Made by a program: the position numbers and the translations under genes. This document shows, one piece after another, positions 1 through 62,127 of a stretch of DNA of 62,127 bases. This DNA is from Porphyra umbilicalis (lineage: Eukaryota > Rhodophyta > Bangiophyceae > Bangiales > Bangiaceae), in assembly GCA_002049455.2 (NCBI GenBank), contig KV919155.1, forward strand, positions 1 to 62,127, written 5' to 3'. Under the pieces are notes generated by a model. It was given only the letters and a program-made list of their open reading frames with translations. It was not told the DNA's origin and searched no databases. Position 1 is the first letter of the stretch. Each line of letters starts with the position of its first letter.

Positions 1-371
1 GCGTGACGGCACATCAACGACGCCGGGGGAGGGTACAAAGAAAAAAAACGACGATGCACGGCCCGCACGCCAGGGCCCCCGTCACAGCGGGTACGCTCTT
101 GAACCTGGCAGCAGGGACAGAGGGAGGAAGGGTGTGCAATGAAACCCGTGGCGCAGCCGAAACCGCCGCCTCTACCGCCGGCGCCTGTTGGCAGCCGCCG
201 CGGCGCGACGCCGCCGGTTCGCCTCAACCGCGGGGAGCGCTCACGGGCAGGGCCTCCATGGCGCGCGTCGACCGTAGGTCCATGAGTCAGCAGCGTCAGC
301 ACTCATGGCTGTCAGGTGCTCGGGCAAGAGACAGAGACAGATATGGATACCACGGAGGTGGGACACGGCTG

Positions 372-421
372 AGAATTTTCAGGCAGCACCAAAGCATGCT
401 TTGGTGCTGCCTGAAAATTCT
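372..421. repeat. Perfect 50-bp palindrome
   Basis: The two 25-base arms are exactly complementary with no spacer; the centre is GCATGC at 394-399, and the match stops at 371/422. The arms run AGAATTTTCAGG...CACCAAAGCA. Such a sequence could extrude as a cruciform or be the fused ends of a foldback element. No target-site duplication is visible beside it. Confidence 0.9.
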
Positions 422-511
422 GCTAGCAGGATGCAGACCACGACCGGGCCGAGCTTCTAAAAATTCTATAATTACACAATACCGCACAAGACTGTATTTA
501 ATTAACGATCT

Positions 512-1142
512 TATGGTGCGTGTCCCAAAAATGAGACATGCGCGTTTTCTGAAGGACTGACACATCACTGCACGGGGGCAGGTGGGGTGGGGTACGAGAA
601 AATTCTCGACTGGCCTCCATGGAAAGAGCCTCTCCCGACGCGTTCTTGGCTGACAACTCCTTAGTACCCGCCTGTGGGCACTGTTCTGTGGACCTCTCAG
701 ATAGCCCCGATCTTGGAGCCAGTCTTTTTCAGGTTCTTGGGGTTACAGGTTTGCAACGCCAAAGCTCATGTGCTAACTGGAGCTTCGATGAGGGGTGTCC
801 CAAATCGTGTTTTCTTCACAGGGGGCTACATGGGGGTCTTTTTCACGTTTTTATTGGTAAGGTCGTGCCCTTTTCTTCGTGCACGAACTGTCAGCACATG
901 CCTGCTCTAGTATCCGTGCATTTGATTGGGGCGTGTGGTCGTCACCTGTCGAAGCTGCAATGAATGACACTATACCCCATGACACGTCAGGAGGTGCCGC
1001 CTCCGCTAACACTGTCAGGGGCCGTTCTGGAACCACAGTGGGACCGAGTGGGTCACATTACATTATCGGACCGTTGCAGAAGGCCAGTGGGCCGAGAAAA
1101 AAGAAAAAACCGCGATGTCTCATTTTTGGGACACGCGCCATA
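512..1142. mobile_element. Non-autonomous DNA transposon with ~32-bp terminal inverted repeats
   Basis: The left end (512-544) and the reverse complement of the right end (1111-1142) match nearly base for base over TATGG-GCGTGTCCCAAAAATGAGACAT-CGCG, with one substitution and one indel. Both ends begin at TA, which fits a TA-targeting (Tc1/mariner/IS630-type) element. The roughly 565-bp interior shows no transposase, so this is a MITE-like or internally deleted copy. Superfamily assignment rests on the TA boundary alone. Confidence 0.65.
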
Positions 1143-1178
1143 TGGATGGCGATATTACAGCGAGAAATCATCACTGTA

Positions 1179-1309
1179 CAGTGCGTTCTCGTTATAAGAG
1201 AATCGTTTACAAAAGAATATGGGTCGCGAGTCTTCCATTCCAGACCGTGTGGGCCACTTTTTGTTCATATTGAGCCGAATCAGCTGTCTCTTATAACGAG
1301 AACGCACTG
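1179..1309. mobile_element. 131-bp Tc1/mariner-type MITE with TA target duplication
   Basis: The element starts CAGTGCGTTCTCGTTATAAG and ends with its reverse complement. It is flanked on both sides by TA (1177-1178 and 1310-1311), the classic Tc1/mariner target duplication. Its interior (ATCGTTTACAAAAGAATATG onward) is also found at the right side of the longer copy at 50381-50995, so the two belong to one family. No coding capacity. Confidence 0.85.
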
Positions 1310-2278
1310 TATATGACCTCGCATGTCTATATTCAAAACCTAAAACCAGGTGCTTGCCCGTCTGGGCACCCACGGTGCAAGATAGCGTGACTGAGATTGT
1401 CAACTGGCAAAGTCATCGCACTCAGGGAGCCGTGAGTCATCGCACCTGGTTGTGAGTCGTGAGTCATGACTCCTTGTTGTCGGTCGCACGGCAACCGAGT
1501 CCACGCCGTGGCATGCATTGGTGCTCGTCCATGCACCGACGAGGCAGTCTCGCTGAGCGTTCTGCACCAACCAGGTGGTGGATTTTAGTGGTCCCACTTC
1601 TCGGTACCTATGATTCAACACTGGCCGTCAAGTCATGCCCTGTGATCAGCGAGATATTGCTGCCTTCCCAGGCGCCTGGGACTCGAGCACATTTTCTTTG
1701 CGAGGGGTGACTCCCCCAAGCGCTCCCTTCGTCGCAGGCAAGATTACGTATCGCCCGCCCTCCAGCAGCATGTTCCATGGACTTTGGCGTGGGAGCACCT
1801 GCGGGAACCTTAGCGAGATTTGTTTCGGCCCCGCCGTGTGGGAGAGAGGCGTGGTGCATCGCTGCACGAGTGCACGCCAGGTGGACTGAGGGTGCTTCGA
1901 AGTGTCTTGCAGTCCGGTTGTGCCCCGCGCCACATCAGTGACCATTGGGCGTCCGAGTTTGTGGGCAACAGGCTCCCCTCTGAGAGCCCCTTTGACAGGC
2001 GCCTGGGCTTGGCAGTGCCTGTCGCGGTGCGCCCTTTCCACGCGAAGCAACTTGTTCCACGAGCCCTGCGGCGTGCGGCTGACCGTGGCCTATCTCGCTC
2101 GGGCGGGGCTTTTGTCGCGCACCGTGGCCAAGATCTGCATGCAAGGCGGGTTGTCCGCTACCCTCGGCGCCTGCTCTGTGCAGCTTCTTGTCAGCCGCAT
2201 TCCCTCTCTTTGCGTTTCTTTCTGCCGCCCTTTGTTCCTCCTCTTCTCTCTTTCCCGCTCATTTTCGGCCACCGGGTG

Positions 2279-3049
2279 ATGAAAGCGTGTGGCATTGGGG
2301 CGGACGATGACTCGTCGTACGTGGCGGGCCTTCAGGCTCCCCCTCCAAGCACCGCCGTCGTCCGCTTGGCGGCCGCGCATACCGCGACGGCGGCGGCGGT
2401 CGGCTTGTGCGGCATCGCCCTGATTGCTGTCGGCACGTGGGCGGTGGTGACACAGAGCGGCTCCCAGTACAACCGGCTGACGTTTGAGTCGTCGGTGACC
2501 GCGGCAAGCCTCTACCTCTCCATGAGCACCATCTGTGTGGGCGTCCTGCTTGTCCTCCTCCCCCCCGTGGGGCTCGTCGCCGCCCGCCGCGGTTCGTGCC
2601 GCGCGGCCATGACCGCCGGCTACGTCGTGTGTCTGTGTTTGCTCACGGCGCTGTTGCTCTTCACCGCCGTTGTCATGCTGCAAGTGTCGGGCGCGGGCAC
2701 CGGTCGACCGGCCACCCGAACCTTTTTCCTCAACGCCTGGCGGCGGTCGGTAGCCAAGAGCCCGTTGGTCGTGTGCGGTGTCGAGACCGAGCACCAGTGC
2801 CGGGGCTTTGACGGGGGGGAGTGCACGGGCTGTGCCGAGGCCGACTCGGGGCCGAGCGCGCCGTGCGACCGCACCCGCTGCGCAGACTGTGGGGCGGGTG
2901 GGCAAACGGGCGGGAGCGGTTGCTACACGGTCCTGTTTGATGAGCTGGTGGTCAAGGCGCGGCCGGTCGGCATCACGGCGGCGGCGACATCGGTGGCCGT
3001 CTTGGCAGACCTCGTGCTGTTTGTGCTCACACGCGTCGCGGCAGGATGA
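2279..3049 (+). CDS. Tetraspanin-like four-TM membrane protein A
   Basis: A 256-residue protein with four hydrophobic segments: about 35-57, 72-100, 108-135 and 229-254. Segments 3 and 4 enclose a large Cys-rich loop. Loop motifs are TRTFFLNAW, then CGVETEHQCRGF and ECTGC, with eight cysteines in all. This topology is that of tetraspanins, but the usual CCG triplet is absent, so I call it tetraspanin-like. It is paralogous to the gene at 40696-41469: same length, same eight loop cysteines, and shared ARPVGITAA / VRPVGITAA before TM4. The start is the first ATG after a pyrimidine-rich leader and gives a length equal to the paralogue. Role is likely plasma or endomembrane organisation (inference). 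Reads through without frame breaks. Confidence 0.8.
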   Translation: MKACGIGADDDSSYVAGLQAPPPSTAVVRLAAAHTATAAAVGLCGIALIAVGTWAVVTQSGSQYNRLTFESSVTAASLYLSMSTICVGVLLVLLPPVGLVAARRGSCRAAMTAGYVVCLCLLTALLLFTAVVMLQVSGAGTGRPATRTFFLNAWRRSVAKSPLVVCGVETEHQCRGFDGGECTGCAEADSGPSAPCDRTRCADCGAGGQTGGSGCYTVLFDELVVKARPVGITAAATSVAVLADLVLFVLTRVAAG

Positions 3050-4099
3050 GAGGAGGCAGCTTTGGTGCTGTCAAGAGGGCGGGGAGCGCGAGGAGTCGTG
3101 GCAAGAGGAGGTTGCGCTCGTGTGTGCACTCTTTGAGGCGGGCTCCATGATGACCGGATTATTATTGGGAATTTGGTGACCGTACGGCAATTGTTGCATA
3201 TGGCGTGTGTTTTGTGTACGGTGCTTCTCTGTTAAGAAACGTTGCCCATCCATCCGGAGAATCGAAGACAAAAAAAAAAAGAGCGGCTCTTGGGGAACGG
3301 GCAAAGGCGCCAACAGGGCACAGGTTGGAGAAAAGATACGAGCTGGCTACCGCTTCTGGTTCCACTTCTGAGCCCCGAAAAGAGCAGAAAAAATACCCTA
3401 CAGTGCCACCGGTGTAGCACATCTTTGAGCAGAGGTGTCGTGTGTGCCAACGACGGTATGCATGATGCCAGATGTGTGGGCGCATGCTGTCGACGACGGG
3501 TGCCTGCAAGGTCAAGCGTGCCGAACGTCAGTGGCGATTATGGCCGGCCGACGCGCCAACGGGTGTCGGCCACGTGGCACGCTGTGCACCCCTGCTGTCT
3601 GCACGCACCGCACACTGGACTTTGATCCGTCGACGTCACGCCCACCGCCGCCGCCGACTGCCACCGCCAGGCACCGCCCCCCGCGACCGCCAGGCTCGGC
3701 CCAGTCTGCAGGCCGACGGTTGCCTTTGACACTCGCTCTGTCCTCCTGGCTATACCCCTTACTGCCATTGCCGTGCGGGCCGCGCGACTGATTGACGTGT
3801 GGCGGCCGTGCTGTCCCTGCTCCCTGTTGCTCGACCGGCTGCCTCGTCGTCACCACTTTTGCCAAGCATCTTGCTCGTGCCCGACCGGCGGCGGCCTACG
3901 GCGCACTGCAGTGGTAGTGACCACCCGGACCGGACGACTTGCTGTCCCAACGCCCCACACTCCCCATCGTTTTTGGCGACCTCTTGCTCCCCCCGCATCC
4001 CTTTGCTTCCACATCCCCATCCACCTGGTTTCCCCTGCTCGTGCTGCACTGCCGCTCCCCTTTCCCGGCTCCCCCCACCCCCGCCCCCCCGCCATTGTC
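3050..4099. other. Intergenic between tetraspanin-like A and the carrier
   Basis: No recognisable gene. The left part is less GC-rich and includes an A10 run near 3270-3280. The right part (3760-4090) becomes C-rich with many CCCC runs leading up to the carrier ATG at 4100. Overlapping open frames here are low-complexity. Confidence 0.5.
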
Positions 4100-5223
4100 A
4101 TGGCCATGGAATCGGCGGCGCGGGGCACGCTCCCCCCCTCCCTCGACGCGCCTCTCCCCCCCCCCCCCCCGGCCCGCGGCGCCCCCTGACCGCCGCCGAG
4201 AACCTGTCGGTCGGCGCCACGGCGGGCGCCATTGAAATCACCCTCCAACAGCCGACGATTGCGCTGAAAAACGCCATGCAGACGGGCGCGCCGCTGCCGC
4301 GCTCCATCCCGGCGCTGTACCGGGGGCTCGGCGTCAACGTGGCGTCGATTGCGCCCATCACGGCCGTCCAATTCTCCCTCACCGCCGCCCTCACCGCGGT
4401 CGTGCTGTCGCGACGACCGTCGCTGCCGGCGTGGATGTACGGGCCCGACGGGCCCGTGCCGGCGCCGACGGCCGACGCGGCGGCGGCGGCGGCGGCAGCG
4501 GCGGCAGATGGGGCCCCGACGGCCGCCCAAGTCGCGGGTGACTCCCTCGCGGCCGTGCAGGCGACGGCACGGGCGGCCGACACCCCCCCCCCTCCCCCCA
4601 CCGGCCCGCCGTGGCGGCCGAGTCGGCGGCCCCCCCCGGGTGGCCGCCGCCGCCGACGGCGTCGAGGCCGCACGCGTCGCCGCCGACGCGGCGGCGGCGG
4701 CCACCCCCGACCCGACCGACGGCGGGGACGCCCTCTCCCCCGCCGCCGCCGCCGCCGTCGCCGCCACCGCCGGCGCGTGCTCGGCGGTCCTCACCGCCCC
4801 CGCCGAACACGTGATCCTCGTGCAGCAGGCCAAGGCGCTGTCCCTCCCCGCCGCGGCGCGGGCGCTCGCCGCCTCGGCGGCGGTGCGGGGCGTGACGCAC
4901 CCGTGGCGGGGCTTTTGGGCGACGGCGGGGCGGGACGCCCTCTACACCGCCGCCTACATGGGCGTGGCGGGGAGTGGTGCGGGCCTCGGCGTCCTCGGCG
5001 GCGTTGGTGTGGGCGTCGCGGTCGGCGTCGCGACGCACCCGCTGGATACGATCAAGACGCGGATGCAGGGGGACGTGCCGGGCGGGTGGTGGCGGGGGGG
5101 GGGGGGGTGCCGGGCCTGATGAAGGGCGTCGTGCCGCGGGCGGGGCGCATTGGGGGGGCCGTCGCCATCCTTGGGGGGGTCAAGGGCATCCTCGAGGGGG
5201 CGGTCATTGACTTTCGGGGGTGA
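4100..5223 (+). CDS. Mitochondrial carrier family (SLC25-like) protein, frame-broken at homopolymers
   Basis: Carrier-family features are spread over three frames. The start is MAMESAARG (ATG at 4100). After a C15 run (4156-4170) the frame changes to ENLSVGATAGAIEITLQQP with a P-x4-K signature and LYRGLGVNVASIAPITAVQF. After C runs at 4583-4592 or 4631-4637 another frame carries a second repeat (TAPAEHVILVQQAK) and the canonical third signature HPLDTIKTRMQ. After a G14 run (5094-5107) the C-terminus GLMKGVVPRAGR is back in the previous frame. Such proteins have three ~100-residue repeats of two TM helices and exchange metabolites across the inner mitochondrial membrane. Substrate is not predictable. 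The Ala-rich linker between repeats is unusual. All breaks fall in C or G runs, so sequence error is likelier than a pseudogene. Confidence 0.75.
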
Positions 5224-5481
5224 GGGGGGGGCGGGTCGGCGGGGATCCTTGGGGGGGGGGTGTGTGGCGCGCGGCTTCTGCGTGAGTTTTGGTTTTTTGG
5301 GGGGGGGATGTGGTTCCTCTCTGTTTTTTTTTTTTTTGGAGAGTGCACGAGGGACGGATGGTTGTCCCCGACGTCGAGACACGGACGGCGTTTCAAGTTA
5401 GGAAGGGGGCGCGCGCCGCCCCCAAAGTCATCCACACGTCAACGGGTCAGCCGCGGCCCCCCACCGCCGCGGCCCCTCGCC

Positions 5482-8400
5482 TCACATGGCCACCACACTG
5501 TACGCATCGTCGTCCGTGTCAGTGTCCTCCTGCCCCCCCCGCGCCGCCGAGCGCAGGCGGGTGACCCACCCCGGCCGCCCGACGCCGGCGGCGGCGCCAC
5601 CCTGGAAGCTGACGTAGCTGTCTGCCCCGCCGCCGCCGCCGCCGCCGCGGCCGCCGACGCAACCGCCGCCGCCGACGCAACCGGCGGCGGCGCCCCCACC
5701 CCCGCGGCGCTGCGCGCGACCGCGGCGGCCGAGGCGGTCGACGAGGGCGGCCCAGGTGGCGGCGACCCGCCGCCGCCGCACCCCGCGGGCGCCCGCCGCC
5801 GCCGCCGCGTCGGCCGCGCCGCCGCCCGCCGCTCGCCGCCGCACCAGCGCCGAGCGGTCGGCGGCGGCGGCGGCGGTCGGCGGCGGGCGCCGCCGCGGCC
5901 AGCCCCCCCCCCCCCCCCCCCCACCCACGGAGCGGCCGACCCGCCGCGCCGCCGCCCGCCGCGACCGCCGGCAGGTGGGCGGTGAGGGAGAGGGAGCCCG
6001 ACGCGAGGTGTCGGGAGAGTCGGAGGGCGGTCGACTCGCGGGCGCCCGCCGTCGACGCGTCGCCCCGGGGGGTGTGGAACGAGGGCGTGGGGGGGTGCCC
6101 GAGGAGGGGCGGGGGGGGGGGGAGCGCCCCCGCGCAACGTCGACCACCCCACGAGGGCGGTGGTGGTGGTGGTGGGTGCGGCCGCGGGGGGGCGGAGGGG
6201 GATCCCCATCCCGCTCGACGACGCGGGGGGGCGGCGGGCCACGGCGGCGGCGGTGGCCGAGTCGCCCGACGCTGCGCCGGCGGCGGTCGTCGCCGCCGTG
6301 GTGACACTGCAGGGCAGCAGAGGCGACGGCGGCGGTGAGGCGCCGACCGCCGTGTAGCGCGGGTAGCTCGGGTAGCGGGGCAGCGGCGGGCGGTGCGGGG
6401 GCGGGCTCGTCCCGCCGCCGGCGACGCCCCGCGACGAGTCAGACGTCCCTGCCGGCGTCACATCCGTCGCGTCCCACCCGTCCCACCCGCCGCGGTCGTT
6501 GCTCGTCGTGTCGCCCCCACTGTCGCCCCCGTCGCCGTCATTGCCGCCATCGTTGCTGTCGCCGGGCGTTGCCGGGGGGGACGCCCGCGCGCCGTCCCCC
6601 CCGCCCGCGCTCCGCCGGCGCGCCCCGTCGCGGGCGCGACGGGGGCGGGGGGGGGGGTGCTCCCGCCCCCGCGCGTGGCCGCCAGGAGGGAGCCAAGCGT
6701 GTCGCTCGTGGCGCTGGGGGGGGACCCACCCCCGTCGGCTGGGCGGGGGGGGGGGGGGTTGTGGAAACCACCGCGTCGGCAGACGCCCACCCGGTCGACC
6801 CCGCCGCCCGCAGCGCCGACCGGGGGGGCGGAGGGGGCCACGCCGCCGGCCCCGCCGCCGCCGCCGCCGCCGCCACCGCGGTGGGCGGTGGCGGCGCCAC
6901 CGCCGGCGGCGGCAGCGGCGTCATGACGGCTGGCGGTGGGGACGGCGACGGGGGGGCGGCCGCGGCGGCGGCGACGGCGGCGTGACGACGCCCGCCACCT
7001 GCGTCAAAGGTGTCGGCGACAGTTGCGCGAGGAGCGCGCCCACCCCGAGCGCCGTCGGCACCGCCCACGCGGCCGCCGGCGAGCCGTCCACGTGGTCGAT
7101 GCGGGCAGCAGCCGGCGCCTCCCACGCGCCGCCCTCGTCGTCTGACGGGGCCCAGCCAGAGAGGCACAGCGACTCGCCCGCACACACGCTGTCGGCGCCC
7201 CAGGCGGCGGCAGACACGCGGGCGGGCGACCAGCGGCACCCGCCGCCGCCGCCGCCGCGCGGCCACGCCACCACAGCCCCGCCGCCGCCCGCCAGCGGCG
7301 CGCCGCTGCCGCCGAGGGGGGTGCCCTCTGACGTGACCGCCGACCACGCGGTCGTGCTGCTGCCGCCACCGCCGTCGCCGCCGTCGCCGCCGCCGCCGCC
7401 GCCGCCGCCGTCGCCCGCCGTCGCCGCCACCGCCGGCGGCCACGTGCCACCGGCGGCGCCCGCGTCGTCGGGCGCGTCGCGCCGCCGCCGCCGCCGCCCC
7501 CGCCACGCGCGTCCCCGCGCCCGCGGCAGCGGCGGCGGCGGCGGATCGGCCGACGCGGCGGCGCCGCCCGTGACGGCGGCGCGCAGGCGGCGGCGGGCGG
7601 CGCCGAGGCCCCCCGACCGCGCCGCGTCGGGAATCGCAGCGGCGGCGGGGCGGGGCGGCCGCCCGTCGCGGCGGCCGAGGCGCCGGCAGACGCTGCGGGC
7701 GGGCGGCGCGTCGGTCGATGGGGACGGGGGGATTGACGGCGGCGTGGGGGGGGTGCCGCCGGGGGGCTGCGCAGGGCGGACCGCCGTCGCCCTCATGGCC
7801 GCACGGCGGGTCGGCCGCGTGAGCAGCGTGGCGGGCACACGGCGGGGAGCGCAAGAGGCAACGCGGGGACACGAGGGGGGCGCCAGCGGGGGGTCGCCCC
7901 GTCGCCGCCAATGACACGGTGCGCGCGTGAGGGGGGGGAGAGCGCCGCACCGCCGCCGCCGAGTGCGAGCACGCGCCGCGGCGCCCGCGCGACTGCCCGG
8001 CGCGGCGCGTGGGATAAAGAGCCCCCCGCCCGCCGGGTGCCGCCCCGCGCACGCGCGGCGGCAGTGGGGGCGGCCGCGGCGCCGCCGCGGCGCGACCGGC
8101 CGCGGCGCCCGCGTCGCGGCGGCCGTGGCGCGCGCCATTGCGGCGCCCGTTTGGGGCGCGGCGGGGGCGGCCGCCGCGGCTGCCGCCGCCCGCGGCACTC
8201 TGCCCCGCGTCGGTGGCGCCCGCGGCAGCGCCACGCGCGGCGCGGGCGCGCGCAGACGGCACCGTGGCGGCACGCCGCCGCGGCGGTGGGCGGCACACGC
8301 ACGGACCAGACGGGGGGCCGAGGGGGAGCGGGGGGGGGGGGGGGGCGGGGCGGGGGGGGGACGGCGGGCGGTCGACCCGCCCGCGCCGCGCCTCCCCGTC

Positions 8401-8792
8401 AGTCTCGGATGCGGAGCGGGGGGCGGCGGGGGCGAGGCGGCCCCGCCGCGCGGCGGCCGGCAGCCGCGGCTGGGGGGCGGGCGGGGGGCCCCCCGCGCGG
8501 CGCCGCCACCTGCCGAGAGGGAGGCGTGGCGGCTCGGCGGCCGCGCGGGCGCCTCGGACGCCACCCCCCCGCGCCCGCGCGTCGCGCCCTTGCGCGTGCC
8601 ACGGGGCGCCGCTGCGGCGCGGCGGGGGGTGCCGCACCCGCCGCAAACACAACCTGCCGGGCGCCAACGGGGACGGGGAGAGCCACTGGCGGCGAGCCCC
8701 GTCGCGCCGGGCGCGCACGACACGGCGCGGTGCGCCCACCTGCCGCCGAGCAAAAGCGGTGGCCGGCAATGCCGGCTCGAGTGTCGAGCCAT
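5482..8792 (-). CDS. Hypothetical Ala/Gly/Pro-rich protein, frame-broken
   Basis: A minus-strand reading region ending at a stop at 5482-5484, with non-random protein-like stretches joined across frames. Near 7320-7020 there is WSAVTSEGTPLGG, ADSVCAGESLCLSGWAPSDD and ARIDHVDGSPAAAW. Near 6070-5990 there is TALRLSRHLASGSLSL. The C-terminus has GGADSYVSFQGG, GWVTRLRSAARG and an acidic tail EDTDTDDDAYSVVAM. The remainder is Ala, Gly, Pro and Arg repeats. Many C or G runs (for example 5907-5922) interrupt the frames. I do not recognise a family; the Trp- and Ser-rich middle is faintly reminiscent of beta-propeller repeats but unproven. The start is uncertain; an ATG at 8792 is only one choice. 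Plus-strand frames over the same region are more repetitive and look like shadows. Confidence 0.35.
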
Positions 8793-8946
8793 AGAGTGGC
8801 CAACGGCGGGAACAAGACGGCGCAGCCATCTGACTGTATCGTGGGTGGGGGCGACCGAGATAGCTGTCTGATGGCAATCAAGTGAGCCGCAGTTCCGACC
8901 CTACGAAGAGAGTAGTTGAGTTGAAGAGCAATCTTTGTATTGCATA

Positions 8947-9801
8947 CAGGGTTGAAAGTTCATGTTGAATCTACAGATGGTTCGATGAATCAGGTTGATT
9001 TCAAGAAACGAACCAAACCAAACGAAAAACGACTTGGTTGTGTTTACGATTGATTGCCCGGGCAGACAGGAGCTTTCGTTGACCCCTTCAAACTGATCAG
9101 CCAGGTGGTTCGGCGCTGTGCTGCCGCTCTGACTGCCTCGTTGCCATACCCCCTGCAGGTCAGTCGCGCTGAGAGTTCTGCTCCCAGACCCTCCTTCATG
9201 TCAACTGTTGCCGATCGGCTGTGTAGCACCCTAGGCGCTGAGTACGTAGATCGATTCATCTGCTGTCGACGTGTGCGTGAATCATAGCCTTTTTGGCTGG
9301 AGGATGGATGAGTCGTGGTTGCACCCAGGATTGCGTAGAGTGCAGCAAGCTGCTTCTCGGAAAACGGAGCATCCACTCGCCCTCAATGCCCCGTCTACAC
9401 GTATCGGTGTTTGGTCCCTTCTGTTTGGTCCCCCCGACTCCGTTACTGCGCGGAGGCCCAGGCGGTTGTCAACGTCGCCGCCCCGGCGTCGGCTCGTACC
9501 AGTCGTTTGGATTGTGTCGCGGTGGTGGGGCAGGCAAGCAGGGCTCTGTCGCCGGGACTGCAGCAGGCCTGCTATGCACACGCTACATCGGCTTGGCGAC
9601 TCAAGCTCGATGGAGCTCGAGTCAGACAACCCGACTTCGTCAAGCACAATCTCAATTACATTAAACGTGGCACACGAAGTATCACGCGGAACAAGTACTC
9701 CCTTTGACATGTTGCGTTCAACCTGAACGCTCCAGCGTTCAAGTGAATCAGGTTGAATTCCGTTCTTGTTTGGCAAACCAAACAAAACGCTGACAACCCT
9801 G
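8947..9801. mobile_element. Non-autonomous hAT-type transposon, 855 bp
   Basis: The 8-bp sequence ATTGCATA occurs immediately outside both ends (8939-8946 and 9802-9809). The ends are inverted CAGGGTTG (left CAGGGTTGAAAG, right complement CAGGGTTGTCAG). An 8-bp duplication with CAGGG-type short inverted ends is the hAT signature. Subterminal repeats are present: GAATCAGGTTGA at 8987-8998 and again at 9745-9756, and a palindrome GAACGCT-CC-AGCGTTC at 9725-9740. No transposase is encoded, so it would need a partner in trans. Confidence 0.85.
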
Positions 9802-9809
9802 ATTGCATA

Positions 9810-10591
9810 CCCGTGGAGTGCGCTCTGCTACGGGCTGCAGAGCAGTAATTCATGCACTCCGAGAGCTCTGGCACAGTGAAACTAGGGCCAGAACCAAGGA
9901 CAGGGTCAGCGTCAAGAGTCCGCTGTGGAGACCACAAGAGCCCACCTCCTGCCGGTCTGTCCCCAGCCGATTTGCATCGAAACCCTATTTTCGCCACAAC
10001 TCGATAGTCGTCGATGCCCGTACCGTACCGCACTCGACTGGAGTGACGGACCGAGTGGCGATGGACGTGGCCAAGCGGCCGCCTGCTGGACTTTTAATAG
10101 GGAGTGGCAGTTGGTCCAATGAAATTAGAATATTTGTGACGGTTTACGGTAGAATCCTCATTGTATTCCATTTTGAGTTTGACGCACCAATGAAGCGAGC
10201 TCATCTCGCTCTCTGTAACGCTGTACAAAAAAGTGGGGGTCAAAAATCACGTACAATGAGGGTGCAATCGTAGCCCTACTGTATCCGCGACTTTGCCACC
10301 GCCGTCCAATTGGGCGAGCGATTCAGCGCCGCGGCCGCGCGACGCGCTCCTTGCCGGCGCGCGCCGCCGCCGCCGTCGCCACCCCCTCTGTCGACGCCCG
10401 CGCCCGCGTCGACCGCGCCCGCGTCCACGTCTGCCCCCTCCGCAGCTGCCCCCGCTCGTGCACCCGACCGGGGTGGCTGCTTGGGAGCATCCCCTGCTGT
10501 GCTGCTCACCCCCCCCTCTTTTTCTGTGCGGGCGCGCCCCCTTTTGTCGGGTGCGCGCGTGCGTGCGCCGCGCCCGCCGCCGCGGCGCGCC
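9810..10591. other. Intergenic, upstream of the zinc-knuckle gene
   Basis: AT-richer until about 10265, then abruptly GC- and C-rich up to the ATG at 10592. No gene is seen. The sharp composition change probably marks the 5' part of the zinc-knuckle transcription unit. Confidence 0.5.
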
Positions 10592-10723
10592 ATGGCCGCC
10601 CGGTGGATGACGGGCGCCGACGGCGGCGCGTCGAGCAGCGACGGCGACGTTGCGGCGTCGGCAGTGTCGCCGCCAACCGCCCCCGCCGACGCCCCTGCCA
10701 CCGACGCGTCTGTGGCGGGCGGT

Positions 10724-10759
<36 letters not shown>

Positions 10760-10934
10760 GCCGCCGCCGACGCGGCCGCCGCCGCCGCCGACGACGCGGC
10801 CGCCGCCGTGGCGGCGGCGCTCGCCGGCGACGCGCCCGGCGACGCGCCGCCGCCGCTGGCGCGGGCGGCCAAGCGCCCGTCGCCGCCGCCGCCGCCGTCG
10901 CCGGTGCGGGCGGACGGTGGGGGCTCCCCCCCCC

Positions 10935-10967
<33 letters not shown>

Positions 10968-11344
10968 GGCGGCGCCCAAGCGGCAACGGCGGTTGGCGTC
11001 GGCGCTCGCCGACGACTCGTCCTCCTCCTCCTCCCCTCCTCCTCCTCCGCCTCCTCTTCCGCCGCCGCGTCGGGTGGGGCCGACGCGCCTGCCGCCGACG
11101 CGGGCGGCGTGGCGGCGCGCCCCCCCGACGACGCGACGATTGTCCTCGAGTCGGTCGGGGACAGCGACTCGTCGGGGGTGGAGGAGGTGCCGCTGTCGAC
11201 GCCCACCGCCGCCGCCGCGGCGGGCGCGGCGGGCGCGCCCGCGACGCGCGCCGACGGCGGGGCGGCGCCGTCCCCCCCGCTCCCCCCCCACCAACGGACG
11301 GCGGGGCCGCCGGTGGCGCCGCCGCCGACGGCGCCGCCGACCGG

Positions 11345-11389
<45 letters not shown>

Positions 11390-12459
11390 AGGGGCGGCGG
11401 CGCCGCCCCCCCCCCCCCCCGGCGAGCGCGCAAAGCACGGCGCCGGTGCGCCAAGCGGCCGCCCGCTACTTTCAATCCGCCTCCATCATTTGCGCGGCGT
11501 GCGGCGCCGTCGGCCACCTGTCGGCGCACTGCACCGTTGCCGTGGCGGCGCCGCGCTGCTACCGCTGCGGGCGGCCGGGCCACCCGTCGCGCGAGTGCCC
11601 CCACGAAGCGTGCTTTGCGTGCGGCGCGACGGGGCACGTGGCGCGCCACTGCCCGGGCGTCCGCCGCGGCGACGCCGGCGGCGGCAATGGCGGCGGCGGC
11701 GGCGGTGGTGCGGACACAGGCGGCGGCGGCGGCGGCGGCAGCGGCGGTGGCGCGTCGGCGCTGCTGCCCGCCGCGCGGGCGCCCGCGCGGGACATCCCCC
11801 TCTCCTGTTATGTGTGTGGGCGCAGCGGCCACCTCGACTGTGCGGTGCGCCGCGGCGGCGCCGCCGTCAGCTGCTACAATTGTGGGGAGGCGGGGCACCC
11901 GGGGTCCGACTGCTCGCTGCCCGTCACGGCCGAGCGGGCGGTGGCGGCGGCGAACGAGTTGCTCCGCGACACGCGGCGGGGGGGGGGGGGGCGCGGCGGC
12001 CGGGGGAGGGGGCGGGGGGGGGCGGCCCGCCACGCCGATCTGCCGTGGGATGACCGCGTCGGCGTCGCGGAAGCGTTTCGCCGCCGCGTGCACGCCATGG
12101 CGGCGGGGGGGGGGGGGGGCGGGGCGGGGGGGGGCGCCCCCCCGAGGGGGGGGGGGGGGGGGGGGATGGACCCGCCGCTCCAACCCGTGGGCGTCGGCCG
12201 GTGGGGGGGGAGGGTCCCGCGCCCCGCGGGGCGTGGAAGCGCGCCTCGGCAAGCGCGCCCGCGACGAGGGGGGGGGGGGGGGGGGGGGGTCCCGCAAGCG
12301 CGCGCGGGAGCTCAGCGGTGGTGGCGAGGGGGGGGGGGGCGCCGCCGCCGCCAAGTGGGGGGAGGACGCTGGGAGGGGCGCTGGGCGGACGGGTCGGGGG
12401 GTGGGGGGGGCGGGAGTGGAGGTGGACGCCGCAACGGCAAGGGCCGCGCGCGGGGCTAG
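10592..12459 (+). CDS. CCHC zinc-knuckle protein (Air1/2-ZCCHC7- or CNBP-like), frame-broken
   Basis: Five zinc-knuckle units lie between about 11500 and 11920: CAACGAVGHLSAHC, CYRCGRPGHPSREC, CFACGATGHVARHC, then a degenerate CYVCGRSGHLDC, and CYNCGEAGHPGSDC. Four match C-x2-C-x4-H-x4-C. An arrangement of several knuckles followed by a final CYNCG...GH is seen in Air1/2 (RNA-binding partner of the TRAMP poly(A) polymerase) and also in CNBP-type proteins; I cannot separate these. The N-terminal third is an Ala/Asp/Pro-rich low-complexity segment starting MAARWMTGADGG. The C-terminus is Gly/Arg-rich (RGG-like), ending GKGRARG. Frames change at a C12 run (10926-10937), a C15 run (11406-11420) and possibly at G runs after 12100. 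The stop is part of CTAG shared with the convergent ankyrin gene. Nucleic-acid binding is well supported; the pathway is inference. Confidence 0.7.
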
Positions 12460-13698
12460 ACGGCGGCGCCGACGCCGACGGCGCGCTCCCACCCCGTGGC
12501 CGCAACGAGGCTGCCGCGGCGTGGCGCCGCTGGGCGCGCCGCCGGCGGCCAGCGCGTGCGTGCGTGCCTCCGGTGCGGTGGCGGCGGCGGTGGCCCGACA
12601 GCGGCGTTTTGCAATCGACGTGCCCTCTGGGTGCGCGCGTCCCCCCAACGGGCGGTGCCGCCGCGGCTAGCGCGTCCCCCCGGCGGCGGCACGGCCGTCC
12701 CGCCGGCGGCGGCGAGGACCCCCCCACCTCCCCCCACCCGCCCTCGGCGGCGATCCACGCTGGGGTGCCGGCCCCCCCCCCCCCCCCCCCCCCCTGCACG
12801 TCCGCCCCCGCCGCCAGCAGCGCGCGCACGGCGGCGGCGGAGCCCGCGCGGGCGGCCACCCACAGGGGCGTCACGGGCGTCGGGTCGGCGGCGGACCCCC
12901 CCCCGGGGCGCACCGCGCCCGGCACGTCGACGCCCGCCGGCCACGCGGCGAGGAGCGCCGCCACCACCGCGCCGCCGCCGCCGCCGCCGCCGCGTGCGCC
13001 GCCCCGCCGGTCGGCGGCGTACCACAAGGCCGTCCGCCCCCCGCCGTCGACGGTCGTTGCGGCCGCGTCGGCGCCGGCGGCGAGGAGCGCGGCGACGCCG
13101 GGAGCGGCGCCCGCGGCGGCGGCGGTTGCCAGGGGCGTCCACCCCCCCCCGACAGCGCCGGGTTGACGGCCGCCCCCCCGCGAGGAGCGCCGCGAGCGCG
13201 CCGCCGTCCCCCCCGCGCGCCCGTCGTCCGCGGTGGTGCCGGCGGCGGCGGCGGCGAGCGCCAGCGGCGTCCGCCCCGCCGTCGTGTGCGCGTCGGCGTG
13301 CGCGCCGGCGGCGAGGAGGGCGGCGACGAGGGCGCCCGCGCGGGGCCCCCCCCCGCGGCGGCCTCGTGGAGGGGCGACGGCTCCCCCGCGTCGGCGCACG
13401 CGCCCGCCCCGAGCAGCGCGGTGACCGCCCCGACCGACGCGCCGCGGACGGCGAGGAGGAGGGGCGTCACGGGGCACACCGTCGGGCCGTCGAGGCCGTC
13501 GAGGGCGGGCGGGTACCCGCGGGTGAGGAGGGCCGCGAGCGACGCGGCGCTGCGGCACGCGACGGCAACGTGGATGGCGGTGTAGCCCGTGTCGTCTTCG
13601 ACGACGGCCGTGGCGAGGCGCGGGCGCGCCTTGAGCAACACCCGCACTTTGAGCACGTTGGACGTGCGGACGGCTTTGGCAAACGCGGCCGTGTCCAT
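12456..13698 (-). CDS. Ankyrin-repeat protein, frame-broken
   Basis: The start MDTAAFAKAVRTSNVLKVRV (ATG complement at 13696-13698) is followed by classic ankyrin units: TGYTAIHVAVACRSAASLAA, VTPLLLAVRGASVGAVTALL, then in a second frame TPLALAAAA, GWTPLATAAAAG, LLAAGADAAATTVDGGGRTA, TPLWVAARAGSAAAVRALLA and TPAWIAAEGGWGEV. Breaks lie at C9 13346-13354, in short C runs at 13142-13214, and at the C runs 12774-12793 and 12718-12726. Ankyrin stacks mediate protein binding; no catalytic domain is seen. The last part and stop (12456) are uncertain: the chosen frame continues the repeat pattern as GVLAAAGG. The gene converges on the zinc-knuckle gene. Confidence 0.7.
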
Positions 13699-14812
13699 GG
13701 CGGCCCGGCGCGGCCCGGCGGGGGGGCGGGGGGGGGGGGGGGGGGAAGGGGTGGGCAGGTCAGGGCGCACGTGGATTGGCGGGACGGAGGGGGCCGCCGG
13801 CGCGCGTCGCGCCGCCGAGGTAGCGTCGGGGGCAGGGAAATCGGGGGGGGGGACGTCACACGGCAACGGGGGGGGGGGGTGGCGGGCAGGGGCGTGCGGG
13901 GGAGCGCAGCGCGGGGCTTTTTGTTTCACCGCGGCAACTGGGCACGCCGGCCGCGGGGGCGCCCGCACGCGCCCCGCCGCGACCCCGCTCCCCGTGGGCG
14001 GGTGGCAGCGCGGCGCGGTGCGGCGCGGCGCGGCGCGGCGCGCCCGCCGAGCGGCGGGCACGAGGGGGCCCGCGGGGGCACCACCGCGGCGGCGCGTGGG
14101 CGCCCCCCACCCGCACACCCCGGGCGACCGGCGGGTGTCCCCCCACGCGAGCGGCGACGGCGGGGCGGCGGGCGGGGGCGCTCGTTTGAGGCCAACCCCA
14201 CCCCACGGGGATCTGCGCGAGGAGGGGGGGGGCAGGGGGGGGGCGCTCGCCCCCACGTGCCCCCGCCCCGCCGCCGAGCCGGTGCCCGCCACGGGGGGTC
14301 ACCCCGCCCCGCCCCGCGGCCGCGCGCGGCGCGCGGGCGGGGTGCTTCGCCGCGTGCCCGCCCGCCGACGGCGCACGTCGGCGGGCCTGCCGCGCGCGCG
14401 CGGCCGCGCGCCCGACCGGCGGCGCGGCGGTCGTGGGGGTCGAGAGCCGCAGACGCGGCGCTCTCACAGCGCCGCCGCCCACGGCGCCGCCGCGAGCCGA
14501 CGGTCGCCTCGCGGCGGCGCCGTGGGCCCAGCGCCGGCGGCCTGCGCCGGCACACACCGCGCCGCCGGCGGCGCGCCGCGGGCAGCCGTGGCGCGCCGCC
14601 GCTGCGCCAAGAGGGGATCCCAGTAAGACTTTGATCACGCGCAGAGGTCACCCCCGCTGTGCCCCGCCACGCCCCCGCCCCGCCTTGCCCCCCCGTCGAC
14701 GCGCCCCTGTTGCGCCCCTCGTGCCGCCGCCTCCCCCGCTTGTCCGCCCGCCCCCCGTGTCCAGCGCCTCGCCCCCACCCCCCCCCCCCCCCCTGGGCGG
14801 TGGTCACCGCCC
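13699..14812. other. GC-rich intergenic stretch between ankyrin and LITAF genes
   Basis: A G-rich tract directly upstream of the ankyrin start (C-rich on its coding strand) is followed by low-complexity GC DNA, including GGCGC-type microsatellite at 14006-14042. Long frames on both strands reflect lack of stop codons in such DNA. No gene is supported. Confidence 0.5.
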
Positions 14813-15337
14813 CTAACACAGGTCCCTCCCCCCGAGCATGTACGCACAGTTGGGGCACCGGTGGTACACGTTGGACGCGCAGTCGCACATGCCCGGGATG
14901 AAAACGCAGCAGGCGCAGGTGAAGCAGCAAAAAACCCAGTTGCCCATCGTGCAGCTCTTGACGGTAACCTTGGACTCGACGGAGGCCCCGCAGCCGGGGC
15001 AGGTGACCCCCTCGGAGCGCGTCGTCCACGTGGCGGGCAGCGGCCGCTGGCGCGGCTGCGGGGGGGCGCCGCCCCCGGCCGCCGGGGGAGGGGGGGCCAC
15101 CGCCGCGGCGGCGGGCGTCCATGCTGCCGCGGCGGCGGGCGTCCCTGCTGCCGCGGCGGCGGGCGCCCCTGCCGCCGCGGCGGAGGGCGTCCCTGCCGCC
15201 GCCCCGGGCGCGTACGGGGGGGGCGGGTAGTAGGCGCCGGGCGGCGGCAGCGGGTAGCCGGCGGGCACGCCTACCGCACCGGGCGTCGCGGGCGTTGGGT
15301 AGAGGCCGCCGGCGCCCGCGGCGTCTGCCCCGCTCAT
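14813..15337 (-). CDS. LITAF-domain membrane-associated protein
   Basis: A 174-residue protein. The N-terminal ~105 residues are Pro/Ala/Gly/Tyr-rich (YPTPATPGAVGVPAGYPLP; then repeats of AAAAAGTPAAAAA). The C-terminal ~65 residues form a LITAF domain: CPGC knuckle, a Cys-rich hydrophobic membrane-inserting stretch NWVFCCFTCACCVFIPG, then the second zinc half HRCPNC, ending GGRDLC. The two CxxC halves around a monotopic hydrophobic segment are diagnostic. LITAF proteins sit on the cytosolic face of late endosomes/lysosomes and affect membrane trafficking. The start at MSGADAAGAGG is chosen because the upstream extension is low-complexity. Single exon, intact. Confidence 0.88.
   Translation of the reverse strand: MSGADAAGAGGLYPTPATPGAVGVPAGYPLPPPGAYYPPPPYAPGAAAGTPSAAAAGAPAAAAAGTPAAAAAWTPAAAAVAPPPPAAGGGAPPQPRQRPLPATWTTRSEGVTCPGCGASVESKVTVKSCTMGNWVFCCFTCACCVFIPGMCDCASNVYHRCPNCAYMLGGRDLC
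15118..15205. repeat. Imperfect ~30-bp tandem repeat inside the LITAF gene
   Basis: The unit reading GCTGCCGCGGCGGCGGGCGT with a few changes occurs about three times. On the coding strand it makes repeated Ala-Ala-Ala-Gly/Trp-Thr-Pro blocks in the linker of the LITAF protein. Confidence 0.6.
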
Positions 15338-16812
15338 GGTCGGCGGCCCCCACACGCCGGGCGGGCACCGTGGGTGCGGGGGTGGGAGCCGGGGGCGGGC
15401 CACCCGGCAAGGGCGCTGCCGCGCCGTCGCAGGCACAACGAGCCCGCAGGGGCGGGCAGACGCGGGTGGCGCCGTTGAAGCAGACGATGGCCGCCGGGCA
15501 GAGGGCGGTGGCCGCGCGAGAGGGAACCGATTGGGACCGCCGCCGCCGCGCACTCCGGCCGCGGCGCGGCGCGGCGGCCGCCGCTCGCCGCGCGGCGAGT
15601 GGCAAAGCGCGGTGGTGCACGGGACCGGGCCTGGCGACTGGCGCGGCAAGCTCCGCGCGCACGCCAAGTGGCCCAGAGGTCGAGCTGGAAACGAGGATGC
15701 GTGCTGCCTATGACCGCGTCGGGTGAGGAATTGAGAACATCCAGTGTAATTGGTGGAACCTGCTCTGAGATGCTCCAGACGGTGTTTTTGTTCTTCAAAA
15801 TTTTGAACGCGCTGGAGACGGCCAAGATCGGGGACAGCCGAGACGCGTGGAATACCTGCGTATGTGCGTACCTGCGTATGTGCGTACCTGCGTACCTGCG
15901 TATGTGCGTACGTGCGTACCTGCGTATGTGCGTACGTGCGTACGTGTGTCGGTGTGACCCTGGCGCGCAGTGACTGGTGAAGCGGGCAGTCGCGAGTGGC
16001 GTGGCTCGACTGCCCGCGTGGTGCTGTGCGCGGGCCTGTGACGAGGAGAGGGCGGCGCCGTGCGTGTGGCCCGTGCGAGGGGGTGGTGGTCTCCCGGTCG
16101 CGGATCTGGCCGTGCGGGAAGTCGCGCAGCTGACCGCGCGGTACGTCGTGGGGGGAGGAGACCGGACAGGGTGGTACGTTTGGGGGGTTGTGGAGGGGTT
16201 GAGGGGCCGTGGGGCTGGAGGGGGGGGGGGTGAAGACGCCGCTGGCTTGCCGGTGGCAGCCCCTACGGCGGTGGCGGCGGCCCCTGCGCCCGCGCCCCCT
16301 GCTGCGATAGGCTTGCTGCTGGCAACAAACCTAGCCACCATGGACGAGGGGGCGGGAGTGGCGTGGCGTTTGCCCCGGGGAGCGGGTGAGCTGCGCGGTA
16401 GCGGCGGCAAAGGCGGACGTAGGTGTGAGGCCGGACGGCTGGGGGGCTTGAGGCTGTCGGCGAGCCGTGCGTGACTTGGGACTGTCGCAAGCACGGCGTC
16501 GCCTTGGTGAGGGGCCGGCGCGCTCCGGGGTGGACGGCTCGGGCGCGCGCGCCTGCCCGTGGACGCCCGCAGAGACATGAAAATAAAAACCAATGCAGTG
16601 CATAAATAAAAAAAACGTGCCAAGTGAAGCGCGACGCGGCATGTTTGAAGTCTAAATGATGCTTGGGAACTTACACAAATAGGTGGTCTTTGATCACAGC
16701 ACAACTCCAGGCCAAGGTGTTTTCGAGAACGCGCTTTCAGTTTCAAATACATCTGGTGGTTGTGCTCTGCCTGATGATCCTACTCAAACATTCAGTGAGG
16801 TTCGGTGCAGCA
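15338..16812. other. Intergenic between LITAF gene and nitrilase relic
   Basis: Holds the minisatellite at 15858-15948. From 16570 to 16800 the DNA is AT-richer with A runs (AAATAAAAAAAACG near 16600). Open frames here show no family resemblance. Confidence 0.5.
15858..15948. repeat. Minisatellite of 8-bp GTGCGTAC / CTGCGTAT-type units
   Basis: About eleven consecutive 8-bp units of the form (G/C)TGCGTA(C/T) run in tandem (TACCTGCGTATGTGCGTACC and permutations). Unit order is irregular, as expected of slippage. No coding role is evident. Confidence 0.9.
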
Positions 16813-17324
16813 TCATTCGCGACGACGATCTGTGTACGACGTGTTGGCGGACGGCACCGGCTTGCTGGACGGCTCGACTCGAGGCGGTCCGCGCGCGTCG
16901 GGCGCGCGCGGACTGCAACTGTACAGCCGGCAGGGCGGACGCGCGCAACGGGTGCCGTCGGGGAGCACCACGTCAACGAGGTGCGTCTTGCGGTACGCGG
17001 CGGGGAGCAACCCCGCCCCGTCGACAAACGCGTGCGCGTGTCAGACGCGCGCCCGCCGTCGCGCTCGTGCGAGCCGCCGCGGGAGAAGCACACCCCGTGG
17101 CGGCGGCCGATCCTGCCGTGGTGACCCAATGAGGGGCTCCCCAGCGGCTGCGCCACGCCCGCCGACGCGCCTGCGCGGGGGGGCGCATCAACGCAACGCA
17201 CGCGGGGGAGGGCGATGGGGGCGGCACCGCCGGCGACCGCGGCAGCGACCGCCGCTGTGACGGCTTGAACGGCGTCGTCGACCGATGCGGCCGCCGTCAA
17301 CTGCGTGAGGGCGACGAGTGGCAT
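16813..17324 (-). pseudogene. Truncated nitrilase (NIT1/deaminated-glutathione-amidase-like) relic
   Basis: The minus strand starts MPLVALTQLTAAASVDDAVQ and continues IALPRVRCVDAP, then SRGGSHERDGG. After a one-base shift near 17040 it reads HAHAFVDGAGLLPAAYRKTH and LVDVVLPDGTR. The order VALTQL - IALP - GGxHER - AAYRKTHL-DV-LP is that of the N-terminal half of NIT1-type carbon-nitrogen hydrolases. The catalytic Glu expected after LP is Arg here, the Lys of YRKTH is kept, and the half with the catalytic Cys is missing. The frameshift is not in a homopolymer. I therefore call a decayed fragment rather than a sequencing problem. Confidence 0.6.
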
Positions 17325-18155
17325 AGTCGGGGGGAGAGGGGGGGGGGGGGGGGGGGGGGGGCGCGGCCTCTGGCGCGGAGAGCTGGGGGACTGCGCGTCC
17401 GCACGGTGCTGGACTGCTGCAGCGGGCGGGGGCAGGTTGCGGCGCGGGTGCCCACACAACCAGCGGCAGACGGTGGGGGCCGCACCACTGGTGAGGGTCG
17501 GCCGGCGCCTGCCGGCCAACCCCCAAAACAAACCACACCAAAAAACAACAACAGGGGCTGTGCCGACAAACACACGGGCCTCCACACCGCCGCCGCACGG
17601 TGGCGGGGCGGCGGCGTCACGCGGCCGCGGCGCGCGCGCGGCGGCCGCGGGGCGCCACGGCGCGCCCGCCGCCCGCGCGTGCTCCGCGCCGTGGCGGCCG
17701 CGGGCGCCCGTGGCGGCAGCGGGGCCGCGCCCCCCCCCCCGCCACCCACCACGCCCGTGCGCCGGCGGCGGCACGCGCGGTCGCGCGGCTGCCGGCGGCG
17801 GCGGGGGTGTCTGCCCAGGAGCGCCCGCGGTTGGTGGCGGCGGGGGGGACGGGGGGGGGGGGCGTGCCTCACCACGAGCGCCCCCGGCGCGCAGCGCCGT
17901 CGCCGCGGCACGGGGCAGGCGGCGACAGCGGCGGCGCGTCGCCGTCGCGACGCGCGTGGCGGCCCGCCGAGCAACGCTGCACCCGCTGGTGGGTGGTGCG
18001 CGCACCGTGGCAACAATCGGCAACGGCGGCGACGCGCGAGCCACCGACGGTACCGTCGGTGCGCTCTTGATCCAGCTGGATCCAGCTGCGGGGGACCCGC
18101 CCCAATCCGTGCTCCCTGCCGGCCGTGGCGCTCCCCCCCCCCCCCCCCCCCCGCC
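17325..18155. other. GC-rich intergenic stretch before the methyltransferase
   Basis: Begins with a long G-rich tract (about 17333-17360). Overlapping Arg/Ala-rich open frames are present on all strands and none is recognisable. The C-rich block at 18131-18152 immediately precedes the methyltransferase ATG. Confidence 0.5.
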
Positions 18156-18220
18156 ATGGCCCCGTTGGACGCACCGCCCCCCCCCCCCCCCCCCCCCCCC
18201 TCTCCCCGACACGGACGACG

Positions 18221-18254
<34 letters not shown>

Positions 18255-18424
18255 ACACGACCATCACGCACACGACGCACACGTATGGGGGGCGGGAGTA
18301 CCACCTCGGGTTGCAGCTCGGCGTCCCCGTCAGCGGCGTCGTGTGGGACTCGTGCGACGCCCTCTGCCGCTACCTCGTCGGCCGCCGTGGCGCGGCGGCG
18401 GCGCTGACGCGGCAGCCGCCGGCG

Positions 18425-18459
<35 letters not shown>

Positions 18460-18549
18460 GGCGGGCGCCCGCCCGCCCCGCCCGCCGGTGCGGGTGTTGG
18501 AGCTCGGCGCGGGGACGGGGCTGCCGAGCTTGATCGCCGCCACCCTCCT

Positions 18550-18588
<39 letters not shown>

Positions 18589-18888
18589 CGGGGCCGGCGG
18601 CGGTCGGGCCGGCGGTGGCGGGGCTGGCGGCGGCGGGGGTGCCCCCCCCCCCCCCTCGGTGGTGGCCACGGACGTGCCCGCGGCGCTCCCGCTGCTCCGC
18701 GCCAACGTTGCGTCCAACGGCGTCGGGGGTATGGCCGCCGTTGCGGCGCTGGTGTGGGGCGCCACGGGTGACCCCGCGGGGCCGCTGGCGGGCGGCTTTG
18801 ACCTCCTCCTCGCGTCGGACGTGGTCTACGCCGAGGCCGCCTACGTGCCCTTGCTCGTCACCCTCGTCGCCCACACGGGGGGGGCGCA

Positions 18889-18926
<38 letters not shown>

Positions 18927-19389
18927 GTGGTGGGAACGACGACGACGACGACGGCGGCGGCAGCGGGTCGGCCGCCGCGCCCGCCGCGCGGCCGCGCCCG
19001 CCGCCGACCGTGTTGCTCGGCCACGAGCACCGGAGCGCGCGGGAGGCCCACTTTTTCCACCTCGCCGCCGCCTTTTTCGACGTGCGCAAGGTCGGCTCGG
19101 CCGCCGCCGGCCGCCGCGCGACGCGGTCGGCCGCCGCGGCGGCGGGCGGCGTGTGTTTGTACCGCCTGCGGCGGCGACGGCGGCGGCGGGGGCGACCGGT
19201 GCGGCGGCCGGTGGCGGCGGGGGGGGCGACTGTCGATACGGACGGGGGCGGCGGCGGCGGCGGGGCGGACGCGCTCGCCGCCTCCCTCCCGTGTGACGAG
19301 TGCCGCGCCATCCTCGGGGCGGCGGCGGGGGGGGGGCGGCGGGCGCGGCGGGCGCCGCGCTATTGCAAGCCGCCTACGCGGCGGGTTAG
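18156..19389 (+). CDS. METTL21/FAM86-type (Methyltransf_16) SAM methyltransferase, frame-broken
   Basis: After a Pro-rich start (MAPLDAPPPPP) and a frame change within C runs at 18180-18253, the conserved part is open: YGGREYHLGLQLGVPVSGVV and WDSCDALCRYL, SAM-binding motif I VRVLELGAGTGLP, acidic motif II VVATDVP, LLRANVASNG, and the family's late motif FDLLLASDVVYAEAAYVPLL, then VLLGHEHRSAREAHFF. This order matches METTL21-group lysine methyltransferases, which modify chaperones, eEF1A and similar proteins. The substrate here is unknown. Gly/Ala inserts separate the motifs. A G10 run at 19327-19336 shifts the end to ALLQAAYAAG and a stop at 19387-19389. Likely cytosolic; single exon. Confidence 0.75.
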
Positions 19390-21194
19390 GGCGGCGGCGG
19401 GGGGGAAGGGGGGGGGGCAGAGGAGCGGGACCGGGGCGGGCAGAGGGGTGGGGGTGTGGGAGGCGCGGGGGGGCAGAGGGGCGGGCAAGGGGGTCGCCCC
19501 TCCCCCCCCCCCCCGTGCCCTTTCCCCCGCCCCGCCGACCGCAGCGGGTCGTCTGCGGCGGTCCCCCCCCCCGGCCGAGCCGCCGCCGCCCGTCGGTCCC
19601 GACGCGGTGCGACGGGCGCCCGGCAGCGCCGTTGCCTGCAGCGGCGGCCGCCGCCGGCGCACCCCACCGACGCGCCGGCGACGCGCGGCGACCGGTGGGG
19701 GGGGTGGCGCCCGCCTGCGGCCGCGGCCGCGCGCGGGGTGACGGCGCGGGGGGGGGGGGGGACGGTGGGGGTGGCGGCGGCAGCGGGGGGCGGCGGCGGT
19801 CCCCGCCGCGCCGCCCCGGCGGCCGGTCGCCGCGGCAGCCCCGTGCGGGCGGCGGCCGCGCGTCGGCTGGCGGCGGCGGCCGCCGCGCGGCGGTGCGCCG
19901 GCGGTGGGCGCGCCGCGGCGGCGGCGCCGCGGCGCGCGTCGTGCGCGGTCGGCGATGAGGGGGGGGGGGTGGCTGCGGGGCGCGGCGGGCGGTGGGGAGG
20001 GGGAGGGGGAGGGGGGGGGGGGGGGGGGGGGGGGGGTATCGCCCCTGCGTTTGTGGATGGGGGGGGGTGCGACCGGCGCCCGTGGCTGCGGCACCCGCAG
20101 CCGCGCGCCGACGGCGCGGGTGCCCGCCCCGCGGGCGTCCGACGTCGGTCGCCGCCGTCGCCGCCCCCCCGCGGTCCGTGGCCGACCGCCGGCGGTGGCG
20201 GCGGGGGGGTGGTCGCCGCCGCGGCAGCGGCCGCCGCCGCCGCGGCGGGATGGAGGCGCGTCGACGGACGCGGCGGCCGCGCGGCGCCGAGGCGCGCCGG
20301 CGGCAGCCGCGGCGTCGGCGCGCGCCGGGACGGCCAGCCCCGCCCCCCACCGTGCGCGGCCGCCACGCCATCGCCGGCGGTGGGCGGCGCGGGGCGCGGC
20401 GTGGGGCCCCCCCCCGCCGCCGCCGACCGGCCGTCGGTGGTGGCGACTCCACCCGCCCGCTGCGCGGACCCTTTTTGCGCCCCGGGCGGCGGCTGGCCGG
20501 CGGCCGTGCCGCGGTGGGGGCCCCACCCCCCCGCGTCCGTGGGAAGCGTGACGGGATGCACACGGGCGGGGCGCGGTGGGGAGGCGGGGGTCCGTGGCCA
20601 TGGCCGCCCACGCCGGTACCGCCGACCGCCCCGGCTGCGCTCCGCCGTGGACGTGCGCGCGTCGTGGTGGACGCGGGTCCGCGGCGGGCCCGCCGACCGG
20701 CGGCGGCGTCGTCGGTGGTGGTGCCCCGGCTGCGCTCCGCCGTGGACGTGCGCGTCGTGGTGGACGCTGGTCCGCGGCGGGCCCGCCGACCGGCGGCGGC
20801 GTCGTCGGTGGTGGCTGGCGACGCTCGCGGCGCGCGCCGTCGCTGCCGCCGCCGTCGCTGCCGCCGCCGTCGCGCCGGCAATGGGCGGCGCGCTGTTGAG
20901 GGGGAGGGGGAGGACTGCGTGCGCGGGTGCGCGGCTGGGTTGGGGCCGCGATAGCCACGGCGGCTTCCCCGAGCAGGCGACTGGGTGAATGGATGCAAGG
21001 TCATGATGGTATTCAAGCAAAAGCGCGGCCGGCGTCCCTGTTGTTTTTTTCGTCTCAGTCGAGCCGGACCGCGCCGCACAAGCACCTCGCAGTGCCCCGC
21101 AGGCCACCACGGGCACAGCACCCCCCCGCCTTGCACACCCCCCACCGGTCCGTGGGGCGCCCCCTACCACGAACCGCCCCGCCCGCGGCGGCGC
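19390..21194. other. Extremely GC-rich gene-free or unrecognised stretch with tandem repeats
   Basis: Contains a G run of about 26 at 20011-20036 and the 95-bp tandem duplication at 20629-20815. Very long open frames exist on both strands but consist of Arg/Ala/Gly/Pro repeats, so I assign no gene. Around 20980-21180 composition normalises before the secreted-protein gene stop at 21195. Confidence 0.45.
20629..20815. repeat. Two-copy tandem repeat, ~95 bp
   Basis: The block starting CCCCGGCTGCGCTCCGCCGT and ending GTCGTCGGTGGTGG occurs at 20629 and again at 20724. The copies differ by a 2-base deletion and one substitution, indicating a recent duplication. Confidence 0.9.
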
Positions 21195-21770
21195 TTAGAA
21201 GAAGCACTTCTTCTTGTAGAAGCACTTGTGCACGCGGCAGTAGTAGGTCCTCTCGTAGCCGTGGTGCCAGCGCAGGCGGCACACGGAGAAGCCGTCGCGC
21301 TCCTGGCAAAAGTAGCGGTCGCCGTCCCACTCGCCCTCCCCGCCGTGGTGGCCCCCCCACCACTCCCCGTGGCGGCGGTGCTTGCCAAACCACTCCACGT
21401 CGGGGTCCTCCTCCCCCCGCTTCTTGTACACGTACCCGCCGCCGTGGCCGCCACCATAGCCGCCGCCGCGGGACGCCACGGGCAGCCCGCCGTCGGCGCC
21501 GGCCGCGGCGGGGCGGGGCGCCACCGCCACGCGGTCGACCCACTCGTGGTCGCACGGCTCGTCAGAGCGCTCGTAAAACTTGTGGCACTTTTTAAACCAC
21601 TTGCAGTAGCCGCCCTCAAACGTGCGGGCCGCCGTCGGCACGGCCGCCGCAGCGGCGGCGGCCGGGGCGCCCACCGCCGCCGCGGCGGGGGTGGCGGCGG
21701 CGGCGGCGGCTACGGTGAGGGTGGCCGCAAGGGCGAGCGCCGCGACGGCGGCGACCTTGGTCAGGGCCAT
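21195..21770 (-). CDS. Secreted Cys- and aromatic-rich protein of unknown function
   Basis: A 191-residue protein. Residues 1-24 (MALTKVAAVAALALAATLTV...) form a signal peptide, followed by an Ala/Pro spacer to about 45. The mature part has eight cysteines in four clusters: YCKWFKKCHKFYERSDEPC, RYFCQERDGFSVC and TYYCRVHKCFYKKKC. It also has a Gly/His/Tyr-rich middle (GGGYGGGHGGGYVYKKR) and many Trp/His residues. An even cysteine count with a signal peptide suggests a disulfide-bonded wall or extracellular-matrix protein, but no family is recognised. The start is set by the signal peptide. A TATA box lies about 157 bp upstream of the ATG. The leader has a GA/CT microsatellite (21796-21811) and a C-rich tract. 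Intact. Confidence 0.8.
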   Translation of the reverse strand: MALTKVAAVAALALAATLTVAAAAAATPAAAAVGAPAAAAAAAVPTAARTFEGGYCKWFKKCHKFYERSDEPCDHEWVDRVAVAPRPAAAGADGGLPVASRGGGYGGGHGGGYVYKKRGEEDPDVEWFGKHRRHGEWWGGHHGGEGEWDGDRYFCQERDGFSVCRLRWHHGYERTYYCRVHKCFYKKKCFF

Positions 21771-21926
21771 CGTGGCAGGCGGGAGGGGGGGGGGGGAGAG
21801 AGAGAGAGAGGGTGGAAGCTCGGCAGCTTGAGCGCTGCGAGCGGGGGAAGGGGGCGAGTGGCGAGCGCGGTGGTGTGGGATGGGATGGGAGGGCGGGCGT
21901 CGGCCAGTTTGCCCCTGCTACCCCTG

Positions 21927-21934
21927 CTTTTATA
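21927..21934 (-). promoter_or_regulatory. TATA box of the secreted-protein gene
   Basis: On the minus strand the sequence is GGGTATAAAAGCAGGGG, a perfect TATA box in GC-rich surroundings. It is followed by the pyrimidine-rich leader and the ATG at 21770. Confidence 0.7.
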
Positions 21935-22326
21935 CCCGGATGCTGGGAACAAAGCGCGGCCGGCCACCGCCACGGCGGCCTCAACGGCGTCGCTCTGTGG
22001 GCGCGCGGTGGCAGTCGAGCGCCCACAGGCAACGCCCGCGCGGGCAAGCCGCAGGCGATGCGCGCCCGCGGCAGTACGGGGTGGCCGCGCGGTCGGCGCG
22101 AGCCGAGCAGCGCCCACAGCGTCTGTCAACAGCGGTCGGCCGCTGTCACCAGCGTGCCCCGCCGTCCCCCAATGGCTCCTTGCCGTGCCCCGCGGCGTGG
22201 TCGGCGCCCCCACCCCGCGCCCCGGCTGCGGGCACCGCTGTGGGGCCCGACTGCCAGCGCGGGCGGCGCCCCCACAGCGCCGCTCCAATGACAGTCCATC
22301 TGTTGGATGGGGTAGGGGGCCGTGCT

Positions 22327-23100
22327 TCACCCCATCTCCACACGCGGCGGGCGCCGGGCGGCCCCGCGCGTCCCCGCCCGAGGTGTCAAGCGCCGCTCCC
22401 GCCGCGCCGCCGCCGCCGCCGCGTCGGGGCGGCGCACGGCGCCGCCGCCCGCGGGCGGGGGTCCAACCCCGCGGCCCCCGCGCGCGCCGACAACGTAGCC
22501 GCCCGCTCGGCGCGCGTCGGGTCGCCCCCCCATCACGAGGCGCGGCGGGCGCGCCGCGGCTCGTTGCCGGCGCGCGCGCGCGCGCGCGCGCGCGCGCAAG
22601 CGCACCGCCGCGACGCCGCCGCCCGCCGTCCACGTGGGCGGCGGCTGCCAGTGGGGGGGGCGCCACCCCAGCCCAGCGGCGTGGATGACGCCCCCCCCTG
22701 ACGGCAGGCGGCTGGCCACGACGGGCCCGCCGGCAGGCGGCGGACGGGGGGGGGCCGCGGCGCCGCGCGCCGCCGCCCGCCGCCCGTCACGCGGCGCCGA
22801 CGGGATTTGGGCGGCGCCCCGTCCGTAATGGTCAAACCAAATCGTCCCCGGCGGCTGCCCGCCGTCCCGATTAAGTGGGCCCGTCGGGCGCCCTAATCGA
22901 CACACGCAGAGGCCGCCCGCGGTCGCCTGGGCGACCCGCCAGCTCTTCACAGTCTCGGGCGCGGCGGCGCGCTTCCACCCCCCCCCCCCGCCGCAGTGGC
23001 GTCGCCGACCGGCGGCGGCGGTCCCGGCTCGGCGGCGGCGCCTCCCCCGCGCGTGCGGGCGCGCCCCCGCCCCCGCGCGGGCGAGCCGCGGCGCGGCCAT
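22327..23100 (-). CDS. Hypothetical protein (uncertain)
   Basis: The minus strand carries protein-like, lower-complexity-free stretches: WKRAAAPETVKSWRVAQATA, GGLCVCRLGRPTGPLNRDGG, PPGTIWFDHYGRG, VVASRLPSGGGVIHAAGLG and WRPPHWQPPPTW. These occur where base composition is least extreme, so coding is plausible. No family is recognised. The nominal ATG is in CCATGG at 23097-23102, the same palindrome used by the helicase start on the other strand, so one of the two starts must be elsewhere. The C-terminal part is Arg/Ala-rich. It could instead be an exon of a larger gene. Confidence 0.3.
   Translation of the reverse strand: MAAPRLARAGAGARPHARGRRRRRAGTAAAGRRRHCGGGGGWKRAAAPETVKSWRVAQATAGGLCVCRLGRPTGPLNRDGGQPPGTIWFDHYGRGAAQIPSAPRDGRRAAARGAAAPPRPPPAGGPVVASRLPSGGGVIHAAGLGWRPPHWQPPPTWTAGGGVAAVRLRARARARARRQRAAARPPRLVMGGRPDARRAGGYVVGARGGRGVGPPPAGGGAVRRPDAAAAAARRERRLTPRAGTRGAARRPPRVEMG
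22570..22597. repeat. (GC)14 alternating dinucleotide tract
   Basis: 28 bp of uninterrupted alternating G and C. Such tracts readily adopt Z-DNA. Confidence 0.9.
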
Positions 23101-24565
23101 GGCCCCCCCCCGCCCGCCTTTCTGTCCCCCCCACCCCCCTCACCGCCTCGGCGTCCCGCGGCGGGCGGCTGCGGCCGGCGGGGCGCCCCCCCCCCCCCGC
23201 CCCCCCCCCCACGCGCGGCGCCACGACCCCCCCCCCCCCTCACGGCGGCGGCGGGGGCGGCGCCCCCCCCCCCCCCCCCCCTCCTCCCGCTCCCGCGGCG
23301 CCAAGCGGGGCGCCGCCCACGCCGCCGCCGCCGCCTACACCGCCCACTTTACGGCGCTGTTGGCGGCAGAGGTTGACGCGGAAGCGGCCGCCGTGGCGGC
23401 CGCCGCCGCGCGCGGCGGCGGCGCCGGTGCCGCCGCCGCCGGCACCGTCGGCGGCCTGCGCCCGCGGCGGCGGCCGCCCCTCTTTGGGGATGTGGTGTGG
23501 GAGCTGGGCGCCCCGCGGGGGGGGGCGGGGGGGGGGGGGGTGCCCCCCTCAGCCTCGCCTTTTCCAAGGGCGACGTCGTGTCCCTCGTGCGTGACTTTGG
23601 GGGGGGGGGGGGGGGGGGGGCGCCGCCGACGCCCCCGCCCGAGGGCGGGCGCGCGCCGCCCGGCCGCCGAGCCGCCCGGCCGCCCGCGGTGGGCGTGTCG
23701 GCGGCAGACGCGGGGGCGGGCGCGCGCGGCCGCCCCCACCGACGTTTCTCGATGGGGACGAGGAGGAGGGCCACCCCGCCACCGTCTACCGCGTGCGCCC
23801 GAGCGCCGTCGACGTGGTGCTGCGCCGCGGCTCGGCGGGGGACCGGGAGCTCGACGCCGGCGGCGGCGGCCATGGGGGGCGGTGGCGCCTCACGCGGCGG
23901 GTCAATGGCGTCGCCTATGCGCGCGCGCGCGACGCGGTCGCCGCGGCGGCGGCCGCGTCGCTGGGCGAGGGGGGGGGGCTCGCGCGCCTCCTCGTCCGCT
24001 CCTTTGACGCCGCGACCGTGGACGCGGCGGTGGCGGCGGATGGGGGGGGGGGGTTGGGGGGGGCGTCGAGGGCGGCACGCGCCCCCCGTGCCGCCTGCCG
24101 ACGCTGCGTCGTGGGCGGCCGCTGCCCGCGCGCGGCCGCCCGGCGTCGGCAGGGGCCCCCCTCTGCCGGCCCCACCACCGCCGTCGGTGGGGGTGGGTGG
24201 ACGCCCCCCCCCCCCCCCTCTCAACCCCCCCCAAACCGCCGCCGTCGCCGCCGCCACGACGCGCACGCTGACCCTCATTGCGGGTCCGCCCGGGACGGGC
24301 AAAACCGCCACCGCCGCGGCGGTCGTGCGGGGCCTCGCCGCCACCGCGGCGGCGGGCGGCGGCGGCGCGGTGCTTGCGGCGGCGGCGAGCCACGTGGCCG
24401 CCGACCACCTGGCGCGGGCGGTGGTCCGCGCGGGCGTCCCCGCCGCGCGGGTCGTGCGGATGGGCAAACCCGCGGCCGTCGGCGACGACCTGTGGCCGAT
24501 GACGCTCGACGTGCGGGTGGCGGCGCTGACGCGCCGCCGCGAGGGGGGCGCCCCGCCCGTCGCCC

Positions 24566-24601
<36 letters not shown>

Positions 24602-25665
24602 GCGGCGGCGCGCGTGGCGGGGGGGGCGTAGTCGGGCCGCGGCGGGCCGCCCGCCGCGCGGCGGCGGCGGCGGCGGCGGCGGCGGCCGCGGCCGCGGCGG
24701 CCGCGCGGCGGCCGACGCGGCGGCCGCGTACGCTGCCACCGTTGCGGCCACGGCGGCGGTCCTCGACGGCGCGGCGGTGATTGTCACCACCTGCGTCGGC
24801 GCCGGCCACGAGGCGCTCGCGGCGGTGCCCGTCGCCGCCGTCTTGATTGACGAGGCGGCACAGGCGACGGAGGCCGACGCCCTCATCCCCCTGACGCTGC
24901 CGGGCGTCGACGCGCCGGCGGGCGGGCGGGGGGGGGGCGGCCGCGGCGGGGGCCGGCCACCCACCGGCTGCCCGGTGCTCGTCCTCGTCGGCGACGATGC
25001 GCAGCTGCCGCCGACGGTCTTGTCCGAGGCGGCGGCGGCCGGGGGCCTCGGCGTTAGCCTCTACCGCCGCCTCCGCGGCGTCGGCGTGCCCGCCACCCCG
25101 CTGACCGTGCAGTATCGTATGGCGCCGGGGGTGGCGGCGTGGCCGGCGGCAACGTTTTATGGGGGGGGGTTGGTCGACGGCGTGGCGGCCGCCGACCGCC
25201 CGCTGCCGCGGTCGTGGCGGGGGGGGGGGGGGGTGTTTGGGGGGACCGCCCCCGTGACGTTTGTCGACGTGCGGGGGGGGGGGGAACGCCGGGATGGGGG
25301 GGGGGGGGGGGTGCTCCCGCCCGAGTGGCGCTCTGCGGAAGCGGCGGCCGCCGAGGCGACGGCGGCGGCAGCGGCGGCGGCGGCAGCGGCGTCGCTGTCG
25401 CGGCCGCGGGGCAACTTGCGGCGGGTGTCGCCGCCGGCGCTGGCGCCCGCCGCCGCGGCGAGCGACGCGGCGGGCGCCGGCGCGCGTGCGCGCCGCGGGC
25501 GGCGGTCGGAGACGGCGTCGTTGCCGCCGCACGGTGCCAATGGGGACGCGCCCGCGGCGGGCGGCGGGGCCTCCTTCTCCTACCGCAACGACGCCGAAGT
25601 CGCCGCCATCGTCGCCCTCGTCACGTACCTCGTGCGCGCGCCCGGCGGCGCCGACGGCGCCACCC

Positions 25666-25706
<41 letters not shown>

Positions 25707-26282
25707 ACGGTGTCCCCCTTTACCCCCGCCGACGTGGGCGTCATCACCCCCTACGCCGCCCAAGCGCGGGCGGTGGCGCGCGCGCTCGGCGCGTCGCCGG
25801 CGACGGCCGGTACCGAAGTGTCGACCGTGGACGGCTTTCAGGGGCGGGAAAAGCCGCTCATCCTCCTCTCGACGGTGCGGTCCAACGGGGCGGCGCGCGT
25901 CGGCTTTGTCGCCGACGGGCGGCGGGCCAACGTGGCGCTGACGCGCGCACGGTCGGGGGTGGTGCTCGTTGGGGACGCCCGCACGCTGCGCGGCTGCGCC
26001 CTGTGGGCCGACTGGCTGCGGTGGGTGGGGGACTGGGGGCGCGTGGTGGGGGGGGGGAGCTGGGGGGGGTCTTGGGGGGGGGGGGGGGGGATGCTGCTGG
26101 CGGGGGGGGGGTGGCGGGGGGGGGGAGATGTGGCGTCGATGGCGTGGCCGAGGGCGGCGTTGGGGGCGGTGAGGGGGCCCCAGGAGTACCCGTCGACGGC
26201 AGGTAGGGATGGCGTGACGGTGGTGTGCGTTGCGCCCGCGGCTGGTGCTGGTTTTTTTCTTGGGACGGCATCGCTCACTTGA
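23099..26282 (+). CDS. SF1B helicase of the IGHMBP2 (SMUBP-2)/UPF1 group, frame-broken
   Basis: The N-terminal part resembles IGHMBP2: YTAHFTALLAAEVDAEAAAV, then FSKGDVVSL, GHPATVYRVRP, and LTRRVNGVAYARARDAV. Then LNPPQTAAVAAAT and Walker A AGPPGTGKTATAA (24282-24305), motif Ic RVVRMGKPAA, Walker B LIDEAAQATEADALIP (DEAAQ at 24849-24863), motif III LVGDDAQLPPTV, motif IV QYRMAP (25110-25121), motif V TVDGFQGREKPLILLSTVRS, and motif VI NVALTRARSG. These motifs define the 5'-3' RNA/DNA helicases of this group, linked to translation, mRNA decay or tRNA/rRNA maturation. Gly/Ala inserts expand the loops. Frames change near G runs 23527-23540, 23599-23620 and 24042-24053, C run 24206-24219, and 24617-24624. 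The start ATG lies before a low-complexity leader and may be further in. Confidence 0.85.
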
Positions 26283-26549
26283 CGACTGCGTCTACTCTCG
26301 GCACGGAATGCAGCAGGGACGGTCGGGGTGCGTCGTGGCTGGTCTTGGTGAGTGGCATCCAGACTGTGGCACCACGTCGCGTGACGCAGCGCCACCTGGG
26401 TGGTAGGTGAGCGACTGTTCCGCCCGTGTCGTGTGCACGAGCCGCAGGTGTGCTTGTCCCAGTGCCAGGAAAGAGGCGGGCTCGGAGGAACAGAACAAGG
26501 CAAAGCGCAGGATGCATGTCATCGGACAGTGCGGAGCCTAGCAATTGCC
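26283..26549. other. Intergenic between helicase and tRNA-Ala
   Basis: No gene seen. Composition is moderate. This separates the helicase stop from the tRNA-Ala terminator. Confidence 0.5.
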
Positions 26550-26553
26550 AAAA
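26550..26553 (-). terminator. Pol III TTTT terminator of tRNA-Ala
   Basis: On the minus strand four T residues follow four bases (TTCC) after the discriminator base of the tRNA, the expected position of a Pol III stop. Confidence 0.7.
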
Positions 26554-26557
26554 GGAA

Positions 26558-26668
26558 TGGAGCAGCAGGGGATCGATCCCTGGACCTCGCGCACTCACGG
26601 AACCTCATGCGAAGCGCGCACTCTCGAGCGGCAGCCTGTGCAGGCGACAACCACTGAGCTACAACCCC
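26558..26668 (-). tRNA. tRNA-Ala(CGC) with two introns (D loop and 37/38)
   Basis: Reading the minus strand: acceptor GGGGTTG, TA, D stem GCTC, D loop AGTGGTT, then about 24 extra bases (26625-26648, containing the hairpin GCCT-GCAC-AGGC), D stem GAGT, anticodon stem CGCGC, loop TTCGCA, a 14-base insertion TGAGGTTCCGTGAG (26594-26607) after position 37, T, stem GCGCG, variable AGGTC, T arm CAGGG-ATCGATC-CCCTG, acceptor CTGCTCC, discriminator A. All stems pair once both insertions are removed, apart from one T-T in the acceptor. G3:U70, the AlaRS identity pair, is present, and the anticodon CGC reads GCG. Box A (TAGCTCAGTGG) is intact. T54 is replaced by A, which is unusual. CCA is not encoded, as expected for a nuclear tRNA. 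Confidence 0.8.
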
Positions 26669-28337
26669 ATTTCATGATGAAAGCACCGATCAATAGTTGG
26701 ATTTTAATAATAGTATATTACCGACTAATACAAAGACTGTAACGTTTCCCGTGCTGTACTGTACTGAGCTCACCCAGCTGACGTCAGTTTGCAGCTCAAT
26801 GAAATGACGACGCGGGAGCAGGACAGATGAGCATGAAAAAACACTCGTTAACTCTAGGCTGTTTCCAGCATCTGGGGGCACTCTGGGGGTCCTGACAAAT
26901 CTGCGTCCACTGGACATTTGGAGAGGGGCCAGACCCCAGACCTTTGGTTGGTGTTTGCTGGCACGTGCCGACTCGTGTCTCCCTGTGCGCCGACCGCCAG
27001 GGGTAAATGGTCAATGGATCAACTGTAGAATTGTCTCACACAACCGTAAGTGACTTTCTTAGCCTCACCTAATCACTCATCTTCTTCCCACTGCAGTTCT
27101 TCCCCACCCACCCACATGGGCCGAAGCGCTGCAATACAAACACAAGGAGAGCCTGTCGAGCAAATGAAGCATGTGAAATGGAGACACAGGAAAATCCTAG
27201 ACCCTCGGCATGCATATGAGGAGGGGGGGAAAGGGCAAGCCGAGCAAAAGCGCCAGCCGGAAAGGGGGAGGGGGGGGGGCGGGGATCAAAGGCAAACACC
27301 GCAACCACGGGGAGGCACACCGCGACGAGGAGGGGTGGGGGGGAGGGGAGTTGCACAAACGAAACAGAGAACAAAAGAGATGGAGCTACGAGGCAGCCCC
27401 GCAAGCGTGTGCAGCACAGATGTGGCAAAGAGCAGCGGGGGGACGGGGGGCGGCGACCAGGAGGAGGCGGTGGCAGCGTTGACGAAGGCGCCCACAGTGA
27501 ACGGGATCACGTGGGGCCAAAGCCACCAGAGCTTGGGCGCGCGCGCGCTCTCTGTCCAGATCTGGACAGGAGTCAAAGCTGGGTAGCCTGCCAGCGTAAC
27601 TTCAGGTAGACGACTGTTGGCCAATCATACGCTCTCATTGCGGCAAGCCTTACTCTGTGTGTGGGGCCACTCCGTGCTTTCTACAATCGAGATGCGGAAC
27701 AAAACTGCGCGCGTTGCCGAGGGGACGCGCACTCATCCCACACACTTGTTGCCATGTTGGCGCATCCGGCCGTCGCCTTCGTCGAGCTGTCTTGCTGCAC
27801 CCTGAGCTTCTTCTCAGGCCCTGGTGCCTGCCCTTGCTCTCCGCTCCTCTATCTAGTGGCCTGCGGCGTCTACCCCACATCGTGCTCTGTTCGTGGCTGC
27901 TTTCCCCCCCCGCGCCCTCCGTGATCCTGCCTGTGTGTCCTGTTTCCGCTCTCTCTGTTAATTGCGGTGGTACGGTTTTCTTTCCCGTGGGGCAGCCCGA
28001 CCTTGTCTCCCTCCCCACCTCCGTCCTCGTTTTCCATTGTGTGGGCGCTCCTTTTTCTGCGCTACTCCCGTTCCTTTGGCACCTTGACGCCGTCCATCGC
28101 GGGCCACCGACGAATCCGCTAACTCATGACAACGGCTTAAGGTGCCTAGCTTAGTTTGCACGAGACAACTACCAGGCCAGCAAATAAAAGAACTTCTGAG
28201 ACCAGGTCCTGGCACGGGGCTGCATGTGTCACCCATGCAGGGCCGGTTGCGGAGACCCAATGATCTACCAGCATTCGGAGACGAGGCTGACATGAGACAG
28301 CCGCGCACAGCCATACATTCCGCGCTTTACCCTTAAC
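26669..28337. other. Intergenic, no recognised gene
   Basis: 26690-26800 is AT-rich. 26862-26905 carries a fragment of the dispersed repeat found at 28.37 and 39.93 kb (CTGTTTCCAGCATCTGGGGG, then GTCCTGACAAATCTGCG). Between 27069 and 27624 the minus strand has hydrophobic frames (such as KLWWLWPHVIPFTVGAFVNA) that could be an exon of a membrane protein, but I cannot support a gene. 27830-28080 is pyrimidine-rich on the plus strand. Confidence 0.4.
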
Positions 28338-28660
28338 TCTGGGGGTCTCCTGAATGCCCATTGCAGGGCGATTTGTCAGGACCCCCAGACATCGTCACGG
28401 CCCGCAGACTGCCCATCCAAACGCGTTTTGGATGGGCTTTGGATGGGGATGGATGGGCTTTTGGATGGGAATGGATGGGCGTTTCCTCCCAACCAACGCA
28501 GGTTTGGACGGGGTATGGTTGGGGATTTGGATGGGCGTTTCCAGCCGATGGCGTAGTCACCCGTTCCGCCCGTGTGTTCTTCGAGTCGAGCAGGCCCGCT
28601 CGAGAGACAGCGAGTGATCCTCGGCAGGCTCGGCCGTTTCATATTCAGAAACCCCAATGT
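28338..28660. repeat. Dispersed GGATGGG-rich repeat, copy 1
   Basis: Opens with CTCTGGGGGTC and TTTGTCAGGACCCCCAGACA. It holds the palindromic phrase CATCCAAACGCGTTTTGGATG, several GGATGGG(C/A) units, then TTTCCAGCCGATGGCGTAGTC and CGTTCCGCCC. The right part is clearly homologous to 29555-29790. No coding capacity. Confidence 0.75.
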
Positions 28661-29299
28661 GAAACCAAGAGACCATGTGATTGGCTACCAGTCGCAGGTG
28701 GTTTGGCCACACCGCGCAGCAGTTTGGGTCGATCCAATTGGTCTGCTGGTAGCATAAGTATCACGTGATGTAGCACGCCAATTGCACGGCCCTTGGTTGG
28801 CCGTCCTCACGACCGACTCCGAATTCAACGAGGTGAAGTCGCGGCGGAGGCGGAGCTGCAGCGTTCGTGACACCAGCGCCGTTACGAAGGCACTGACGAA
28901 CTCGCAGTGGCCCAACAACGTGGCCCAACAACGTACGCCTGCATGGTAGACACTGTGCAAGTGACGGATTTTTTGCACTCTCAAAACGAATAGCGAGGCG
29001 CTGCGTGGAGCACGGCGTTTTGCGATGTCACCGACTCGGCGCGATTTTCGAGGCCAAGTCATCTCGTGTCGCTGTCTGTCGGCGTGAACAAGACGCGACC
29101 GTCGGTCTGGTCGCGACGTCGACGACGCGGACACAATCTACAAGATTCGAGTGTCAATTACTTTAAATTGTGGGAGTTGTATCGCAGAAATGCAAGGATC
29201 GACCTCGTGCCGCCGGCGCCGCCGAGCACGGCGGACCAGATGGGACAGGTACGGGGGCTACAGTTAGCAAGGCCCGCCACAAGAGTAGAAATGATGCTG

Positions 29300-29810
29300 G
29301 CCCAATGAGATGGCGTCATTTTTCCAACGCCGTGACGAGGGCTGGAAAGAAACGGTTGTGCTGCACAAAAGGGCGATGACTTTTGACTGGCCCTCGGTCG
29401 AGGAAGCCCATCCAAACCGAGTTTGGATGGGAAATGCGGGGTCTCCCAGAAGGGGCAAAAACACCCAACCGAATCGGGCTTGGATGGGGGATGGGCTTGG
29501 ATGGGGATGGATGGGCCTGTCTGCGGGCAGTGACGATGCCCCCATATCGTCAAGGCTCCCCGCACACCCCATCCAAACGCGTTTTGGATGGGGTTGGATG
29601 GGCTTTCGGACGGGGACGGATGGGCGCCCAAAACCCATCCAAGCCCATCCAAATCCGTTTTGGATGGGGTCTGGATGGGGACATCGGAATGTTTTTGGAT
29701 GGGTGTTTCCAGCAGATGGCGTAGTCCCGAGTTCCGCCCTTGAGAGTCCTGACTGGCGGGGCCCGCCTGAGGGACAGCGTGTCACTCTCGGCAGGAGCGG
29801 CTGTTCTAGA
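29300..29810. repeat. Dispersed GGATGGG-rich repeat, copies 2a and 2b abutting
   Basis: The left half (29303-29540) starts TGGCCCAATGAGATGG, continues GAAAGAAACGG, and resembles 39691-39940 in the same orientation. The right half (29541-29810) resembles copy 1. Both contain palindromic CCATCCAAA...TTTGGATGG segments. The two halves meet around GACGATGCCCCCATATCGTC. Confidence 0.75.
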
Positions 29811-30184
29811 TCCCCGACGCTCGATGTTTAAGAAGCTCTTTTCCATTGGACACAGACGTGTCGCCATTCAACCAATGCCACACCAGCATGGAGGACAAGA
29901 AGGTGCTGACAGATAGAGAAAAACACGCAGCGACGAGCACCTGTTCTTTTGTCCACGCTACTGCTCGGCCCCTGATCAGACGCTTCGAGCCGCCCCACAA
30001 GGACTTTCACGCACGTTTTCTTCTCTGTCGATCTCATGTACGCAATAGCATCACACAAGCTGCACGAGCGGCACGAGTGTGCACAAAACAAAACCCCTCC
30101 AAAAGAGCAAGGCAGCCCTAGCGGCTGCTATCAACGGATAGGCGCCATGTAGCACCGTCAGTGTACCCCGCCTGCTTCCCCCTA
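29811..30184. other. Gap between the repeat and the 858-aa ORF
   Basis: No gene seen; moderate base composition. Confidence 0.4.
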
Positions 30185-32761
30185 CTAGCCGCTCTCGGCC
30201 CCAGAACCGTCCTCACAGTCGCGGTCACCATCGGAGCCGCTCGCGCTCGCACTCGAGTCATCAGAGTCGCTTGACGACGAGCGGCCGCCCTCCTCGCTGT
30301 CCTCTCCGTCGCTGCTTTCGCTGTCAACCCCCTCCCCATCGCTCGTCCCCTCGCCAATGGGCGCGCCGCTGCCCCCCACCTTGGCGCTCCGTGCGTCCTC
30401 GTCTTCCTCATCCACGCCAATCAGCGCCGCCCCCGCGCTGTAGTCGGCATTGTTGTCGATGTCGATGACGACACGGCTTGTGCGCGGCGCGACCGAGATG
30501 CCGTCGATCGCGCTGCCGTCGTCGTCGGCGGCGACAACACCTTTGGCGCCGTCATGCGTCGCCAAGTCCGTGACGTCGTTGGCGTGCGGGCGATGGTCGG
30601 CGCCTGGGATGAGGCTGGGCGCTCCATCGCGATGGGCCGGGGCGGGGGGGTTGGTTGACGCGGAGGTGGTGGTCTTGGTAGACTTGCGAGGGCGGGCCGT
30701 GGTCGAAGCCGAATTGGGCATCTTACGGACCGACGCGGGCAACGATGCGGCGGCAGGCGCCGTAAAGACGCACCGGCCAGCAGTGGTGCGTGTGACAATG
30801 TCCGGGTCGATCTCGTCGGTGATGAGGTAGCCGGCGTGCACCTTGTTGTCCTTGTGGTTCTTGGATAGGTGCTTGATGGACGCGGCGAACTCTTCGACCC
30901 AGTGCATGTACGCGCCGGTGTCGTTGCCGCCGCGGCGCCGAGAGCGCCGGCCGAGCGCAATCTCAAACTCATTGCGCGCAAAACTGGCGATCAACGCGTG
31001 GTGACCGACGACCATTTCAACGTGGCAGCGACTGCCGGCGGTCTTGCGCTTGACAATGCGGTCCCCGCCGCCGACCTTCAAGAACAAACTCTTGGCGGCT
31101 GCCACCACTGCTTTCTCGCCCTTCTCGGAGGTCAGGAAGCAATCGTTGGCCGACCACTTTTTCGCCTTGGACATGGGCATCGGGTTGTACTGGAAGCCGA
31201 GCACGTTGAAAAACGGCTTGACGATGAACTCACGGACCTGCGCCACGCAGTGGGGGACGGTGGAGTTGATGACCGACATGGGCCGCTTCTTGATGGGGTC
31301 GGCGCCCACGGTAGATGAAGAAAAGTAGATGCGGTTCATGAGGTAGTTGTTGGCGGCCTCGGCGTCCACGTCAAACTTGATCATGACCTGCTCGTGGATG
31401 GCGGCTGTCGTCATTTCCGCGTCCATCAGGACGTCACGAGAGTTGTGGGTCGTGGCGATCATGCGCTTCACCGCCGCGCGGATGGGGCGCCGCAACGACG
31501 CGGCCTCCATGTCGTTCTTGGGTGCCAGGTCCATGGCCACGGCGTTGGCATCGCCCACAACCACGACGGGCTTGTCGTCATGGCCACTGCTGCCGTCGCG
31601 CTCGCCGCCACGACGCCCGTCCCCGTCCTTGGCGCTGCCGTCCTTAGTGCTGCTGCCGTGCCGCCCCTCCTTGCGAGACCCCGAGCTACCGCCTCCCTTC
31701 TGCACCACCAAGCGCAAGGACGCGACCGCCATGGCCGTGCGCTCATTGCACTGCCCCTGGCCGTCGACGCGGGCTTCCAGGCGGTTGGTGTTGTCGCGCA
31801 GGTGCTCGACTTGAGCCGTGGACTTTCGAAGCGCCGCCCACAGCTCCTTGTTGCCCTTGCGCACGGCTTTGGCAACCTGGCCACTGACGAGCTTCCACGC
31901 CGCCACCTCCTCCGGCTTCTCGGCGGACGAATCGTTGCCGGACGACCCGTCGCTGTGGCGGCCTCCAGCCTCCTTTGCAGCCGCCGTCTTCTGCTTCTTT
32001 GCGCGTGGCGCCGTGACCACGGATGCAGCCGCCTTGACAGGGCTACGCTTGGTTCCGCCACGGGCGCGGCCACCCGTGGTGCGCTGACGCGGGGCGGGTG
32101 GCGCAGGGAACGGGGCGGCGAGGGAGGTGTGCTGCGACGTTGGCATCCCCTCAATCACGGCCGCTGCCGCCGCCGTTGCCGCCGTCTGCGCCTCCATATC
32201 GAATGAGGGCTGGAAAGGCACCGCCAGATACGACGCGACGCCAGAGTGGCGGCCTGGCGCGCAAAAGGCAGCTTCCTGCTGCGTTGGCGTCCAAGGCGCC
32301 CCCACCGGCGGCAGCGGCGATGCCACCCACGGAGCGACGCGTCCGGCTCCGGACGCCGCGCCGACAGCGTGCGCCGGCTCCGACACCGACGGGAGGGGCC
32401 ACGAATGATCGCCGGCGGCCGTCCTGCCGTGGGTGGCAATGGCTTGGGACCCGGGCAACGCGCTGTGAAGCTGCGGCGGCTCCGACGCGGTGGCGGCGGT
32501 GACGGCGGCGCTGGCAGCGACGGGGGCGGCGGCGGACGCGGCGGCGCCGGCAGAGAAGGGGGCGGCGGCGGACGCGGCCGCGCCGGCAGCGACGGGGGCG
32601 GCGGCGGTCGCGGCGGCGCCGCCGTTGGCACCTCGGCTGTACGAATGCCGGCCGTAACGCTTGTTCATGCGCCTCACGTGCTCCTCAATCGCCGCTGTGG
32701 ACTCTGGCGTCCCGGGCAGCGTAGACATCCGCGGGGGCATCGGTTTGGGAAACCGGTCCAT
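30185..32761 (-). CDS. 858-residue protein of unknown function in the transposon block
   Basis: An intact open frame. Residues ~1-280 are Ala-, Pro- and Ser-rich. Around 240-290 is a basic stretch (GGRARGGTKRSPVK, APRAKKQKTAAAK), likely a nuclear localisation signal. About 310-375 is a helical/coiled-coil-like stretch (AWKLVSGQVAKAVRKGNKEL, AQVEHLRDNTNRLEARVDG). About 430-690 looks globular: LRRPIRAAVKRMIATTHNSR, IKFDVDAEAANNYLMNRIYF, FFNVLGFQYNPMPMSKAKKW and HHALIASFARNEFEIALGRR. The C-terminus is Ser/Asp/Glu-rich and acidic. I do not recognise the fold. It lies between GGATGGG repeats and next to the Plavaka transposase, so it may be element-encoded (inference). Start at MDRFPKPMPPRM; an upstream ATG at 32830 is possible. 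Confidence 0.7.
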   Translation of the reverse strand: MDRFPKPMPPRMSTLPGTPESTAAIEEHVRRMNKRYGRHSYSRGANGGAAATAAAPVAAGAAASAAAPFSAGAAASAAAPVAASAAVTAATASEPPQLHSALPGSQAIATHGRTAAGDHSWPLPSVSEPAHAVGAASGAGRVAPWVASPLPPVGAPWTPTQQEAAFCAPGRHSGVASYLAVPFQPSFDMEAQTAATAAAAAVIEGMPTSQHTSLAAPFPAPPAPRQRTTGGRARGGTKRSPVKAAASVVTAPRAKKQKTAAAKEAGGRHSDGSSGNDSSAEKPEEVAAWKLVSGQVAKAVRKGNKELWAALRKSTAQVEHLRDNTNRLEARVDGQGQCNERTAMAVASLRLVVQKGGGSSGSRKEGRHGSSTKDGSAKDGDGRRGGERDGSSGHDDKPVVVVGDANAVAMDLAPKNDMEAASLRRPIRAAVKRMIATTHNSRDVLMDAEMTTAAIHEQVMIKFDVDAEAANNYLMNRIYFSSSTVGADPIKKRPMSVINSTVPHCVAQVREFIVKPFFNVLGFQYNPMPMSKAKKWSANDCFLTSEKGEKAVVAAAKSLFLKVGGGDRIVKRKTAGSRCHVEMVVGHHALIASFARNEFEIALGRRSRRRGGNDTGAYMHWVEEFAASIKHLSKNHKDNKVHAGYLITDEIDPDIVTRTTAGRCVFTAPAAASLPASVRKMPNSASTTARPRKSTKTTTSASTNPPAPAHRDGAPSLIPGADHRPHANDVTDLATHDGAKGVVAADDDGSAIDGISVAPRTSRVVIDIDNNADYSAGAALIGVDEEDEDARSAKVGGSGAPIGEGTSDGEGVDSESSDGEDSEEGGRSSSSDSDDSSASASGSDGDRDCEDGSGAESG

Positions 32762-35046
32762 GGTGAAAAAGGTGTCGTAGGTTGGGGGTGTGGGCAGTGG
32801 GTGGTTGTGGGTCACAAAGACAAAGCACACACGAAGGAGGTGGGGGTGGGAGCATGGAGAAAGACGAGCCGACGCGGTGCGCTCGAGTCAGCAGTGGGTA
32901 CGGGGCTGGGTGTGCACAAGCCAACACGCTGGTCACGCTCACACTCTCGCGCTTATGTACCATTACGCGGCCTCAAAAGAGCCAGCTAGGTGCGTGCAGC
33001 TGACCCACGCGTGCTCCGCCGACACACGCGCACTGGTCCCGCGCGGCCGTCGATGGAGGTGTGGCCCGGGCCGGCCGCCGTCACCGTCTCTCGCGGCGCC
33101 GCCGCGAGCGGCCGAGAGAGTGTCTGAAGGTGAGGGAAACAGTTCCCATCCGCGCAAAAGCAGTCGAGAGCCAAAGCAAACGGCACAGAAGGGCGCGTGG
33201 GGAGGGGGCGCATACGTGCATCGTCCGTGAGTACCGGGAGAAAGCGCGCGCAGCTGTGCAGCGCGGCAAAATAGGAAACACAAACCGCACATGCAGGGGC
33301 ACACAGACGGGGGGACTGGCGCGTCTTGGGAGGGGTCGAAATGGGGCAGATCCAGGTGGGGAGGCCTCAGGCGTACCTCTACGAAGGGGTGTGGGTGTGG
33401 AGCGCTCGGATAAAGAACGGCCGGAAAACACAGAGGCAGCGCTCCCTAAACGAGAGGCCAAAGGGCCGCATGGTCTGTGTGATGCGTAGGGGGCGTCGAC
33501 GGCGTGCGCACCGAAGCACGACCGGAAAAAGATGGCAAGCAAAAAGAGGATACAAGAACGTGGCAGATACCTTCCGGCCCCGCCCTGTGGGAGCGGGCAA
33601 CACTTGTCAGGCACGTACTAGTTTAGCGGATACTCCGCGACGCCGCTTCTGCCGGTGCCAGGAGCGGGTTAGGCCGCTTTGCGATCCGCTTGGGGGGAAC
33701 TCGGCATCGTCAGTTTGGAGAGCATCGCTGGATGCAGCGTCGGGAGAGTGGAGGTGAGGGGGGTTGCCGTGGGGCCCAAGCCGCAGCGTCGCCGCACTTC
33801 GGCACCAACAAAGGCGCCACTCGACGGCCGTGCAGCGATCGATCGACGAGGAGCGAAGTCGCACTTGAAAAAAAAGTGGTACTTGAAGAGTCATGAGACA
33901 AGAAAATTATTGGCCACGATCAAGTGCGCACGAGAGTGTACCAGTGCGGCCACCCAGGCGATAGCACTCTTGCTCCGAAAATTTTATGTATTTGATTTGG
34001 GTTGTCCGACGAAAGACTTGTGGCGCTCGATCCGATGTAGTGGGCTTTGCTCCTGTCGGACCGCGCTCGCCAGTCGAATCGCGCGCACTTCTCGCCGATC
34101 CTTCCCATCCAGACCCTCGTGGATGGGACCTGTGGTCGTCGGCCACCTCTTGTGCTTTGGCTGCTAGTCTCCGTGTCGCGTCTTGGCGTGACAGAGACTG
34201 TCACGGACCGCTGCCGCCCCTCCGTTCGTTGACCACCCCTGGTTCCCGCAATGGCCGTGTCAGCTATTCGCTGGTGTGCGGATGGCTCCAAACTAGTTCT
34301 TGGGCCTCCGGTTGCTCTGGGGCATGTCCTGCCTCCGCCCGGACCAACCCAGGTGCCTACCCGGACCCACTGTTCATGCAGTGCGCAGCCCATGCGCTGG
34401 CCGCGGTGTGGGCATGCTCCAACGTCGGGTCCTATCAGTTGTGTTTTGCTGAATGTGGCGTGTCTTGAGTGACCTCGTTTGGGGCGCGTATCCGGCTGCG
34501 AGTGGTCTTGTTGGGCGTGCAGCGTCGGACCGCTGATGGGTTAACATGGGCTATGGTAGCGGCTTGGCACAAACTACGGTAGTTCGATGTATGAGCTTGG
34601 GACGCTGACCGGGAACGTCGCGCTGTCCTTTCTCCGCCCAGCGCTCGTGCCAGTCAGGGCTGTGTGCTGGACAATTCTGCAACGACCCCTGCGCCGCGCA
34701 CGGCAGCACTTGCGCCTCGGCGGCGTGCACCGCCGTCTGTTCCCCGTGTACCGCACTATCGACGCCCACACGAGCCGCAGACCGTTTCTCATGAACCGTA
34801 CGCTTCCATGGGCTTGACGTTGTACGTGTGCACTTGGTGGTGGCGGGGTATCATCAAGCCAGGCGCGTGCGCGGTGACCAGGCTCGCAGAGGTGCGCGTC
34901 AGCAGCGATTGCGCTGTGTTGTACTCAAAAGTTCATGTGCTAACTCTCGCGGCTGTCGTATGTACGAAACGTTCTCTGCTGCGTGCGTCTACCAACTCAT
35001 TCTCGTGCTCCTCTCCTTTTCTTTTTGCAAAACTCAGTCGTGCATC
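32762..35046. other. Intergenic between the 858-aa ORF and the Plavaka transposase
   Basis: The two genes are divergent, so this is their shared 5' region. No gene is recognised. A search by eye for terminal inverted repeats bounding the transposase in this stretch found none. Confidence 0.45.
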
Positions 35047-38000
35047 ATGTCGGACACTCCACCGACGCAGCCATTTCTCGTCTGTGACTGTGGCTACATA
35101 ACGGAATTTCTCGCTACTCTGAGACGGCACCAGTACACGTTCCACGATGGTTTGGTTGGTCACCACACGCAGCTGCCTCGGCGGCCACCCCGCAATGAGT
35201 CGGCACGGAGCCGTCGCTGTGCGCGCGGGCAAGGGGGCGCGACCGCGCCCCGTGCTCGTGCAGCCGACGGCAACGTTGTGGATGACGAGTCCGACGAGCC
35301 GTCCACCCCACCCTCCACGGGCTCGCCGACAGCTTCGTCCGACACGGCGTCCACCTCGGACAGCGCTGTGGAGTCACAACTCCGTACTCTGTTGGAGCTG
35401 ACCCGTGTTTGGGTGCCCCCCACTCACGGTGGTGGGGCCGCAGCGGATGCGATTCCCGAGTACCTGTATTCGTCGGTGGGGCTTCATGTAAGAGCCCTGT
35501 ATGAGGCCCTTGGCGACGCGGTCCGCGGCGAGCCCCTCGTCCATCGCCGAAAGCGCGCCAAATTCGGGCGCTTCAACACCATCCGGCTGAGAGCATTGCA
35601 GCGGTTTGTCCTCCAAGCTGGTGGAGCGGGTCTTTCAGAGAAAGACCAGCAGTTCTTGTACGAGTTCCTCGACGTCTGGGACGGCACAAAGGCCGGCATG
35701 GCGGAGGACGCCGGCCATCACGCGACGCTGCGGGAAACGTTCCCTTCCGTTAAGGCATTCAAAGATGCGTTGCGTGATGACCTGGACGACGCCGCCCTCG
35801 GAGCGGGTTGGAAAAAGGTCAAGCTCGTGGAAGGTGGCGTGCCGTACGAGGCCTACTTCCGTGACGTCTTGCAAGTCATCCGCAAGCTGATCAAAAGGAA
35901 GGGCGGTAGCATTCAGCTGTGGAGCGGGCCATTGGGGCCGGCACCGCTCGACGACAAGCGCGAGACGCCTATGGACGGGGAGGCGTTCAAGATATGCGAG
36001 CAGCTCGTCATGGGCAACACGGAGGAGCTCGCGTGCGTCCTCGGCCTGCACGTGTACTCTGACAGCAGCCAGCTGTCGTGGTCTGGCGGTATGTTCCAAT
36101 GCGTGTGTTACGGTGTGTCATATCTGGATCGTTTTGCCCATGTCGTCTTGTTGCACGCCACTTGAGTGCCGTACGCTGTGTGCCCTCTGCTCACTGGACC
36201 CCCTCGTTCCTTTGCTCCATGGCTTTGCATCCCGTAGCGCACAAGCTGTACCCTATTCGTGTACGCTTGGTCAATGATTTGTCAAGCTGCGTCGAGTGGG
36301 TTACCGTGGCGTATGTCCCCATTGTTCGTAAGCTGCAGGAGCCGGGGGCTGATGAGAGAGCTCGAATTAGGCGGTGCGGCATCCTGCAGCGCGTCATTTA
36401 TGCCGCCTTTACGCAAGTCATTGGCCGCAGCCACATTGGCTTTCGCGTCAAGGTTAATGGCCAGAGGGCTCGTGCCTTCCCTCGCGTGCTGCTGTACCTG
36501 TGCGACCAGCCGGAGGAGAGAGCAGTTCTGGGATTGAAAGGTGGCCAGTGCGCGCATCCGTGCACGTCGTGCATGGCCAAGATCGAGGTGCTTGGCGCGC
36601 CCGAGGCGGTTGGCGCGGAGCGCCGTGACGTCATCAATACTGTCAACAACCAGGTCGAGGCGTATGAGCACACGCGGCGCCAACGCCGGAGGCAGCGACG
36701 ATTAGCGCTGGGTGCGTTTGACTCAACATCTGGCGGCGTGCCGGCGCTTGCCGGCATGGCCGGCCTCGGCACCGCACCGCTCCTGCTATACAACATGATT
36801 GGGTTCGATGTCCTCCATGTACGTGAGCCTCCTTCTCTGGTGACGGGCGTGTATGATCCACCGCGGTGATGAGTGCATGCCCCTGACTTGTGTATGTCAT
36901 TGGTTTCTTCTTGTGTATCCAACCCTGCTGTGTACGTCTTTCCTCATGCGTCCATCTTTGTGTCACAGGTCATGGACCTCGGCGTCACGCGGATGCTGGT
37001 GCATCGCCTCGTCCGCGTTTTTCCGTACTTGTGCAAGGGGAAGAAGCCCCCTGCCGGATCGGGAACCGCCACGCGGCGGGCTGCATTCAAGCGTTTGTTG
37101 CGCCTCGGTCGACGGAGCAAAGCTTGTAGGACACCACCAGGGTACGTGAAGCCCTATCTCTAGTCCTCTACTCTTGGCCCGCGACCGTCGTCGGTAAGAG
37201 TCGGTTGTGCATCGAAGGTATGGTGATGTGTGCAACTGTGTCTGACCACTCTACCATTGACATTCCTGCTTCTTTTCACACGTCTCTTTCTATCTGTTAC
37301 GTAGGTACATCGTCCGAGCCAACGAGAAGCAGGCCGTCTTCACTGGGAAGCAGCAGAGAGATGGCGTGGCCATCCTTCCGTTTCTAGTCGCCGGTCTCTT
37401 TGGCCCGCTAGGGGACGACAACGGAAGCGGGGCGTTTGAGGCCGAGCGCGCGGCGGAGCGCGCGGTGGCAGAGGATGGGATGGACGCGACGGGATACGAG
37501 GCCGACTGCGACGATGAGGCTGCCAAGGTGGGAAAGGACTTTGTCTTCGATTGGGAGGCCTATCACAGCGCATGGGGGGAAACGCCCGTGCAAGTCGCCG
37601 TCACGTCGATGTTTGCGGAGTATGCTGCGCTGTACGCGCGCATCGCCGGGCGCACTACCTCAGCTGTGCCGCCGCCGATGACAATGACAAGAGGCCTCGA
37701 CATTGGCCAGCAGGCCACCAACTTTGTGAACAAGTTCGTCACGCCCATTCTGGGTCACATTGCGTCAGTCAAGGTGCACAAGGTGCTCTGCCACGTCGCC
37801 GACGCGGTGCGGTGGCACGGCAACCTGCAGAACGGCAACACTGCCGTCAATGAGAGCGGTCACAAGATGGACAAGGCGCACTACATCCGCACAAACAAAG
37901 ATGGCCGCACGTTCACCCGTCAGCTGGTGCGGCACGCCCATGGCGCTCGGGGAATACTCTCTCGTCACGCAAAGGACGATGGTGACGCCGCCGCAGCTTG

Positions 38001-38721
38001 GAAGGCCGGGCAGGAGCGGCGCGCAGCTGCACGGGGCACCAATGCGACCGACGAGCGAAACGACGGGTCATGTGCGGACGGTGGGACGCCAGCCGTCGGC
38101 ACGACTGCCGGAGCCGAGCAGGTGCGGAAGCGGAAGCGCCGGGTGTACAACGTCGCCAACGTGTCCGTCAGGGACTTGGCGGCGCGGCCAGACTTGGCCA
38201 ACGTCGGAGCTCTCTTACGTATGGCGGCGCATCGCAATGTGCGCGTCACGACGCGCACTTCCATACAAGCACGCTTTGATTGTGGGACGCTTGTGCGGCA
38301 GCACCTACGAGCGACCGAGGAGTACCTCGGTGCGCCGTGGTATGACGCAGTGTTGTATCACCCCGGTGGCGACGACTCGCGTGTGTGCGTCGGCGAGCTC
38401 CGCGCCATTGTGAGGGGGCCCAAGGGAGACGCGGTCGTCTTGATTGCGATGGAGAGCGTACCGTCTGAGCCATTGTGTCCTTTTGTGGCGCGCGGATGCG
38501 TGCGCCTCAAGTGGCGCATCGCGGAAGGTGCATCTGACCTGACTCTGCGGCTCGTGCCCGTGGACCACGTCAAACGGCTGGCGTTCGTCGTCCCCGACTT
38601 TGCGGACCTCGCCGCTCGTCGAGGCGTGAATGCAGACCTCCCTGCAATTGACGGCCCCCTTCAAGAGCGCCTAGACATGCGCTATTTTCTCAACGTGTTC
38701 TTTCCTTGGGACGCCAAGTAA
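35047..38721 (+). CDS. Plavaka-type (CACTA/Tnp2-like) transposase, four exons, intact
   Basis: Exons 35047-36088, 36238-36818, 36969-37141 and 37305-38721 join into 3213 nt, 1070 residues, with no frame break. Introns of 149, 150 and 163 nt start GTATGT or GTACGT and end TAG or CAG. The N-terminus has a zinc-finger-like CDCGYITEFLATLRRHQYTF-H. The core has LHVYSDSSQLSWSGA-HKLYPI, VAYVPIVRKLQE, RVLLYLCDQPEERAVLGLKG, then QCAHPCTSCMAKIEV and LLYNMIGFDVLHVMDLGVTR. The C-terminal exon has HWNTAV-like GNTAVNESGHKMDKAHYIRT. The arrangement matches fungal/algal Plavaka and plant Tnp2 transposases, which cut and paste DNA in the nucleus. Start chosen at MSDTPPTQPFLVCDC. An intact, spliced gene implies recent or present activity. 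Confidence 0.8.
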
Positions 38722-39690
38722 AAGCTATCTTGTTCCTGGCACACCTTGTGAGACTCCGTGACACCACGGGCACCGCAAACCGAGCTGGGCGCCGGCGTGC
38801 GCCGACGGCCGCCGCAGTCATTCCGCAGGCAACGGGGGGGACGTGCCCTTCCCACAATCACGGAACAGCCACCGCCGCCGCCGCTGCTCCCCCCTCCGCC
38901 ACCCCCCCTCCGACGTCCCGCTCTCCGAGACCCCCCCTGCACCGCTCCCCCCTCTGCCGCCCCCCCTCCAACGTCCCGCGCTCAGACACCTCCCGCTCCA
39001 TCGCGCCCTCCTAAGCCCGCCCCCCCGTCGGCCTCCGGCACCCCCGCCGCATCCATCGCCGCCGCTGTTGCCCGAGGTAGTATGTCGAGGCCGCCCTGTT
39101 GATGGCAGCGGCACCACAGGCACCGCGCGGCCGTCACAGGTATGTCGCGTCGTGAGCGACGGCGGCGGCGGCGTCCGATTCGACCGGGATCACCGCTGCC
39201 GCCGCTGGTGCCGCGGCCCCTGTCTGCACCGCCTCCGCACTCACCCCAACGGCGGCCGCTGGTTTCGTCCGGGTGGCGACTGTGGCCCCCGCGCCGTCGG
39301 GCTGGGACGCCACCGATTCGCCATCGGCGACGGCGGCGCCTGGACATCTGGCCGGCGTCGCCGCCGTCGCCGCGGCTGCTGCCCGGTGCGCCTCGAACCC
39401 GCCGGCTGTCCAATCTGGTACTCTCGGCGCCGCACTCTCTCGACGATCGGGACGCATACCGTCTAGGGCGACTTGCTGGACGCCGCTCGCCTGTCTATGG
39501 CGGTGGCCGTGGCGGCGGCGATGGAGGGGGGCGGCGCCAACCGTCGAAGTGGGGGTCCGCACCTGCGGAGGTGGGCACGGCAGGTCGCCAAGCTCCTGCC
39601 CGAGAGGCGAAGACGGCGAGCTGCCCGCAGTCTTCTGTAAGCCACGGGAACAGCAAGGATGACTTTTTGACCCGGGTCAGCCCACCTGTG
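38722..39690. other. 3' flank of the transposase, unrecognised
   Basis: C-rich (38870-39060) then mixed. A minus-strand Ala/Val-rich frame (39134-39562, ending VAHDATYL) is open but unrecognised. No inverted terminal repeat matching the other side of the transposase was found by eye. Confidence 0.4.
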
Positions 39691-39960
39691 CTGGCCCAAT
39701 CATGTGACACACACGCTCCGCGGTGGTGAGCGAGGCAGGGAAGAAACGGCTATGAGGCACATTCTGTGTGTGAGTCGCTGTCTTGGGCGGGACCCAAAAG
39801 CCCATCCAAAACACGTTTGGATGGGGAATCGGGGGTCTACCAGAGCGGCCAAAAACGCCCATCCAAATGGCGTTTGGATGGGCGATGGGCTTGGATGGGC
39901 TTGGATGGGGCAGTCGGGGAGCGGTGACGATGCTGGAAACAGCCTAGAGTGTTCGAGTGT
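39691..39960. repeat. Dispersed GGATGGG-rich repeat, copy 3
   Basis: Starts TGGCCCAATCATGTGACACA, has AAGAAACGGCTATGAGGCAC, palindromic CCATCC...GGATGG segments and GGCTTGGATGGGCTTGGATG. It ends GACGATGCTGGAAACAGCC followed by TAGAGTGTTCGAGTG. The left two thirds match copy 2a; the end matches the fragment at 26862-26885 on the other strand. Confidence 0.75.
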
Positions 39961-40695
39961 TTTACCGTGTACGAGGAGCGAGCGAGGAGCGGACAGATGT
40001 GTGACCCGATGCCAAATCATCGGACCCTTCAGTGAGGTCCCGTGGCCCCAGCCGTTCTGTCAACTCTTTGCCATACTGTGCCAAAGTACTGGACCGTTTG
40101 GGCATACCTCGCTAGCGACAGGGCGCTGTGCTGGCCTGTGCAACGGGTCTCCAGCCTCTTGCTTTGAGAGCACTGTTTGCAACTCGATGTCTGGATTGGG
40201 GCACGCCGTGGAGGACCCTCTGCTGACAATTGTTTGCGCGAGGCGGGACCGAAACGGGACCTCGGCGTGTGGCGCACCGCCTTGTCGTCAGCCTGCTGCA
40301 GTCGTGTGGCCTTCCTTGTCATTGTCACGGCGACTTGGCACAAGCGGGGGACACTCGGGCGGGGCCCCAGCAGTTGCACCCCAAACGGGCGAACGTGCAG
40401 CAGGCCGCGTCCACGACCAGCGCACGGTGTGACCACCAGCGCACGGTGTGCGCTGGTGCGTCTTTTCCAGTGGCACCAGCAACACGCGAGGCGCAAGCAC
40501 CTCCACGCACAAGAAGCGGCGGTTGAGGAGCGTGCGTGCACTGTGACACTGGACGCATTCTTTCCATCGGTGCAGCACCGCTCCCTTACGGCGAGCAGTT
40601 CGTCCGTTCATCCCTTCACTGCGCGTGACTGTACCCCCCCCCCCCCCCCCGCTCCCGCCTCCATCCCGAGCTCGTCGCTCACTCCCTCCCGGACC
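39961..40695. other. 5' region of tetraspanin-like B
   Basis: No gene. ACCAGCGCACGGTGTG occurs twice (40416-40431, 40435-40450), and 40434-40458 is an inverted repeat CACCAGCGCAC...GTGCGCTGGTG with an 11-bp stem, plausibly a regulatory site. A C-rich tract lies at 40634-40650 before the ATG at 40696. Confidence 0.5.
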
Positions 40696-41469
40696 ATGGG
40701 TCGCGGTGCCGCCCGGGACGCAGAGAGCGCTTACGGCGACACCGCCGCGCGGAGCAACAAGCTTGGGGGTTTCTTTGGCTCCCTTCACATACTCTTTGCG
40801 GTGCTGACGATTGCCGCGGGCGTAGCGCTGATTGCGACCGGGTCTTGGGCCATTGCCAACCAGAAGGATGCCGGCTACGGCACCCTCGATTGGCAAGGGT
40901 CCTACCTCGCCGCCAGCGTCTACCTGGGCATCGTCGCTGTGGTGGTCGGCGCCTCGCTGATCTTCCTCGCCATCATTGGCATGCTCGCCATTGGCCAAGG
41001 CTGCTGCTCCCTCATTTCCGCCATCATTTACGTGCTTGCCATGATCGTGCTGGTTGTGGCGACGGCCTTTGCGGCGGCCGTCCTGTTGACCCTCGCCGAG
41101 GGCGGCATCGAACGCGGCGACACGCGCACCTTTTTCAACGACGTGTGGACGGAAACCGTCGCCGAATTCCCGCTGTCGGCGTGTGAGGTCGAGCGCGAGT
41201 TCCAGTGCCGCGGCTTTTCCAACAACCAGTGTGAAGGCTGCGACTCGGCCGCCATTGTGGCGGGCAACTGCGAGGCGAGCCAACTTCGTGCGTGTCCCGA
41301 CTGCACGTCGCTGCCGAGTGCGGACGACTTCACGTCGAAGGGGTGCTACGATTTGATCTACCCGAGCCTCCAACGCGTCGTGCGACCGGTGGGCATCACC
41401 GCGGCGATCGCCGCGGGCATCAGTGGGTTGGGGCTCATCTTCTTTATGTTTGCTCGGTGCTGTGCTTGA
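40696..41469 (+). CDS. Tetraspanin-like four-TM membrane protein B
   Basis: A 257-residue paralogue of the protein at 2279-3049. Four TM segments: SLHILFAVLTIAAGVALIAT; ASVYLGIVAVVVGASLIFLA; ISAIIYVLAMIVLVVATAFA; and GITAAIAAGISGLGLIFFMF. The large loop has TRTFFNDVW, CEVEREFQCRGF, QCEGC and in total eight cysteines. Conserved between the paralogues are TRTFF, the Q-C-R-G-F core, the C-x-G-C pair, GCY and RPVGITAA. The classic CCG of tetraspanins is replaced by QCRG. The C-terminus ends RCCA, and juxtamembrane cysteines like these are often palmitoylated (inference). ATG context is ACCATGG after a C-rich leader. Intact, single exon. Confidence 0.82.
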   Translation: MGRGAARDAESAYGDTAARSNKLGGFFGSLHILFAVLTIAAGVALIATGSWAIANQKDAGYGTLDWQGSYLAASVYLGIVAVVVGASLIFLAIIGMLAIGQGCCSLISAIIYVLAMIVLVVATAFAAAVLLTLAEGGIERGDTRTFFNDVWTETVAEFPLSACEVEREFQCRGFSNNQCEGCDSAAIVAGNCEASQLRACPDCTSLPSADDFTSKGCYDLIYPSLQRVVRPVGITAAIAAGISGLGLIFFMFARCCA

Positions 41470-42597
41470 GGCAGCCGTGTGTCTGATGTTTGTTAATGGC
41501 TTAGGGAAGAAGGGGGCAGCGAGCGAGCGGTCACTTCACTAGTACCAACTACTTGACATACATGTACGGAGCAAGAATGTGTTTTCGTCCGCTACACTAT
41601 AACACACGGGACGAGAAGCCCAATGGAAAGAACCGCCAGCGCCCGCGGCGCCGGTGTTTGAGCAACGTAGTAGCAGTATTAAAAGGAAGCAACTTTACGC
41701 TCGTAAGGTGGCGGCAAAGTAGCCACATTGTGGCGGGGGTTTCTTGGATAGTTTTTGTCGCAGACGGCATACTCTGTAGCTGCAGCCGCCGCAACCACTC
41801 TAGCGTTTGAGGCTCTGCTGTGCCGGGCACACCCGAAAAACTGGGTTGCAAGCAAGAGACGTGAATACATCACGTGCAGTACTCATGCAGAGTCGAGCGG
41901 GGAGGCGCGCAGAGGTGGTACGGGCAGCGCCCGCTGGAGCGACAGGCGAAGGGACAAAAGCCTGCCACCTTCGAGACCAGACGAGATACGCAAGGCGATT
42001 GTAAAACTTGTAGCAACAAGCGACTGCGCAGGGCGCAAGTCATGCCCACTCACCACCGTGCTTTTGGTCGGGGCCGTGGTGGTGGTGGTCGGTATGCACC
42101 AGTCGAGATGCAGCCGTGGGGGAGCGCAACGTGCAACAAGCCAGCTGCAAGGAAGAATCTTTGCCGCATATGTGGCGAACGGATCCAGTGATCCGCCCCA
42201 GCCGGACCGCTGGTTGGCTGATCGACAGGACATGTCCTCGTGTGTCGACCCGCTTGGGGTGTCTCGAGACAGTTAGCTCTTGTGTTTCTGGACACCCCCA
42301 TATGCAGTCCACTGAGCAGGCCCTCATGGACAAGTCGCCCACGCAGGCAGAAGGCAATCCGCCTCCCCCGCGCTGCCGTGCTCTACTGACGCCCCGCGCT
42401 ACAGCAGTCATTCACTTCTAAACAAGGACCGTCTGCCTCCTCTGCAATCATTGTATGGTACACCTCCCTCCTCTCCTTCCTGTCTTTTTCTGGGTGTTGG
42501 TCTGGTAGTCACAGTTGTGTCGGCGCGTGCCCGCCTCCCGTGCACCGCCTGGCTCGTCACCCCCCCTTTCCTCCCCCCCCCCCCCTCGCCGGCTGGT
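41470..42597. other. Intergenic between tetraspanin-like B and the EEP gene
   Basis: No recognisable gene or repeat. The last 60 bases are C-rich, including a C run at 42566-42582, just before the ATG at 42598. Confidence 0.45.
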
Positions 42598-43908
42598 ATG
42601 GACACCCCAAAAGCCCTCCGCTTCATGACCATCAACGTGTGGTACACGGCGGGTGGTCCCACCTACGCCGCCCGCCTGGCGGGCCTCCGCGCCTGGATCG
42701 CCGCCCTCCAACCCGACGTCCTCGCGCTGCAAGAGGTGCTCCGAGACGCGTCGCTGCCGGCCTGCTCCGTCACCTCCCTGCCACCGCCCACCCCACCGCC
42801 GTTGCGGTCGTCGCCGCCCTCACCGTCGGGGGCCCCCGGTGAGGGCCCCCCGCCGCGCCAACCGTCCCTGGCGACGGCGCGCCGCCGCCGCTGTACGACC
42901 AGTGCGTCGAGCTGCTCGGCGGCCTCGGCTTCCAGGCGGTCGCGTACGGGGCGGCGAGCCCTTTTTGGGGGGACCCCTCCCGGGTGATTGGCAACGCCAT
43001 TGCGGCGCGGCACCCCATCGTGTCGGCCGACGTGCTGGCGCTGCCGTCGACGCCCGGCGCGTGGGAGGTCCACGTGGGGGGGGGCAAGGCCGCCGCCGTT
43101 GCCGACGCGGTCGCCGACACGGACGCTGCCGCCAGGGCGGTCCTGTCCCAGGCGGCGCCGTGCGGCACCGCCAATGGCGGCGGTGGGGCGCCCCCCCCCC
43201 CCCCGCCCCCCCACCCGAGCGCCGGTCGGCCGTCAACGCGCTGGTGGCCGCCCCTGCCGGCATGGTGTCGGTAACGACCACCCACCTCAACTGGCAGCTG
43301 CACGACAGCCCCGTGCGGCAGGCGCAGGTCGTCGCCGTCAACGCCTGGGCGGCTGCGCGCGGGCGCCTCGCCGCCGCCCTGACCGGCGGCGGCGGCGGCG
43401 GCGACCCCCCCCCCCCCCCGCGACGGGCGGCGGCGAACCCTACCCGTCGGTGCTCCTCGGCGACTTTAACGCCGAGGCCGGTTCGACGGAGCTCCGCTTC
43501 CTCCGCGGCCACGCCACCATTGGCGGCGGGGCGGCGGCGTGGACCGACGCGTGGGAGGCGGCGCGCCGGTCGGCGCCCGCGGTGGCCGTCGCCGCGTCGG
43601 GCGGCGGCCCCGCCGCCGTCGGCGGGGAAACGTACGTGCCGTCGGTCAACGCGGCGGCGGCGTTGGAGGCGGAGCCCGACCGCCGGTTGGATTACGTGTG
43701 GGTGGCGCCGCCCGCGCCCGACGGCCGCGGCCTCGTCCTCCGCTGCCGCGTCGTGTGTGACGTGCCCGACGTGGGCGGGGTGTACCCGAGTGACCACTTT
43801 GGGGTGGTCGCCGACGTGCGCGCCGAGGCGGTGGGGGGATTGATCGCGGAGCGGCGGCGCCTCGGGTGGAGCCACGCGTCGCCGCACCCGGGGGAGGGGG
43901 GGGGGTAG
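42598..43908 (+). CDS. Endonuclease/exonuclease/phosphatase (EEP) fold enzyme, frame-broken
   Basis: EEP motifs in order: FMTINVWY (catalytic Asn), LALQEVLRD (Glu binding Mg), in a second frame DQCVELLGGLGFQAVAYG and RVIGNAIAARHPI, in a third TTHLNWQLHDSPVRQAQV (the His/Asn motif), and back in the first VLLGDFNAE (Asp/Asn), RLDYVWVA and YPSDHFGVVADV (catalytic Asp-His). This set is that of Mg-dependent phosphodiesterases such as tyrosyl-DNA phosphodiesterase 2, sphingomyelinase-like and inositol-phosphatase relatives. Substrate is unknown. Breaks fall at C runs 42846-42851, 43193-43207 and 43405-43418. No signal peptide. Single exon. Confidence 0.75.
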
Positions 43909-45255
43909 GTGTGCGTACCACGTGACCTTGCACAGTGAACAGTCGGGAGCGGCGTGGGGAGTCGGCAGGGCCGTCGGCGGCGGCGGGCGCCGCATGGTTA
44001 CTTCGAGGCAGCCGATGCGCTGTCGCGCGCGCATTGGCGCGCGGCTCGCCGGCCGTATGGGATGCGGCCTGCGAGGTCGCCCAGCCCCTAGAACCCACGA
44101 TCCAGGCACGCAGCCGTCACCCCCCCCTTGTCCGCGGCACCGGCGGCGCGAGAGAGCGCCACCTCCCCAGCACCATGGCTGCTCGGCCACCCTTTGCGCC
44201 GACGAGCAGCAGGTCCACGGAGCAAAAAAGCAAGCGCGTGGGGGGTCCACGGGATCCCACGTCGTGCAGCGGGGCAGTCGATCGCGCCAGGCCTTCGCCT
44301 GACTTGGGCCGTCGTCGCCAACATCGACGCGGTCGGTGGCCGATGTGGGTGCACACGGCCCGTGTCAGCGTTGCCGTGTCGGCGGCAGCCGTCATCCACA
44401 GCAACGTGGCAGACGCGGTGCTGCCTTGCGCCTGCACGGCGGCGGCGGGCGCGGTACAGTAGTGTACCGACGGGGTGGCCGCCCCGGCGCGTCACCCGAC
44501 GGCGGCTGCGTGGCACAGTCGCTCCCTCGCTCAGCGGCAATGGCCGTGTGGTGGTGCGGGAGGCGCGGGCGGTCCCCCTGCCGGCGGCCTTCTTCTTCCC
44601 TGCCCGATTGGCGCGGTGGCCGGTAGCGACAGAGGAGGTCTCCACGGCCGACGCCGTCTCCGTTTGCCGCTTTGTTTCGGCCGCCCGCCGGGCGACCGTG
44701 GCGACGACGGCGGTGTGGGGCGGAGGCGTGCTTTTTTTGCGACGACCGCCTACCTGCATGTCTACATGCTTCACGCAGGCGTGACGCCGCACACCTGCAT
44801 GCCGCGACCAGGGCTGCTCTGCAGGAGTACACCACCGCGGGGGGGAAGGGGTGCAGCGTGCCACCCCGGTGGGCCGCTCGCCGATCAAAGGATCGGCGCC
44901 GCCGCAGGGGGCGTTGTGGTCGACATGGTGGTCGCGCTGCTGCTTGTCTCGCCGCGTAGTGTGCGTAGTAGGGGCGGCGGCAGGAGAGGCGGTGGCACCC
45001 ATGGTGAAGCGAGCGGCCCATCGCAGCCGCCATCGATTGCGGCCTACCGGCTGGCGGCGGTCCGCCGCCGCCCGACTGCCGTCCGCTGCTCCCCCGCCTG
45101 GGTCGCCCTCGGGGAGCAACTGCGGTGCTGTAAGGCACCCGCTTCATGCGTCAAGCGGGCAGCCGGTTGTGGGTATCTCGGGAGCAGCGTCATCGCTACA
45201 TGCGGGTGCCGATGCAGTGTGGCGAGAGTTCAGTGCTATTACGGAACAGGCAAAC
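43909..45255. other. Intergenic, no recognised gene
   Basis: Open frames overlap on both strands without family resemblance. The Arg-rich minus frame at 44088-45119 is probably chance in GC-rich DNA. Confidence 0.4.
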
Positions 45256-45259
45256 AAAA
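45256..45259 (-). terminator. Pol III TTTT terminator of tRNA-Met
   Basis: On the minus strand TTTT follows five bases (GAAAC) after the discriminator base of tRNA-Met. Confidence 0.7.
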
Positions 45260-45264
45260 GTTTC

Positions 45265-45363
45265 TGCCCCCGGTGGGGTGGTCGTACCACTCGAACCCAC
45301 GACCTTCAGATTACTGAGGGTGATCATATGAGACTGACGCTCTGCCAACTGAGCTACAAGGAC
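45265..45363 (-). tRNA. Elongator tRNA-Met(CAT) with two introns (37/38 and T loop)
   Basis: Minus strand: acceptor GTCCTTG, TA, D arm GCTC-AGTTGGCA-GAGC, G, anticodon stem TCAGT, CTCATA, intron TGATCACCCTCAGTA (45312-45326), A, TCTGA, AGGTC, T stem GTGGG, T loop TTCGA plus extra bases (45278-45290), T stem CCCAC, acceptor CGGGGGC, discriminator A. The T-loop region is 18 nt instead of 7, and GTGGT-ACG-ACCAC makes a perfect 5-bp hairpin, so about 11 nt are extra. Without both insertions the tRNA is 73 nt with full pairing (three G-U in the acceptor; the T-T at 31-39 is normal for tRNA-Met). Box A is TAGCTCAGTTGG. Box B (GGTTCGA...) is cut by the T-loop insertion. G1-C72 and TTCGA mark it as elongator, not initiator. 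Confidence 0.85.
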
Positions 45364-47286
45364 GGAGGGATGTGATAGAGGCGCCCGCAGCGAACACCAA
45401 GACCAGTGCACCTAGCCTACGATCGATCTCGTCGATGGCTGTGGCACTGGCCGCTCACCGACATACGGATACACATAACGCGAAGAGCTCAATGGGGTCA
45501 TCGCACGCAACTTGGCCGCCGCAACGGTATGTACCAGCGTACGACCGGCAATATTGCCAGCCCAGGCGTGGACCGCCGCCACATCGTTCTTATGAGACGG
45601 AAAAGCGTTCATGTGAGACGAGAATGCCCTCGTGTGGCCAGCAGATCCTGTTGCGGCGGCAGCAAGCAGCACTTGGACCAGCCAAACCGCCGCGCCTGGT
45701 ACGCAGACTAAATTAGAGTGCCGACGTCCGGGGTGCGCCGAGGCATTCACTGCACTCAAGGACAAACCATCCAAGCGGAGCTGGTTGCTGCCAACCACGC
45801 ACACCGCGGCCGCCACCCGTTCGGCGACCACCTCCCCCAGCACCACAGCTCGGCCATATCCACCCCGCGGCAACGCAGTGCTCCTTAAAGCGTGGGCGCA
45901 CGCAAGCAGCAAATCGGTACGTTTTGGACTCCAAGAACTTGTTGGCCCCCCTCATAGTACCCTGTGGCCCGGTTTTCAGTACAAGCGGTTTGCAACAGGT
46001 TTTGCACGGATCGCACTTGTAAAATTCATATCACAAGAAGCGTCTCGCGGCGGTGCAGAATGTGAGTGCAAGAGAACCCGTTTGCATGCTGTGGATTGGC
46101 GCTTCAGAGTGTGTCAACAACCGCACGTATCGAACGCTGCAAGGAGTTTGCACTGAGGGCGTGCCATGCTCTTCGGGTCAAGGTTCTGAAGCACTGATTG
46201 GTAGCTTACGTGCCCAGCCTCTACCCACCAACCATGAAAACACAAGAACTTGCTGCAGCACATGCTCATCATGCGCGAGATCTTGTGCCGCAACACGTCG
46301 TCTGACCAGAAAATCAAGCAAAAACGGGCTTGTGTGTGCCCGCGCTGTGAGTAGCACTGCTCTGGAATCGGCTCGAGGAGAGACCCATCTTGCGCACATC
46401 AGCTCGACATGCCTGACAAAATGCCCGGTTTTCTGCGGGAAAAAACACACCTTGTGAAGGGGGGGGGGGGGGTATGTTGGAGGTAAACTTCAACCAGGGA
46501 ACCTGGTTGGTAAAACCCACTGTGCTGCTGAACACACCGTCCAACAGGCGCCACGTGCGCTGCCTCGTCAGCAGGCGTGGATGCGGTCCTGATCTAGCCG
46601 ACAGCCAATACGTTGAAAGATTCGGCCCACCCTTTGTGCCAATCAACGTTTGCTATCCGGGGCAAAAACGCCACGTGTTTCGACAGCCGTATAGAAGCTT
46701 CGCTAAGGATAGCGCAGCTTCTTCCAAACAATTGAATATATTGCACCCTAAAACTGATAGTCAGCACAGAATTGAGTACTGAACACGTTGAAGAACACGT
46801 TTCCAATTCTGCTTCCCAGCCTCAGTACAGTACGTGCTGGGGGCGGCTGGGAGCCTTTGCGGCCGCAGCCGCGCGGCTGCCCGTGGGCCGACTGTACAGG
46901 ACACCGTGGTGGCGCGAACAGCGGACGTTCCTGGCCCGCGGTCGAGCAGGGGCGTTGCGCTCCGGGTTGGTGCCTCGTTGTCGTCTGACTGGTAGTCCAG
47001 CTGGACCGGCTCGCGTAGGTCCTCCCGAGACGGCCGGACGGGCCGCGTCGACGCGCTTCTTTTTACCCCCCTTCGGACACCCACGCCCCGCGCCTGCATC
47101 GACCTCGACTGCTGGGCAGCACCTATTTTCTTTGTGTCCGGTCGGCAGTTGACTCCCCCATGCGGTCGGTGCACTGCCTGCGCGACTTCCTCGCCCCACG
47201 GGAGCCGTGACGCGCCTGGTCCGCCAGGGCCTTTCACCCCTCCAAGCGCGGCCCCTCGCCGAGCATCACCATCTCCACCGACCATC
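45364..47286. other. Intergenic between tRNA-Met and signal peptide peptidase
   Basis: No gene recognised. A G12 run is at 46460-46471. The 300 bases before the SPP ATG are C/T-rich. Confidence 0.45.
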
Positions 47287-48633
47287 ATGGGCGCCTTTGA
47301 GGCGCTCGCGGCCGTCTCCCCCATTGGTGTGTGCATCGGCACGGCGGTGGCCACGGCGGCCTACGCTGCCCGGCGGGCGCAGTCGGTCGAAATGCTCCTC
47401 AGCCTGCTCGAGGAGGAGGGCGACGACAGCGCGGGGGGCTCTGGCGAGGGCGGCCGACCGCCGGGCGTCGGCGCCCCGCTGTCCGCGTCGGCGGCGATTG
47501 CTTTTCCGTTCGTGGCCTCGGCGGCGTTGCTCTTCATGTTTTTCTTCTACGCGGGCGTGTCGGCGCTGTTGGCGGTGGTGGTGACGCTCTCCTCCGCCAT
47601 GGCCTTGTCCTTCTTCATCTACCCAATGGTGAATACGGTTGTGGGCCGCTGTGCCGGGCGGGGCTGGGGCGGTTGGGTGCCCCCACCGGCGGCCGCCGCG
47701 GACCCATCCGAGGCGTCCCGCGCGCTGCTCAGCGGTGATGCGTCAGCGGCGGCCGTCTCGGCGACGGGCGCGACGGGTAGCGACCGGAGGCGAAGTGGTG
47801 GCAGCCGGACCCTGGATGGCAGCGGCGCGGTCGCGGCAGCGTCTGCACGGTGTTGCGCGGCCCCCCCCCCCCTTCCCGTCGTCGGCACCGGTGCCATCGT
47901 CTTGACTGCCCTTGGCTGGTGGCTCATGACTGGCCACTGGGCGCTGAACAACCTGCTCGGCGTCAGCCAGTGCGTCCTCTTTGTGTCCCTTGTCCGCGTG
48001 CACGCGGCCGTCACCTCCCTCCGCGTCTGCACCGCGCTCCTTGCCGGCCTGTTTGTGTACGACGTGTTTTGGGTGTTTGCCTCTGCCCACCTGTTTGGCA
48101 CCAACGTGATGGTCGCGGTCGCGACGCAGGACGCGAGCAACCCGGTCGCCTCCGCGGCGGCGGCGTTGCACCTGCCAGTCGCGCCCGTCGCCCGCCTGGC
48201 GCTGCCCGTGAAGCTTGTCTTCCCGACCGGCGACGGCGGGGGGCTAATGCTTGGCCTCGGCGACATTTTTGTGCCGGGCCTGCTCCTGGGGCTGGTCCTC
48301 GCCTTTGACCTGACGACGGCCATGGCGGGTGCGCCGCGCCGCCGCCGCGGCTGCTGGCCCGCCGACGGCATTTTCCCGCTCGCACTGGTCGGCTACGCCG
48401 CCGGCCTGGTCTGCAGCTTTGTCGCCAATGGGGTGTGGGGGGTGGCCCAGCCGGCGCTGTTGTACATTGTGCCCGCCACCATCGGGCCGGTGGTCGTCGC
48501 GACAGCCAGCCGGGGGGACCTCGGCGAGCTGTGGCGGGGGCCGGTCGTGTACGGGTGCTCGCCCGGTAGCAGGGGGGAATTGCCCGCCCCGGCGACAGCA
48601 GCCGGCGATGAGTCCGTCTCGGTGTGTGAGTGA
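47287..48633 (+). CDS. Signal peptide peptidase (SPP/SPPL) intramembrane aspartyl protease
   Basis: 448 residues, multi-spanning. The presenilin-type catalytic pair is present: Tyr-Asp in LFVYDVFWVF (Asp about 259) and GLGD in LMLGLGDIFVPG (Asp about 326), followed by the family's PAL motif in AQPALLYIVP (Pro about 389). An N-terminal hydrophobic anchor (AAVSPIGVCIGTAVATAAYA), paired helices (FPFVASAALLFMFFFYAGVS), a Ser/Gly-rich loop at ~140-195, and helices around the active site follow. SPP cleaves leftover signal peptides and type II membrane proteins within the ER membrane; the short N-terminus without a protease-associated domain favours SPP or SPPL3 over SPPL2. Start at ATG in ATCATGGGC; an upstream ATG at 47134 would add low-complexity sequence. 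Convergent with GALE, 212 bp between stops. Intact. Confidence 0.9.
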   Translation: MGAFEALAAVSPIGVCIGTAVATAAYAARRAQSVEMLLSLLEEEGDDSAGGSGEGGRPPGVGAPLSASAAIAFPFVASAALLFMFFFYAGVSALLAVVVTLSSAMALSFFIYPMVNTVVGRCAGRGWGGWVPPPAAAADPSEASRALLSGDASAAAVSATGATGSDRRRSGGSRTLDGSGAVAAASARCCAAPPPLPVVGTGAIVLTALGWWLMTGHWALNNLLGVSQCVLFVSLVRVHAAVTSLRVCTALLAGLFVYDVFWVFASAHLFGTNVMVAVATQDASNPVASAAAALHLPVAPVARLALPVKLVFPTGDGGGLMLGLGDIFVPGLLLGLVLAFDLTTAMAGAPRRRRGCWPADGIFPLALVGYAAGLVCSFVANGVWGVAQPALLYIVPATIGPVVVATASRGDLGELWRGPVVYGCSPGSRGELPAPATAAGDESVSVCE

Positions 48634-48845
48634 GGCGTAGCGGTCCACCATGGTCGCCACCGGTCTTTGTACGAAGCAACAACCGCAAGCAGACAATCGC
48701 AGCTGCCGCAACAACAAAAAGAACGCCACTGTGGAGCTTGCTCGATTGGAAACATCTATGTACTGACTCAAAAGATCGCACGCACCGAGACACTGGGAAC
48801 CGAGAAACAAAAAAGAGAAGAAAACTGAGCTGAGAGGTCAACCCC
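48634..48845. other. Convergent 3' intergenic region SPP/GALE
   Basis: A 212-bp AT-richer spacer between two converging stop codons; expected to hold both 3' ends and poly(A) sites. It includes A-rich AACAAAAAAGAGAAG near 48808 for the plus transcript. Confidence 0.5.
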
Positions 48846-49880
48846 TCAGGCTGTCTTGTAGCCGTTCGGGTTGTTCGATTGCCACTTCCAGGTGGACTCA
48901 CACATCTCCTCCACGCCGAGCTTGGCCTCCCAGCCAAGGAAGGACTTGGCGAACGCCGGGTCGGCGTAGAGCACGCTAACATCCCCCTCCCGCCGAGGCG
49001 CCATCTTGTACGGCAGCTCCCGGCCGCAGGCTTTGGACATGCCGTTGAGCATGTCGAGGACGGAATAACCCTTGCCGGTGCCGAGATTGACGCTCTTGCA
49101 CCCGACCTTCTCGTCGGTCAGCTTCTCGAGGGCGGCGACGTGGCCCTTGGCAAGGTCGACGACGTGGATGTAATCGCGCACGCCAGTCCCGTCCTTGGTC
49201 GGATAGTCGTCCCCAAAGATAGACAGGTGCTCCCGGCGGCCGACCGCGACCTGCGCAATGTACGGCATCAGGTTGTTGGGGATGCCCGACGGGTCCTCGC
49301 CAATGCGGCCCGACTCGTGCGCGCCGACCGGGTTGAAGTAGCGGAGGATGAGGATGTTCCACTCCTCCTGCGCGCGGGAGAGGTCCCGCAGGAATTCCTC
49401 AATGAACAGCTTGGTGCGGCCGTACGGGTTGGTCGCCCCAATCTCCGCGTCCTCCAAGACGGGCATCTCCTTAACTAGCCCGTACACGGTCGCCGACGAG
49501 GAGAAGACAAAGTTCTTGCACCCATACTTGTCGAGCAGGTTGAGCAGGATGAGCGTGCCGGTCAGATTGTTGTGGTAGTACTTGAGCGGCAGCTTGACCG
49601 ACTCGCCGACGGCCTTGAGGCCCGCAAAGTGGATGCACGCGGAGAAGGTGAACTCCTTAAAGACGGCCTCGAGGGCCTCCTCGTTGAGCAGGTCGACGTG
49701 GCGGAAGACGATCTGGTCCGACTTGCCGGTCAGCTCGCTCACCCGCTTCAACGACTCCTCCGAAGAGTTGTCCAAGTTGTCAACGACGACGGCGGTAAAG
49801 CCCTCGTTGACCAACTCCAGGACCGTGTGCGAGCCAATGTAGCCAGCGCCACCAGTGACCAGCACCGTCTTGGCCGTCAT
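48846..49880 (-). CDS. UDP-glucose 4-epimerase
   Basis: 344 residues, the usual length for the family. The N-terminal NAD-binding Rossmann motif is [18 protein letters not shown] (GxxGxxG). [11 protein letters not shown] and FSSSATVYG (catalytic Ser about 128) follow, then the YxxxK catalytic pair NPYGRTK (Tyr153, Lys157). Substrate-pocket elements include [52 protein letters not shown] and [14 protein letters not shown]. The enzyme interconverts UDP-glucose and UDP-galactose in the cytosol (Leloir pathway) and supplies UDP-galactose for galactans and glycoproteins. No targeting peptide. The start at [11 protein letters not shown] is set by the Rossmann fold; the upstream leader is pyrimidine-rich (CCGTTTCCCCTCTCCCCC). 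Codon use is balanced and the frame intact. Confidence 0.95.
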
Positions 49881-51487
49881 TGTGAAAGGGGGAGAGGGGA
49901 AACGGCAGACGTTAACACCGACGCGGTCGAGGGCGGTAGTGGCAGCGACGCGAGTGGCGGCGGACGTGGTGCGGGCAGGCGTGGGGACGGCACGCGGGGC
50001 AGGGCGGTGGAGATTGGCAGAGACGTGGCCGCGCAAGCGAGCAAGCTTGGGCACCGAGCAGCATCAAAAGACCTGACGTGCGGGAGCAGATGCGGCACAC
50101 GTGCCGCGTGGGGCGGGGCCGGGGGGCAGCAGGAGGGTTGGTGGCCCTGCCAATGGCGTATCGAAGGTGGATCCCGCGGAGAGACTAACACCTCACGTTG
50201 ACCCAGGCACAGCGCTGGCAGTCAGACCAAGTCTATTGGTGCCCCATTTCGCCATTCTGCAACGGCGGATGGACAAAGGAGTCCTTTGTCCATTCAGGAG
50301 GCATGGGCCATCGAAGTGAGTGACGGGGCTCCACTTATGGGTATGGCGAAGGAATTGACCGATAGAGATGCGCTGTGCTACAGTGCGTTCTCGTTGTAAG
50401 TGATTCCAGGCACGTGCGTGCAATACCCGGGCCTTCAGGGCGGTGGCGACGCATCGACACCGGGCACGCCGGCAGGCTCCATAGCCGCGAGCGCGCACGG
50501 GGGAACGTACAGCCACGTCGCCGTGGCGGGGGGAACGTGGGGCGGGGAAAGGGGTGCCGCCGCCACCACCGCAGCGGCGGCGGCCCGCCGGCGTCGCGCG
50601 ACGCCCGCGGGAGGGGCCGTCACTCTGCCGCGCAGCGCACCTGCGCACGGCGGGCGGGGCGGCCGACACGGCGCACGGGCGGGCGGGTGGGACCCTTGCG
50701 GCAGGACAGTCCTTCTCAGCCACGCCACTCTATTCGCTTTCAGCGTCATCGCGACCCTTCCAACGCCGACACGCCCTCGGATCCCTGAGAACGCGAATGC
50801 AGACTGCCACCTCTGAAACGGAGAGCAAGTCCCGTTCTCTAAGTATATGTGTGCATCACTACACTTTGAGAGCACCTTGTCCTAAAGGCCAGGGAAATCG
50901 TTTACAAGAGAATATGGGTCGCGAGTCTTCCATTCCAGTCCGTACAGGCCACTTTTTGTTCATATTGAGCTGTCTCTCATAAAGAGAACACACTGTATCG
51001 CCAAAATATATAGCGAAATGGCGATGTCGCAATGCCGCAAGGCTAGAGTAGACTTGCTCTCACGGAGGGTCCGTGGCGTCACAAGCCTTGTCGTCCAAGC
51101 GCTAATCGACAATGGTCGTCGATGCACACTTGCGGCCTCCTTTGCATGCGCCAATGGTCGTCGCCTGTTTTTCTTGAGGTCGGAATAGATGTTTGTGAGC
51201 GTACTCATCGTACTGAATTTTTGAAAGTCACGGAGATTGTAAAGTCAGATGACCATTGAACAGCGATCAACTGCTTGAGGGATCCGGCCACAGATCACCT
51301 CTGGCCCGTCTGCCTTGACCAGAACTGCACACTGAGCACCCGCGACCATGGCGCTGGCCTGAAAGTGCTGCTTGCAAGGGCACGGCGCGCTGCCGACCAC
51401 GCGCCCCTGTGGCCATACCTCCCTACTCACTCACCCAACGGCTCACTCAAGTACAGGGCACCCGGGCTGTCGCCACTTTTGGCGGCG
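49881..51487. other. Divergent 5' region of GALE and PDI, with a transposon
   Basis: Holds the Tc1/mariner copy at 50381-50995. Otherwise no gene recognised. GALE is transcribed leftward and PDI rightward, so both promoters lie here. Confidence 0.5.
50381..50995. mobile_element. Tc1/mariner-type element, 615-bp copy
   Basis: The left end CAGTGCGTTCTCGTTGTAAG and right end complement CAGTGTGTTCTCTTTATGAG are flanked by TA (50379-50380 and 50996-50997). The right ~100 bp match the interior of the 131-bp MITE at 1179-1309 (ATCGTTTACAAGAGAATATG, GTCGCGAGTCTTCCATTCCA). The middle ~490 bp are GC-rich and differ from the short copy: either the original interior or captured host DNA. No transposase domain recognised. 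Confidence 0.8.
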
Positions 51488-53523
51488 ATGGTGCCGTCGT
51501 TCCAGCCGCGCGGGCCCGCTCGACGGCTGGTCGGGGTAGTTGCCGCCGTGGGGTTGGCGGTCGCCGCTGCCCTCGTCGCAACGAATGGGGCTGATGCAGC
51601 CGCCGGGAAGGTTGAGGGGGTCGTTGTCGACTCGCTCTCTGATGCGCCACCAGGCGAGGCGGCGGCGGCGGCCACGGGCGGGGGCGGAAAGGTCGTTACC
51701 CTGACCGACACCAACTTCAAGGAGGAGATTGCAAAGGGAGGCGTCGTCTTTGTCAAGTTCTTGGTACGCTTGGAAAAAAACTCGACAGCCGCATATCATG
51801 CGTGTTTCTGTCTTAGCTGGCCCAGAGTGGCCCGGCTCTGTCGGCAGAGCCTGGCTCTCGAGCCACGCACAAGTTGTTTGAGTACCCTTCCTGACGACCC
51901 CGTCGATTTTTCATTGCTTACTGCTTTCTCGTATGTCGCTGTCACTCTCTTTGGTGACTTCCTGCGCTCGCCAATGCTTCTCGTTCCTCACAGGCCCCCT
52001 GGTGCACCCATTGCGCCAAGGCTGCTGCCCCCTTTGCCAAGGCCGCTGCCAAGGTCGCCGCCGCCACCTTTGCTGACCTGGACGCCACCGTCCACAAAAC
52101 AACTGCATCCGCCTTTCGAGTGACCTCCTACCCCACGTACAAGCTCTTCCGCGACGGGCAACTCCTGTCGTCCTTTTCCGGCGCGCCGTCGGTCGCCACC
52201 TACACGGCCTTTGTCGAACGCGCGCTCGGCGGCGACGGCGTCGTCATGGTCCCCCCCGGCGGCGTGTCCGACTGGTTGGCTGCTGCCGACCCCGCCGTAG
52301 AGGTGTTCTTCCTGGGCGTCGGCCTCTCCACCGATGGGGAGTACGCGAGGGTGGCGTTTGACGTGTCGGGCACTGGGGCGGGGCGCAGCCGCTTTGGCAT
52401 CACCGCGTCGGTCGACGATGCCAAGGCGGCGGTCGCCGCGTGGTTGTCTGCCAACCCCGACGCGGCCGCGGCGCCGACCGTCGCCGCGGGGATGGTGCTC
52501 GCCTTTCATGGTGGCGGCGACGCCGCGACCGCCGACGACGGGCCCACCCCGACCTCCCGCCGCCGTCGCCGCGTGCGTGTGTATGACGGTGGCGCCAATG
52601 GCATTGGCGCGTGGGTCAAAACCGCCGCCCTCGGGGCGTTTGGGGAGGTAACCGCCGCGTCTGCGGGTGCCTACCTCCAAAGTGGCTTCCCGCTGGCGAT
52701 CCTCTTTGTGAATGGCTCCGCCCCAGACGCGCCCGTCGTCGACACGTTTGCGGCGGTGGCGGAGGCGATGGAAGACAAGCAGCGGGTCGTGCTTGCGTGG
52801 GGTGACGCCGACTCGTCGACGGTAGCCCCCTTCCGCGCGTACCTCGGCTTGGGCGACGCACCGCTGCCGGCGCTGGCCATCTACGCGTTTGCCAATGACG
52901 CGACGTACTTGTATACCGGCGCGCTGGAGGCGAAGCCGATTGTCGAGTGGCTCATCGCCTACGGGTCGGGGTCGATGAAGGCGACGGTCAAGTCCGAGCC
53001 CGCCCCGGCCGCGCCCCCCCCCCCCGGGTCCGTCGTCAAGGTCGTCGGGAGCACCTGGGAATCGACAGTTCACGCGTCGGGCCAAGACGTGTTCATCATG
53101 CAGTGGGCACCATGGTGCGCCCACTCCAAACGCACCTGGCCGGTGCTAGATGCAACCGCCGCGGCCCTGGTCGGCGTGCCCTCCATGACCGTTGCCGCCA
53201 TGGACGCGTCGCTCAACGACCCGCCGGTGGCGTATCGCACCAAGAACTTCCCGACGTTCCACTTTTTCAAGGGCGGGGAAAGTCGAGGCCTGCCGTACAA
53301 AACCCGCCGGTCGATTGCGGATTTTGTCGAGTTTATGCAGGAGCACGCGGCGACACCGTTTGACGTGGACCTCGAGGCGGCAGCAGCAGAAGTCAAGGCC
53401 AAGGCCAAACAGAGGGCCGAGGCGGACGGGAAGGGGGCCGCAGGGGGTGGCGACCAGTTGGCTGCGTTGCTAGCCGAAGAAGCGTCGCCAGCGGCCACTG
53501 CGGCGGGCAAGGAGGAGCTGTGA
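51488..53523 (+). CDS. Protein disulfide isomerase-like ER protein, one intron, KEEL tail
   Basis: Exons 51488-51763 and 51994-53523 give 601 residues. The 230-nt intron begins GTACGC and ends CACAG and sits just before the first active site: VVFVKFL / APWCTHCAKAAAPFAKAA. Residues ~12-38 (LVGVVAAVGLAVAAALVA) are a signal peptide. The first thioredoxin domain has CTHC (96-99) and cis-Pro in SYPTYKLFRDGQ. A long b/b'-like middle follows. The last thioredoxin domain has WAPWCAHSKRTW (CAHS, 467-470) and NFPTFHFFKGGE. The C-terminus is KEEL, a KDEL-type ER retention signal. It catalyses disulfide formation and isomerisation in the ER lumen. The second site has lost its resolving Cys, so it may only form mixed disulfides or isomerise. 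Confidence 0.9.
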
Positions 53524-56456
53524 GATCAAAGCTGCCCGTGCCCTCGGGGCTCCCCATGCGTCGTTTTTCTCTGTTTCACGCCTCTGGTTTGTATACTTGG
53601 TAGACTCGTCACCCGCTTCTCTCACCCTAACTCGTCCAGGACATAGTTGGGGGGACACACGTGTGCCGCCTGTTGACGGATACATCAATGTCACAACAGT
53701 TGCCTGCACCACGCCCACGGCCGCCGTCGAGAGAGGATCGTCTCCGGCAGTAGTGTAGAGGACGATTCATAGTATCCCGGAGGCTGTCAGGCTCTGTCAC
53801 CAAGTGGACTTCGCTCCACAGGCTGGAAATGCACGTCTGACACCCAGCTGGAAACGCACTGCAACCACCCAACTTGTTGAACCAGTTCTGGACGGGCAGA
53901 CACTTCCTTTACTGCCTCTGCGTGGAGGGATGTTGGCGCACACCCGTCTCCGAGTTGAAGAAACCTCGGCGACTCGTCGACGCCGTCGATAATAGTGCCG
54001 GCCCAAGCGACCAAGTCGCAGGATGTTGATGCCGCCCCCCGCAAACGCGAAGAGCCTGAAGGTAAAGGTGTCCCACTGTTGGCAGGCAAGGGCAGTCGAA
54101 TGCAATTACCCGGAAACGGTTCTGAGCCTACCACCACCAGCCTCGCAGCCATCGGGGGAAGTGGCGTCCAGTTCATAAGAGCGCCAACTATAGGAGGCGT
54201 GCGTGTGGTGTACTGGCATACGCTTCCCGTTCATGCATCTTGTCTCCTTCCGCCTCCATCCCGTTCACCAGTTCCCTGCGTGCCGACCGTTTTTCGCGGC
54301 TCCTGAATTGAGCCCCACTGGTCGCGATGGGCCGCGGAGGCCCAAGGGGCAGCGGCACGTGATCTTGAGAAACGGACGCTGCAGAACGATTGTGTCTCGA
54401 CAATCCTTGTTGGCGACCTGGAAGGGGCACCGAGGGACGCCGACACCAAACAATGGGTCCCGTCGCACGACGAAGTGGGGGCTACGGCACGAGAACCCCG
54501 CGATGACGGCAGCGCTGTGGGAGGGGGCACTTGGGATCACCATAGCGGTGAAGGAGACCGAGCTTTGGCCGAGCCGCCAAGCATGATCCCGGCAGGTTAT
54601 GCATCCTCTGAAAGTTGTTTGCTCTGTCGACGTCCGTTCCCAGAAAAATATCAGTGGTCGTGAGGCTGAATTCGAATTGAGCTGGGTCTCCTGCACCCCA
54701 CAACAGGCTGAGGATACACTCCTGCAAGGTTCTGGTCCAAGCCGTAGCCAAGAGTTTTTGAGTCCTCACTATATGTGTGTATTCGCGATGGCCTTCTTCG
54801 AAGAACCTCCCTCAGGGCTCACAAGTCTAAATGAGCTTCAGAGAGTTCAGTGACCCCGATGAGATCTTCCAGATACGTCAGTCTTCGGACCCACGAGGCT
54901 GTCACACGTGCCCCTATGGTGCTTCCCACGACAACTGGAATCATCCGACGCAAAATCGCGGTTTGATTGGCTCAGCGAGCGGTCCATGCCGTTGAAGAAG
55001 CGGGTGAAGTTTTGTGGCAAGATCAATACTCGCCTGCAGCCGTGTGGTTTGCCTTCATGGGGAGTCCAAGCCTCGCAGAGGTGACGCTTCGGCCCGGTTC
55101 TCAACAAATACGAGCATCCAGGACGCAGCTGTCTAGAGAATCGCTTTGAAGTCTCCAACGACAGGAACAAGCGAGAAAAAACCAATGCGCGCATGCATGC
55201 GCACATGGTACTGGTCGACCGGCTACACCGATGCGACTGCCTTTTCCTGCATCCCCGAGTCGTGGGGCTCCCCCATGCCATCAATCGTCCGCTAGCGCTG
55301 CCACCTGCAGCCGCGCCCCGGCCACCCGAGCGTTCCCTCGGTGCGTTGCCGGAGTGCACTTCCCCCCTCCCTGCCCCTCCTCCCCTCATTCCCGCCTTCC
55401 ACTCCCCATCTTCCCCTCCTACCGGCTGTGCCAAGGTGTCACCCGCTGGCCGCTTCCCGCTGTCCCTGAATTGTGGTATGCTGCCTGCCCCGTCCGCGTA
55501 TCCCCGATATATCCCCGCCACTGTTCGTCTTGGACGCGCTCGCGGCACAGCTGCGGGTCAGTCTCTTTTAGACGCTCTCCAGACCCGATCCCCAGCTTCA
55601 TACCTCGTGCGCGGTGCTGTCAAAAGCGCTGCCTGCGTGCCTGTGGCATGACGCTTTACTGTACACCTGAGGTGTCATTCGGCGGCGCTGAGTGGCCACA
55701 GGCAGCAAACTGCAGCGTGAACGAGTCGCGACGGGCGGGAATGATAGGCTTTCCCTTCCAGTCCACGGCAAGCCGATTTTGCCCACACCCTCCCCCCCCC
55801 TCAAGTCCAGTGACGACGGCGTGGCTTGACAGCAACGGGGCCAATCGATCGGCAACGCTGCCGGCGTCCGCGCTCTTTCCGGGCATCGGGGCGGCGGCGG
55901 CCCCGCGGCCGGCACCGCGCCACGCCCGAGCACCGCCGCCCCGTTGGCCGGCAGCAATGCTTTGCCACGCGCCGTCGCAGCGGCGACACGATAGCCACGA
56001 CACGCACGGAGGGGCTTCTGACGCTGCGTGACTGACCGCCAGCGGTGGTGTCAGAGGGGGGGGGGGGGGAGCCCCCAACCAGAGTGGGGAGGTGGGGCTC
56101 CTCGAGAGCACGGCGCGGCGCCGCGCAACGTGGCCCCAGCGGTGGGCCCCGTTCGCCCCCTCTGCGCGGCGGCGGTCGGGTCGGCACGGCCCGACGGGCG
56201 TGTCGCTCTGCGTCGGGCCGCCGAGCACGTGACTGGGCAGTTGAGTGGGGCGCCTCGCACACTGGAAGCGAGCGGAGTCGGCGGCGGCGGGCAGAGCTCG
56301 AGGAGCGGCTGCCCCCGCGTTTATGGATGCCCCAGCGCCGCACCGGCGCCGCCTACTCCCCCCGTCATCGGAAAAGCGTCTGCCATGCACGTGGGATAGT
56401 TGCGTCACGGCGGGCAAACCGAGGTGGGGGTGGCGCGGAGGGGAGGGGGCGCGCCC

Positions 56457-56464
56457 ATAAATAG
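56457..56464 (+). promoter_or_regulatory. Possible TATA box (ATAAATAG)
   Basis: The sequence CCCATAAATAGAAGGGG stands out in GC-rich DNA about 340 bp upstream of the ATG at 56805. The leader between them would be long and pyrimidine-rich. The assignment is tentative. Confidence 0.4.
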
Positions 56465-56733
56465 AAGGGGGGTGGAGACTCACCGTCGGACTGGAGAGGT
56501 CTGGTGCGCACCGCCTTCGCGCGCGCACCGCACACCGCCGACAGACGCCTACCGCCCCCTGACCCCCGGCCGTTTTTTTGAGGTGTCCTCGCATCGCGGG
56601 CGTCGTCCAAGCCCGCCGCCCATACCTTTCCTCGCCTCCTTCGCGCCCCTCTGCCTGCTTGCTCGGCTGCGCGGGTGTGCGCCCCTATCTCCCTCTCCCG
56701 ACTGGGTCAGCTACCGCCTCCTCCTCTTCCGAC

Positions 56734-56771
56734 TCTTGTTCTTCCCCTGACGTCTTGTTCTTCCCCTGACG
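56734..56771 (+). repeat. Two perfect 19-bp tandem copies in the leader
   Basis: TCTTGTTCTTCCCCTGACG occurs twice without spacer, 33 bp before the ATG of the Cys-rich secreted protein, in a pyrimidine-rich leader. Confidence 0.85.
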
Positions 56772-56804
56772 CCCACGTCCGTTCCCCCTCCCCTTTCCCG
56801 TTTC

Positions 56805-57530
56805 ATGATGGCGTCCCGCTGCATGCGGACCACTGCGTTGTTACTCGTTTCCGTCGCGGCCGTTGCCGCGCTGTCCGTCGCTGTGGCCAGTGCGGCGGCG
56901 CCGCCCGCAGAGGACATCAAGGATGCCGACACCGATGTCGAAGCCTCGTCTCCTCCCCTCACACCTACTGACGATGAGCGGGACGACGGTTCTGCGTACT
57001 TCCGCCCTGGCGCGAGCATCACGTCCCTCTCCCTCGGGCGATCTAGGGGGATGCCCGGCGGGTGCGCCCCCTACCGCACGTGCAACACTGCAGAAGATTG
57101 CAAGAGGGGCCCCCTCGGCAACTCCTTCAAGTGCAAGCCCCAACCTTGCACGCCGAGCCGCTGCCGCCTCGATCCGTCGAACTGCCGGCCGGTGCTGTGC
57201 TCCAAGGGGTGCGCCTCCCGGATTGGTGTATGCACACTGCGGCAAATACGTGGGAGGCCGGCACGGATGCGGGGGGCGGAGCCGGTGGTGCGAGCGCCGG
57301 CACGGATGCGGGGGGCGGAGCCGGCGGTGCGATCGCCGGTCCGGGCGTCTGTGACGCGCGGTCGCCCGTGCACGCCGTACAAGGTGTGTGACAGCAATGG
57401 GGACTGCCCAACAACACGGCAGTGCCGTCTTCGTAAGTGTATCGCTAGCAAGTGCAAGGTCGACTCCACGACGTGCCTCCTGTTTGACTGCACCAAGGAC
57501 TGCAAGAAGAACTCGGGCTACTGCGTCTAA
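56805..57530 (+). CDS. Secreted protein with a duplicated ten-cysteine module
   Basis: 241 residues. Residues 1-30 (MMASRCMRTTALLLVSVAAV...) are a signal peptide; an acidic Pro/Ser spacer follows to about 80. Module 1 (about 87-148) starts GGCAPYRTCNTAEDCKRG and module 2 (about 188-241) starts RPCTPYKVCDSNGDCPTT. Both have ten cysteines with spacing C5C5CnC4C4C6C4C3C6C, where n is 10 in module 1 and 5 in module 2. Between them is a basic linker containing a 33-bp DNA repeat (RMRGAEPVVRAPA, RMRGAEPAVRSPV). The even cysteine numbers and signal peptide imply a disulfide-rich extracellular protein. No named domain recognised; wall protein, protease inhibitor or defence peptide are all possible. 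Intact. Confidence 0.82.
   Translation: MMASRCMRTTALLLVSVAAVAALSVAVASAAAPPAEDIKDADTDVEASSPPLTPTDDERDDGSAYFRPGASITSLSLGRSRGMPGGCAPYRTCNTAEDCKRGPLGNSFKCKPQPCTPSRCRLDPSNCRPVLCSKGCASRIGVCTLRQIRGRPARMRGAEPVVRAPARMRGAEPAVRSPVRASVTRGRPCTPYKVCDSNGDCPTTRQCRLRKCIASKCKVDSTTCLLFDCTKDCKKNSGYCV
57255..57337 (+). repeat. 33-bp in-frame tandem repeat in the linker
   Basis: CGGCACGGATGCGGGGGGCG plus AGCCGG(T/C)GGTGCG occurs twice in the coding sequence, making two 11-residue copies in the linker between the Cys modules. Confidence 0.85.
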
Positions 57531-58312
57531 CAGGAGGCGGCGGCCAAGATGAAGTGCGGTGAGTTCTAAAGGGGGCTGGCGAGGGTAGAGGCCTGTAGGT
57601 TCGGAAGGGCTGGGCGTCTGTGTGGACAGCAGAGGGTAGCTGTTGGGCACAGGGGATGGTGGCTGGGTGGTACCACCGAAGTCGGCGTCGACTCGGCCAC
57701 GCGCGACGGGTCTCCGGGAAAGAGCTACCCGCCTGGACGGGTGGCCGTACGAGAACGGTGGGTGTGTGTGAAACTTCAAAAATAAGTATACGAAATGCAG
57801 CGCGTTCCCGCTGCTTGATCGCCCGCCATAAACTCGTTTCCAGAAAGAGCGGCGTTTCCGGGCCGTGGGAGCTTGTAAGGACAGAAAAACAGCAAGTTCG
57901 GTGGGGTTTCACCCTCGTGTTTGTAGCGCGAACTCTTGGTGCGTATCCGTCTGGTACCTGCTGATTCGCTCCCCCGCTGCGACGACACCTCCGTGGCGAC
58001 CAGCTCCCACCCCCTTGGAGTGGTAGCGGCGCGACCGACTGAGCCCGTGGTCGGCGCACGGGCTAGGTGTTGTCCCTGTCCCCCGACGTCCTACAGGCTT
58101 TCCTACCACACTCGTGCTGTTTTCACTCTCCCTGGGTGCTCTACCGTCCGATTGCTTTCTTGCTCTGCTCGGCTCTGTCGTTTTTTTGTTGTCTTTGGTG
58201 GCCGTCGTGGCGTCCTTCCCCCCACGCCGCCGGCCCCTCTTGTCTATCCCCGAGGCCTCTACCCCTGAGCGCGGTCACCCTCTGCACCCTGTGAACGCCT
58301 CTCCCTCCCACG
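57531..58312. other. Intergenic between Cys-rich and Gfo/Idh genes
   Basis: No gene seen. From 58060 to 58310 the plus strand is pyrimidine-rich, ending CTCTCCCTCCCACG just before the ATG at 58313. Confidence 0.5.
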
Positions 58313-60379
58313 ATGCGGTCTGCGAGGCCTGGCGGGGGGTGGTCGCCCCCCCAGCCTGGCTTTGGCTGGACGGGCGTGACGCTCCCGCCGACGCCCGCGC
58401 CGCCAGAAGTGCCCGTCATTGACGGCGGCGGCGGTAGCCGTGGCCGTGGCGGCAGCGGTGGCGGGGGCGGCGGTGGGGGCGGCGGCAGTGGTCCCCCCGC
58501 CCCCCCCTCGTCGGCGGCGGCCCCCCCTGGCGCCGCCCCTTCCCCCTCCCCCCCCACCCCCCCGTCGCCGTCGCCGTCGTCGGCGGCGGCCGCATGGGCC
58601 ACATCCGCCTCGCGGCCATTGTGGCCAATCCCCGCACGGCCCTCTCCGTCTTTGTCGACGCGGACGCGGGCGTCGGTTTGGCCGTCGCCGCCCGCTACGG
58701 GGTGCCCGTCCGCACGTCCCTGCGGTCGGCGCTGGCGGACTTTCCCGCGACCGCGGGCGTGTGGGTGGCGACGCCCACCCCCACGCACGCGTCGCTGATT
58801 GCGGAAGCGGCGGCGGCGGGCGTGCACGTCGCCGTCGAGAAGCCCGTGGCAGACTCGTTGGGGGGGGTGGCCGCCGCGTACGCGGCCGCCCGGTCGGCGG
58901 GCGTGCACCTCTACTGCGCCTTCCAGCGGCGCTTTGACCCGGCCTACGCCGCCGTCGCGTCTGCGGTCGCGCGGGGGGTGTGTGGGGCGGTCGCGTCGGC
59001 GGTGGGGGTGTTTCGGGACCACCCGCCGCCGCCAGCGTCCTTTTTTGCGGCGGGGGGGGGGGACCTGTACTTGGACTTGGGCGTCCACGATGTGGACTTT
59101 TTGTGCCACATGCTCGGCGAAGCGCCGGTGGGCGTGACCGCCACGGAGGCGGCCAAGCCCGCGTCCCCGCCGCCGCCGCCACCAGAGGGTGGCAGGGGAG
59201 CGGGGGGGGGGCGCCCCTGCCAAACGGGGGGGGGGTGGCCCCAACCGTGGCGCCGCCGCCGCGTGGGCCAATGGTGGGCCTGCCGCGGGCGACGCGGCAG
59301 CGGGCAGCGGCGACGGCGGTGGCGGCGGCGGCGGCGGCCAGGCGGGCGCCACCGGCGTGCTGACCCTGTGGTACCCGTCGGGCGCCGTCGCGACGCTCCT
59401 CCTCTCCCGCGTCTCGGCTACGGGCTATGACCAGCGGCTGGAGGTGCACGGCAGCGCCGGCTCGGCGCGTGTCGACAACCCGCCCGTCCACGCGGCGGTC
59501 GTCTGCACCGACGGCCGCGCGTCGGCGGCGGCGTCGCAGCACAGCTTCCCCCAGCGCTTCCGCGACGCGTTCAACGCCGAAGTCGACCACTTTGCCGACC
59601 TGGTGACGGGCCGCGCCGCGGCGCCCGTCGTCTCTGAGAGCGACGCGGCCGTGTCGCTCGCCGTCGCCCTCGCCGGGGGGATGAGCGCCGCCGACGGCGG
59701 GCGCCCCGTGCGGCTGGCAGAGGTGTGGTCGGACGCGCGCCTCGACGGCTCCCCGTCGGGGGGGCGGGGGGCCAAGCGCCGCCGGGGGGGGGGTCCCGCC
59801 CGGCGCGGGGCGCGGGCGGGGGGGGGGGGGGGGGGGAGCGCCCCCGCCCCGGGATTGAACGCCGACGGGCAGCCGCGGCGGCGGCCGGGGCGGCCCAAGG
59901 GCTCCCGCAACCGCAAGACGCTCGACAAGGAGGCGGCCGCGGCGGCGGCGGCCGCCGCCGCGGCCGCCGCGTCCGCCGCGGGGCTCCCCGCGCCGCACGT
60001 CGTCGCGCCCGACGGCCTGCCGCTGTCGGCCGGCGGCGGCGGCGGTGGGCCGCAGGGCTTGGCGGCCGCCGCCGCCGCGGCGGCGGCGAGCATGCGCCCC
60101 GCCGCCGCGCTCGGCGCGGTGGCGCTGCCAAGGGGGGGCGCCAGCGGCGGCGGCCGCGTCGGTGGCAGCGGCGGCGGCGGCGCCTCTGCGCGCGGCGGCG
60201 GCGGCGCCGCCGGGGGGCTGCTGCACCACCCCCTCGGCGGCCCGCTCAGCGTGGCGGCCACGTCCCCGGCCGACGGGCGGGCCGACCCCGAAACGCAGCT
60301 GAAGGAGGCGCTCGTCCTCGCCGACGAGGCGGTGGCGGAGGCACTCAACGGGCTGTCGGACGTGCGCGGCGCGCCGTGA
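58313..60379 (+). CDS. Gfo/Idh/MocA (inositol dehydrogenase-like) oxidoreductase with C-terminal AT-hook, frame-broken
   Basis: After a Gly/Pro-rich leader and a frame change near C runs 58496-58563, a Rossmann start VAVVGGGRMGHIRLAAI and VFVDADAGVG appears, then the family motif VHVAVEKPVADSL (EKP), AFQRRFDPAYAAV as in IolG-type enzymes, and DLYLDLGVHDVDFLCHMLGE. After G runs 59202-59235 the frame changes to VLTLWYPSGAVATLLLSRVS, YDQRLEVHGSAGSARVDN and FNAEVDHFADLVTGR. This is a complete NAD(P)-dependent Gfo/Idh/MocA enzyme, closest by motif to myo-inositol 2-dehydrogenase. It continues ~240 residues beyond the fold: KRRR, then an AT-hook-like QPRRRPGRPKGSRNRK (59868-59917), Ala/Gly tracts, and a final helix ETQLKEALVLADEAVAEALN. 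The tail is unusual and suggests nuclear or DNA contact. Confidence 0.72.
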
Positions 60380-61029
60380 TGGCGGGGCGGCGCGACGGCG
60401 CCCGTTGGTGTGGCCGCGCCGTTGGGGCGAGCGGAACCGCGGCGGTAGTGGAGGGCGGTCAGCCCGCCGCGTCGATGGCGGCGCCCCGTATCCCGCACGC
60501 GCCAGCGGGTGGGTTTTGTCTTTTGCCTCCCGTATGTTTTTAGGGTGGGGGGCGTGCCCGCGTCCGCGGTGCGGCTCCCTGTAGAGCACGGGAGGAGCGC
60601 GCAACGACCTCTTGGGGTACCGCCGGTCATCTCGTCTCCGCGGTGGTCGCTGCGCCAATCCCAACGGGAGACACTGCACCCACTCCCGCGGCAGGCCCGT
60701 CCACGTGACCTCGCTCCTCTGGGGTCGACGAGTCGGCCCCTGCGCGACCGACACCTGGCACGCAGGCGCAGGCAAACGCCGCCCAGTAATTATGTACAGA
60801 CGGCTCGTCCCAAGACCAAGCATGGCGCCCCCCCCGCCACTCCTGCTTTGGGACGCAAGAAGTCAAAAGGTCCGGCAGCTGCGCTCCGACATGGAAAAAG
60901 ACAAGCAGGAAAAAGCAGGCGTGTATTGAGTATCGTCGCATCTGAAACATGCCGCCCCAACGACGGCCACCGCCGACAAGGACCGACCGGCATCGTCGCC
61001 CCCCCCCCCCCCCCCCCCCCCCCCACCGC
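60380..61029. other. Gap between Gfo/Idh and SAP genes
   Basis: Two convergent gene ends. Contains a C26 run (60999-61024) immediately past the SAP gene stop on its 3' side. No gene seen. Confidence 0.5.
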
Positions 61030-62127
61030 CTACTGCGGCAGCCCGTGGATGGCCACGTACGCGAGCAGCCGCCCCCGCAACACGGCAATGGTGCCCTTAT
61101 CTTCGAGGCCCCGCTTGCGGCACTCGTCGAGCAGCTGCGCGCGGTTCAACCGGCTAATCGCCAGCGACAGCCGCGGGCGCCCGCGCGGACGCGCGTACGC
61201 GTCCCGCGGCGGTGACGCCGGGGGGGGGGCACCGACCGCCCGCCCACCCAAACGTCACGGGGGTCGACGGGGGGCGGCACGCCCGCCGCCACCCCCGCCG
61301 CCAGCGGGGATCCGCAGACGCCGCCGCCGCCCCGCCGCCGCCCCCGCCGCCGCCACCGCCGCCGCCGACGCCGCCGCCACCGAGCCGAGCCGCGTAGCCC
61401 ATCACCGTTGCGGCAGCGGGTGGCGGCACCAGCGGCGGGGGTGGGGGAGGCGGCGGTGGGGGCGCCCACGCCGCCGTCGCCGCCGCCGAGGCGGGCGGCC
61501 ACGAGGGCGTCGGCGACGGGCCAGCCGCCCCGCCCGCCGAGGGCGTCAGCGGCAGGGAGCGGCGGCGCTTGGACGGGCGGCCGCCGGGCGGCGCGCCGCC
61601 GGCACGCTCCGACGCCCAGCTACGGGTCAACGGCGGCGGTGGCGGCACCGGCAGCGGCGGCGACGGCAGCGGCGGCGGCGGCGGCGGCGGCGGGGGGGAG
61701 GGTGCGCGCGCGCGCGGGCGGCGCCACGTGCGACCGGCGGGAGGGGTGAAACGTTGGCGGCGGAGAGCGCCGGCGGTGGCAATCGCGGGGCCACCCGCCG
61801 CAGCGGCCGCGGCTGCGAGCGCGGCAGCCGGGGTGGGGCCGGCGGGGGCGGCGGGCCACCACTGGCGGCCGCCGCCGCCGCTGCAAGGCCATGGGGCAAG
61901 GCGGACGCCCGCGGGGGCGCCCACGCCGCGCCCGCCGCCGCGTGCACGACGGGACGGGGGCGCAGCAGCGGCAGCGGCGCCGCCCGTCCCGGCGCCCACG
62001 GCGGCAGTGGCGGGCCCGCACCGGGCGTGCCCGCCGCCGACGCCGCGACCGTCCCCGCGGCCGGCTCGGCGGGCGACAGCGACCACCGGCCCGGCGCGAC
62101 CGCGCCCGACGCGGGCGGGGGCACCCA
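61030..62127 (-). CDS. SAP-domain, AT-hook protein (5' part beyond window), frame-broken
   Basis: The C-terminal 73 residues contain an AT-hook RPRGRPRLSLA (about 61168-61190) followed by a SAP helix-turn-helix: AISRLNRAQLLDECRKRGLE and DKGTIAVLRGRLLAYVAIHG, then the stop at 61030. Upstream on the same strand, after a frame change at the G10 run 61220-61229, are Pro-rich segments, a second basic patch GGRPSKRRRSLPLTPSAGG and Ala/Pro tracts to the window edge. SAP and AT-hook motifs both bind DNA, typical of chromatin or scaffold-attachment proteins. The N-terminus is outside the window, so the full architecture is unknown. Confidence 0.55.

Follow-up and report, generated by a model that had tools for sequence, protein, structure and literature searches.

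The window, a stretch of 62,127 nucleotides that makes up contig C395 of a genome of 83.8 Mb in 665 contigs, carries an elongator tRNA-Met(CAU) gene on the minus strand at 45363-45265. The gene is composed of three exons of 37, 22 and 14 nt, all read on that strand. Exon 1 (45327..45363) covers tRNA positions 1-37 and contains the 5' acceptor strand GTCCTTG, the D arm with the A box TAGCTCAGTTGG, and the anticodon CAT. After A37 stands a first insert of 15 nt, TGATCACCCTCAGTA, at 37/38 (intron 1, 45312..45326). Exon 2 (45290..45311, positions 38-59) holds the 3' strand of the anticodon stem, the variable loop, the 5' strand of the T stem and TTCGAG of the T loop, with the initial 8 nt of the B box, GGTTCGAG, at its end. 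A second insert of 11 nt, TGGTACGACCA, follows G59 at 59/60 inside the T loop (intron 2, 45279..45289). Exon 3 (45265..45278, positions 60-73) consists of C60, the 3' strand of the T stem, the 3' acceptor strand CGGGGGC and the discriminator A73. A T4 run on the same strand (45256..45259), a probable Pol III terminator, starts 6 nt past A73.

The first-pass annotation had described the 15-nt insertion at 37/38 and an 18-nt T loop (TTCGAG, 11 nt and C) with a perfect GTGGT-ACG-ACCAC hairpin, and both were found again on re-reading the window. It had also expected a tRNA-Met of 73 nt once the two insertions were removed. From the sequence without both inserts, ARAGORN indeed gave a tRNA-Met(cat) spanning all 73 nt. 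On the unspliced region the program gave no tRNA, either with its defaults or in three intron-mode runs. The Rfam tRNA model recognised both halves of the gene at 18.7 bits, against a cut-off of 29. The acceptor stem is predicted by RNAfold as a contiguous helix of 7 bp that includes three G-U pairs.

The genome is read, from its proteins, as that of a red alga of the Bangiales, because a signal peptide peptidase of the window and a plastid ycf26 protein resemble Pyropia and Wildemania proteins. The signal peptide peptidase (47134-48633) has 64% identity to a protein of Pyropia vietnamensis, which is the best match bearing a species name and is outscored by three further proteins. The ycf26 protein is encoded on C665 of the same genome, a contig with densely packed plastid-type tRNAs, and shows 83-87% identity to Pyropia species and Wildemania. 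Besides, two AT-rich organelle-type tRNAs (Leu and Ser) were seen on a long contig (L043, C115:69079-69567), perhaps a mitochondrial insertion.

An alignment search of the genome gave two further copies of the tRNA-Met gene, on C3 and C196. The exons are identical in all three copies. The inserts at 37/38 are 15, 17 and 16 nt long and retain TGAT...TCAGTA. Each T-loop insert has 11 nt, of which 4, 4 and 7 differ in the three pairwise comparisons. The flanks are unalike outside the gene, except for CTCC before G1. The tRNA-Met structure is more than chance, since two further copies combine identical exons with unlike flanks. The CTCC (45364-45367 in the window, and at the same place in L002 and L003), together with G1, might form pairs with the 3' strand of the acceptor stem. 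A different acceptor register, or an extra short intron near 7/8, was prompted by this common CTCC and was set aside, the contiguous 7-bp acceptor being simpler and matching RNAfold.

An ordinary tRNA-Met locus elsewhere had been named in the first-pass annotation as the sign of a pseudogene. On the DNA side no such locus appeared: the alignment search and two D-arm patterns, one allowing two mismatches and one with a gap, each returned the same three loci of elongator tRNA-Met in the genome, none of them free of inserts. The searches work heuristically on an assembly that may be incomplete, and an elongator tRNA-Met of quite different sequence would escape them. The Rfam search of the genome scored 63 of 1261 candidates, and the initiator tRNA-Met was absent from its list; an initiator gene without inserts lies on C180. 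Separate tRNAs with CAT are encoded in the plastid. Three identical exon sets were thus found in place of decayed exons, and no functional insert-free twin of the Met gene was reached by the heuristic searches.

The T-loop insert is not confined to tRNA-Met. Rfam, DNA and pattern searches, together with reading of the loci, gave 15 loci of eight isoacceptors with an insert in the T loop, namely Met (3), Thr-CGU (3), Cys-GCA (4), and Asn-GUU, Pro-CGG, Asp-GUC, Val-CAC and Lys-UUU (1 each). The loci are those that heuristic searches reached, with 20 of the 38 matches of one tRNA query read, and therefore no genome-wide proportion of intron-bearing genes is given. Fourteen distinct genes were analysed; L067 (Cys), whose insert equals that of L066, was omitted. 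Their T-loop introns are 11 to 26 nt long. Without the inserts, all 14 were called by ARAGORN as the expected tRNA, and unspliced only 1 of the 14 was called. Because tools expecting an intact T arm overlook such genes, as ARAGORN missed 13 of these 14, the tRNA gene complement of seaweed genomes may seem too small.

The place of the T insert could be fixed because paralogues without it are available in five isoacceptors (Thr, Asn, Pro, Asp and Val), and their 7-nt T loop is normal. The Thr-CGU paralogue on C14 and the Pro-CGG paralogues on C285 and C25 are entirely free of inserts. Those of Asn on C432, of Asp on C188 and other contigs, and of Val-CAC on C47, C236 and C349 carry a D-loop insert. 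In ThrA, ThrC, Pro and Asp the insert lies exactly and unambiguously at 59/60, and in ThrB, Asn and Val repeated bases allow one or two neighbouring placements. The boundary in Met, Cys and Lys is placed at 59/60 by analogy, as no paralogue lacking the T insert was seen for them.

Inserts were also found in the other arms. Near 20/21 in the D loop they occur in Asn, Arg-UCG, Arg-ACG, Pro-CGG, Asp, Cys, Val-CAC, Phe, Lys-CUU and Tyr, and at 37/38 in Met, Ala-AGC, Thr-UGU, Pro-AGG, Lys-UUU, Lys-CUU and Tyr. Genes free of inserts include Glu-CUC, Val-AAC, some Lys-CUU and Gly-GCC. Paralogues of one isoacceptor differ in the arm that is interrupted. The Pro-CGG genes have no insert, a D insert only or a T insert only; the Asn genes D only or T only; the Cys genes T only or D and T; the Val-CAC genes D only or D and T; and the Thr-CGU genes no insert or a T insert. 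A tRNA-Tyr(GUA) with inserts in the D loop and at 37/38 (L028, C308:8969-9010) is miscalled by ARAGORN as tRNA-Gly(gcc). A Leu, Ser, Val and Gly tRNA query gave no match in the genome, and plant-type queries of the genome gave no nuclear Leu, Ser, Gln, His or Trp tRNAs, which may be more disrupted or too distant from the queries. Such blanks mean little, because Phe and Tyr were likewise missed by a plant-type query and later recovered by pattern. Sequences of tRNA-Asp with D-loop inserts recur on single contigs (L099, L100 and L108), with further matches on C394, C36, C24 and C271, and four tRNA-Ile matches, L106 and L107 among them, lie about 8.3 kb apart on C57. These Asp and Ile loci may be tRNA-bearing repeats, since those read have GC-rich flanks and some are without a matching 5' acceptor strand.

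The T-loop introns share a pairing register. Bases 54-57 of the T loop were compared with intron bases -3 to -6 (offset 3), given a 3' bulge of intron -2, -1 and base 60. The register was first spotted by eye in some of the first twelve introns. In these twelve, 35 of 48 cells pair at offset 3 and 16 to 24 at the six other offsets; out of 20,000 shuffles, none reached 35 with the offset fixed and one did so with the best of seven offsets. Averaging the twelve by isoacceptor also left 1 of 20,000 shuffles. The Val and Lys introns were read after the register was seen and gave 4/4 and 3/4. With all 14 introns, 42 of 56 cells pair at offset 3, compared with 19 to 29 at the remaining six offsets and a shuffle mean of 24.6; not one of 50,000 shuffles reached 42, whether the offset was fixed or the best of seven was chosen. 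Full 4/4 pairing is found only in ThrA, ThrC and Val. C56 faces G at -5 in 11 of the 14 introns, and the exceptions are the three Cys introns, with 3, 1 and 2 of 4 pairs. In the Cys(GCA) loci (L066, L067 and L068 at C26:320756, 306377 and 301393, and L060 at C409:19569), where the register fits poorly, CGGG could pair with the 3' strand of the T stem. In the window copy of tRNA-Met, bases -4 to -6 of intron 2 are pairable with U55, C56 and G57, and U54 stands opposite C as a mismatch (3/4 pairs).

The same offset was seen in the anticodon arm. Six introns at 37/38 gave 17 of 24 pairs against at most 8 elsewhere, a figure that is unshuffled and comes in half from the three Met copies with their common 3' end; this count leaves out the later-read introns of Lys-UUU, Lys-CUU and Tyr at 37/38. 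In intron 1 of the window gene, loop base 32 is pairable with intron -3. The D-loop introns form loop-intron helices whose register moves with loop length. Nineteen of them gave 71 of 76 best-pair cells and a full 4-bp helix in 14 of 19 against 5.2 expected (0 of 20,000 shuffles), in a test that is weaker than the T-loop test because the register is free per gene, several boundaries are assumed and several paralogues are among the 19. An earlier test with nine D-loop introns gave 28 of 36 at the best offset (6 of 20,000 shuffles). The D-loop introns of Arg-ACG, at three loci, were left out of the scoring. Judged by their base pairing, the T-loop introns as a set are most probably bulge-helix-bulge (BHB) sites in the register of anticodon introns.

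Folding agrees with this register in part. When 11 T arms were folded unconstrained, the exon-intron helix appeared in six (Met2, Met3, ThrA, ThrC, Val and Lys). It did not appear in Met1, Asn, Asp and Cys2, and the Pro helix was shifted by one. Of eight whole precursors, four (Met2, Met3, ThrC and Val) formed the helix, and the lowest-energy folds of the three Met precursors lack the anticodon stem. For the window copy (Met1), the minimum-energy fold is the GTGGT hairpin rather than the exon-intron helix, and U54 faces C; we read the Met T-loop intron as a relaxed site. The hairpin described at first pass is perfect in this copy and absent from the inserts of the other two. What the Met copies share is the pairing of T-loop bases with the 3' part of the insert. 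The hairpin was rejected as a splice signal, being unformed in the other two copies. By eye, GGUCG of the variable loop could also pair with CGACC of the intron in the three Met copies, but this was unseen in the Thr inserts and was not adopted.

The genome encodes candidates for the splicing enzymes. A search with PF01974 gave two places, a Sen34-like domain in a 105-residue frame, closest to Sen34 chains in the PDB (E 1.7e-16), and a Sen2-like domain in a 377-residue frame, closest to Sen2 chains (E 2.5e-10). The tRNA ligase RtcB is encoded on C294 (E 2.3e-117). As to transcription, the A box of the window gene is intact. The B box had been described as split by the insertion, and it is, after eight of the eleven bases of its consensus; the split falls only past the conserved first part, GGTTCGAG, which is contiguous. 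A run of four or more T starts at most 10 nt past the 3' end in 12 of the 14 T-loop-intron genes, and at 16 and 30 nt in the other two. The background was drawn from the window and the local 3 kb rather than from the other loci; it amounts to 1.8% of places across the window, and to 1.7% on one strand and 4.0% on the other strand of the local 3 kb. The split B box raises the question of how Pol III locates such genes, with the conserved first part intact here.

Taken together, the locus is very probably a functioning nuclear gene for tRNA-Met(CAU) in a Bangiales red alga, interrupted by two introns, of which the one in the T loop is removed in the manner of the anticodon intron. A second, ectopic intron in the T loop, as first proposed, is still the best reading; the heuristic searches gave no insert-free Met locus, and T-loop inserts recur in eight isoacceptors. 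The gene structure, the paralogues, the intron place, the pairing statistic and the presence of enzyme domains are observed, and we infer transcription, cutting, joining, the order of these steps and the function of the mature tRNA. In the pre-tRNA, T-loop bases 54-57 would pair with intron -3 to -6 in a helix adjoining the T stem. One bulge would consist of 58, 59 and intron +1, and the opposite bulge of intron -2, intron -1 and base 60. Archaeal BHB sites are cut after the second base of the bulge, and the Sen endonuclease would cut each bulge in this way. A ligase, most likely RtcB, would then join 59 to 60.

The alternative that survives best accepts a real T-loop intron and assigns its cutting to a non-Sen activity, or to Sen acting in the absence of a bulge-helix-bulge, a situation reported for many introns of nucleomorphs. 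The misfit of the Cys introns and the concealed site in the Met1 fold would suit it. However, the G at -5 opposite C56 in 11 of 14 introns and the same register at 37/38 make it unlikely. Alternatively, the loci could be pseudogenes or tRNA-derived repeats, in which the insert is a mutation of dead copies and the functional tRNA-Met comes from another locus. The possible repeats among the Asp (C394, C36, C24 and C271) and Ile (C57) matches and the degenerate-looking matches L044/L079, L052, L106 and L107 point in this direction, and a divergent elongator-Met gene is compatible with heuristic searches. Against it stand the identical exons of three copies with unrelated flanks, the ARAGORN call of tRNA-Met without inserts, the T runs, the lack of an insert-free Met among the loci found, the recurrence of T-loop inserts in eight isoacceptors and the pairing statistic, and this explanation is distinctly improbable.

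It is less probable again that the insert is retained, so that the tRNA-Met in use has an 18-nt T loop bearing an additional hairpin. A stable small hairpin is possible in the window copy, but it is lost in the other two despite identical exons, and the Thr, Asn, Pro, Asp and Val paralogues without a T insert have the normal 7-nt loop. An 18-nt T loop would also disturb the contact between the T loop and the D loop. A self-splicing or spliceosomal mini-intron is hardly credible, because the size of only 11 to 26 nt alone disfavours it, no Rfam match in the window exceeded the cut-off, and the 14 T-loop introns have no common GT...AG ends.

With removal of a Sen-processed T-loop intron as the preferred reading, the question is how one enzyme could act in two arms. 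Eukaryotic tRNA splicing is usually described as restricted to 37/38, with an enzyme that measures the tRNA body. The T arm and the anticodon arm are each a 5-bp stem with a 7-nt loop, and we infer that 59/60 and 37/38 are equivalent, both between loop bases 6 and 7. The location at 59/60 would follow because the register in a 7-nt loop is the same as that of 37/38. One enzyme reading local shape could therefore serve both arms. The result suggests that one splicing enzyme recognises the same local RNA shape in different tRNA arms. A more general loop rule can be proposed, which we regard as equally likely to hold or to fail. The endonuclease of this multicellular eukaryote would no longer measure the tRNA body and would accept a stem with a small loop of which the first bases pair with the intron. 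The introns would thereby have reached the same relative position in the D, anticodon and T loops, just ahead of the final loop base, with paralogues differing in the arm. If this rule is true, intron gain and loss would be an ongoing arm-hopping that is readable within one genome. The T- and D-loop introns in many isoacceptors and the paralogues lacking them are natural substrate pairs with which to ask whether the algal enzyme reads local shape.

Compared with ordinary eukaryotic introns, intron 1 of the window gene is one of the 37/38 kind, whereas intron 2 lies in another arm and splits the B box. The statement of the first-pass annotation that ectopic tRNA introns are known in archaea and in algae such as Cyanidioschyzon is borne out by the available parts of two papers (PMC9602550, PMC4090602). 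As far as the first of these is available, nuclear tRNA genes of Cyanidioschyzon merolae have introns of the D arm, anticodon and T arm in BHB motifs, with more than one intron per gene (PMC9602550). The present genome is like it in being a red algal nuclear genome with ectopic and multiple tRNA introns (PMC9602550). When one gene is compared, the introns of C. merolae tRNA-Ile(UAU) are given at 12/13, 37/38 and 53/54 (PMC9602550), and the inserts here are at about 20/21, 37/38 and 59/60; the T intron of that gene is thus at another place. Unlike what the accessible text describes for C. merolae, paralogues of the same isoacceptor in this seaweed have the intron in different arms or none. A T-arm intron of Cyanidioschyzon is described as blocking the modification of U55 by Pus4 in vitro (PMC9602550), and the step order is therefore testable.

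In the nucleomorph of Guillardia theta, a reduced red algal nucleus, only elongator tRNA-Met and tRNA-Cys(GCA) are described as each having three introns, and the removal of T-arm introns has been demonstrated, according to the portion available (PMC4090602). In the present genome, T-loop introns occur in both of these isoacceptors. The T-arm introns named there are of 3 nt (PMC4090602), whereas those described here are of 11 to 26 nt with a pairing register. For archaea, the same review lists non-canonical BHB introns at 59/60 and 20/21 and states that the central helix includes the first two anticodon bases (PMC4090602, in its available part); ectopic or multiple tRNA introns of nucleomorphs and archaea are also treated in what is accessible of PMC3978253 and PMC4033280. 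The introns described here are like archaeal BHB introns, as far as these sources describe them, in their places, predicted three-base bulges and 4-bp helix, and multiple introns per gene. They are unlike them in belonging to a eukaryote with Sen2-like and Sen34-like subunits, in being short and in having several relaxed sites (3/4 pairs). Titles and abstracts, which cover subscription papers thinly and are weak evidence of absence, gave no such introns in Porphyra, Pyropia, Bangiales or other red algae beyond C. merolae and the nucleomorphs. Ectopic tRNA introns are already known from Cyanidioschyzon, nucleomorphs and archaea, and what is new here is the seaweed host, their extent and the proposed shared loop rule.
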